Assembly: GCA_017516485.1 (NCBI GenBank)
Contig: JAFXCH010000009.1
Coordinates: forward strand, 1-34,890
Source of the DNA: Clostridia bacterium
GTDB taxonomy: Bacteria > Bacillota > Clostridia > Oscillospirales > Acutalibacteraceae
DNA length: 34,890 nucleotides
Direction of reading: 5' to 3'
The translations under genes were made by a program, and so were the position numbers. The notes under the pieces were generated by a model. The model ran no database searches. It was not told the DNA's origin and saw only the letters and a list, made by a program, of their open reading frames with translations. Positions 1 to 34,890 of the stretch are shown here, one piece after another (position 1 is the stretch's first letter; each line of letters starts with the position of its first letter).

Positions 1-52
1 GATGAATATTTTACTTTTAAAATTTGCTTATAAATTTTTATCGGAATAAATA

Positions 53-80
53 TTGACATTGAAAATAAAGGTCGTATAAT
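53..80 (+). promoter_or_regulatory. Sigma-A-type promoter for the aminotransferase gene
   Basis: TTGACA at 53-58 and TATAAT at 75-80, separated by 16 bases. Both hexamers match the housekeeping consensus exactly. The start codon of the aminotransferase lies 35 bases after the -10 box, so the leader is short and leaves no room for a riboswitch. Confidence 0.8.
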
Positions 81-115
81 TGATTTATTAACTTATTGAA
101 ACGGAGCGAAAAGAA

Positions 116-1333
116 ATGAGAGAGATATTAAGATCCGATAAACTTGCAAACGTTCATTCCGATATAAGAGGTCCCGTATTTGTCGAGGCAATGCGAATGA
201 GAAAAGAAGGCATCGATGTTCTTCGTCTTAACACGGGTAACCCCGCAACGTTCGATTTCAAAATGCCCGACAGCGTTAGAAACGCTCTTATCAATAATGC
301 CGACAAGGCTGTTGCATACTGCGACCTCAAGGGTATGCCCGATGCAAGAGAATCCATTTGCGAATATCACAAGGGCAAAGGTATTGAAGGCATCACACCT
401 GACGATGTATTTATCGGTAACGGTGTAAGTGAGCTTGTAACAATGGCTCTGACTGCTCTGCTTAACTACGGCGATGAAATTCTTGTCCCTGCACCCGACT
501 ATTCACTGTGGACAAATTCTGTCTGGATTGCAGGCGCAAAGCCCGTACACTATATCTGTGATGAAGAGTCAAACTGGTATCCCGACATTAACGATATAAA
601 GTCCAAAATCACCCCCAAAACAAAGGCTCTCGTAATCATCAACCCCAATAACCCCACAGGCGCTCTTTACCCCAAGGAAGTTCTTGAGGAGCTTGTTGCC
701 GTTGCACGTGAGCACCAGCTTGTAATTTTCTCTGATGAAATTTATGACAGACTTGTTATGGATGACCTTGAGCATATTTCAACAGCTACTCTTGCTCCTG
801 ACCTTCTTGTCTGCACTATGAACGGTCTTTCAAAGTCACACATCATCTGCGGCTTCCGTTGCGGCTGGATGGTTGTAAGCGGTGCAAAGGAAAACGCAAA
901 AGACTTTATTGCCGGTCTTGTTCAGCTTTCCGCTATGCGTCTTTGCGCCAACGCGCTTATGCAGCTTGTAATTCCTGCTGCACTCAATGACCCGCAGAGC
1001 ACACGCGAAATGATTGTTCCCGGCGGCAGACTTTACGAGCAGAGAGAAGCAACCTGCCGTGAGCTTGAAAAGATTGACGGTATTTCATTTGTCAAGAACA
1101 GCGCTGCTTTCTATATTTTCCCCAAGCTCGATATAAAGAAGTTCAACATTACCGACGACCAGCAGTTTGCAATGGATTATCTGCACAGCAAGAACGTTAT
1201 GATTATTCCCGGCAGAGGCTTCAGCTGGGATAAGCCCGACCACTTCCGCATCGTTATGCTTCCCGAGCCCGAGAAGATTGCAAAGGCTATGCGCGACCTC
1301 GGCGATTTCCTCAAGGATTACCGCCAGAACTAA
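116..1333 (+). CDS. alaA: AlaA-type PLP-dependent aminotransferase
   Basis: A cytosolic fold-type I aminotransferase of 405 residues, likely making alanine from pyruvate and glutamate. The sequence follows the E. coli AlaA (YfbQ) pattern along its whole length: SDIRGPV near the N-terminus, LNTGNPATF, IGNGVSELV, the PAPDYSLW segment, INPNNPTGA and SDEIYD. The PLP-binding lysine is K240 in GLSKSH, and an arginine-rich GFRCGWM follows. The length is normal for the family. An ATG start follows a purine-rich GGAGCGAAAAG stretch and a consensus promoter. The gene stands alone: the stop codon overlaps the stop codon of the convergent gene at 1330. The AlaA subfamily is a resemblance call; another keto acid could be the preferred substrate. 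Confidence 0.88.
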   Translation: MREILRSDKLANVHSDIRGPVFVEAMRMRKEGIDVLRLNTGNPATFDFKMPDSVRNALINNADKAVAYCDLKGMPDARESICEYHKGKGIEGITPDDVFIGNGVSELVTMALTALLNYGDEILVPAPDYSLWTNSVWIAGAKPVHYICDEESNWYPDINDIKSKITPKTKALVIINPNNPTGALYPKEVLEELVAVAREHQLVIFSDEIYDRLVMDDLEHISTATLAPDLLVCTMNGLSKSHIICGFRCGWMVVSGAKENAKDFIAGLVQLSAMRLCANALMQLVIPAALNDPQSTREMIVPGGRLYEQREATCRELEKIDGISFVKNSAAFYIFPKLDIKKFNITDDQQFAMDYLHSKNVMIIPGRGFSWDKPDHFRIVMLPEPEKIAKAMRDLGDFLKDYRQN

Positions 1334-1641
1334 TCGTACGCTTCAATAAGCTGCTGCAATTCATCATCGGTTTGGATGTCTATTCCTGCCGTAAGCCTTT
1401 GCGCTTCGTTATCGGGCAGGGATTTCAGCGGACATTCGAGCACCTCAATCGGGTAGGTGCTGCCGAAGCTGAACACTGCAACGTTCCCGTTATATTCTTT
1501 TACGGTATATTTATATCCGACGGCTGTATTTTCGCTGTCGGATATATTTTTTTGTCCACCGTTTTCTGTTTTTATAATCGTGCCTCCGATTACACCGATA
1601 CTAAGGCAAAGTGCAAATATCAGAATAAGCCTGCGTTTCAT
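1330..1641 (-). CDS. Small secreted or membrane-anchored protein, BofC C-terminal-domain-like
   Basis: About 103 residues when started at the ATG at 1641, which has an AAGGGTGAT ribosome binding site; an upstream in-frame ATG at 1668 lacks one. Residues 2-21 are a basic then hydrophobic segment (KRRLILIFALCLSIGVIGG), a signal peptide or single anchor. The C-terminal half (YTVKEYNGNVAVF, then SLPDNEAQRLTAGI and an acidic end) resembles the BofC C-terminal domain in small Clostridia proteins. In Bacillus, BofC modulates intercompartmental signalling during sporulation; whether this short version does so is inference. It is the only gene in the window that terminates with TAG. Its stop overlaps the convergent alaA stop, and no terminator is visible between them. 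Confidence 0.6.
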   Translation of the reverse strand: MKRRLILIFALCLSIGVIGGTIIKTENGGQKNISDSENTAVGYKYTVKEYNGNVAVFSFGSTYPIEVLECPLKSLPDNEAQRLTAGIDIQTDDELQQLIEAYD

Positions 1642-1737
1642 AATATCACCCTTAATATTTTTTAACATAAGTATTGCTCGGTTTACAGGTGAATATTAAA
1701 GATATTTTGAAAATACACTTTATTTTTCAGAAATCTA

Positions 1738-1746
1738 TGATATAAT
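1738..1746 (+). promoter_or_regulatory. Extended -10 promoter for the PBP gene
   Basis: TGATATAAT at 1738-1746 is an exact extended -10 element (TGnTATAAT). The -35 region has no good match (an AT-rich ACTTTAT lies near 1717), which is usual for extended -10 promoters. It lies 55 bases upstream of the chosen PBP start. Confidence 0.5.
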
Positions 1747-1800
1747 AAGGTAGATTAATATGGCTTAATATACTTGTTCACGATTAATCGAGGTGTCACA

Positions 1801-4008
1801 ATGAAAGGAAACTCAAATAACGTAAAGAAAAAGAGCGGTCTGAGCATCAGCAAAAAGACGGTTATTATTTCCGTTCTTGCTTTTTGTATGCTTACGGCAA
1901 TTATTGTCTGCGGCTATGTGTTTGCTTATATGTCTTCCGTTGTTAACGGCGATATGGTTATTGACCTTAACGATTACAAGGCCAATCAGAGCCAGACTTC
2001 AATAATTTACGCCTACGATGAAGACGGTCAGATTTATGAAATGCAACGCCTTCACGGCACGGAAAACAGAATTTACGTCAGCCTTGATGAAATTCCCAAG
2101 CACCTTCAGGATGCGTTTATTGCGCTTGAGGATGCTCGTTTCCCCAAGCACAGGGGCGTTGACTGGATTCGTTTTATTGCAGTTTTCGTCAAAGACCAGC
2201 TTTCTACCGGCGGCTCAACGATTACTCAGCAGCTCGTTAAAAACCTTACCGATGAGCGTGATGCAACCTTTGTGCGTAAATTCAAGGAAATATGCTATGC
2301 GCTTAACCTTGAAAAGCATTTTGACAAGGACGAAATTCTTGAGGCATATCTTAATACTCTTTACCTCGGCGAGGGCTGTTACGGCGTAAAAACCGCCTGT
2401 GAGGTATATTTCGGCAAGGATGTAACCCAAATCAACCTTGCGGAGGCTGCTTGTATTGCCTCCATAACAAAAGCACCGTACAAGTATGACCCGCTTATCA
2501 ATCCTGAAGATAATGAGGAACGACGCGAAGAAAAATGCCTCACAGCTATGCTTGAGGAAGGTTATATTGACCAGGCGCTATATGACGAAGCTGTTGCACA
2601 CGAAATAATTTTTACTAACAGCGAAAACTACGTGCCCGACAAGAAAAATGAAGAAGAAAAAGCCACGGGCACTTCCGATATCTGGAGCTTTTACACCGAC
2701 TATATCGTTGACTGTCTGTACGATCAGTTTATGAACGAGTACGATATGACCGAACGCCAGGCAACACAGAAGATATATTACGGCGGCCTTAAGATTTACG
2801 CCGCCGTTGACCCCGAAATACAGGAAATCGTCGAAGACGTTTACTATAACCGCAAGACCTTCCCGAACGAATCGGGAAAGGATGTCAAAGCACAGTCCGC
2901 TATCACTATTATGGATTATTCGGGCAGGGTTGTTGCAATCTGCGGTGAAGCCGGCGAAAAGACGAGGAACAGAGGTCTTAACCGTGCCTCCGATTCACCC
3001 AGACAGCCCGGTTCATCCATTAAACCGCTCAGCGTTTACGCACCTGCCGTTGAAGAGGGTATTCTGACCTGGTCAACGCTTTATCTTGACAAAGCCTTTG
3101 CTTATCAGGGCAAACAGTGGCCTAAAAACTACACCGGCGATAAGGGCACGGGTGCTTCCGTAACCGTACAGAATGCTCTTGCACGCTCGCTCAACACTGT
3201 TCCCGCAAGAATTGCTTACTATGATCTGGGCCTCAAAAAATCTTATCAGTACCTTACCGAAAGGTTTATGATTTCTACTGCCAATCCGCAGGCAGACGTA
3301 GCACCGGCACCGCTTGCAACGGGTGCTATGAACGTCGGTATAACCACGCTTGAAATGGCGGCGGCTTACGCTGTTTTTGGTAACGGCGGCGTTTACCACG
3401 AGCCCTACTGTTATTATAAAGTTACCAACAGCGACGGCTCAACTGTTTATTTTGACAATACCGTAAATAACGGCGTTCAGTCCATCAGCGCCGAAACCGC
3501 AGACATTATGTGCGAGCTTCTTCAGACAGTTACAACCTCAAGTGTCGGTACGGGTACCCGCTACAAGGTAAGCGGCTTCCAGACTATGGCAAAGACCGGT
3601 ACAACAACAGATGATTACGACCGTTGGTTTGTCGGCGGTACACCGTATTACGTTGCGGCTGTATGGTACGGCTATGACCTTAACAAAACCGTTTCAAACG
3701 TCAGCGGTAACCCCTCTGGTAAGCTTTTTGCCGAGATTATGAACAGAGCACATAAGGGTCTTCCCGAAAAATCCTTCCCGAAATCAAGCCTTACCACTGA
3801 AAAGAAATACTGCACGAAAACCGGCTTGCTTGCAGGTGAAAACTGTCCTTCAACTGCAACTGGCTGGTACTCAATCAAGAAACTGCCGAAGACCTGTACA
3901 AGCTGCACCGGTACTCCTCATAACGAATCGAAAACGGAAAACTCAGGTATCCTTGAGGAAATCACTAACGCTCTCGATTCGCTCGGCAATCTTATTCCGA
4001 TAAATTAA
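1801..4008 (+). CDS. ponA: Class A penicillin-binding protein (PBP1a): glycosyltransferase and transpeptidase
   Basis: Bifunctional peptidoglycan synthase of about 735 residues acting outside the membrane. A cytoplasmic basic N-terminus precedes one membrane anchor (about residues 22-44). The GT51 glycosyltransferase domain follows, with the catalytic Glu at about 110 in EDARFPKHRGVDW, then GGSTITQQLVKN and YLNTLYLGEGCYG. The transpeptidase domain has the acylated serine at S405 (SSIK, with K408), an SLN motif downstream, and KTGTT at about 598-602. The C-terminal tail is rich in cysteine, lysine and threonine. The ATG at 1801 was preferred over the GTG/TTG-type start at 1774 because GAGGTGT lies 4-9 bases before it. 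It is transcribed alone from the extended -10 promoter and ends at the terminator at 4021. Confidence 0.93.
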   Translation: MKGNSNNVKKKSGLSISKKTVIISVLAFCMLTAIIVCGYVFAYMSSVVNGDMVIDLNDYKANQSQTSIIYAYDEDGQIYEMQRLHGTENRIYVSLDEIPKHLQDAFIALEDARFPKHRGVDWIRFIAVFVKDQLSTGGSTITQQLVKNLTDERDATFVRKFKEICYALNLEKHFDKDEILEAYLNTLYLGEGCYGVKTACEVYFGKDVTQINLAEAACIASITKAPYKYDPLINPEDNEERREEKCLTAMLEEGYIDQALYDEAVAHEIIFTNSENYVPDKKNEEEKATGTSDIWSFYTDYIVDCLYDQFMNEYDMTERQATQKIYYGGLKIYAAVDPEIQEIVEDVYYNRKTFPNESGKDVKAQSAITIMDYSGRVVAICGEAGEKTRNRGLNRASDSPRQPGSSIKPLSVYAPAVEEGILTWSTLYLDKAFAYQGKQWPKNYTGDKGTGASVTVQNALARSLNTVPARIAYYDLGLKKSYQYLTERFMISTANPQADVAPAPLATGAMNVGITTLEMAAAYAVFGNGGVYHEPYCYYKVTNSDGSTVYFDNTVNNGVQSISAETADIMCELLQTVTTSSVGTGTRYKVSGFQTMAKTGTTTDDYDRWFVGGTPYYVAAVWYGYDLNKTVSNVSGNPSGKLFAEIMNRAHKGLPEKSFPKSSLTTEKKYCTKTGLLAGENCPSTATGWYSIKKLPKTCTSCTGTPHNESKTENSGILEEITNALDSLGNLIPIN

Positions 4009-4052
4009 AGAAAGGTCTGAGGGACTGTTTGTTCTAAACAGTCCCTTTCTTT
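4007..4052 (+). terminator. Intrinsic terminator after the PBP gene, abutting ruvX
   Basis: GGGACTGTTT (4021-4030) pairs perfectly with AAACAGTCCC (4036-4045) around a 5-base loop, followed by TTTCTTT. An alternative longer fold exists: AAAGAAAGG (4007-4015) is exactly complementary to CCTTTCTTT (4044-4052), so the U-tract can pair with the A-tract. The ruvX ATG is only 12 bases past the main stem. Confidence 0.85.
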
Positions 4053-4057
4053 GAAAA

Positions 4058-4474
4058 ATGATTATTTTAAGTGTTGATTACGGCGATGCAAGAACGGGTG
4101 TAGCTGTGTGTGACAAGCTTGAAATGCTGGCTTCACCCGTAACGGTTATTAATGAAAAATATGAGCCTAAGCTGATTAATGCTCTTTTGGAAATTATTAA
4201 ATCAAAAAAGCCTGAGCTAATAGTCGTCGGTCTGCCTAAAAATATGGACGGCTCACTCGGCTTCAGAGCTGATGCCTGCACTCAGTTTGCCGAGCATCTT
4301 AAGGAAGCTTGCGGTATTGAAACGGTTATGTGGGACGAAAGGCTTACGAGCGTTATTGCTCACAGGCAGCTTCACGCCGCAGGAAAAAGGGAAAAACAGC
4401 ACAAAGGAATTGTTGATGCGGCTGCGGCAGTTGAAATACTTCAAAGCTTTATTGACAGCAGAAGGCGCAAATAA
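4058..4474 (+). CDS. ruvX: RuvX/YqgF-family Holliday junction resolvase-like nuclease
   Basis: A 138-residue RNase H-fold protein of the YqgF family, implicated in Holliday junction resolution and/or 16S rRNA 5'-end processing. Seen motifs: the N-terminal LSVDYGDARTGVAV with the first catalytic Asp, the central VVGLPKNMDGS, a WDERLTS segment, and the C-terminal DAAAAVEIL with the last acidic residue. The length is typical. The ATG at 4058 must be the start, since a TGA lies two codons upstream and the next ATG would delete the active site. No Shine-Dalgarno sequence sits in the 12 bases between the terminator hairpin and this ATG. The VanZ-like gene follows after 2 bases. Confidence 0.9.
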   Translation: MIILSVDYGDARTGVAVCDKLEMLASPVTVINEKYEPKLINALLEIIKSKKPELIVVGLPKNMDGSLGFRADACTQFAEHLKEACGIETVMWDERLTSVIAHRQLHAAGKREKQHKGIVDAAAAVEILQSFIDSRRRK

Positions 4475-4476
4475 CA

Positions 4477-5337
4477 ATGAAAAAGCTATTTAATTCTAAA
4501 CTGATTTTTTTAATTCAGGTGCTGCTTGCCTCAGCTTGCTTTATTTTGCTTTCACTTCCTGTATTCAATATGACGGGGCTGATTATAAAACCGCTTTTGA
4601 TTTGCGTTATCGGCGGTGCTGCTGTAAGCTTTGTGCTGTCTTTCCTGCCGAAAGGTGAAGCGGTATGCGGCTGCGGTTTACTTGTGTTTGTCGTTTTCTG
4701 GGCGGTGTTTTCGTTTATCGGCGAGCTAAAACTGCAAATTGCTCACGGATTTCCCGGGAAATGGATTGAGTTCTTTTATTTTGATAAGCTCCTGATGGTC
4801 GGCACAATCTGGCTTGCCGCCGTTTCTGTATTTGCGCTTATGCGTCTGCTTGGTAAAAAAGCGGAAGAAGAATACATCTTATTCTTTAAAACGAGTTCAG
4901 CCGCATTCATTGTGTTTTATTCATTCCTGCTGATATATTCCTTCGTACTGATTAGGCTTGAAAAAGGTGTGTACCCTTTGAATTGGGTACCCTTTAACAC
5001 AATAAACGAGTATATTTCCGATTATTCAAGCATACCGTACGAAGTGTTTATGATGTTCTTCGGCAATCTTCTGTATTTTACGCCGCTCGGTCTTATTTTT
5101 TATCTTATTTTAAAGAAACGCAAGGCGGTCATTCGGGTGATTGTTATTTCCGTCTTTCCGCTTGCGGCGTTTTCTCTGCTGGAATTTTCACAGTATTTTT
5201 TTCAGAACGGTTTCTGCGAATTTGACGATATGATGATGAATTCCGTTGGCTTCTGGCTTGGCGCTTTGTCGGGCGTTATTGCAGATGCTCTTGTAAAAAA
5301 AGCGACAAACGGCAGATATACTTCTATTTGGAAATGA
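4477..5337 (+). CDS. VanZ-like family membrane protein
   Basis: A 286-residue polytopic membrane protein with about seven hydrophobic segments. The C-terminal half carries the VanZ-like signature: NWVPFNTI, then GNLLYFTPLGLIFYLIL, then SLLEFSQYFF and FDDMMMNSVGFWLGAL, in the family's usual order and spacing. VanZ itself gives low-level teicoplanin resistance, but most VanZ-like proteins have no assigned role, so no drug phenotype should be inferred. The N-terminal 150 residues are hydrophobic and specific to this protein. The gene starts 2 bases after ruvX stops and probably shares its transcript. Confidence 0.75.
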   Translation: MKKLFNSKLIFLIQVLLASACFILLSLPVFNMTGLIIKPLLICVIGGAAVSFVLSFLPKGEAVCGCGLLVFVVFWAVFSFIGELKLQIAHGFPGKWIEFFYFDKLLMVGTIWLAAVSVFALMRLLGKKAEEEYILFFKTSSAAFIVFYSFLLIYSFVLIRLEKGVYPLNWVPFNTINEYISDYSSIPYEVFMMFFGNLLYFTPLGLIFYLILKKRKAVIRVIVISVFPLAAFSLLEFSQYFFQNGFCEFDDMMMNSVGFWLGALSGVIADALVKKATNGRYTSIWK

Positions 5338-5381
5338 AATAAAATTTAAGCTTTAAACATACCTATCTGTGAGGTGTGTTT

Positions 5382-6080
5382 ATGAAACGATTGTTAATAG
5401 GAGTTTTTTCAGTTTGTACCGTTTTGCTTTGCTGTGCCGTATCCGCCTTCGTTAATAACAAGAGTGATACTGCTTCGGCAAATCCTGCCGACGAAGGACT
5501 TTATATTATTATTGATGCAGGTCACGGCGGTATGGATTCGGGCACGTGTGCCGCAGACGGAACGAGAGAAAAAGACATCAACCTGTCTGTTGCCAATAAG
5601 CTAAATTCATTTCTCCTGGCATCAGGCTATAAAACGGTAATGCTTCGCTGTAGTGATGAGCTGATAGGTGACAACTCGCTTTCGACAGTCAGAGCACGCA
5701 AGGTTTCCGACATCAGAAAAAGGCTCGAAATCGCGGAAAGCTATCCCGATTCAGTACTTATCAGCATACATCAGAATTATTATTCTGTACCCAAGTACAG
5801 CGGAGCTCAGGTGTTTTATTCTCCTAATTCCCCAAAAAGCAGCGTTCTTGCACAGTCGGTGCAGGACAGCATAGTAGCTTCTTTACAGCCCGAAAACAAT
5901 AGAAAAGTCAAGGCTGTCGGAACAAATATTTACTTACTGTATAATTGCACAAGACCTGCAATTATGGTCGAGTGCGGATTTTTATCCAATACTCAAGAAA
6001 CAGAAAAACTGAAAACAGACAGCTATCAGACACAGATGGCGTTATCAATAATGCAAGGAATAATAAATTATCTGGAGTGA
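5382..6080 (+). CDS. cwlD: N-acetylmuramoyl-L-alanine amidase, CwlD type
   Basis: A secreted Amidase_3 zinc amidase of about 232 residues. An N-terminal signal or anchor (RLLIGVFSVCTVLLCCAVSA) is followed by a short linker and the catalytic domain, with the zinc ligands in IIDAGHGGMDSG, the Glu in REKDINL, ISIHQNYY and the C-terminal MVECGFLSN glutamate. Single-domain size and the GAQVFYSPNSP, IYLLYNCTRPA features match CwlD, which in Bacillus removes peptide side chains on the way to muramic-delta-lactam in spore cortex. The ATG at 5382 was chosen because GAGGTG lies 5 bases before it; the GTG at 5376 is part of that site. radA begins 4 bases after its stop. Confidence 0.85.
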   Translation: MKRLLIGVFSVCTVLLCCAVSAFVNNKSDTASANPADEGLYIIIDAGHGGMDSGTCAADGTREKDINLSVANKLNSFLLASGYKTVMLRCSDELIGDNSLSTVRARKVSDIRKRLEIAESYPDSVLISIHQNYYSVPKYSGAQVFYSPNSPKSSVLAQSVQDSIVASLQPENNRKVKAVGTNIYLLYNCTRPAIMVECGFLSNTQETEKLKTDSYQTQMALSIMQGIINYLE

Positions 6081-6084
6081 TAAT

Positions 6085-7101
6085 ATGGCTAAAGCAAAAT
6101 CATTATATATTTGTTCGGCGTGCGGCTATGAGTCGGCAAAGTGGTACGGCTGCTGTCCCGGCTGCGGTGAATGGAACTCGATGAATGAGGAAATCATATC
6201 GCAAAATGTTGCAGCACGGGCAGGCGGCGTCAGAGCAGCGTCTGCAAAAAAGCTGAACGAAATTGAGAACGATGCTTCTGTCAGATATTCAACCGGTATG
6301 AACGAGCTTGACCGTGTTCTCGGCGGCGGTATCGTTAAAGGCTCGCTTGTACTTCTGAGCGGTGACCCCGGCATAGGCAAGTCCACGCTTTTATTACAGA
6401 TTTGCAAAACCCTCAGCGACAAATTAAACATTCTGTATATTTCAGGTGAAGAGTCTGCACATCAGATAAAGCTTCGTGCTGAGCGACTCGGAGTCAGCAA
6501 TACACGGCTTTCGATTATGTGCGAAATCGATGTGCTTGCAATTACGGAATACATACGGCAGAATAAGCCGGATTTAGTCTTTGTCGATTCGGTACAGACT
6601 ATGGATTATGCCGAAGTAAATTCTTCTCCCGGCAGCGTAACACAGGTCAGAGAATCTGCAAACGTTTTTATGCGTACCGCAAAATCACTCGGTATACCGA
6701 TTGTACTTGTCGGCCACGTCAATAAAGACGGTAATATTGCAGGCCCCAAGGTGCTTGAGCATATCGTTGATGCCGTGCTTTATTTTGAAGGCAACAGAAA
6801 TTTTTCATACAGAATACTTCGTGCTGTCAAAAACCGCTACGGCTCAACCAATGAGATTGGTGTTTTTGAAATGCGTGACAGGGGACTGGCTGAGGTTGAA
6901 AACCCGTCGCTTATGCTGATTTCTGGCAAACCTAAAAACGCGTCCGGCTCCTGCATTGCCTGCACTATGGAGGGCTCAAGACCGATTATGGCGGAGGTGC
7001 AGGCGCTCGTAACACCTACAGGCTTCGGAAACCCCAGAAGAATGTGTACAGGCTTTGATTACAACCGTGCCGCAATGATTCTTGCCGTGCTTGAGAAATA
7101 G
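6085..7101 (+). CDS. radA: DNA repair protein RadA/Sms, N-terminal and ATPase part, cut by an in-frame amber codon
   Basis: RadA is a RecA-like helicase that promotes branch migration in recombination. Seen here: a zinc finger with C10, C13, C24 and C27; Walker A GDPGIGKST at 93-101; a Walker B-like LVFVDSVQT; and KNRYG at 249-253, a variant of the RadA-specific KNRFG motif. Translation ends after LAVLEK at a TAG (7099-7101). RadA proteins normally run on without a break into the C-terminal Lon-like domain, and that domain follows here in the same frame (7102-7446). Typical RadA is about 450 residues; the two parts together give about 453 codons. A single A-to-T change in an AGG arginine codon would explain the stop. 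Product activity is uncertain. Confidence 0.9.
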   Translation: MAKAKSLYICSACGYESAKWYGCCPGCGEWNSMNEEIISQNVAARAGGVRAASAKKLNEIENDASVRYSTGMNELDRVLGGGIVKGSLVLLSGDPGIGKSTLLLQICKTLSDKLNILYISGEESAHQIKLRAERLGVSNTRLSIMCEIDVLAITEYIRQNKPDLVFVDSVQTMDYAEVNSSPGSVTQVRESANVFMRTAKSLGIPIVLVGHVNKDGNIAGPKVLEHIVDAVLYFEGNRNFSYRILRAVKNRYGSTNEIGVFEMRDRGLAEVENPSLMLISGKPKNASGSCIACTMEGSRPIMAEVQALVTPTGFGNPRRMCTGFDYNRAAMILAVLEK

Positions 7102-7446
7102 GCAGGTTATTTTTTCGGTACTATGGATACCTACATCAATATTGTCGGAGGTCTTAAAATTGACGAGCCTGCAACAGACCTTTCGGTTGCAATGGCACTC
7201 GTTTCAAGCCTTAAGGATACGGTTGTTGCCGACGATACGCTTGCCTTCGGTGAAATTGGTCTTGCAGGCGAAATCAGAGGTGTAAACAACTGCGAACAGC
7301 GTGTGAAAGAGGCAATAAGGCTTGGCTTTTCACGTTGTATAATACCTCGCCACAATCTCAGGAATCTTTCCTCAGATATATGCGTCGATACTGAAATCAT
7401 AGGTGTCAGAAACATACGTGAAGCCTTTGAGGCACTTGTGAAATGA
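7102..7446 (+). pseudogene. radA: C-terminal Lon-like domain of RadA, downstream of the amber codon
   Basis: This reading frame continues radA directly after the TAG at 7099-7101 with AGYFFGTMDTYINIVGG and KIDEPATDLSVA. The end is the family's GEIGLAGEIRGVNNCEQRVKEA and IIPRHNLRNL. All of this is normal RadA C-terminus, and there is no frameshift. An internal ATG at 7123 could start a 107-residue fragment, but I see no ribosome binding site for it. The last codon overlaps the next gene's start (ATGA at 7443-7446), so the original operon structure is intact. Either the gene is recently inactivated, or the codon is read through, or it is a sequencing error. Confidence 0.8.
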
Positions 7447-8195
7447 GCGGATATTCATTTTTAAAAAAGCCTAATTTACCGGACGGAAAAGTTGTTCACG
7501 CCGTTGTTTCGGCGCAGTATCCGCAGATTGTTTTAGAGCTTGAAAAATCGGGCGTTGTGCCGGTTACCGTTACAAGCTGTGAAAACGTACTATTTCCTCT
7601 TCGCAACCACGCAGATATGCTTTTTACATATCTCGGAAACGGAGTTTTTGCCGCTGAAAAAAGCCAGAATAAATTAATTAATCAGCTTAAAAGCCTCAAT
7701 GCTGACTGTGTTAGTGACAGCATTCATTTAAATCCGGTTTATCCGTCGGATATATTGCTTAACTGCTGTATAATCGGCGAAAGCATTATCTGTAAAAGTG
7801 ACGTTACTCCTGATTTTCTGAAGAACGGAAGAAGAGTAATTGACGTAAAGCAAGGTTACGCAAAATGCTCCTGCGTTCCCGTTGATGAAAATTCGCTGAT
7901 AACCGATGACCCGTCAATCCATATTGCGGCTGTCGCTTCGGGAATTGATGCTTTGCTTGTCCGAAAGGGCAGCGTTATGCTGGAGGGCTTTGATACGGGC
8001 TTTATCGGCGGCTGCTGCGGTAAGCTGACAAAAGACGTTCTCGCTTTCTGCGGTGATGTGAAAAAGCACGCCGACTATGAGCTCATTAATTCGTTTCTGC
8101 GTGAACGTAGCGTTTATCCGCTTTCACTTTCAGGCGGTGATTTAACCGATATCGGCTCAATTATACCTGTTACCAACGTTTTAACTGCACCGTAA
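7443..8195 (+). CDS. DUF6873-like protein, possible guanidino-modifying-enzyme fold
   Basis: A 250-residue soluble protein without signal peptide. I recognise it only loosely: conserved-looking blocks such as HADMLFTYLGNGVF, VKQGYAKCS, ITDDPSIHIA, GFIGGCCGKL and LTDIGSIIPV recall a Clostridia family annotated as DUF6873 with a GME (agmatine/arginine deiminase-like) fold. The His-Ala-Asp, the Asp-Asp and the paired cysteines at about 196-197 could be catalytic, but this is inference. Its ATG overlaps the radA stop as ATGA, so it is probably translationally coupled to radA. Its own stop codon lies inside the 5' arm of the terminator at 8183. Confidence 0.55.
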   Translation: MSGYSFLKKPNLPDGKVVHAVVSAQYPQIVLELEKSGVVPVTVTSCENVLFPLRNHADMLFTYLGNGVFAAEKSQNKLINQLKSLNADCVSDSIHLNPVYPSDILLNCCIIGESIICKSDVTPDFLKNGRRVIDVKQGYAKCSCVPVDENSLITDDPSIHIAAVASGIDALLVRKGSVMLEGFDTGFIGGCCGKLTKDVLAFCGDVKKHADYELINSFLRERSVYPLSLSGGDLTDIGSIIPVTNVLTAP

Positions 8196-8219
8196 ACTGA
8201 CGGTGCAGTTAATTTTTTG
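8183..8219 (+). terminator. Strong intrinsic terminator after the cwlD-radA-DUF6873 run
   Basis: AACTGCACCGT (8183-8193) pairs perfectly with ACGGTGCAGTT (8200-8210) around a 6-base loop and is followed by AATTTTTT. The upstream stop codon is inside the structure. Confidence 0.92.
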
Positions 8220-8249
8220 CCGTGTTATGGTTGTGTCCGAAAATTTTTA

Positions 8250-8278
8250 TTGCATAAAATAAAAATAAGTGTTATAAT
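8250..8278 (+). promoter_or_regulatory. Probable promoter for recJ-relA
   Basis: TATAAT at 8273-8278 is exact. A weak -35 (TTGCAT at 8250-8255) lies 17 bases upstream. It sits between a strong terminator and the recJ start, where a promoter is expected. Confidence 0.6.
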
Positions 8279-8307
8279 TTAAAAATATTACTTAAGGTGG
8301 TGAAACA

Positions 8308-10332
8308 ATGAGCAGAAAATTATGGCAGGTCAACAAGGTTGACAAGGCACTTGCCGCTTCTCTTGCGGAAACACACACACTTTTTCCTATGGCTTCTCTC
8401 ATTGCTTCTTCACGAGGAATTGATACTGACGAAAAAATCCGCTCGTTCTTTTTTGACGAGCTTGAGTTGTCATCTCCGTGGGATTTTCCTGATATGGATA
8501 AGGCTGTAGAGACGATTTCTGCAGCCCTTGAAAATTTTGACAGAATTGCGGTTTTTGGCGATTACGATGCCGACGGTATAACGGCAACAGCTTTGCTGTA
8601 TTCATATCTTTCCGACCAGGGTGCAGACGTTATGTGCAAAATCCCCGACAGGTCAGAGGGCTACGGACTTAAGTGCTCTGATGTCGATTATTTTGCCGAG
8701 CAGGGTGTGAAGCTTATTGTTACCGTTGACTGCGGAATCAGCAATATTGAGGAAGCTGAATACGCAAAGAAAATGGGCATTAAAATGGTTGTTACCGACC
8801 ACCACAGGGTAGGTGACGTGCTTCCCGACTGTTGCGCCGTCGTTGACCCGTACCGTGAGGACTGCACCTGCCCGTTCAACAGCTTTGCAGGTGTTGGTGT
8901 TGTATTTAAGCTCCTTTGCGCTATGGAGGATTCCGACTATGACTTTGTACTCGATGCCTACAGCGATATTATTGCGCTGGGCACAATCGGCGACGTAATG
9001 CCTCTTATTGATGAAAACCGATACATTGTCAGACGCGGAGTTGAAATGATAAACAATTCCGAGCGCTTCGGAATCAATTCACTTCGTGAGGTTGCCGGTT
9101 ACAGTAAAAAGAGAATGAGCGCAGGTGCGCTTGCATTTACGCTTATTCCCAGAATAAACGCTGCAGGCCGAATGGGCAGCCCTTCAAGAGCGCTTAATCT
9201 TCTTCTGTGTGAAGAGCCGTCTGTAAGCGATGATATAGCTGAGGAAATCGACTCGGCAAACATACGTCGGCACAACGTTGAAATTGAAATACTCGATGAA
9301 ATAAAAGAAAAATTCAAGGCAGAACCGCTTCTCAAATATGACAGAGTACTTGTTGTTGACGGCGAAAACTGGCCCAACGGCATTATCGGTATTGTTGCCG
9401 CCAAGCTCGTTGAGCTTTACGGTAAGCCTGCTATTGTTATTGCACGTGACGGCGCTGAGGCAAGAGGCTCGGGACGCAGCTTTGAAGGCTTCTCGCTTTA
9501 CGATGCCATTAAAGCCGCTTCAGACTGTCTTGACCATTTCGGCGGTCATACGCTTGCTGCGGGTATAGGTCTCAAATGCGAAAACATTGATTATTTCAGA
9601 AGAAAAATCAACGCCTACGCCGCTTCGCTTGGTGAAGAAAAATTCCCCGTGCTTAATATCGACTGCCGTCTTAACCCTGCCGCAGTAAACAAGGAACTGC
9701 TTGACGCTCTTTCAACTCTTGAGCCCTTCGGTGCAGGCAATCCCGTTCCGGTATTTGGATTGTTCAATATGAAAATTGACGGTGTACAGGCTGTAAGCGA
9801 AGGAAAGCATATCCGTCTTATGCTTTCAAAGGGCGACGCTAAGCTTTCCGCTATGCGCTTCGGCGTATCGCCGCATGAGTTTTCGTTTAAAAAAGGTGAT
9901 ACCGTTGACCTTGCCGTTACGGTTGAACCGAACGAGTATCTCGGTGAAATCAGACCGAGCGTTCATATCAAGGCCGTACGCGGTACGGGAATGGACGATA
10001 TGTCAGTGCTCAAGGGCTTTTCGCTCTATGAAAAAATCAAGCGCCGTGAGGCTTTGACCAATGAGGAAAAGAGCTTTGCACGGCCTGCAAGAGAATTTAT
10101 GCTCGATGTATTTAAGTTTATCAAAGCTAACGGCGGCTGGAAGTACGATATTGAAACGCTTTGCTACCGTCTCGGCGATAACGGCACACAGCTTTGCAAA
10201 GTTGCCGTTTCCCTGGATGCAATGCTTGAGCTGAACGTTCTTGTACGAGACGAAAACGGAACAATATGCCTGCCTAAGGTTTCCGTTAAGGCAGATTTGA
10301 CTTCATCCTCATTACTTAACTATCTCTCATAA
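8308..10332 (+). CDS. recJ: Single-stranded-DNA-specific 5'-3' exonuclease RecJ
   Basis: A 674-residue DHH-family nuclease that resects DNA ends in recombination and repair. Motif I is GDYDADG at 84-90 and the DHH motif is D164-H165-H166 in VVTDHHRVG; further acid ligands are in IALGTIGDVMPL. The DHHA1 domain is marked by GRSFEGFSLYDAI and FGGHTLAAGIGL, and an OB-like domain follows (PFGAGNPVPVF). About 130 extra C-terminal residues form a winged-helix-like tail, longer than the E. coli enzyme and common in Clostridia. The ATG has AAGGTGGTG upstream. relA follows 15 bases after the stop and shares the transcript. Confidence 0.93.
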   Translation: MSRKLWQVNKVDKALAASLAETHTLFPMASLIASSRGIDTDEKIRSFFFDELELSSPWDFPDMDKAVETISAALENFDRIAVFGDYDADGITATALLYSYLSDQGADVMCKIPDRSEGYGLKCSDVDYFAEQGVKLIVTVDCGISNIEEAEYAKKMGIKMVVTDHHRVGDVLPDCCAVVDPYREDCTCPFNSFAGVGVVFKLLCAMEDSDYDFVLDAYSDIIALGTIGDVMPLIDENRYIVRRGVEMINNSERFGINSLREVAGYSKKRMSAGALAFTLIPRINAAGRMGSPSRALNLLLCEEPSVSDDIAEEIDSANIRRHNVEIEILDEIKEKFKAEPLLKYDRVLVVDGENWPNGIIGIVAAKLVELYGKPAIVIARDGAEARGSGRSFEGFSLYDAIKAASDCLDHFGGHTLAAGIGLKCENIDYFRRKINAYAASLGEEKFPVLNIDCRLNPAAVNKELLDALSTLEPFGAGNPVPVFGLFNMKIDGVQAVSEGKHIRLMLSKGDAKLSAMRFGVSPHEFSFKKGDTVDLAVTVEPNEYLGEIRPSVHIKAVRGTGMDDMSVLKGFSLYEKIKRREALTNEEKSFARPAREFMLDVFKFIKANGGWKYDIETLCYRLGDNGTQLCKVAVSLDAMLELNVLVRDENGTICLPKVSVKADLTSSSLLNYLS

Positions 10333-10347
10333 GAGGAGGTGCCGAAA

Positions 10348-12540
10348 ATGTGTAAAACCGAAAACGTTGACGAAGTAGCCGTTCTTTATTCGGAGCTTAA
10401 AGAGTTAATTGCCGAATCATATACTGCCGAACAGCTTGAGCTGCTTGACAAAGCTTTTGCTGTTGCAAAAAATGCACACGAAGGACAGCTTCGTAAATCC
10501 GGTCAGCCCTATATCATTCATCCCGTTTCCGTTGCAACGATACTTGCACAAATGGGTATGGATGCCGAATCTCTTGCCGCAGCACTTCTGCACGATGTTG
10601 TTGAGGATACCGAATACACGAGTGAGGACTGTGAACGTGATTTCGGAAAGAATATTTCGGCATTGGTTGACGGCGTAACAAAACTCGGTAAGGTTTCGCT
10701 TGCAAACAAAGAAGAACAGCAGGCTGAAAATCTACGCAAGATGCTTATAGCGATGTCGCACGATATTCGTGTTATAATCATAAAGCTTGCCGACCGTCTG
10801 CACAATATGCGCACACTCGGCTTTATGAGGGAACAAAAGCGCCGTGATATTGCACTTGAAACTCTTGAAATATATGCACCAATTGCTCACCGCCTCGGTA
10901 TCAGACCTGTAAAAATTGAACTCGAAGACCTTGCAATCAGTTACCTTGACAGCATTGGCTATAAAGAAATTGAAGAAAACCTTGCCAATCAGTTGACTCA
11001 GCGCAACGAATTCTTGCTTGACGTTAAAGAGCGTATCGTTGCTCACATTGCCGAAACGGGTATTAAAGCCAAGGTTGACGGCAGAATTAAAAGCGTTCAC
11101 GGCATATACAGAAAGATGTATATGCAGAACAAGAACTTTGATGAAATTTATGATATTTATGCGGTCAGAATTATCGTCGATACCGTTATCGACTGCTATA
11201 ACTGCCTCGGTGTCATTCACGATATGTTCAGACCTTTGCCCGGCAGATTCAAGGACTATATCTCGACACCCAAGCCCAATATGTATCAGTCGCTTCATAC
11301 GACCGTAATCAGCAAAGAGGGTATTCCCTTTGAGGTTCAGATAAGAACGTGGGAAATGCACTATACCGCCGAATACGGTATTGCCGCACACTGGAAATAC
11401 AAGCTGAATATGTCAGGCGGTAAAAAGTCGTTTGATGAACGTCTGTCCTGGATAAGACAGCTTCTTGAAAGTCAGGATGAGGCTGCAGGCGTTGATGAAA
11501 TTGTCAGCACGATTAAAAGCGACCTTGTGCCCGACGACGTTTACGTATTTACGCCAAAGGGCGACGTTAAGAATTTACCCGTAGGTGCAACGGTTATCGA
11601 CTTTGCTTATGCCATTCACTCTGCTGTCGGCAACAAAATGACCGGTGCCAAGGTTGACGGCAGAATGGTTTCACTTGATTATAAGGTACAAACAGGCGAA
11701 ATCGTTGATATTATTACATCTTCGCAGCCCGGAAAGGGTCCGAGCAGAGATTGGCTGAACATTGTCAAAACAAGCGAAGCCAAGAGCAAAATCCGTTCCT
11801 GGTTCAAAAAGGAACGCCGTGAGGAAAATATTGAGCAGGGCAGAGAACAGCTTGAGCGTGAGTTCCGGCGTGCCCTTATAAGACTGCCCGAGGAAGAGAG
11901 CGAAACCTTCCTCAAAAAGATTGCGGAAAGACAGCGCTGTCAGTCCATTGACGATTTTTATGCCGCAATCGGCTACGGCGGTATTCTCCTGAGCAAAATT
12001 ATGCCCAGAATCAAGGAGGATTACGCCAAGCTCGTTTCGTCCAAACAAATCAGAGTTCCCGTTGAAGCACCCAAAAAGCGTGTCAAGAGCAGCGAGGGTG
12101 TTATTGTTGAGGGCATAGACAACTGCCTTGTAAAATTTGCACATTGCTGTAATCCGCTTCCCGGTGATCAGATTATCGGCTTTATCACGAGAGGACACGG
12201 TGTATCCGTTCACGCAAGAAACTGCACCAACGTTCCTGCCGATATTGAAAAATGCGCCGAGCCATACAGATGGCTGAACGCATATTGGGATAAGGGTGTA
12301 AAAGAAGAATATAACGCCAATCTTCTTATTACCGGTATTGACAGAATTGGTATCCTTGCCGATATTTCCGTTATGCTCAGCAATATCAGGGTGCTTATCA
12401 CCAACATCAATTCCCGTTCACTAAAAGACGGCTCGTTTATTATGACCTGCACTATTTTTGTTGACGGAATTGAACATCTTAAGAGCGTTATTTCAAAAAT
12501 CGAAAAGATTGACGGCGTTTTGAAAGTTGAAAGAAAGTAA
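10348..12540 (+). CDS. relA: Bifunctional (p)ppGpp synthetase/hydrolase RelA/SpoT (Rel)
   Basis: A long Rel enzyme of 730 residues that makes and degrades the alarmone (p)ppGpp. The N-terminal HD hydrolase domain is intact (H82-D83 in LLHDVVEDTEYT), so both activities are likely. Next come the synthetase domain (DIYAVRIIVD, GRFKDYISTPKPNMYQSLHT), the TGS domain (VYVFTPKGDVKNLPVGAT), the zinc-finger/RIS region with C600-C601 in HCCNPLPGD, and a C-terminal ACT domain. The ATG at 10348 was chosen because AGGAGG at 10334-10339 lies 8 bases before it; the GTG at 10339 is part of the ribosome binding site. recJ upstream and dtd downstream form one run, as in many Firmicutes. Confidence 0.95.
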   Translation: MCKTENVDEVAVLYSELKELIAESYTAEQLELLDKAFAVAKNAHEGQLRKSGQPYIIHPVSVATILAQMGMDAESLAAALLHDVVEDTEYTSEDCERDFGKNISALVDGVTKLGKVSLANKEEQQAENLRKMLIAMSHDIRVIIIKLADRLHNMRTLGFMREQKRRDIALETLEIYAPIAHRLGIRPVKIELEDLAISYLDSIGYKEIEENLANQLTQRNEFLLDVKERIVAHIAETGIKAKVDGRIKSVHGIYRKMYMQNKNFDEIYDIYAVRIIVDTVIDCYNCLGVIHDMFRPLPGRFKDYISTPKPNMYQSLHTTVISKEGIPFEVQIRTWEMHYTAEYGIAAHWKYKLNMSGGKKSFDERLSWIRQLLESQDEAAGVDEIVSTIKSDLVPDDVYVFTPKGDVKNLPVGATVIDFAYAIHSAVGNKMTGAKVDGRMVSLDYKVQTGEIVDIITSSQPGKGPSRDWLNIVKTSEAKSKIRSWFKKERREENIEQGREQLEREFRRALIRLPEEESETFLKKIAERQRCQSIDDFYAAIGYGGILLSKIMPRIKEDYAKLVSSKQIRVPVEAPKKRVKSSEGVIVEGIDNCLVKFAHCCNPLPGDQIIGFITRGHGVSVHARNCTNVPADIEKCAEPYRWLNAYWDKGVKEEYNANLLITGIDRIGILADISVMLSNIRVLITNINSRSLKDGSFIMTCTIFVDGIEHLKSVISKIEKIDGVLKVERK

Positions 12541-12552
12541 GCGGTGTAAAAT

Positions 12553-13008
12553 ATGAAAGCTGTTATTCAGAGGGTCAGCAGAGCACAGGTTGACGTGGAC
12601 GGAAAAACCGTAGGCGAAATCGGAAAGGGCTTCCTTATTCTTCTCGGTGTTGTCGAAGGCGATACGAAAAAAGAAGCTGAGCTTCTTGCCGCCAAAATTG
12701 CGAAGCTGCGTATTTTTGAGGATGAAAACGAAAAAATGAACCTTTCGCTTACCGATGTTGACGGTGAGGCACTTGTTGTTTCGCAGTTTACTCTTTGTGC
12801 CGATTGCAAAAAAGGCAACCGTCCGTCGTTTACTCCTTCGGCTGCGCCAGATGTTGCTGACGCCTTATATCAAAAATTTTCGGCTTTATTGCTCGAAAAC
12901 GGTGTGCGTAAGGTTGAAAACGGAGTTTTCGGTGCTGATATGCAGGTTTCGCTTATCAATGACGGCCCTGTTACGATTGTTTTTGACACAGACCTTTGGA
13001 GGAAATAA
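12553..13008 (+). CDS. dtd: D-aminoacyl-tRNA deacylase
   Basis: A 151-residue DTD-family enzyme that removes D-amino acids, and misacylated glycine, from tRNA. The start [13 protein letters not shown] is characteristic. Both signature motifs are present: SQFTL at 77-81, and DGPVT at 137-141 within the family's GPVT motif. Full length for the family. It lies 12 bases after relA; the relA-dtd pair is conserved in Firmicutes. The ribosome binding site (GCGGTGT) is weak. Confidence 0.94.
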
Positions 13009-13010
13009 AA

Positions 13011-13634
13011 ATGAATATACAATGTCTTCCGCTGGGTGAATACGGAGCAAACTGCTATATACTGACAGATGAAGCTGCAAAAAGTGCCGCAGTCATCGAC
13101 CCCGGCGTACCCTCAGATGAGCTAAATGCCGCACTTGACGAATTTAATCTGAAATACATTCTTCTTACCCACGGCCATTTTGACCACGTTTTCGGCTGTA
13201 AGGCTTTAAAAGAAAAGTATCCGGAGGCAGAAATCTGTATCCATTCGGGCGACGAAATGTGCCTTGCAGACAATAAACTTAATCTTGCCGGCGATTTTGA
13301 AGAAACTCCCGGTGTTACGGCAGACCGAATTCTCGAAAACGGCGACACTCTTTCCTTTGGTGATACCTCATTTCTTGTGTTGAGCACTCCTGGACATTCT
13401 CCCGGCTCGGTTTGCTTCGTCGATGAAAAAAACAAGATAATATTCAGTGGTGACACCTTGTTTTGTCTTACCGTTGGCAGAACGGATTTCATCGGAGGAA
13501 GCTTTGACGATATGATGAAATCGGTTAAACTGCTTTCGGAATATGATGATGACTATGCGGTTTATCCTGGTCATAACCGTGCAACCACAATTGGCTTTGA
13601 GCGAAAAAGAAACAGATATATGAGGAAGCTTTGA
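13011..13634 (+). CDS. MBL-fold metallo-hydrolase, glyoxalase II-like
   Basis: A 207-residue metallo-beta-lactamase fold hydrolase. The metal-binding THGHFDHV holds H54, H56, D58 and H59; further ligands are in LSTPGHSPGSV, IFSGDTLF and the C-terminal YPGHNRATT. It lacks the C-terminal helical domain of true glyoxalase II (about 250 residues), so it belongs to the short YcbL-type hydrolases; the natural substrate is unknown. The ATG at 13011 has GGAGG at 12997-13001, inside the last codons of dtd. Its stop overlaps the hemZ start by one base. Confidence 0.85.
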   Translation: MNIQCLPLGEYGANCYILTDEAAKSAAVIDPGVPSDELNAALDEFNLKYILLTHGHFDHVFGCKALKEKYPEAEICIHSGDEMCLADNKLNLAGDFEETPGVTADRILENGDTLSFGDTSFLVLSTPGHSPGSVCFVDEKNKIIFSGDTLFCLTVGRTDFIGGSFDDMMKSVKLLSEYDDDYAVYPGHNRATTIGFERKRNRYMRKL

Positions 13635-15100
13635 TGACAGTTTTTATTATCGGTCACAGGTTTCATTTTGAAACGGAAAATCTGTGCCGTATGTTTTATC
13701 CCAACAGCGAGGTTGTTCTTGAATACGAGCTGCGTGAAGTCAGCGGTGATTATATTATAACTTCTATGAGCACTTCGTCTGAATTATCGGTGCTGAACGT
13801 TGAAGCACATATCGGCGGTATTATCGAAAAATCAGAGCGCAAAGCCATTGCTTGCTCAGACGATGAAGCAGAATATACCTTGGCGCTTTGTCTTTACGAC
13901 TGTCTGACAAGAATAACGGGCTATACACCTGCTTGGGGCTTGCTGACTGGTGTTCGGCCCTCCAAGCTTATGAACCGCCTTATTGATGAAAAAGGCGATG
14001 AAGGTGCCAAGGAGTATTTTCGTGAAAAGCTTCTTGTAAGTCAGGATAAAACTCAGCTTGCCTTTGATGTTGCCCAGGCCCAAAAGCAAATATTCAAGGA
14101 AAACAGACCGGAATCCTTCAGCCTTTACGTTTCGATTCCTTTTTGTCCCAGCAGATGTAGCTATTGTTCCTTTGTTTCGCACTCTATAACGAGCAATAAT
14201 GCAAAAAAACTGTTGGTGCCGTATATTGAAAACCTTGCAAAAGAGATTATGATTACTGCTGAATATGCGAGGAACAACAATCTCCGCCTTGAAAGCGTTT
14301 ATTTCGGCGGCGGCACACCGGGTGTTCTTTCTGCCGAGCAATCTGAATTTCTGATTGATACAATAAAGAATAATTTTGATATGACCTTCTGCCGTGAGTT
14401 TACCTTTGAATCCGGCAGGGCAGATACGGTTACGGAAGAAAAGCTATTGTCGCTTAAGAAAAGCGGTGTGGACAGAATAAGCATCAATCCGCAGACATTT
14501 GATAACACCGTGCTTGAATTAATCGGCAGAAAGCATACTGCCGAGCAGACCGTTGAAGCGTACAGACTTGCTGAAAAGATTGGCTTTGACAGCATTAATA
14601 TGGACCTTATTGCAGGCTTACCCGGTGACACCGTAGAGGGCTTTATAAATTCTGTTGACACAGCGGTTTCGCTTCGGGCAGAAAATATTACCGTTCACTC
14701 GTTGGCTCTCAAGCGTTCAAGCACTCTTGTTGCAAAGGAAAACACAGAACTAGCACGGGATATGACGGCGGCAAAAATGATTGATTACGCCAACAAAACG
14801 CTCTCGGAGCACGGTTATATTCCTTATTATATGTACCGACAGAGCCGCTGCGTAGGCAACCTTGAAAACGTCGGCTGGTGTTTGCCTGGCAAGGAATGTC
14901 TTTACAATGTTTATATGATGGAAGAAATACATACCGTTCTTGCTGTCGGTGCCGGAGCAGTTACCAAGCTTAAAGCACCGTATGACAATCATATTGAACG
15001 TATTTTCAATTATAAATATCCGTATGAATACAACACGGGGTTTGATACTCTCTTGGAAAGAAAAAACAGAATATCCGAGTTTTATTCTACATACAATTAA
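13634..15100 (+). CDS. hemZ: HemZ-type radical SAM protein, putative coproporphyrinogen III dehydrogenase
   Basis: A 488-residue cytosolic radical SAM enzyme. The [4Fe-4S] cluster motif is C171-x3-C175-x2-C178 in FCPSRCSYC. FGGGTPGVL follows, then NPQTFDNTVLELIGRKH and the INMDLIAGLPGDT block of the HemN/HemW/HemZ family. An N-terminal extension of about 165 residues before the cluster is the HemZ layout. The name implies anaerobic haem synthesis, but no other haem gene is here and many Clostridia with HemZ lack a full pathway, so the reaction is uncertain. The ATG at 13634 shares one base with the upstream stop (TGATG), with GAGGAAG before it. Confidence 0.85.
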   Translation: MTVFIIGHRFHFETENLCRMFYPNSEVVLEYELREVSGDYIITSMSTSSELSVLNVEAHIGGIIEKSERKAIACSDDEAEYTLALCLYDCLTRITGYTPAWGLLTGVRPSKLMNRLIDEKGDEGAKEYFREKLLVSQDKTQLAFDVAQAQKQIFKENRPESFSLYVSIPFCPSRCSYCSFVSHSITSNNAKKLLVPYIENLAKEIMITAEYARNNNLRLESVYFGGGTPGVLSAEQSEFLIDTIKNNFDMTFCREFTFESGRADTVTEEKLLSLKKSGVDRISINPQTFDNTVLELIGRKHTAEQTVEAYRLAEKIGFDSINMDLIAGLPGDTVEGFINSVDTAVSLRAENITVHSLALKRSSTLVAKENTELARDMTAAKMIDYANKTLSEHGYIPYYMYRQSRCVGNLENVGWCLPGKECLYNVYMMEEIHTVLAVGAGAVTKLKAPYDNHIERIFNYKYPYEYNTGFDTLLERKNRISEFYSTYN

Positions 15101-15130
15101 TTCAAGTATAATTGTTCGGAGGTTCTGCGT

Positions 15131-16057
15131 ATGGCAGATGTTATTAACACGCTTTCACAAATTAACTACGAAGCAGTCAACGATACGGCGGATTTTATTT
15201 CGGCGGCAGAAGAGAGGTACAGCTTTGCGCTTGACTGTGTTGTAGAAAGAATTATAAATAATAACTCACTTGAAATCGTGCTTCTTGCAGGTCCGAGCTG
15301 TTCGGGTAAAACTACAACTGCCAATAAGCTGAGAGAAAAGCTGGAAGAAAAAGGGCACAGGGCTTATACAATTTCTCTTGATGATTTTTACAGAAATTCC
15401 GTTGATGCTATAATAGGGGATGACGGTAAGCCCGATTACGAAACAGTATATGCGCTTGACCTTGACCTGCTGGCAAAGGTACTTACACAGCTTGTTAACG
15501 AAAGAAAGGCAACTATACCGAGATTTGATTTTGATACGGGAATCAGAACGGACGGTGCCTTTGAAATATCTCTTGACGAGGGTGACGTTGTTATACTAGA
15601 AGGCTTACACGCTCTGAATCCTCTTATTTACGGTTATCTTCCGTCGGATGCGCTTCTCAAAATTTATATCAGCGTATCCACGAGAATCTACGATGATTAC
15701 GGCTACGTTCTTCTCACCAAGCGTGATTTAAGGCTTATAAGGCGTACCGTCAGGGATTTTCACTCAAGAAGCAGTTCGGTTGAAAACACCTTTGATATGT
15801 GGGACGGTGTTCTTGAGGGCGAAAACAAATATCTTGCACCGTATAAATACTGTGCCGATATTCTGATTGATACCATTCATAATTATGAGCCGTGTGTTTT
15901 CAAAAAGAGAGCTCTTGAGCTGTTTAAAACGGTAAAACCGGAAAGTGCTTGGTTTGACGAAACGGTCAGGCTCACCGAAAAGCTTGTTCGTTTTTCGGAT
16001 ATTGAGGAGGAAAAAGTACCTCGCTCATCATTGCTCGTCTGTGAATTTTTAGGTTAA
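15131..16057 (+). CDS. Uridine-kinase-family nucleoside kinase
   Basis: A 308-residue P-loop kinase of the PRK/uridine kinase family. Walker A is GPSCSGKTT at 54-62. A DDFYRN segment binds the nucleoside in this family, and VVILEGLHALNP and RRTVRDFHSR follow. About 50 residues precede the kinase domain. Many Clostridia have a longer, about 550-residue version with N-terminal TGS and threonyl-tRNA-synthetase-like domains; here only the kinase part is present. Preferred substrate not determinable. The ATG follows GGAGG by 9 bases. It is separate from hemZ by 30 bases and followed by the flippase after 30 bases. Confidence 0.82.
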   Translation: MADVINTLSQINYEAVNDTADFISAAEERYSFALDCVVERIINNNSLEIVLLAGPSCSGKTTTANKLREKLEEKGHRAYTISLDDFYRNSVDAIIGDDGKPDYETVYALDLDLLAKVLTQLVNERKATIPRFDFDTGIRTDGAFEISLDEGDVVILEGLHALNPLIYGYLPSDALLKIYISVSTRIYDDYGYVLLTKRDLRLIRRTVRDFHSRSSSVENTFDMWDGVLEGENKYLAPYKYCADILIDTIHNYEPCVFKKRALELFKTVKPESAWFDETVRLTEKLVRFSDIEEEKVPRSSLLVCEFLG

Positions 16058-16087
16058 TTATATTCCAATATGTAAGGAAGTGTTATT

Positions 16088-17878
16088 TTGGGACAGGAGA
16101 AATCTGCAGTTAAGGGGCAGTCGATGCTCAACGGAGCGCTCATTCTTGTTGCCGCAACACTCATCGTTAAGGTTATAGGCGCAATTTATAAAATTCCGCT
16201 TACCGCCCTTATCGGTGAGGTCGGCAGGGGATATTTCAGCTCCGCATACGAAATTTATACACCCATTTATGCTATTTCTATGGCAGGTCTGCCCGTTGCG
16301 GTTTCAAAAATGGTTTCCGAAAGTGTAACTCTCGGCAACTACCGTGACGCAAGGATGATATTCAAGGTTGCTCAGCGCCTTTTCCTTATTGTCGGCGTGG
16401 TCGGCACGCTTTTACTTGTGTTTATTGCATTTCCGTACGTAAAGCTCGGCAAATGTGAGGACAACCTCTGGAGTATTCTGATGATTGCTCCCTCCATATT
16501 CTTCTGCTGTGTTATGTCTACATACAGGGGTTATTATGAGGGTCTGCGCAATATGACTCCGACTGCCGTTTCACAGGTTATTGAAGCACTCGGTAAGCTT
16601 GTTCTCGGTCTCGCTTTTGCCAAAATCGTAATGTCCTACGGTCTTAATAAATTCAGCAGCGGTGAAGCTGTATTAGGCAAGGTTTGTGCCGATGAGTCCG
16701 AGGCGCTCAGCGTTATCTATCCGTTTGCTGCTGCTGCCGCCGTGCTTTCGGTTACAATAGGCACTATGGTTGCTCTTGCGTTTATGATAATTCATAAAAA
16801 AATCAAGGGTGACAGATTTACGAGGACTATGCTTGTCAATTCACCCAGACCCAAATCCTCCTCGGAAATTACCAACGCTATGATAACCATTGCAATTCCT
16901 ATGGTTATCAGCGCACTTATTACGAATGTAACGAATCTTATCGATAACTTTACAATTCGTACCCGTCTTGCTCACGCCGTTGCCGATAATCTTGAATACT
17001 TCAAAACTGTTTTTGCGGCTTCTCTTCAGGGTTCGGGAACGCTTGATAAGGATATAGGCACATATCTTTACGGCTGCTATTTCTCAGCGCTCGACTTTAA
17101 AAACCTTATAACCTCAATCACGATGTCGCTTGGTGTCAGCGCAATACCTGCTCTTGCTGCCGCAATAGCAATAAAGAACAAAAAGGAAACGGGAAGCATC
17201 ATTAATTCAGTTGTCCGTGTTTGTATGCTTGTTGCCGCACCTGCAGGCCTTGGTATTGCCGCATTGGCTGAACCTATTATGACTCTGCTTTACGGCGGTA
17301 CGGCAGCGGAGAATCTTATTCCGATTTCTTCACCAATCGTTATGATTTACGGTATAGGCACCTTCGTAATCGCTTTGTCAACACCGCTTACCAATGTTCT
17401 GCAAGCAATGGGCAGGGCTGATATTCCTGCAAAAACGGTTGCTGTAGGTGCAGTTATAAAGGTAATATGTAACTTTATTTTCGTCGGTATACCGAAATTC
17501 AATATTTACGGCGCAACAATCGGTACGCTCGTTTGCTATACGGTTATCGTAGTTCTCAATATCTATTTTGCAATCAAGATTTCCGGCTGTAGGGTCAAAT
17601 TCATTTCAACAATCGTTAAACCGATGCTTGCTGCTGCTGTGTGCGCATTTTCCGCTTATGCCACACAGGCTGTATTCTCAAACATCCTTACCTTCGGCGA
17701 TGCCGGCAGCAGACTCAACGGCTACAATTTCTCAACGCTTCTCGGCGTCGGTGTTGCGGTTGTTGTTTACGCCGTTTCGCTGCTCGTTATCAAAGGAATT
17801 TCCAAGGATGATTTATTAATGCTTCCGAAAGGTAAAAAAATTGCAAAAACCCTTGAAAAATATGACTTAATAGGGTAA
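16088..17878 (+). CDS. Polysaccharide/lipid-linked precursor flippase, YabM/SpoVB type
   Basis: A 596-residue protein with about 14 membrane segments, of the MOP exporter superfamily (MATE/MurJ/Wzx-like). N-terminal GALILVAATLIVKVIGAIYK and YEIYTPIYAISMAGLPVAVSKMV are hallmarks of the SpoVB/YabM branch. These transporters are thought to flip lipid-linked peptidoglycan or other glycan precursors. In Bacillus, yabM directly precedes yabN (mazG), the order seen here, so YabM is the better counterpart. The start is TTG at 16088 with AAGGAAG 7 bases upstream; no ATG with a site exists nearby. Confidence 0.85.
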   Translation: MGQEKSAVKGQSMLNGALILVAATLIVKVIGAIYKIPLTALIGEVGRGYFSSAYEIYTPIYAISMAGLPVAVSKMVSESVTLGNYRDARMIFKVAQRLFLIVGVVGTLLLVFIAFPYVKLGKCEDNLWSILMIAPSIFFCCVMSTYRGYYEGLRNMTPTAVSQVIEALGKLVLGLAFAKIVMSYGLNKFSSGEAVLGKVCADESEALSVIYPFAAAAAVLSVTIGTMVALAFMIIHKKIKGDRFTRTMLVNSPRPKSSSEITNAMITIAIPMVISALITNVTNLIDNFTIRTRLAHAVADNLEYFKTVFAASLQGSGTLDKDIGTYLYGCYFSALDFKNLITSITMSLGVSAIPALAAAIAIKNKKETGSIINSVVRVCMLVAAPAGLGIAALAEPIMTLLYGGTAAENLIPISSPIVMIYGIGTFVIALSTPLTNVLQAMGRADIPAKTVAVGAVIKVICNFIFVGIPKFNIYGATIGTLVCYTVIVVLNIYFAIKISGCRVKFISTIVKPMLAAAVCAFSAYATQAVFSNILTFGDAGSRLNGYNFSTLLGVGVAVVVYAVSLLVIKGISKDDLLMLPKGKKIAKTLEKYDLIG

Positions 17879-17922
17879 TATTGTTTATGTACGGTGTTTT
17901 TATGCGTACAGGGAGTTAAAAA

Positions 17923-18723
17923 ATGGTAAATAACTTTGAATTCAAAAAGAATTACGTGTTTGACGACCTTGTCAATATAGTTGCAGTCCTTCGCGGTGAG
18001 GGCGGCTGCCCGTGGGATGCGGTGCAGACACACACCACAATCAAGAAGGACCTTATTGAAGAAACTTACGAGGTTATAGAGGCAATTAATAAGGACGATA
18101 AGACACTTCTTTGTGAAGAGCTCGGCGACCTAATGCTTCAGGTCGTATTTCACTCACAGATAGAAACCGAAGCAGAATGCTTCAGTATTGACGATATCTG
18201 CGACGGTATATGCAAAAAGCTTATCGAACGCCACCCTCACGTTTTCGGCGAAGTTAACGTTGACGGTGTTGAGGATGTTCTCACAAATTGGGATGATATT
18301 AAACGCCGCACCAAGGGCCAGAAAACCACAACCCAGGCTATGCAGGCAGTACCCCGTGAATTGCCTGCCCTTATGAGAAGCACGAAAATTCAGAAGAAGG
18401 CTAAAAAAGCCGGCTTTGACTGGGATGATATTTCCGGTGCTCTTGATAAGCTGGAAGAAGAAATTGCAGAGCTTCGTGAAGCAATTGAAGCACAGGACGA
18501 TAACGCTTGCTTTGATGAGCTTGGCGACGTGCTTTTCTCCGCTGTTAATGTTTCAAGGGTTATTGATGTTGATGCCGAGGAGGCTCTCACGGCTGCAACA
18601 GACAAGTTTTTCAACCGCTTTTCAATAGTTGAACAGCTTGCCGAAAAGAAAGGCATCGATATGAAAACAACTTCACTTGAAGAGCTGGACAGGCTCTGGG
18701 ATGAAGCCAAAAAAGTTAAATAA
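17923..18723 (+). CDS. mazG: Nucleoside triphosphate pyrophosphohydrolase MazG (YabN-like)
   Basis: A 266-residue protein with two tandem MazG domains, hydrolysing (d)NTPs to NMP and PPi. The first domain has GGCPWDAVQTH, EETYEV (E46, E47, E50) and ELGD (66-69). The second has EEIAELREAI and DELGDVLFS. Bacillus YabN carries an additional N-terminal methylase-like domain of about 220 residues that is absent here, so this is the short E. coli-like form. It lies between the flippase and HU. AGGGAG precedes the ATG by about 8 bases. Confidence 0.92.
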   Translation: MVNNFEFKKNYVFDDLVNIVAVLRGEGGCPWDAVQTHTTIKKDLIEETYEVIEAINKDDKTLLCEELGDLMLQVVFHSQIETEAECFSIDDICDGICKKLIERHPHVFGEVNVDGVEDVLTNWDDIKRRTKGQKTTTQAMQAVPRELPALMRSTKIQKKAKKAGFDWDDISGALDKLEEEIAELREAIEAQDDNACFDELGDVLFSAVNVSRVIDVDAEEALTAATDKFFNRFSIVEQLAEKKGIDMKTTSLEELDRLWDEAKKVK

Positions 18724-18734
18724 TACTAAGGTTA

Positions 18735-18752
18735 ATAATACTGTAGTATTAT
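18735..18752. promoter_or_regulatory. Perfect inverted repeat upstream of HU
   Basis: ATAATACT (18735-18742) and AGTATTAT (18745-18752) form an exact 8-base inverted repeat with a 2-base spacer, 25 bases before the HU start. It contains a TATTAT that could be a -10 element, though no convincing -35 is seen. It may be an operator or a small RNA hairpin. Confidence 0.4.
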
Positions 18753-18777
18753 ATATAAATTCAGGAGGTTTAACAAA

Positions 18778-19050
18778 ATGAACAAAAACGAACTTATCAG
18801 CGCAGTAGCTGAAAAAACAGGTCTTTCCAAGAAGGATTCCGAAAAGGCACTCAACGCAACACTTGACGCTATCACCGCTGCAGTAGCAAACGGCGAGAAG
18901 GTACAGCTTATCGGCTTCGGTACATTCGAGCTTCGAGAGCGTGCAGAGAAGCAGGCTCGCAACCCCAGAACAGGCGAAACAATGACTGTTCCCGCTTGCA
19001 AGGCTCCCGCTTTCAAGGCTGGCCAGGCTTTCAAGAACGCTGCAAAATAA
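18778..19050 (+). CDS. hup: HU-family nucleoid DNA-binding protein
   Basis: A 90-residue histone-like protein that bends and compacts DNA as a dimer. Full family length, starting MNKNELISAVAEKTGLSKKD. The DNA-binding arm is marked by GFGTFELRERAEKQ and ARNPRTGE, with the intercalating proline in RNPRTG. AGGAGG lies 9 bases before the ATG and codon use is notably optimal (GCT, AAG, CTT), fitting high expression. It sits between mazG and rqcP, a place HU often occupies in Clostridia, and is closed by its own terminator. Confidence 0.96.
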   Translation: MNKNELISAVAEKTGLSKKDSEKALNATLDAITAAVANGEKVQLIGFGTFELRERAEKQARNPRTGETMTVPACKAPAFKAGQAFKNAAK

Positions 19051-19061
19051 GTCATTTTTTA

Positions 19062-19098
19062 TGGCTGCCTTTTCAGGAAGGCAGCCACTTCTTTTGTT
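19062..19098 (+). terminator. Intrinsic terminator after HU
   Basis: TGGCTGCCTT (19062-19071) pairs perfectly with AAGGCAGCCA (19078-19087), with a 6-base loop and a pyrimidine tail CTTCTTTTGTT. It lies between HU and rqcP, so rqcP transcription needs readthrough or its own promoter. Confidence 0.88.
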
Positions 19099-19128
19099 AA
19101 CCGCTGCAAATAAAGGAGTAATCGTTTT

Positions 19129-19371
19129 ATGAGATTGGATAAATATCTTAAGGTTTCAAGAATAATTAAAAGGCGTACCGTTGCAAACGAGGTATGTGAC
19201 GCCAAACACGTAACCGTAAACGGAAAAATCGCCAGAGCCTCACTTGAAATAAAGGTTGGCGACGTAATAGAAATTCAGATGGGCTCAAACCTCACAAAAT
19301 ACGAGGTTTTAAACGTCAGCGAGCACGCAACCAAGGAAAATGCCGCGCTGATGTTCAGACAGCTTCAATAA
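19129..19371 (+). CDS. rqcP: S4-domain RNA-binding protein RqcP (YabO)
   Basis: An 80-residue S4-domain protein starting MRLDKYLKVSRIIKRRTVAN, with VTVNGKIARASLEIKVGD as the RNA-binding loop. RqcP (YabO, Hsp15-like) works with RqcH on obstructed 50S subunits to add alanine tails during ribosome-associated quality control. Full family length. AAAGGAG lies about 11 bases before the ATG. It begins the rqcP-yabP-yabQ-divIC-yabR order known from Bacillus. Confidence 0.92.
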   Translation: MRLDKYLKVSRIIKRRTVANEVCDAKHVTVNGKIARASLEIKVGDVIEIQMGSNLTKYEVLNVSEHATKENAALMFRQLQ

Positions 19372-19430
19372 CATATTAAGGCGCTCTGCCGCATATTTAA
19401 TAGTGAATACTGTAAATAGGGGAGAGCGCA

Positions 19431-19709
19431 TTGGAAGAAAAAAACAATAATTTGTTGCCGCACAATATCGTTCTTGAAGACAGAAAGCACCTTACCGTTT
19501 CAGGTGTTAAGGACGTAGACAGCTTTGATGAAATGAACATTACGGCGTTAACTGCGCTCGGCGAAATGACTGTAAGCGGAAGCGGACTTCGCATAAACAG
19601 GTTCAGCACCGACGTAGGCGAGTTGGCAATTGACGGAGATATCTGCGCTATAACTTACGCCGAAACAAGCCGTGAGCAGGGCGGACTTTTCAGCCGAATC
19701 TTCAGATAA
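19431..19709 (+). CDS. yabP: Sporulation protein YabP
   Basis: A 92-residue protein with the YabP pattern: NIVLEDRKHLTVSGVKDVDSFDE, then TALGEMTVSGSGLRINRFSTDVGELAIDG. In Bacillus, YabP is needed for sporulation and is a coat/cortex-associated protein. The start is TTG at 19431 with GGGGAG about 7 bases upstream; no ATG in frame occurs until well inside the conserved part. It ends 2 bases before yabQ. Confidence 0.9.
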   Translation: MEEKNNNLLPHNIVLEDRKHLTVSGVKDVDSFDEMNITALTALGEMTVSGSGLRINRFSTDVGELAIDGDICAITYAETSREQGGLFSRIFR

Positions 19710-19711
19710 CT

Positions 19712-20182
19712 ATGTATATAGACGATATTTCATCACAGCTTCAGGTTTTTATGAGCTCGGTGGGCTTCGGCTTTATACTGGGCTTAATTTATGACGTTTT
19801 CAGGCTGATAAGAGTATTGATTATAAAAAACAGTAAGTCGGTTATTGCGCAGGATGTTATATATTTCCTGCTCTGCGCCGTGCTGACTTTTGTTTTCTTG
19901 CTGGTTATTAACAACGGCAGATTTCGGTTTAACATTCTGCTGGCATTAGTCATCGGGTTCGTTGTTTATTACGTCACCTTGGGCAGGTTTGTCGGTGCTG
20001 CAACCGTCTTTTTTGTAAAACGAATCAAGAAAGCACTATACTTTTTTGCCGGAATAATAACTGCTCCGTACCGCTTGGTAATGGTTTTGTACGCAAAAAT
20101 CACACGTAAACTGCCCAAAAATTATAAAAATATTAAATTTTCAAGAAAAAAAGCCGAAAAACCTCTTGAAAATAAAGAATAA
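19712..20182 (+). CDS. yabQ: Spore cortex biosynthesis protein YabQ
   Basis: A 156-residue membrane protein with about four hydrophobic segments (around residues 13-30, 45-65, 70-87, 95-115) and a strongly basic C-terminus. LGLIYDVFRLIR near residue 25 is the family's recognisable motif. YabQ is required for cortex formation in Bacillus spores and localises to the spore membranes. It starts 2 bases after yabP, so the two are probably translationally coupled. Confidence 0.87.
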   Translation: MYIDDISSQLQVFMSSVGFGFILGLIYDVFRLIRVLIIKNSKSVIAQDVIYFLLCAVLTFVFLLVINNGRFRFNILLALVIGFVVYYVTLGRFVGAATVFFVKRIKKALYFFAGIITAPYRLVMVLYAKITRKLPKNYKNIKFSRKKAEKPLENKE

Positions 20183-20195
20183 TATAGTATATAAT
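20166..20195 (+). promoter_or_regulatory. Candidate promoter for divIC inside the yabQ 3' end
   Basis: TTGAAA (20166-20171) and TATAAT (20190-20195) with an 18-base spacer. The -35 box is inside the last codons of yabQ. A housekeeping promoter here would separate growth-phase expression of divIC from the sporulation genes upstream. Confidence 0.6.
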
Positions 20196-20224
20196 TAATT
20201 CAAATATCTTTAAGTAGGTGCATC

Positions 20225-20512
20225 ATGAACAAGAAAAGCAAAGGAAGAGTAAGCATCGTCCTTGTTCTCGCTCTGGTTGCATTGATTGGCTATTTTATTA
20301 TTAATTCGATACAGCTTCGTATGGACATAAAGGACAAGACCGACGAGGTTTCCGAACTCTCTGAACAGATATCTGTTCAGGACGAGGAAAACAAGCAGCT
20401 TGAAGACATTCTCAACAACGAAAACGAATCCGAATATCTTCAGCAGTACGCACGTGAAGAGCTTGACTACGTTATGCCCGGCGAAAGAGTATATGCAAAT
20501 TCAGCAACCTAA
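20225..20512 (+). CDS. divIC: Septum formation initiator, DivIC/FtsB-like
   Basis: A 95-residue bitopic membrane protein. A short basic cytoplasmic N-terminus precedes one membrane segment (about residues 10-28). A coiled coil follows (about 32-62, with heptads such as VSELSEQISVQDEE), then a short conserved tail with YARE and the YVMPGE block typical of the family. DivIC/FtsB forms a complex with FtsL and DivIB/FtsQ at the division septum. Its position between yabQ and an S1-domain gene matches Bacillus divIC. Ribosome binding site TAGGTG, 7 bases before ATG. Confidence 0.88.
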   Translation: MNKKSKGRVSIVLVLALVALIGYFIINSIQLRMDIKDKTDEVSELSEQISVQDEENKQLEDILNNENESEYLQQYAREELDYVMPGERVYANSAT

Positions 20513-20541
20513 ACTATTTTCAGAGGAGAACACAGGTTTCT

Positions 20542-21000
20542 ATGCAGATTGAAGTTGGAGCAATTATTGAAGGTAAGGTTACAGGCCTTACCAATTTCGG
20601 TGCCTTCGTTACTCTTGAGGGTAACACAACGGGTATGGTACATATTTCCGAAGTATCCAACACTTACGTCAAGGACATAAAAGAACATCTTTCCGAGGGC
20701 CAGCAGGTAAAGGTAAAGGTCCTCTCAATAGGTGCAGACGGTAAAATAAGCCTTTCCATCAAGCAGGCTATCACTACCGTTCAGCAGGCTGCGCCTGCTC
20801 AGCAACATAAGCCCAGAAACAGCCACTCAAGACCTAACGTTTGGCAGGGTCAGCCTCAGCAGACTTCTAACGAGCCTGCATCTTTTGAGGATATGATGGC
20901 AAAATTCAAGCAGGTCAGCGACGATAAGTTTTCAGACCTCCGCCGTTCTAATGACTCACGCTACAGCCAGACAAGCTCCAGAAGAGGTAACAGAAAATAA
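20542..21000 (+). CDS. S1-domain RNA-binding protein, YabR-like
   Basis: A 152-residue protein. Residues 1-75 form one S1 OB-fold domain (VGAIIEGKVTGLTNFGAFV, TGMVHISEVS, VKVKVLSIGADGKISLSIK). The rest is low-complexity, rich in Gln, Ser, Arg and Asn, and probably disordered, except for a short EPASFEDMMAKFKQVSDDK segment that recurs in YabR-like proteins. RNA or ribosome binding is likely; the exact role is unknown. An AGAGGAG site lies about 13 bases before the ATG. It ends the conserved yab run. Confidence 0.88.
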   Translation: MQIEVGAIIEGKVTGLTNFGAFVTLEGNTTGMVHISEVSNTYVKDIKEHLSEGQQVKVKVLSIGADGKISLSIKQAITTVQQAAPAQQHKPRNSHSRPNVWQGQPQQTSNEPASFEDMMAKFKQVSDDKFSDLRRSNDSRYSQTSSRRGNRK

Positions 21001-21006
21001 AAAATC

Positions 21007-21040
21007 TGCACTGTGAAGCCGAGCTTTGCAGTGCATTGTT
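21007..21040 (+). terminator. Hairpin after the S1 gene, possible weak terminator
   Basis: Bases 21007-21019 pair with 21023-21035 in a 13-pair stem with two G-U wobbles and a 3-base loop, followed by only a weak T tract (TTGTTTAT). It probably attenuates rather than fully ends transcription before the fumarase gene. Confidence 0.6.
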
Positions 21041-21055
21041 TATATGGTGATAAAT

Positions 21056-21898
21056 ATGAGAGAAATCGACGTAAAAACCCTGTCCGATGCCGTAGCTCTG
21101 CTTTGCATACAGGCAAACAAGAACCTGCCGCACGACCTAAATAAACTAATTACGGAATTTTCCGAATCAGAGAGCAATACTCTGGCTAAGTCGGTTATGA
21201 ACGATATTATTGAGAATATTTCCGCTGCGAAAGAGCTTGATATTCCGATTTGTCAGGATTGCGGTATGGCAGTTATATTTATTGAAATAGGTCAGGACGT
21301 TCATTTTATAGGCGGAAATTTTGAAGAGGCGATAAACGACGGCGTCAGAAGGGGATATACCGAAGGGTATCTTCGCTGCTCAGTTGTTGCCGACCCGATT
21401 TTGAGGAAGAATACGGATGACAATACACCTGCTGTAATCCACACAAAAATTGTTGACGGTGATAAAGTTAAAATCACCGTTGCACCCAAGGGCTTCGGAA
21501 GCGAGAATATGAGTAAGCTTAAAATGTTTACCCCTGCCGCAACAAGAGAAGATATTGTCGAGTATATTCTTGACTGTGTTGTTAAGGCGGGCGGTAATCC
21601 TTGTCCTCCGATTGTGCTCGGTATCGGCATCGGCGGTGATTTTGAGCAATGCGCATATCTTGCAAAGAAAGCTCTTTGCAGAGATGTGAGTATAAGAAAC
21701 AGTAATGAGTATTATGCCGATATGGAAAAAGAAATTCTTTCTCTTGTAAATTGCCTCAATATCGGTCCGCAGGGCTTCGGCGGTAAAACAACTGCACTTG
21801 CAGTCAATATAGAAACAGCCCCCACACATATTGCAGGTCTGCCCGTTGCTGTTAATTTCGGCTGTCACGTTACCCGACACAAAACGGTGATAATATAA
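21056..21898 (+). CDS. Class I (Fe-S) fumarate hydratase, alpha subunit
   Basis: About 280 residues, the normal size of the alpha subunit (FumA N-terminal/TtdA type) of two-subunit iron-sulfur fumarases and L-tartrate dehydratases. The three cysteines expected to bind the [4Fe-4S] cluster are present: C66 in CQDCG, C183 in GGNPCPP and C270 in GCHVTRH. GSENMSKLKMFTPA and GPQGFGGKTT are family blocks. The ATG at 21056 was preferred because GGTGAT precedes it; starts at 21026 or 21044 are weaker. The beta subunit is normally the next gene, but here hpf follows on its own promoter. Whether fumarate or tartrate is the substrate cannot be read from the sequence. Confidence 0.88.
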   Translation: MREIDVKTLSDAVALLCIQANKNLPHDLNKLITEFSESESNTLAKSVMNDIIENISAAKELDIPICQDCGMAVIFIEIGQDVHFIGGNFEEAINDGVRRGYTEGYLRCSVVADPILRKNTDDNTPAVIHTKIVDGDKVKITVAPKGFGSENMSKLKMFTPAATREDIVEYILDCVVKAGGNPCPPIVLGIGIGGDFEQCAYLAKKALCRDVSIRNSNEYYADMEKEILSLVNCLNIGPQGFGGKTTALAVNIETAPTHIAGLPVAVNFGCHVTRHKTVII

Positions 21899-21933
21899 AA
21901 TTGGTTATATGATATAAAATTTTTATATACCCC

Positions 21934-21962
21934 TTTACAAATTATGTGCAATATGATATAGT
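21934..21962 (+). promoter_or_regulatory. Promoter for hpf
   Basis: TTTACA (21934-21939) and TATAGT (21957-21962) with a 17-base spacer, each one mismatch from consensus. It lies in the only AT-rich gap before hpf. The predicted transcript begins at about 21969, next to a stem-loop (21970-21978 with 21998-22006). Confidence 0.65.
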
Positions 21963-22031
21963 GAAATTGAAGATAGGGGAAATACTAACAACACAAGCTC
22001 TATCTTAATTCCACAAAAAGGGGATGTAACT

Positions 22032-22559
22032 ATGAAAATCACAGCTATCGGTCGCAAATGCACACTCAGAGATTCTTTCAAAGAACACGCGGAGAAAAAG
22101 CTTTCTAAAATTGAACGCTTCTTCGGCGATAATGCAGAAGCCAAAGTAACCGCAACGGTTGAAAAAAACGTGCAGATTGTTGAAGTCACCGTTCTCAACG
22201 GCGGTATGGTATTCCGTTCACAGGAACGTGCCGAGAATATGAACGATGCTCTTGACCTTTGCGTAGATTCTCTCATCCGCCAGATTCGTAAGAACAAAAC
22301 ACGAATCGAGAAAAAGCTTCGTGACGGTGCCTTTGACGGATACGTCGGTGAATACGCCGTTGAAGAAGAGCCCGAATATGAGATTGTCAGAACAAAGACG
22401 GTTAACCTCCGTCCCGAAACGGTAGATGAGGCCATTCTTAAAATGAATCTTGTCGGTCACCGCTTCTATATGTTCCTTAACGCCGAAACGGGCAACGTTT
22501 GTGTCGTTTATGTACGAAACGACGGCGGCTACGGTCTGCTTGAGCCTGAAATTGATTAA
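22032..22559 (+). CDS. hpf: Long-form ribosome hibernation promoting factor
   Basis: A 175-residue long HPF, which dimerises idle 70S ribosomes into 100S particles. The N-terminal domain (about 1-100) begins MKITAIGRKCTLRDSFKEHAEKKLSKIERFF and binds the small-subunit mRNA channel. The C-terminal dimerisation domain (about 120-175) has EIVRTKTVNLRPETVDEAI and GHRFYMFLNAETG. It is typical in length for Firmicutes. Single-gene transcript: own promoter, 5' stem-loop and terminator. A GGGGATG site lies 6 bases before ATG. Confidence 0.95.
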   Translation: MKITAIGRKCTLRDSFKEHAEKKLSKIERFFGDNAEAKVTATVEKNVQIVEVTVLNGGMVFRSQERAENMNDALDLCVDSLIRQIRKNKTRIEKKLRDGAFDGYVGEYAVEEEPEYEIVRTKTVNLRPETVDEAILKMNLVGHRFYMFLNAETGNVCVVYVRNDGGYGLLEPEID

Positions 22560-22568
22560 AAAATTAAG

Positions 22569-22597
22569 TTGACTATATCAAATATTTTATTTATAAT
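22569..22597 (+). promoter_or_regulatory. Near-consensus promoter overlapping the hpf terminator
   Basis: TTGACT (22569-22574) and TATAAT (22592-22597) with a 17-base spacer. The predicted start, about 22604, lies inside the left arm of the hpf terminator, so rlmL transcripts would carry only part of that hairpin. Confidence 0.75.
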
Positions 22598-22628
22598 AGG
22601 GAGTGGAGTAATCCGCTCCCTATTTTTC
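22596..22628 (+). terminator. Intrinsic terminator after hpf
   Basis: ATAGGGAGTGGA (22596-22607) pairs with TCCGCTCCCTAT (22612-22623), including one G-U pair, around GTAA, with TTTTT following. A promoter for the next gene overlaps its left edge. Confidence 0.88.
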
Positions 22629-22644
22629 AGAAAGGCATTATAAT

Positions 22645-23760
22645 ATGCTTATAAATTTTTGTATTCCGTGTCTGCTTGGTCTTGAAGGCTTTATTGCCGA
22701 TGAGCTTCGTGCTCTTGAGGCGCAGAATGTTCAGGCCGAAAACGGCAGAGTACTTTTTTCGGGCGATGAAAATATACTTGCCCGTGTCAATATCTGTTCA
22801 AGGTTTGCCGAGCGTGTACAGATTGTTGTCGGCTCGTTTACAGCCAAAACCTTTGAAGAGCTTTTTCAAGGCACTAAAGCTCTTGAATGGGAACAATGGA
22901 TTGGTGCAAGAGATGCTTTTCCCGTCAAGGGATATTCAATCAATTCAACGCTTTTCAGCGTAAGAGACTGCCAGGCCATTATAAAAAAGGCTGTCGTTGA
23001 AAGGCTCAAAAGCAGGTACAACGTTTCGTGGTTTGATGAAACAGGTCCCGTTCATCAGATTCAGTTTGCGTTCAATAAGGACGTTGTAACGCTTCTGCTT
23101 GATACCTCGGGCGCCGGTCTTCACAAACGCGGCTACCGCCCGCAGTCTAATTCCGCACCCATCAAGGAAACACTTGCAGCATCTCTTTGCGCCGCTTCAA
23201 GGCTCAGACCGTACCACACGCTGTATGACCCTATGTGCGGCTCGGGAACAATACTTGTCGAAGGTGCAATGATGGCTATGAATATTGCACCGGGTCTGAA
23301 CAGAAACTTCTCCTGCGACCGTTGGGAACAGCTTGACAGAGCAATATGGGCCGTTGAAAAAGAAAGAGCAAGAGACCTCGAAAAGCGTGATTGCGACTTC
23401 CTTGCAATTGGCTCGGATATTTCTTCCGAATCCGTTGAGCTTGCTAAAATCAATGCTCGGCAGGCAGGAGTTGCGGATAAAATAAAAATAAGCATTGCTG
23501 ATGTTAAGAATTTTAAAGGTGAAACAGAAAAGGGTACGCTTATATGCAATCCTCCCTACGGTGAAAGACTGCTCGATATTGAAGAAGCATCAAAGCTTTA
23601 CTCCGTAATGGGCAGGGTGTTTGAACGTAAGCACGGCTGGTCTTATACAATAATCAGTCCGTCCGAAACCTTTGAGCAGGATTTCGGCAGGAAGGCTGAT
23701 AAACGCCGCAAGCTCTATAACGGTATGATTAAATGTCAGGTATTTATGTACTTTAAATAA
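22645..23760 (+). CDS. THUMP-domain 23S rRNA (guanine-N2)-methyltransferase, RlmL/YpsC-like
   Basis: A 371-residue class I RNA methyltransferase. An N-terminal region starting with PCLLGLEGFIADELRAL and a THUMP domain (to about residue 155) precede the Rossmann domain. The latter has LYDPMCGSGTILVEGAMMA (SAM site) and NPPYGERL at 302-308, the catalytic NPPY of N2-guanine methylases. It resembles Bacillus YpsC and the methyltransferase half of E. coli RlmL, which modifies G2445 of 23S rRNA; the target here is inferred. Transcribed from the promoter at 22569; an AGAAAGG site lies upstream of ATG. The lipid kinase follows after 19 bases. Confidence 0.9.
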   Translation: MLINFCIPCLLGLEGFIADELRALEAQNVQAENGRVLFSGDENILARVNICSRFAERVQIVVGSFTAKTFEELFQGTKALEWEQWIGARDAFPVKGYSINSTLFSVRDCQAIIKKAVVERLKSRYNVSWFDETGPVHQIQFAFNKDVVTLLLDTSGAGLHKRGYRPQSNSAPIKETLAASLCAASRLRPYHTLYDPMCGSGTILVEGAMMAMNIAPGLNRNFSCDRWEQLDRAIWAVEKERARDLEKRDCDFLAIGSDISSESVELAKINARQAGVADKIKISIADVKNFKGETEKGTLICNPPYGERLLDIEEASKLYSVMGRVFERKHGWSYTIISPSETFEQDFGRKADKRRKLYNGMIKCQVFMYFK

Positions 23761-23779
23761 GGAAAGGAATGTGGGCTGA

Positions 23780-24739
23780 ATGAAACACGTATTTATCGTC
23801 AACCCTTGTGCCGGTAAAGGCAATAACCAAGCATCAAATTATATTATTCCTAAAATCAAGGAATACTTTTCAAAAAACAGCGGAGATTATGAGATTCACG
23901 AAACGACAGCACCTTACGAGGGTATCAACTTTGTAAAGTATTACCCCGTTGGTGAGGAAACCGTTCGTTTTTACGCCTGCGGCGGTGACGGCACACTCTT
24001 TGAGGTTGTAAACGGTGCCTACGGTAAGGAAAACGTTGAGGTTGCCGTTATTCCTCTTGGCTCCGGTAATGACTTTATCCGTCTTTTCGGTAACAAAGAG
24101 GACCTTATCGATGTCGAAGCACAGGTAAACGGCACACCGATTAAGCTCGATGTTATCAAGTGCCTTGGTAAGATTGCAATTAACCAGTGTTCAATGGGTC
24201 TTGACGCAGAGGTTTGCGCAGGTCAGGCTAAATTCAAGAAAATTCCGTTCATCAACGGTGAGGCTGCTTATACAGCATCTCTGCTTTATTCTTTTATCGG
24301 CAAAATGAAGAGTGTATTTACCGTACAGTTTGATGACAAAGAGCCCTTCACGGCTCCTACACTTTTCTGCTATTGCGGTAACTCCCGTTGGTACGGCGGC
24401 GGTTATATGGCTGCACCGCACGCAATGCCCGATGACGGTCTGCTTGATTTTGTTCACGTTAAAAAGAATATGCCCAGAGTAAAGCTCCTCGGTCTTATCA
24501 ATAAATATAAGCGCGGTGAGCACCTTGACTGGGATATTACAACGTTTGAAAGAGGTAAAAAGCTTGTAATTCACAGCGACAGACCGGCCGCAGTCAACAT
24601 TGACGGCGAATGCGAGTATGTAAACGACTGTACCTTTGAAATCGTTGAAAAAGGTATTACTTTTGTTATCCCCACAAGCTCTTGGTACTTTGACAGAGTG
24701 GAAAAGGGCATTATTTGTGATAACAAACCAATGAAATAA
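23780..24739 (+). CDS. Diacylglycerol-kinase-family lipid kinase (YegS/DgkB/BmrU-like)
   Basis: A 319-residue cytosolic kinase. VFIVNPCAGKGN at the N-terminus, the nucleotide-binding GGDGTL at 68-73 and PLGSGNDFIRLFG are the signature of the DAGK catalytic domain; a beta-rich C-terminal domain contains YGGGYMAAPHAMPDDGLLDF. These enzymes phosphorylate diacylglycerol or related lipids, often in phospholipid recycling; the substrate cannot be read here. It follows the rRNA methyltransferase on the same transcript and ends in a bidirectional-looking hairpin. Confidence 0.88.
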   Translation: MKHVFIVNPCAGKGNNQASNYIIPKIKEYFSKNSGDYEIHETTAPYEGINFVKYYPVGEETVRFYACGGDGTLFEVVNGAYGKENVEVAVIPLGSGNDFIRLFGNKEDLIDVEAQVNGTPIKLDVIKCLGKIAINQCSMGLDAEVCAGQAKFKKIPFINGEAAYTASLLYSFIGKMKSVFTVQFDDKEPFTAPTLFCYCGNSRWYGGGYMAAPHAMPDDGLLDFVHVKKNMPRVKLLGLINKYKRGEHLDWDITTFERGKKLVIHSDRPAAVNIDGECEYVNDCTFEIVEKGITFVIPTSSWYFDRVEKGIICDNKPMK

Positions 24740-24744
24740 GATTT

Positions 24745-24778
24745 AAAGCGCAGTTTTAATTACTGCGCTTTTCTTGTT
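24745..24778 (+). terminator. Intrinsic terminator between convergent genes
   Basis: AAAGCGCAGT (24745-24754) pairs with ACTGCGCTTT (24762-24771) around a 7-base loop, followed on the plus strand by TCTTGTTTTT. The stop codon of the minus-strand gene lies within the loop. The plus direction has the better T tract. Confidence 0.85.
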
Positions 24779-25013
24779 TTTCTATATTTGCCATTATCGC
24801 TGTTCCTGCCGTAAGCATTGCAACGCCTGAACGAAGAACAGTTATTAATTCAAGGCTCAGAACTCTCATATCATAGTAATAGCTTGTATATTCGGCAAGA
24901 TAAAATGATAATGACGAACAAATGATAACACTCAAGGCAAATGCAAGTGTGCAGTTGAGCAATATAAGCGTTTTCGGAAATGATTTATAATTATTTTTGA
25001 AAAAGCTCTTCAC
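24756..25013 (-). CDS. Small membrane protein of unknown function
   Basis: 85 residues with two predicted membrane segments (about 14-40, rich in Leu, Ala and Ile, and about 55-74), a basic N-terminus and a charged C-terminus (EKQEKRSN). I recognise no family. The start would be GTG at 25013 with GGTGAT a few bases upstream; the neighbouring ATG is out of frame and followed directly by TGA. It is divergent from the isomerase gene and convergent with the lipid kinase, and its stop lies in the shared terminator. Coding potential is supported by position and the binding site, but not strongly. Confidence 0.5.
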   Translation of the reverse strand: MKSFFKNNYKSFPKTLILLNCTLAFALSVIICSSLSFYLAEYTSYYYDMRVLSLELITVLRSGVAMLTAGTAIMANIEKQEKRSN

Positions 25014-25087
25014 ATAATCACCGAAATAATGATAATATAATAATATAAAAAAATCAAAGCCAAAATTCTGCCAAAGGAAGAAGAAAT

Positions 25088-25867
25088 ATGAAAACCGGTA
25101 TGTCCAGCGCCTGCTTTTATCCGCTTGAAACAGAAAAGGCCGTCAGAAAATGCGGAGAGATGGGTTTTAAGAATATTGAAATATTCGTCAATTCCTATTG
25201 TGAGCTTAACGGCACAATAAGAGATGAGATTAAAGCTATCTGTGATTACTACGGTATGAAGGTCTGCTCAGTGCATCCGTTTACATCGTTTGCGGAATCC
25301 TTTGTATTTTTCGGCAGTTACTCAAGAAGAATTGACGATGGAATTGAATTTTACAAAAATTACTTTGAATTTGCGTCTTTCCTCGATGCAGGGGTGATTA
25401 ACCTGCACGGTGCAAAAACGCAATATACCGTTGATAACGAGGAGTATTTTGACCGTTACGCAAGGCTTTTTGAAGCGGGAAAAGAATTCGGTACAACTGT
25501 TTCCCAGGAAAACGTAGTTGATTACCGCTCACAAAGCCCCGTGTTTATCAAGCGGATGAGTAATTACCTGGGTGATAATTTCGCTTTGACGCTTGACCTT
25601 AAGCAATGCCGCAGGGCAGGGGAAAAGGCTCTTGATTTTATTGAAGCTGTCGGCGAAAAGATAAAGGCAGTTCATATCAGCGATTATATTGACGGCAGGG
25701 ACTGTGTTCCGCCCTTTGAAGGCAAAGAGGATTTTGACAGTATAGTAGGTGCTTTAAAAGCAAAGGGATATAAAGGTAATTACTTTATTGAGCTTTACAG
25801 CAACGGCTTTGAAAGCGAAGCGCAGATTATTACAGCGGCAGAAAAATTTGACAAAATACTATTGTGA
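25088..25867 (+). CDS. Sugar phosphate isomerase/epimerase-family TIM-barrel protein
   Basis: A 259-residue protein of the xylose isomerase-like TIM-barrel superfamily (AP endonuclease 2 fold). Blocks seen: MGFKNIEIFVNS, CSVHPFTSFAES, VINLHGAKTQY, VSQENVVDYRSQSP, LTLDLKQCRRAGE, KAVHISDYIDG and NYFIELYSNGFE. These hold the His, Glu and Asp metal ligands usual in sugar isomerases/epimerases and Nfo-type nucleases. Which substrate is used is unknown. AAGGAAG precedes ATG by 7 bases. nrdR follows 44 bases later, but a functional link is not evident. Confidence 0.8.
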   Translation: MKTGMSSACFYPLETEKAVRKCGEMGFKNIEIFVNSYCELNGTIRDEIKAICDYYGMKVCSVHPFTSFAESFVFFGSYSRRIDDGIEFYKNYFEFASFLDAGVINLHGAKTQYTVDNEEYFDRYARLFEAGKEFGTTVSQENVVDYRSQSPVFIKRMSNYLGDNFALTLDLKQCRRAGEKALDFIEAVGEKIKAVHISDYIDGRDCVPPFEGKEDFDSIVGALKAKGYKGNYFIELYSNGFESEAQIITAAEKFDKILL

Positions 25868-25911
25868 TGTTATACTTAATTTAAACTATACAATATATAG
25901 GAAGTGTTAGT

Positions 25912-26367
25912 GTGAAGTGTCCGTTTTGCGGTTATGAAGAAAGCAAGGTTATAGACTCCAGACCCACAGACGAAAACGAGCGTATACGCCGCCGCCGTGA
26001 GTGTATCAAATGTGCAAAAAGATTTACAACTTACGAAATAATCGAAAGTGTTCCGGTTATTGTCGTCAAGCGTGACAAATCGCGTGAGCCCTTTGACAGA
26101 GAGAAGCTTTTCAACGGCCTTCTCAGGGCTTGCGACAAGCGTCCCGTTTCCGTTGCACAGATTGACGAAATTGCAAGCAGCATAGAGCTTACCATTCAGA
26201 ATTCTCTTGACAGAGAGGTAACTTCCGTTTATATCGGTGAGCTTGCTATGGACAAGCTCAAGGCAGTTGACGAGGTTGCATATATCCGTTTTGCTTCGGT
26301 TTACCGTCAGTTCAAGGATATAAACACATTTATGTCAGAGCTTTCAAAGCTCCTGAGCGAGAAATAA
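25912..26367 (+). CDS. nrdR: Transcriptional repressor NrdR
   Basis: A 151-residue repressor of ribonucleotide reductase genes. The zinc ribbon has C3, C6, C31 and C34 with the invariant [16 protein letters not shown] and [12 protein letters not shown]. It is followed by an ATP-cone domain (about 48-140; [35 protein letters not shown]) that senses dATP/ATP. Full family length. Start is GTG at 25912, preceded by AGGAAGTG; the family always begins at the zinc ribbon, so this start is secure. No nrd genes or NrdR boxes are seen in the window. Confidence 0.96.
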
Positions 26368-26377
26368 TATTTGATTT

Positions 26378-26413
26378 TAAGGCTTGTACGTTACCTGTAC
26401 AAGCCTTATTTTT
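26378..26413 (+). terminator. Intrinsic terminator after nrdR
   Basis: TAAGGCTTGTAC (26378-26389) pairs perfectly with GTACAAGCCTTA (26397-26408) around a 7-base loop, followed by TTTTT. It points in the plus direction and separates nrdR from the convergent acetyltransferase gene. Confidence 0.92.
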
Positions 26414-26421
26414 GTATCGCC

Positions 26422-26973
26422 TCAATCAATATGCATTTTATAGTTTTTAACCTTATACGTCACAGAGCCATCGCTTTTAGAGTGTTCGCTGTAGCTTTCA
26501 AATTTCAGACCGCATTTTTCCATAACTCTGCCGGAAGCAGGGTTGTCAACGGCATGACTTGCAGTAAAATCCCTAATACCGTGAAACTCATAAGAGTATT
26601 TGATTATTCTTTTTGTAGCTTCGGTTGTATAACCTTTGTTCCAATATTCATATCTTATGTTATACCCGAAGCCCCATACTCCATCATCGTTACCTGCCGG
26701 ACCTATGCTGATGCTCCCGATAAGAATATTGCCTTCTTTCAGTACAATTCCCCAATGAAAATCATCTTCAAATGGGACTATTTCTTTAAGCCAACGAACA
26801 GTTTGACAAATATTGGTATAAAGCGGATATGACATAAACCTGTTTACTCTCGGGTCGCTGTGCCATAAAAATGCCGTTTCGGCATCTTCCGGAGTTAACG
26901 GCCTTAAAATCAGCCGTTCTGTTTCAAGAACGGGAGTTCTTTCATAATATGATTCTTTATTAATTTTATTCAT
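26422..26973 (-). CDS. GNAT-family N-acetyltransferase (RimJ/RimL-like)
   Basis: A 183-residue GNAT enzyme of the RimJ/RimL group: LETERLILRPLTPEDAE at the N-terminus, the acetyl-CoA-binding YWNKGYTTEA (motif A), and NPASGRVMEKCGLKFE (motif B). These acetylate protein N-termini, antibiotics or other small amines; the substrate is unknown. The ATG overlaps the stop codon of the upstream hydrolase gene (ATGA), so it is the translationally coupled third gene of the minus-strand operon that starts at 29127. Confidence 0.85.
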   Translation of the reverse strand: MNKINKESYYERTPVLETERLILRPLTPEDAETAFLWHSDPRVNRFMSYPLYTNICQTVRWLKEIVPFEDDFHWGIVLKEGNILIGSISIGPAGNDDGVWGFGYNIRYEYWNKGYTTEATKRIIKYSYEFHGIRDFTASHAVDNPASGRVMEKCGLKFESYSEHSKSDGSVTYKVKNYKMHID

Positions 26974-28091
26974 TGCCTTTTTCCTTTCTCTGTTTCAACC
27001 GCAATAAACGGTATTATCATTTCTTCCTCGGTAAAGCCTGCGTGAACACCAATAAAGTTGATATCTTCACGCTGAATAAACAGCGATTTTTCGCCCGTTG
27101 CAATTGCAAGAAAATCGCCGACGAAATCACTGGTTCTCGGGTGAGGTGTACCGTAACCGAAAATGTTTTTATCAAATACTTCTTCTTTAGTCAAAAGTAT
27201 AAAATCATCGGCAAAAATACGGCTGAATTCCTCTTTGAACTTATCAGCCATTCCGTCATTAACGAACAAACTCAAGGCTCTGCTCGCCTCGATTGAAGGC
27301 GGTCTTTTAAGCATAGCGGAAAGAGCAGTGTAGTCCTCCAGATATTCGTTTTTGCTGTCGCAATGTCCGTGGTCGGCTGTGATAATAACGAGTGTATTCT
27401 TAAGCTTTTTGCAGAGCTTTTCAACCTCGCTGTTAATCAGCAATATCTGCTCGTGTGTCTGTTTGCTTTTTACTCCGTAACCGTGCATTGCCTTGTCGGG
27501 CTGATACCAATAAGTGTATATGTATTTTTTCTTTCTCTTTCTCGACAGGCGTTTAACGATTTTGCAGATATTCCTTACGCTTTTTGAATGATAGTTTGAA
27601 AACGGAGAAACACAGTAAGCCGTACCTTTGCCGTTTACCTCTTCAATCTGCTTGAAAATATCTTTATATGGAATATAACGCCAAGCGACATTGTAATCAG
27701 CTGCAGGCTTGCCGTTTTTCTGCAATGAGTTACGGAATACGGCCACGTTTTCGCCGATTTCCTTAAAATACAAATCCCAGCCGAGCCAGCCGTGTTCGGC
27801 AGGGGAAAGCCCAGTCATTGCCGTAACCGTAGCGGCAACGGTGGTTGACGGAAAAACGGATGAAATACCGCAAACAAGGTGCTTTCTTAAAAATGAATCC
27901 TCGGGAAGATGCTCATTAATCGCAGATACACCCAGTCCGTCAAACAGCATCAATACAACGTTTTTATAATTTTTCTCCAGAAGCTTATCAAACTCGGGCA
28001 GGGGAGAGTGCTCGGCTTTTACGCCGAAATGCTTTTGCACCGAGGCAGTTAAGGATAATATACTTCGTTCATAATTCAAATGCTTAAACAT
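26970..28091 (-). CDS. Alkaline-phosphatase-superfamily hydrolase (nucleotide pyrophosphatase/phosphodiesterase-like)
   Basis: 373 residues with no signal peptide, so probably cytosolic. The metal site and nucleophile region resemble the NPP family: D51 in LMLFDGLG, T83/T84 in FPSTTVAATVTAMTG as candidate nucleophile, D199 and H203 in QPDKAMHGYG, D240-H241 in ITADHGHCD, and a late His in GVHAGF. Such enzymes cleave phosphodiester or pyrophosphate bonds; the substrate cannot be predicted. AAGGAG lies 7 bases before the ATG, overlapping the end of the methyltransferase gene (4-base gap). Second gene of the operon. Confidence 0.85.
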   Translation of the reverse strand: MFKHLNYERSILSLTASVQKHFGVKAEHSPLPEFDKLLEKNYKNVVLMLFDGLGVSAINEHLPEDSFLRKHLVCGISSVFPSTTVAATVTAMTGLSPAEHGWLGWDLYFKEIGENVAVFRNSLQKNGKPAADYNVAWRYIPYKDIFKQIEEVNGKGTAYCVSPFSNYHSKSVRNICKIVKRLSRKRKKKYIYTYWYQPDKAMHGYGVKSKQTHEQILLINSEVEKLCKKLKNTLVIITADHGHCDSKNEYLEDYTALSAMLKRPPSIEASRALSLFVNDGMADKFKEEFSRIFADDFILLTKEEVFDKNIFGYGTPHPRTSDFVGDFLAIATGEKSLFIQREDINFIGVHAGFTEEEMIIPFIAVETEKGKRQ

Positions 28092-28095
28092 AAAA

Positions 28096-28929
28096 TTACT
28101 CCTTTTTCAAAACTTCAAGTGTATGCGGCGACATTCCTATTAAATCCTGTCGTTCGCAGTTTTTAAAATGATACCGCAGGTAGGTTTGGTACGTGAAATC
28201 GTCCATTTTTTCTACGGATTTATTCATATGCGGTGCATAGCCGTCCGTAGCCACGAAATGAAGCCTTCGAGCACCAAGAGGATTAGTCAAATCGAAAATT
28301 TCATCCCTTGTGTACAGCTTGAATACACCGTGCGGTGGAAAGAACGTTTCAAAGGTATCAATGTTTATTAATTCGGTATCAATAAACTCCTGCAATCTGT
28401 TTTCGGCAAAAGCCCGTGTGAGGACAGAAGGGTCAAGCATACAGTACGCAATAAAAATATAGCCGTCTGTTTTTGTAATGCGCATTGCCTCAGACAAAGC
28501 TTTTTTCTGCTCTTCAGGTGTGTAAAGGTGATACATAGGACCCAATAGCAGCGTTACGTCAAAGCTGTTATCATCATAAAACGACAAATCAACGGCATTT
28601 CCTTGCCTTATGTTGACTTTTTCACCAGGCAAGGTGTTGGCTTTGAAAATTTCAATGTTATGGTCAATCAATTCAACCGCTTCAACCGTATATCCTTTTC
28701 TTGCATAATGGTGAGAGTATCTGCCCGTAGCTGCACCGATTTCTATGATATTCATATCCTTTTTCAGATATTTATCAATGTATTTTACGGTTGTCAGAAA
28801 CTCAATTCGTCCGCATTTGGACAGCAGGCGAGAGTCCTCATCAATACGGTTATAGAAATCGACAAGGTGGTTGCCGGTTTTTACGGGGCGTCTTTTAAAA
28901 AGTTTTTTGAATAAATCAAATATTTTCAT
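28096..28929 (-). CDS. Class I SAM-dependent methyltransferase
   Basis: A 277-residue methyltransferase. A basic N-terminus (about 1-15) precedes a Rossmann fold with motif I IIEIGAATGRYS at 61-72, an acidic motif II (VEAVELIDHN), and LLLGPMYHLYTPEEQ at 128-140. The latter is common in small-molecule or uncharacterised methyltransferases of Firmicutes. It is not an Erm- or RlmL-type enzyme by motif, so an rRNA target is not supported. AAGGAG lies before the ATG. It is the first full gene after a leader ORF plus terminator, which suggests expression is controlled by attenuation. The substrate is unknown. Confidence 0.85.
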   Translation of the reverse strand: MKIFDLFKKLFKRRPVKTGNHLVDFYNRIDEDSRLLSKCGRIEFLTTVKYIDKYLKKDMNIIEIGAATGRYSHHYARKGYTVEAVELIDHNIEIFKANTLPGEKVNIRQGNAVDLSFYDDNSFDVTLLLGPMYHLYTPEEQKKALSEAMRITKTDGYIFIAYCMLDPSVLTRAFAENRLQEFIDTELINIDTFETFFPPHGVFKLYTRDEIFDLTNPLGARRLHFVATDGYAPHMNKSVEKMDDFTYQTYLRYHFKNCERQDLIGMSPHTLEVLKKE

Positions 28930-28950
28930 AATAAAGCTCCTTTAGATATA

Positions 28951-28992
28951 AAAAAATTAACGGTGCAAGTATCTGCAGCTACTTACACCGTT
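28951..28992 (-). terminator. Intrinsic terminator between the leader ORF and the methyltransferase (attenuator)
   Basis: On the minus strand, 28992-28980 pairs with 28971-28959 in a 13-pair stem with one G-U pair, followed by AATTTTTTTAT. The same base pair is a C-A mismatch on the plus strand, so the element works for minus-strand transcription. It lies 24 bases after the leader stop codon and ahead of the methyltransferase. Part of its 5' arm and loop is complementary to the leader ORF (see 29041-29055). Confidence 0.88.
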
Positions 28993-29016
28993 ATATACAT
29001 TATGAAATATATGCTT

Positions 29017-29127
29017 TTACAATTTCAAAATGAATACAGAAGTGTAAGCCTGCAAGCGATACTGATAATCGTGCTGTGCAAGCCAATCCATATTCATATC
29101 TGATTTTCTGATAAGACTGAATATCAT
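29017..29127 (-). CDS. 36-residue leader peptide or small protein upstream of the methyltransferase operon
   Basis: A short ORF starting with ATG at 29127 and ending TAA at 29017. It begins MIFSLIRKSDMNM and contains the tyrosine-rich DYQYRLQAY in the middle, with a hydrophobic end (SVFILKL). GAGGT lies exactly 7 bases before the ATG, and a consensus promoter would place the mRNA start about 20 bases upstream. A terminator follows. So promoter, ribosome binding site, ORF and terminator are complete in 240 bases. Because the terminator precedes a methyltransferase gene, and codons 25-29 can pair with the terminator's 5' arm, I favour a regulatory leader peptide over an effector protein. A larger overlapping frame (29000-29185) lacks such a site. 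Confidence 0.7.
   Translation of the reverse strand: MIFSLIRKSDMNMDWLAQHDYQYRLQAYTSVFILKL
29041..29055 (-). promoter_or_regulatory. Antiterminator-like segment inside the leader ORF
   Basis: On the minus strand TGCAG (29054-29050) and CTTACAC (29048-29042) recur with the same order in the complement of the terminator 5' half (TGCAG, then CTTACAC, with 3 rather than 1 base between). The RNA of this segment can therefore pair with terminator bases 28988-28982 and 28978-28974 and prevent the terminator. A second, weaker copy, CTTGCAC, is at 29082-29076. A ribosome covering this segment would allow termination. Confidence 0.65.
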
Positions 29128-29152
29128 AATTTTTACCTCGTTGGTTTTTGAC

Positions 29153-29181
29153 AATATAGCACCAAATCAAAAACTTGTCAA
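29153..29181 (-). promoter_or_regulatory. Consensus promoter for the leader ORF and methyltransferase operon
   Basis: Minus strand TTGACA (29181-29176) is exact, TATATT (29158-29153) has one mismatch, and the spacer is 17 bases. The predicted start is about 29146. Confidence 0.85.
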
Positions 29182-29245
29182 GCAATTTCTTAAAAAATTA
29201 AAATTTCAGTTGTTGCTCTGATTGAGGCAGGGGGCAGCAAAACCA

Positions 29246-29304
29246 TTATACAAAAGGTGCTTTTTGCGAAATTGCGAGTTATACAAAATTAATCTTTTGT
29301 ATAA
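29246..29304. repeat. Three copies of a 10-mer, two forming a perfect inverted repeat
   Basis: TTATACAAAA occurs at 29246-29255 and 29279-29288, and its exact reverse complement TTTTGTATAA at 29295-29304. The last two make a perfect 10-base inverted repeat with a 6-base spacer. It lies 10 bases upstream of the promoter at 29314, the position of an operator. Confidence 0.65.
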
Positions 29305-29313
29305 TTTAGGGGA

Positions 29314-29342
29314 TGGACAAACGGTAAATTATAGTGTATAAT
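29314..29342 (+). promoter_or_regulatory. Plus-strand promoter upstream of the T-rich region and recombinase
   Basis: TGGACA (29314-29319) and TATAAT (29337-29342), spacer 17 bases. The predicted transcript starts near 29349, about 475 bases before the recombinase ATG, which would give an unusually long leader or a separate non-coding RNA. Confidence 0.65.
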
Positions 29343-29823
29343 ATAAATAGATTAAAGTCTCACAATCATTGATATTTCAACGTTTTCTCTTGCATTTTAC
29401 ATATTTTGTATTGATTATTCTTTTACGCAGTATTACAATTAACATTGTTATCAGAAAAATTTTTCTTTCATTTGTTTTTTCTTTTTATTTTTACACTTGT
29501 ATCTGCGCTGTTAGCTGTTTACTTGTGTTATTCAATTTATTGTTGTCCGTTTTTCAGCCAATAGAAATTTTTAAAGCGATACTTTGGTCACTTCAAAAAA
29601 ACTGAGCGGATTGCAATTATGATATATGATTAACTGATAACGCATACCGGCCATTCAATGTCTTAATTCTTTCTGTTTTCCAAATTGTAAATTATTTATT
29701 CATATATCAGGTCGTCGCTTCAATTTCTCATTCGTTAAAAATATCAAATTCTGTTTTTACTACCCTTTTATTACTAATTTTCAATCCCCTATAAACAAAT
29801 GTTCGGCGGAGGATTTTATTTTT

Positions 29824-30804
29824 ATGAAAAAAGATGAATTGCGCTTTTTACCAGAAATTGTTAAGGGTTATCTTGATTATCAGACTGCTGTACGTAATAA
29901 ATCCGATTTAACCGTGCTTGAATACGCATCGGATTTGAGGACATTTTTTCGCTGGTATCTGATGTCAAAGGATAAATCCAAGAAACCAAAACCGCTTAAC
30001 GAATACGATATTTCGGCAATTGATGAAGATATAATACGCTCAATCAGACTTAACGACCTTTATTCGTTTCTTGCCTACTGCCAGCGAGACCTAAAAAACA
30101 GCGGCAAAACAAGGGCACGTAAGGCATCTACTCTGCGCGGTTTCTTTAAATTCCTTAAAGCACACGGAATTATAGAAAAAAACCCTGCCGAAGACCTGGA
30201 TTCACCCCGTGCAAAAAAAGCCTTACCTAAATATCTTTCCCTTGATTCAAGTATGGCTCTGCTCGATGCCGTTGAGGGCAAAAATTTTGAGAGAGACTAC
30301 TGTATTATCACGCTGTTTCTCAATTGCGGACTGCGTCTTTCAGAGCTTGTCGGGCTAAACCTTAAAAGCATCGGCGGTGACGGCAGCTTACGTGTACTGG
30401 GTAAAGGAAATAAAGAGCGTGTCGTTTATCTCAACAAGGCTTGTGCCGATGCACTAAACAGCTATCTTGCAGTAAGACCCAGAGACGGTGTCAAAGACCG
30501 TGAAGCGCTGTTTATCAGCCGACACAAAGCCAGAATCAGCCCCAAAACTGTTCAGCACATTGTAAAAACATATCTTGAAAAAGCAGGTCTTGAGGGCTAT
30601 TCAACGCATAAGCTCCGCCACACAGCCGCAACGCTGATGTATCAGCACGGCAACGTTGACGTAATGCTTTTAAAGGAATTGCTCGGTCACGAAAGCCTTG
30701 CAACCACGCAGATTTATACTCACGTTGCAAACGAGCAGATTCGTTCGGCAATTAATGCAAATCCGCTATCACAAGTAAAAAAAGAAAAGAAATCAGTAGA
30801 GTAA
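29824..30804 (+). CDS. Tyrosine recombinase, XerC/XerD family
   Basis: A 326-residue integrase/recombinase. An N-terminal SAM-like core-binding domain (about 10-120; KNPAEDLDSPR ends it) precedes the catalytic domain. The catalytic residues are R171 in GLRLSELVG, the H262-x2-R265 pair in THKLRHTAA, H289 in LLGHESLATTQ and the nucleophile Y298 in QIYTHV; the lysine is in GKGNKERVVYL. Length and motifs fit a Xer recombinase acting on dif rather than a phage integrase, though it is about 25 residues longer than E. coli XerD. GGAGG lies 11 bases before the ATG, slightly far. It overlaps the convergent SpoIIM-like gene by 12 bases. XerC or XerD cannot be told apart here. Confidence 0.88.
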   Translation: MKKDELRFLPEIVKGYLDYQTAVRNKSDLTVLEYASDLRTFFRWYLMSKDKSKKPKPLNEYDISAIDEDIIRSIRLNDLYSFLAYCQRDLKNSGKTRARKASTLRGFFKFLKAHGIIEKNPAEDLDSPRAKKALPKYLSLDSSMALLDAVEGKNFERDYCIITLFLNCGLRLSELVGLNLKSIGGDGSLRVLGKGNKERVVYLNKACADALNSYLAVRPRDGVKDREALFISRHKARISPKTVQHIVKTYLEKAGLEGYSTHKLRHTAATLMYQHGNVDVMLLKELLGHESLATTQIYTHVANEQIRSAINANPLSQVKKEKKSVE

Positions 30805-31419
30805 TGCTTTTCCGAATTTGCTTATACAAACCGCTTGTAATGCTGCCACGGCAAAGCAGACGGTAAAAATTACGGCAAATCTCAGCAGAAAACCTTTCAG
30901 CTCTCCCCTGCCCTGTCTTTTTAAAGAAAATAAGCTTCCTGCTACTATTTCGGAAAGTATAAGTCCTTCATTACTTCCTATAAGAAGCATTAAAAAAAAC
31001 ACTACGGCACACGGTAAAATAAGAATCAGCGAAAATACTGCGCCGTCAACACCGAAATTACAATAAAGATATGAAATCACGGCGGATAAAAACGCCGCAC
31101 ATACGGCAGGACAAAGCAGAATGAGCGGCAGACCGAGTGCGCTGAAGGCTGAAAGTGCCGTTATTACCTGCGGAAGCAGACAGGCCAAGGAAATTATCCG
31201 CAAATTTTGTGAAAAACCCGCCTCCAACAGCTTTTCAACCATTATTTTTATATAATTCGATACTGCCTGTGCAGAATTTGAAAACAGCACAGCACCCGCA
31301 AAACATCCCCCTGTGAAAACAGCATACAGCAGTATAAGCCGCCTGTGCAGGGCGGCTTCTTCTTTTATTCTGTCAAACGGTAAGCTGAATTCCTTTAAAT
31401 TAACGGTCAATGCTTTCAT
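30793..31419 (-). CDS. SpoIIM-like membrane protein
   Basis: 208 residues with about five membrane segments. The order of hydrophobic blocks, especially LGLPLILLCPAVCAAFLSAV followed by FGVDGAVFSLILILPCAVVFF, parallels stage II sporulation protein M, which joins SpoIID and SpoIIP in the engulfment machine. The match is from pattern memory and is not strong, since SpoIIM is poorly conserved. Proximity to a Xer gene fits, because spoIIM and xerD are neighbours in Bacillus and several Clostridia. AGAGGT lies 6 bases before the ATG. It follows the TIGR04086-like gene by 12 bases and its end overlaps the recombinase gene. Confidence 0.6.
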   Translation of the reverse strand: MKALTVNLKEFSLPFDRIKEEAALHRRLILLYAVFTGGCFAGAVLFSNSAQAVSNYIKIMVEKLLEAGFSQNLRIISLACLLPQVITALSAFSALGLPLILLCPAVCAAFLSAVISYLYCNFGVDGAVFSLILILPCAVVFFLMLLIGSNEGLILSEIVAGSLFSLKRQGRGELKGFLLRFAVIFTVCFAVAALQAVCISKFGKALLY

Positions 31420-31431
31420 TTAACGTACCTC

Positions 31432-31833
31432 TTATCTTCTTTTAATCTTTTTTCTTTTCTTCTTTATATTCACAGCGGCAACACCGCCGATTATACCGCC
31501 AAACAAACAGCAGGGAGCAACAATCAACTCAAAAACGCTGAAGCCTTTGTATGCAACGGACATTGCAATCAGAACAATTACGCACGGTATAACGCTTGCT
31601 GCCAGACCGTTTACAAGACCGTTTTCCCGCTTTTTTCTTACGGCTGTAAAGCCGCTTGCAATGCCGCTTATTGCTGAAACAATCATCAGCAGCGGCAGAT
31701 AAACATCTCTGCCCAAATCCGATTTCAGCAACAGCCAACACACAGACAGCGTTAAAACTATGAATATCGCAGTTCCTGTTAAGCTGCCCTTAATAATTTC
31801 GGAAAAAACGCTGTTTTCTTTGGCTTTCGGCAT
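31432..31833 (-). CDS. TIGR04086-like membrane protein
   Basis: About 133 residues from the ATG at 31833 (an upstream ATG at 31848 is also in frame). Four hydrophobic segments span most of the protein, with a very basic C-terminus (KKKRKKIKRR). It resembles the Clostridia family TIGR04086, found beside yajC and tgt, which is the context here. No function is known. The start codon directly follows the T tract of a terminator, and its best ribosome binding site (GGGGGA) is in the 3' arm of that hairpin. Confidence 0.7.
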   Translation of the reverse strand: MPKAKENSVFSEIIKGSLTGTAIFIVLTLSVCWLLLKSDLGRDVYLPLLMIVSAISGIASGFTAVRKKRENGLVNGLAASVIPCVIVLIAMSVAYKGFSVFELIVAPCCLFGGIIGGVAAVNIKKKRKKIKRR

Positions 31834-31873
31834 AAAAAATTCCCCCATATCCTCTTGTTAGAAGATATGAGGG
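31834..31873 (-). terminator. Intrinsic terminator after yajC, touching the next start codon
   Basis: On the minus strand 31873-31860 pairs with 31855-31842 in a 14-pair stem with two G-U pairs and a 4-base loop, then AATTTTTT. The next base is the A of the downstream ATG (31833). Confidence 0.88.
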
Positions 31874-31893
31874 AAACAGAATAAATATTACAA

Positions 31894-32349
31894 TTATTCC
31901 TCGTCGGACTTTTTCTTCTTTTTCTTTGAGAATTTCTTGCCTTCTTCTTCAATCTTGGCGTCGCGTTCAGCCTTCTTGGCTTCTGCTGCGGCAGCTCTTT
32001 CAGCCTCAGCCTTTTCGGTTGCTGTATTGTTGGTCTGGATAGCCCAGCGTGTAATCTTCATCTTGTTACGGTCTGCGCCGGTTTCAATGATGAGAGAATC
32101 GTCCTTGATTGTAACAACTCTGCCAACGATACCGCCGATTGTTGTGATTTCGTCACCAATCTGGAGAGAGTCACGCATCTGCTGCTCTTCCTTCTGCTTT
32201 TTCTTCTGGGGACGGATCATAAAGATATACATTGCGCCGAACATAACAGCCATAATAAGAATCATAGAAAAAGGATTGCTCTGCTGTGTTCCGGTGCTGC
32301 CGCTTGCAGCGGTTGAGCCCATACCCATAAGAAGTGTCATAAAGTTCAT
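31894..32349 (-). CDS. yajC: Preprotein translocase subunit YajC
   Basis: About 151 residues. A short glycine/serine-rich N-terminus and one membrane segment with the family's signature (ILIMAVMFGAMYIFMIRPQKKK) are followed by the conserved cytosolic QMRDSLQIGDEITTIGGIVGRVV and ADRNKMKITRWAI. YajC joins the SecDF-YajC complex that assists SecYEG export. The tail beyond about 115 is a charged Ala/Lys/Glu coiled-coil-like extension longer than in E. coli (110 residues). The ATG at 32349 has GGAGG 11 bases upstream. It has its own near-perfect promoter and is followed by a terminator. Confidence 0.93.
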   Translation of the reverse strand: MNFMTLLMGMGSTAASGSTGTQQSNPFSMILIMAVMFGAMYIFMIRPQKKKQKEEQQMRDSLQIGDEITTIGGIVGRVVTIKDDSLIIETGADRNKMKITRWAIQTNNTATEKAEAERAAAAEAKKAERDAKIEEEGKKFSKKKKKKSDEE

Positions 32350-32382
32350 AGTAAGATTAACCTCCAAAAAATCAATGTACCA

Positions 32383-34556
<2,174 letters not shown>

Positions 34557-34591
34557 TGCAAATCCTTTAAATATATGTTATTATTACTTGT

Positions 34592-34620
34592 ATTATATTG
34601 CAAAGTGCGGCTTATTGCAA
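34592..34620 (-). promoter_or_regulatory. Promoter for queA-tgt
   Basis: Minus strand TATAAT (34597-34592), with TTGCAA (34620-34615) 17 bases upstream. The -10 is exact; the -35 shares four of six positions with the consensus. No equally good promoter is seen for the divergent asd gene. Confidence 0.65.
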
Positions 34621-34654
34621 GCGGTTTGCTTAATTTTCCGGAGGTAAAGTTCAG

Positions 34655-34890
34655 ATGAAAAAGTATAAGGTTGGTATTGTAGGCGCAACAGGTATGGTCG
34701 GCCAGCGTTTTATCACGCTGCTTGACAACCATCCCTGGTTCGATATTACTGTTCTTGCGGCAAGCTCCCGCTCAGCAGGTCAGAAGTACAAGGATGTCGG
34801 CGGTAAGCGCTGGATGATGGATGTCCCCTTCTCAGAGAAGGTCGGCGAAATGGTAATTATGGATGCAACGGCTGACGTTGAAAAGATTGC
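34655..34890 (+). CDS. asd: Aspartate-semialdehyde dehydrogenase, N-terminal part (cut by window end)
   Basis: The first 78 codons are present and the gene runs off the window. The start [19 protein letters not shown] is the NADP-binding glycine-rich loop of Asd, followed by [15 protein letters not shown], a block that places it in the fungal/archaeal-like branch of the family common in Clostridia. Asd makes L-aspartate-4-semialdehyde for lysine, threonine, methionine and diaminopimelate synthesis. GGAGG precedes the ATG by 10 bases. Divergent from queA, with a 98-base gap. Confidence 0.9.

Follow-up and report, generated by a model that had tools for sequence, protein, structure and literature searches.

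In trp-type attenuators one RNA segment engages in three successive pairings with earlier and later partners, as is predicted for the locus described here. The vmlR leader of Bacillus subtilis combines an upstream open reading frame (uORF) with an anti-antiterminator, an antiterminator and an intrinsic terminator, and a ribosome held on the uORF blocks the anti-antiterminator (PMC9226507, available sections); the same logic is proposed here. For the bmrB leader, also of B. subtilis, a terminator, an antiterminator and an anti-antiterminator are predicted, translation of the leader is required and its rate matters, and the available sections of the paper call the role of the anti-antiterminator unclear (PMC4191407). 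The toiL uORF ahead of topAI-yjhQ-yjhP in Escherichia coli answers at least five antibiotic classes (PMC12121999, available sections) and its operon, like the one studied here, encodes a putative methyltransferase and a putative acetyltransferase. In Listeria monocytogenes the rli80/hflXr leader is likewise described as attenuating in a ribosome-dependent way, through alternative structures that form either a terminator or an antiterminator (PMC6310831, available sections). A literature search covering titles and the starts of abstracts, mostly outside subscription journals, returned nothing recognised as the present element, and term searches of the accessible text of PMC11109978 and PMC2965389 showed no such motif. 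Rfam gave no match for the window at the gathering score and none for seven loci at E up to 1.

The window is a 34,890-nt stretch of DNA from a Clostridia bacterium (JAFXCH010000009.1), contig 22 of a 2.17-Mb genome. On its minus strand a near-consensus promoter, a Shine-Dalgarno sequence (SD), a 36-codon leader ORF and an intrinsic terminator precede a methyltransferase-hydrolase-acetyltransferase operon (Table 1). A sequence-only reading of this locus had proposed a leader-peptide attenuator, and the components it named were located. The consensus promoter gave 11 of 12 matches (TTGACA at 29181-29176 and TATATT at 29158-29153 with TG ahead) and was one of the two best of seven promoter-like sites in 28900-29400 (3.2 in shuffled sequences); hexamers resembling it were also seen upstream of relatives. 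The 36-codon ORF and its ribosome binding site were as described, and the blocks TGCAG (29054-29050) and CTTACAC (29048-29042) lay exactly where they had been placed. The intrinsic terminator was likewise present, with one pair more than the 13 that had been counted, and was the sole terminator-like site in 28900-29400 (shuffle mean 0.3). The leader RNA from 29146 to 28930 folded at -59.2 kcal/mol (z -4.74) and none of 200 shuffled sequences equalled it.

Table 1. Positions of the leader element and of the operon genes in the window.
Feature	Position	Strand	Basis or remark
Sigma-70-type promoter, TTGACA - 17 nt - TATATT, extended -10	29153..29181	-	promoter scan
SD of leader ORF, GAGGT	29135..29139	-	inspection; also P1 5' strand
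Leader ORF, 36 codons + TAA, MIFSLIRKSDMNMDWLAQHDYQYRLQAYTSVFILKL	29017..29127	-	ORF list; frame test
P2 5' strand GGCTTGCA, leader ORF codons 15-17	29077..29084	-	covariation
P2 3' strand TGCAGGCT, within segment B	29047..29054	-	fold and covariation
Segment B, switching segment; upstream partners P2/P1, downstream partner antiterminator (29055-29041)	29032..29056	-	
Antiterminator partner (terminator 5' arm and loop), pairs with 29055-29041, bulge 28980-28979	28973..28989	-	duplex prediction, covariation
Intrinsic terminator hairpin, 14 pairs (one G-U), loop of 8	28958..28993	-	terminator scan, covariation
Terminator T run, seven T	28950..28956	-	sequence
Class I SAM-dependent methyltransferase, 277 aa (Methyltransf_11), first gene of operon	28096..28929	-	
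Hydrolase, Phosphodiest family PF01663, 373 aa	26970..28091	-	
GNAT acetyltransferase, 183 aa (Acetyltransf_3 PF13302)	26422..26973	-	

Outside the leader, an inverted repeat with 22-nt arms (82% complementary) was seen at 29245-29305, near a 326-aa ORF (29824-30804) resembling a tyrosine recombinase by eye, and the GC skew changed sign between 27 and 30 kb of the window; these features possibly mark a dif/terminus region. The ATTATACAAAA...TTTTGTATAA portion of the repeat was also present upstream of the L003 leader. The pattern GGCTTRYAYTKYTRTA was found at six places in the window's own genome with at most one mismatch and at seven for the reversed control, and was uninformative.

Of the genomes of the genus, 7 of 11 encoded relatives of the window methyltransferase (E ≤ 1e-20), as did 41 of 300 from the family (E ≤ 1e-30), the window's own genome included. 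The upstream DNA of 48 distinct relatives contained promoter, SD, leader ORF and terminator in 25 cases and was without the element in 23, and a search of 22 of these 23 regions with a model built from 23 copies (R1) gave no match. In the 25 carriers the ORF and its complementarity to the terminator were kept, as they were in copies preceding other genes, the opposite of the absence of conservation that had been named as the outcome speaking against an attenuator. Two divergent leaders before methyltransferase relatives (L007 and L022) kept the ORF and the terminator; these outliers were assigned by eye, L022 scoring 30 bits with R1 and L007 remaining unmatched.

RNA of the leader ORF had been predicted to form an antiterminator. 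In the window the ORF segment paired with the terminator 5' arm and loop through 15 pairs interrupted by a 2-nt bulge (-18.9 kcal/mol), which 3 of 300 codon-shuffled ORFs equalled, and this pairing was conserved in relatives. With 23 copies aligned by MAFFT (A1), pairing was kept in 96.6% of cells and 5 of 9 pairs had changed on both sides, which is the co-variation between ORF segment and terminator arm that had been proposed as a check; the corresponding values were 95.2% and 4 of 12 pairs for 14 copies (A2), and 93.9% and 6 of 12 pairs for 75 copies (A5). The three alignments overlap in rows, seven copies of A2 being shared with A1, and the fit of A5 took in the other helices but left the antiterminator out of account. 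For each alignment none of 500 shuffles reached the observed paired cells and covariation score; the count of both-sided changes was less striking, being equalled by 14, 86 and 17 of 500 shuffles for A1, A2 and A5. When the partner was shifted by 1-3 columns pairing fell to 24-41%. Codon-shuffled ORFs paired equally well in more than 5% of trials for 6 of 25 copies (L006, L007, L021, L028, L032, L040), and the best duplex lay elsewhere in the ORF for L019, L032 and L034. Duplex energies compared across clades were not discriminating as a covariation test, own ORF-terminator pairs not being uniformly better.

The terminator itself covaried (both-sided change at 11 of 14 pairs, A1, 23 copies) and was present between ORF and gene in 25/25 methyltransferase-linked copies and in 83/84 of a larger set, the finder having missed L103. 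An attenuator whose ORF RNA can form an antiterminator is, from these alignments, well supported. In one copy (L020, 1278-1470) the leader ORF was without the usual stop and ran for 60 codons, continuing through the terminator hairpin.

Two additional helices, P1 and P2, were absent from the earlier description. P2 pairs an earlier stretch of the ORF with the 5' part of segment B, and its cells were paired at 91.3% in A1, 73.4% in A2 and 73.9% in A5. P1 joins the 3' part of segment B to the leader SD and start codon through 12 pairs, of which 7 showed both-sided changes in 14 copies (A2) and all 12 in 75 copies (A5, an alignment leaning to the model). Terminator and P2 together, on the sequence-only alignment of 23 copies, changed on both sides at 15 of 22 pairs, and none of 500 shuffles did as well; P1, P2 and terminator together did so at 18 of 32 pairs in 14 copies and 30 of 32 in 75 (structure-fitted alignment). 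The structure guides were L019 and L020 for the A2 and A5 counts (helices and antiterminator) and L001 for the A1 counts. P1 is short in the window's clade, consisting of GAGGUA with UACCUC in L002-L005, and is weaker still in the window copy, where by inspection 29139-29135 pairs with 29043-29039 (5 pairs, one G-U) outside the minimum-energy fold. In the window P2 is clear and P1 weak, and the predicted anti-antiterminator role falls there to P2. Because antiterminator, P1, P2 and terminator covary, two mutually exclusive states appear to be under selection.

The wider distribution was searched with R1 and with a second model (R2) built from 14 copies and comprising P1, P2 and the terminator; the genome draws for family, order, class and phylum overlap. 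R1 matched in 39 of 398 genomes of the family (E ≤ 0.01). R2 matched in 66 of 394 genomes of the order at E ≤ 0.01 (49 at E ≤ 1e-4), in 21 of 391 of the class at E ≤ 0.01 (3 at 1e-4, two of them from the window's order) and in 2 of 299 of the phylum at 1e-4 (one from the window's order). Class-level R2 matches with E between 1e-4 and 0.01 were mostly about 100 nt long and were treated as background. Outside the order, genome G827 carried an R2 match (L204, E 6.5e-8) in which the element precedes a methyltransferase of the window type. The phylum-level match in G1231 (E 4.5e-7) had a short, poorly paired P1. Three R2 matches at 1e-4 (L198, L205, L206) were without the leader part and were not taken as real copies; they were dropped before counting together with L102, L104 and L105 (weak R1 matches) and L106-L109 (duplicate copies). 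The window scored 31.9 bits with R2 and 154.6 with R1, and since R2 scores it poorly subtypes of the element exist. No element lay ahead of the methyltransferase homologues from a faecal phage contig, from a plasmid record of Subdoligranulum variabile and from a Cetobacterium plasmid; the phage contig contained one weak match of 20.6 bits, distant from the homologue.

A strong conserved secondary structure with covariation might equally belong to a metabolite riboswitch or a protein-binding leader to which the ORF is immaterial, but the behaviour of the ORF, along with the lack of an Rfam match for the window and seven loci, makes this extremely unlikely. When starts were taken from the aligned column, whatever the length of the ORF, 67 of 75 rows had a start codon there, and all 67 of these ORFs continued without a stop across segment B; each of the two other frames did so in 14. 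The remaining 8 rows were mostly window-clade copies offset by a base or two in the alignment. Under an 18-70-codon rule a leader ORF was found in all 85 copies analysed, with a length of 29-60 codons except in two copies with doubtful start calls (L204, L040). In the length-filtered set, from which L007, L020, L022 and L204 were left out, 81 copies were open through B compared with 13 and 18 in the other frames, a result partly selected by the 18-70-codon requirement. The stop codon lay 19-43 nt past the start of B in 81/81 copies, and 28-33 nt past it in 64, whichever frame was used.

Segment B was read in all three frames (44, 34 and 7 copies, the assignments of L007, L022 and L204 being unreliable). 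Compared with L004, L005 and other members of the clade, a net +1 indel immediately ahead of B sets apart the window and its two closest relatives, in which the same RNA is therefore read in another frame. Among 16 pairs of near relatives changes were spread over the codon positions as 32/43/51 with a pN/pS of 0.55, a weak constraint which base pairing may explain. These data bear on the idea of an erm/msr-like leader, whose nascent peptide would arrest the ribosome together with one particular drug. Known resistance-gene leaders operate by such arrest and subfamilies of the present leaders share peptide endings such as GLYCRT or LIPLYSF; however, since the copies translate B in three different frames, shared endings follow from the RNA, and the nearly even distribution of changes over codon positions, together with the occurrence of RLR in 0/85 and RxR in 6/85 peptides, also speaks against peptide-directed arrest, which we regard as unlikely. 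Because the ORF stays open and its stop keeps a fixed distance, yet B is read in three frames and the peptide is weakly constrained, the sensor is probably the position of the translating ribosome and not a peptide. The term attenuator thus stands, and "leader peptide" is misleading for a segment that is conserved as RNA.

The composition of 47 representative leader peptides (of 85) was skewed relative to the first-gene average, Glu, Asp and Lys being depleted (0.16-0.49 of that average) and Trp, Asn and Cys enriched. Trp is the sole candidate for an amino-acid-specific attenuator of the trp/ilv type, in which uncharged tRNA stalls the ribosome at a given codon: it was enriched 3-fold over first-gene proteins (33 residues in the 47 representatives, present in 26), and a starvation stall would function in this architecture. 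It was, however, absent from 21 of the 47 peptides, runs of at least three of one residue occurred in 5 of 85 peptides, each with a different residue, and none of 55 first genes was assigned to a biosynthetic or transporter family, so that we consider amino-acid-specific control improbable.

To follow the effect of ribosome position, transcripts ending short of the terminator 3' arm were folded under the constraint that the ribosome footprint stay single-stranded (n = 83; L204 and L103 were left out). With a ribosome on the start codon the gain from pairing the terminator arm rose by a median of 3.9 kcal/mol over free RNA (69 up, 12 down); relative to a ribosome placed 8 codons upstream of the stop the median rise was 3.7 kcal/mol (68 up, 15 down). 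With the ribosome stalled 16-35 codons short of the stop, the expected number of pairs between the arm and any leader position averaged 11.6-13.2, compared with 7.0-8.4 for stalls within 15 codons. It had been suggested that a ribosome completing the leader hides the switching segment; in these folds the antiterminator strand was masked by a ribosome on about the last 4-15 codons, and a ribosome on the stop codon itself covered only the 3' edge of B. For the window a ribosome on the start codon was without effect (7.5 vs 7.9 kcal/mol), the values at codons 8 and 14 being 12.0 and 19.0; stalls at codons 8-14 were helpful and those at codons 22-30 and at the stop unhelpful. At equilibrium at least six antiterminator pairs were expected in 62/83 copies for free RNA, 60/83 with a ribosome on the stop and 81/83 with a ribosome on the start. 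Equilibrium folding does not decide on an untranslated OFF state, the antiterminator being already favoured in free RNA. Because it is so favoured in most copies, we infer that the OFF state must be partly kinetic, with P1 and P2 predicted to form first and persist.

The genes behind the element were assigned by Pfam on representatives (10 and 9 proteins) and by BLAST for the others, the first gene being the first ORF of at least 100 aa starting within 400 nt downstream, with SD-preceded starts preferred. The element does precede the methyltransferase/hydrolase/acetyltransferase operon, as had been claimed, and it is not tied to that operon, many other gene types following other copies. Among 60 copies that had not been found through the methyltransferase, 55 had a first gene and all 55 could be assigned to one of seven enzyme types. 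Methyltransferases made up 20 of the window family, 10 others and 5 fused to GNAT domains, a share biased upward by the training of R1 and R2 partly on methyltransferase-linked copies; the rest were 11 GNAT proteins, 4 PNP_UDP_1 nucleosidase-like proteins, 2 P-loop kinase-like proteins (with no Pfam match above cut-off) and one each of S66 peptidase, S51 peptidase and ANT(6) relative. Of the five copies with no first gene, three (L168, L171, L184) lie where the sequence ends 89-294 nt past the element, and in L163 it ends 1.2 kb past, with a GNAT ORF at 522 nt, beyond the first-gene rule. The fifth, L094, has a well-conserved element (R2 107.5 bits) with no ORF of at least 100 aa starting within 400 nt, and is possibly an orphan element.

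Multi-gene operons followed 40 of 80 copies, in varied combinations drawn from the same gene pool, PF01663 hydrolases included. The five GNAT-methyltransferase fusions (L187 by Pfam; L188, L190, L191 and L193 by BLAST), standing behind the same leader, hint that the two activities may act together. None of the three window proteins, in agreement with the view that the operon is not a recognised resistance cassette, and none of 10 and 4 further proteins scanned matched a recognised resistance family above its NCBIfam cut-off. ANT(6) was the only recognised resistance family among the first genes, the L195 protein, a PF04439 streptomycin-adenylyltransferase/ANT(6) relative, scoring 249 bits and so below the NCBI cut-off of 420. 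The S66 peptidase was the first gene of L092 (656-1621); MccF, the protein that gives immunity to microcin C, is a member of this family, and that would be consistent with a compound that inhibits tRNA charging. A match between the window methyltransferase and PADLOC mad2 (7.9e-17) covered residues 49-180 only and was taken as a shared fold.

Promoter and terminator bound a unit of about 190 nt, and one might suppose that the short terminated transcript is itself the product, as a small RNA or a small protein poor in Glu, Asp and Lys, with the operon read by constant leakage. A conserved antiterminator would, however, be of no evident use to a stable product, and the first gene is close, starting a median of 22 nt past the element and within 50 nt in 71 of 80 copies; we hold this reading to be very unlikely.

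Taken as a whole, the data make it likely that the element is a ribosome-dependent transcription attenuator of known logic, occurring across the order and without an Rfam match. When segment B pairs upstream with P2, and in P1-type copies also with the SD and start codon through P1, the terminator arm would be left free and transcription would stop; when B pairs downstream with the terminator 5' arm and loop, no terminator would form and the operon would be transcribed. A ribosome on about the last 15 codons would mask B, and after its passage P2 could re-form, to the advantage of the terminator. If the ribosome were instead held further upstream, anywhere from the start codon to some 16 codons short of the stop, P1 or P2 would be kept open with B still free, and the antiterminator would prevail. 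Such a hold would typically be caused by a compound that disturbs translation, and the enzymes of the operon may act on such compounds. Disturbed protein synthesis would thus probably switch the genes on, and it is the kinds of genes, together with precedents, that suggest a link to translation inhibitors. Sequence comparison shows the ORF, the competing helices with their covariation, where the stop lies relative to B and which gene families follow; switching in the cell, its direction, its inducer and the function of the enzymes are proposed on that footing.

We also lean, by a small degree, towards a broader proposal. It holds that this is one order-wide, modular translation-stress switch working in any frame before operons of at least eight unrelated superfamilies (methyltransferase, GNAT, PF01663 hydrolase, PNP_UDP_1, P-loop kinase-like, S51, S66 and PF04439), that the enzymes behind it, most of them unstudied, form a regulon directed against translation-targeting compounds, and that in P1-type copies the leader ribosome binding site doubles as a strand of the switch, so that stalling at initiation suffices for the ON state. 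If this is true the element would serve as a genome label, the gene behind it being probably an enzyme used when translation is hindered, and it would flag candidate resistance or self-protection enzymes that are invisible to similarity with known resistance genes, among them methyltransferases, acetyltransferases, P-loop kinase-like and nucleosidase-like proteins and S51/S66 peptidases. It would also offer a natural case of a conserved RNA switch with a frame-shifting leader peptide, in which the roles of peptide and of ribosome place can be compared across natural copies.

Compared with the described systems, the structural features of an attenuator of the vmlR/bmrB type are all present in predicted form, namely an ORF with ribosome binding site, a terminator, an antiterminator and an earlier sequestering structure. 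The available sections on vmlR describe a three-codon uORF, an SD that is single-stranded before the hairpin and a single gene (ABC-F) (PMC9226507), whereas here the ORF has 29-60 codons (two doubtful calls aside), the SD and start codon form an anti-antiterminator strand in P1-type copies and many kinds of gene follow. The bmrB structures lie inside the bmrB coding sequence and are a single case before an ABC transporter (PMC4191407, available sections). The toiL leader acts on translation and Rho termination and not on an intrinsic terminator (PMC12121999, available sections), and the similarity of YjhP and YjhQ to the proteins found here is weak and at superfamily level only; a relationship of the enzymes was not upheld, a profile of 31 window-type methyltransferases having no YjhP match and single-sequence matches being weak. 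The rli80/hflXr leader has a 14-aa peptide with an RLR motif, which the leaders here lack, and serves a single gene (PMC6310831, available sections). Unlike trp-type attenuators, the present leaders share no codon run and no biosynthetic genes were found among the 55 first genes downstream. The logic is already known from vmlR and bmrB, and what the present comparison of sequences adds is one predicted element standing before many enzyme types across an order.
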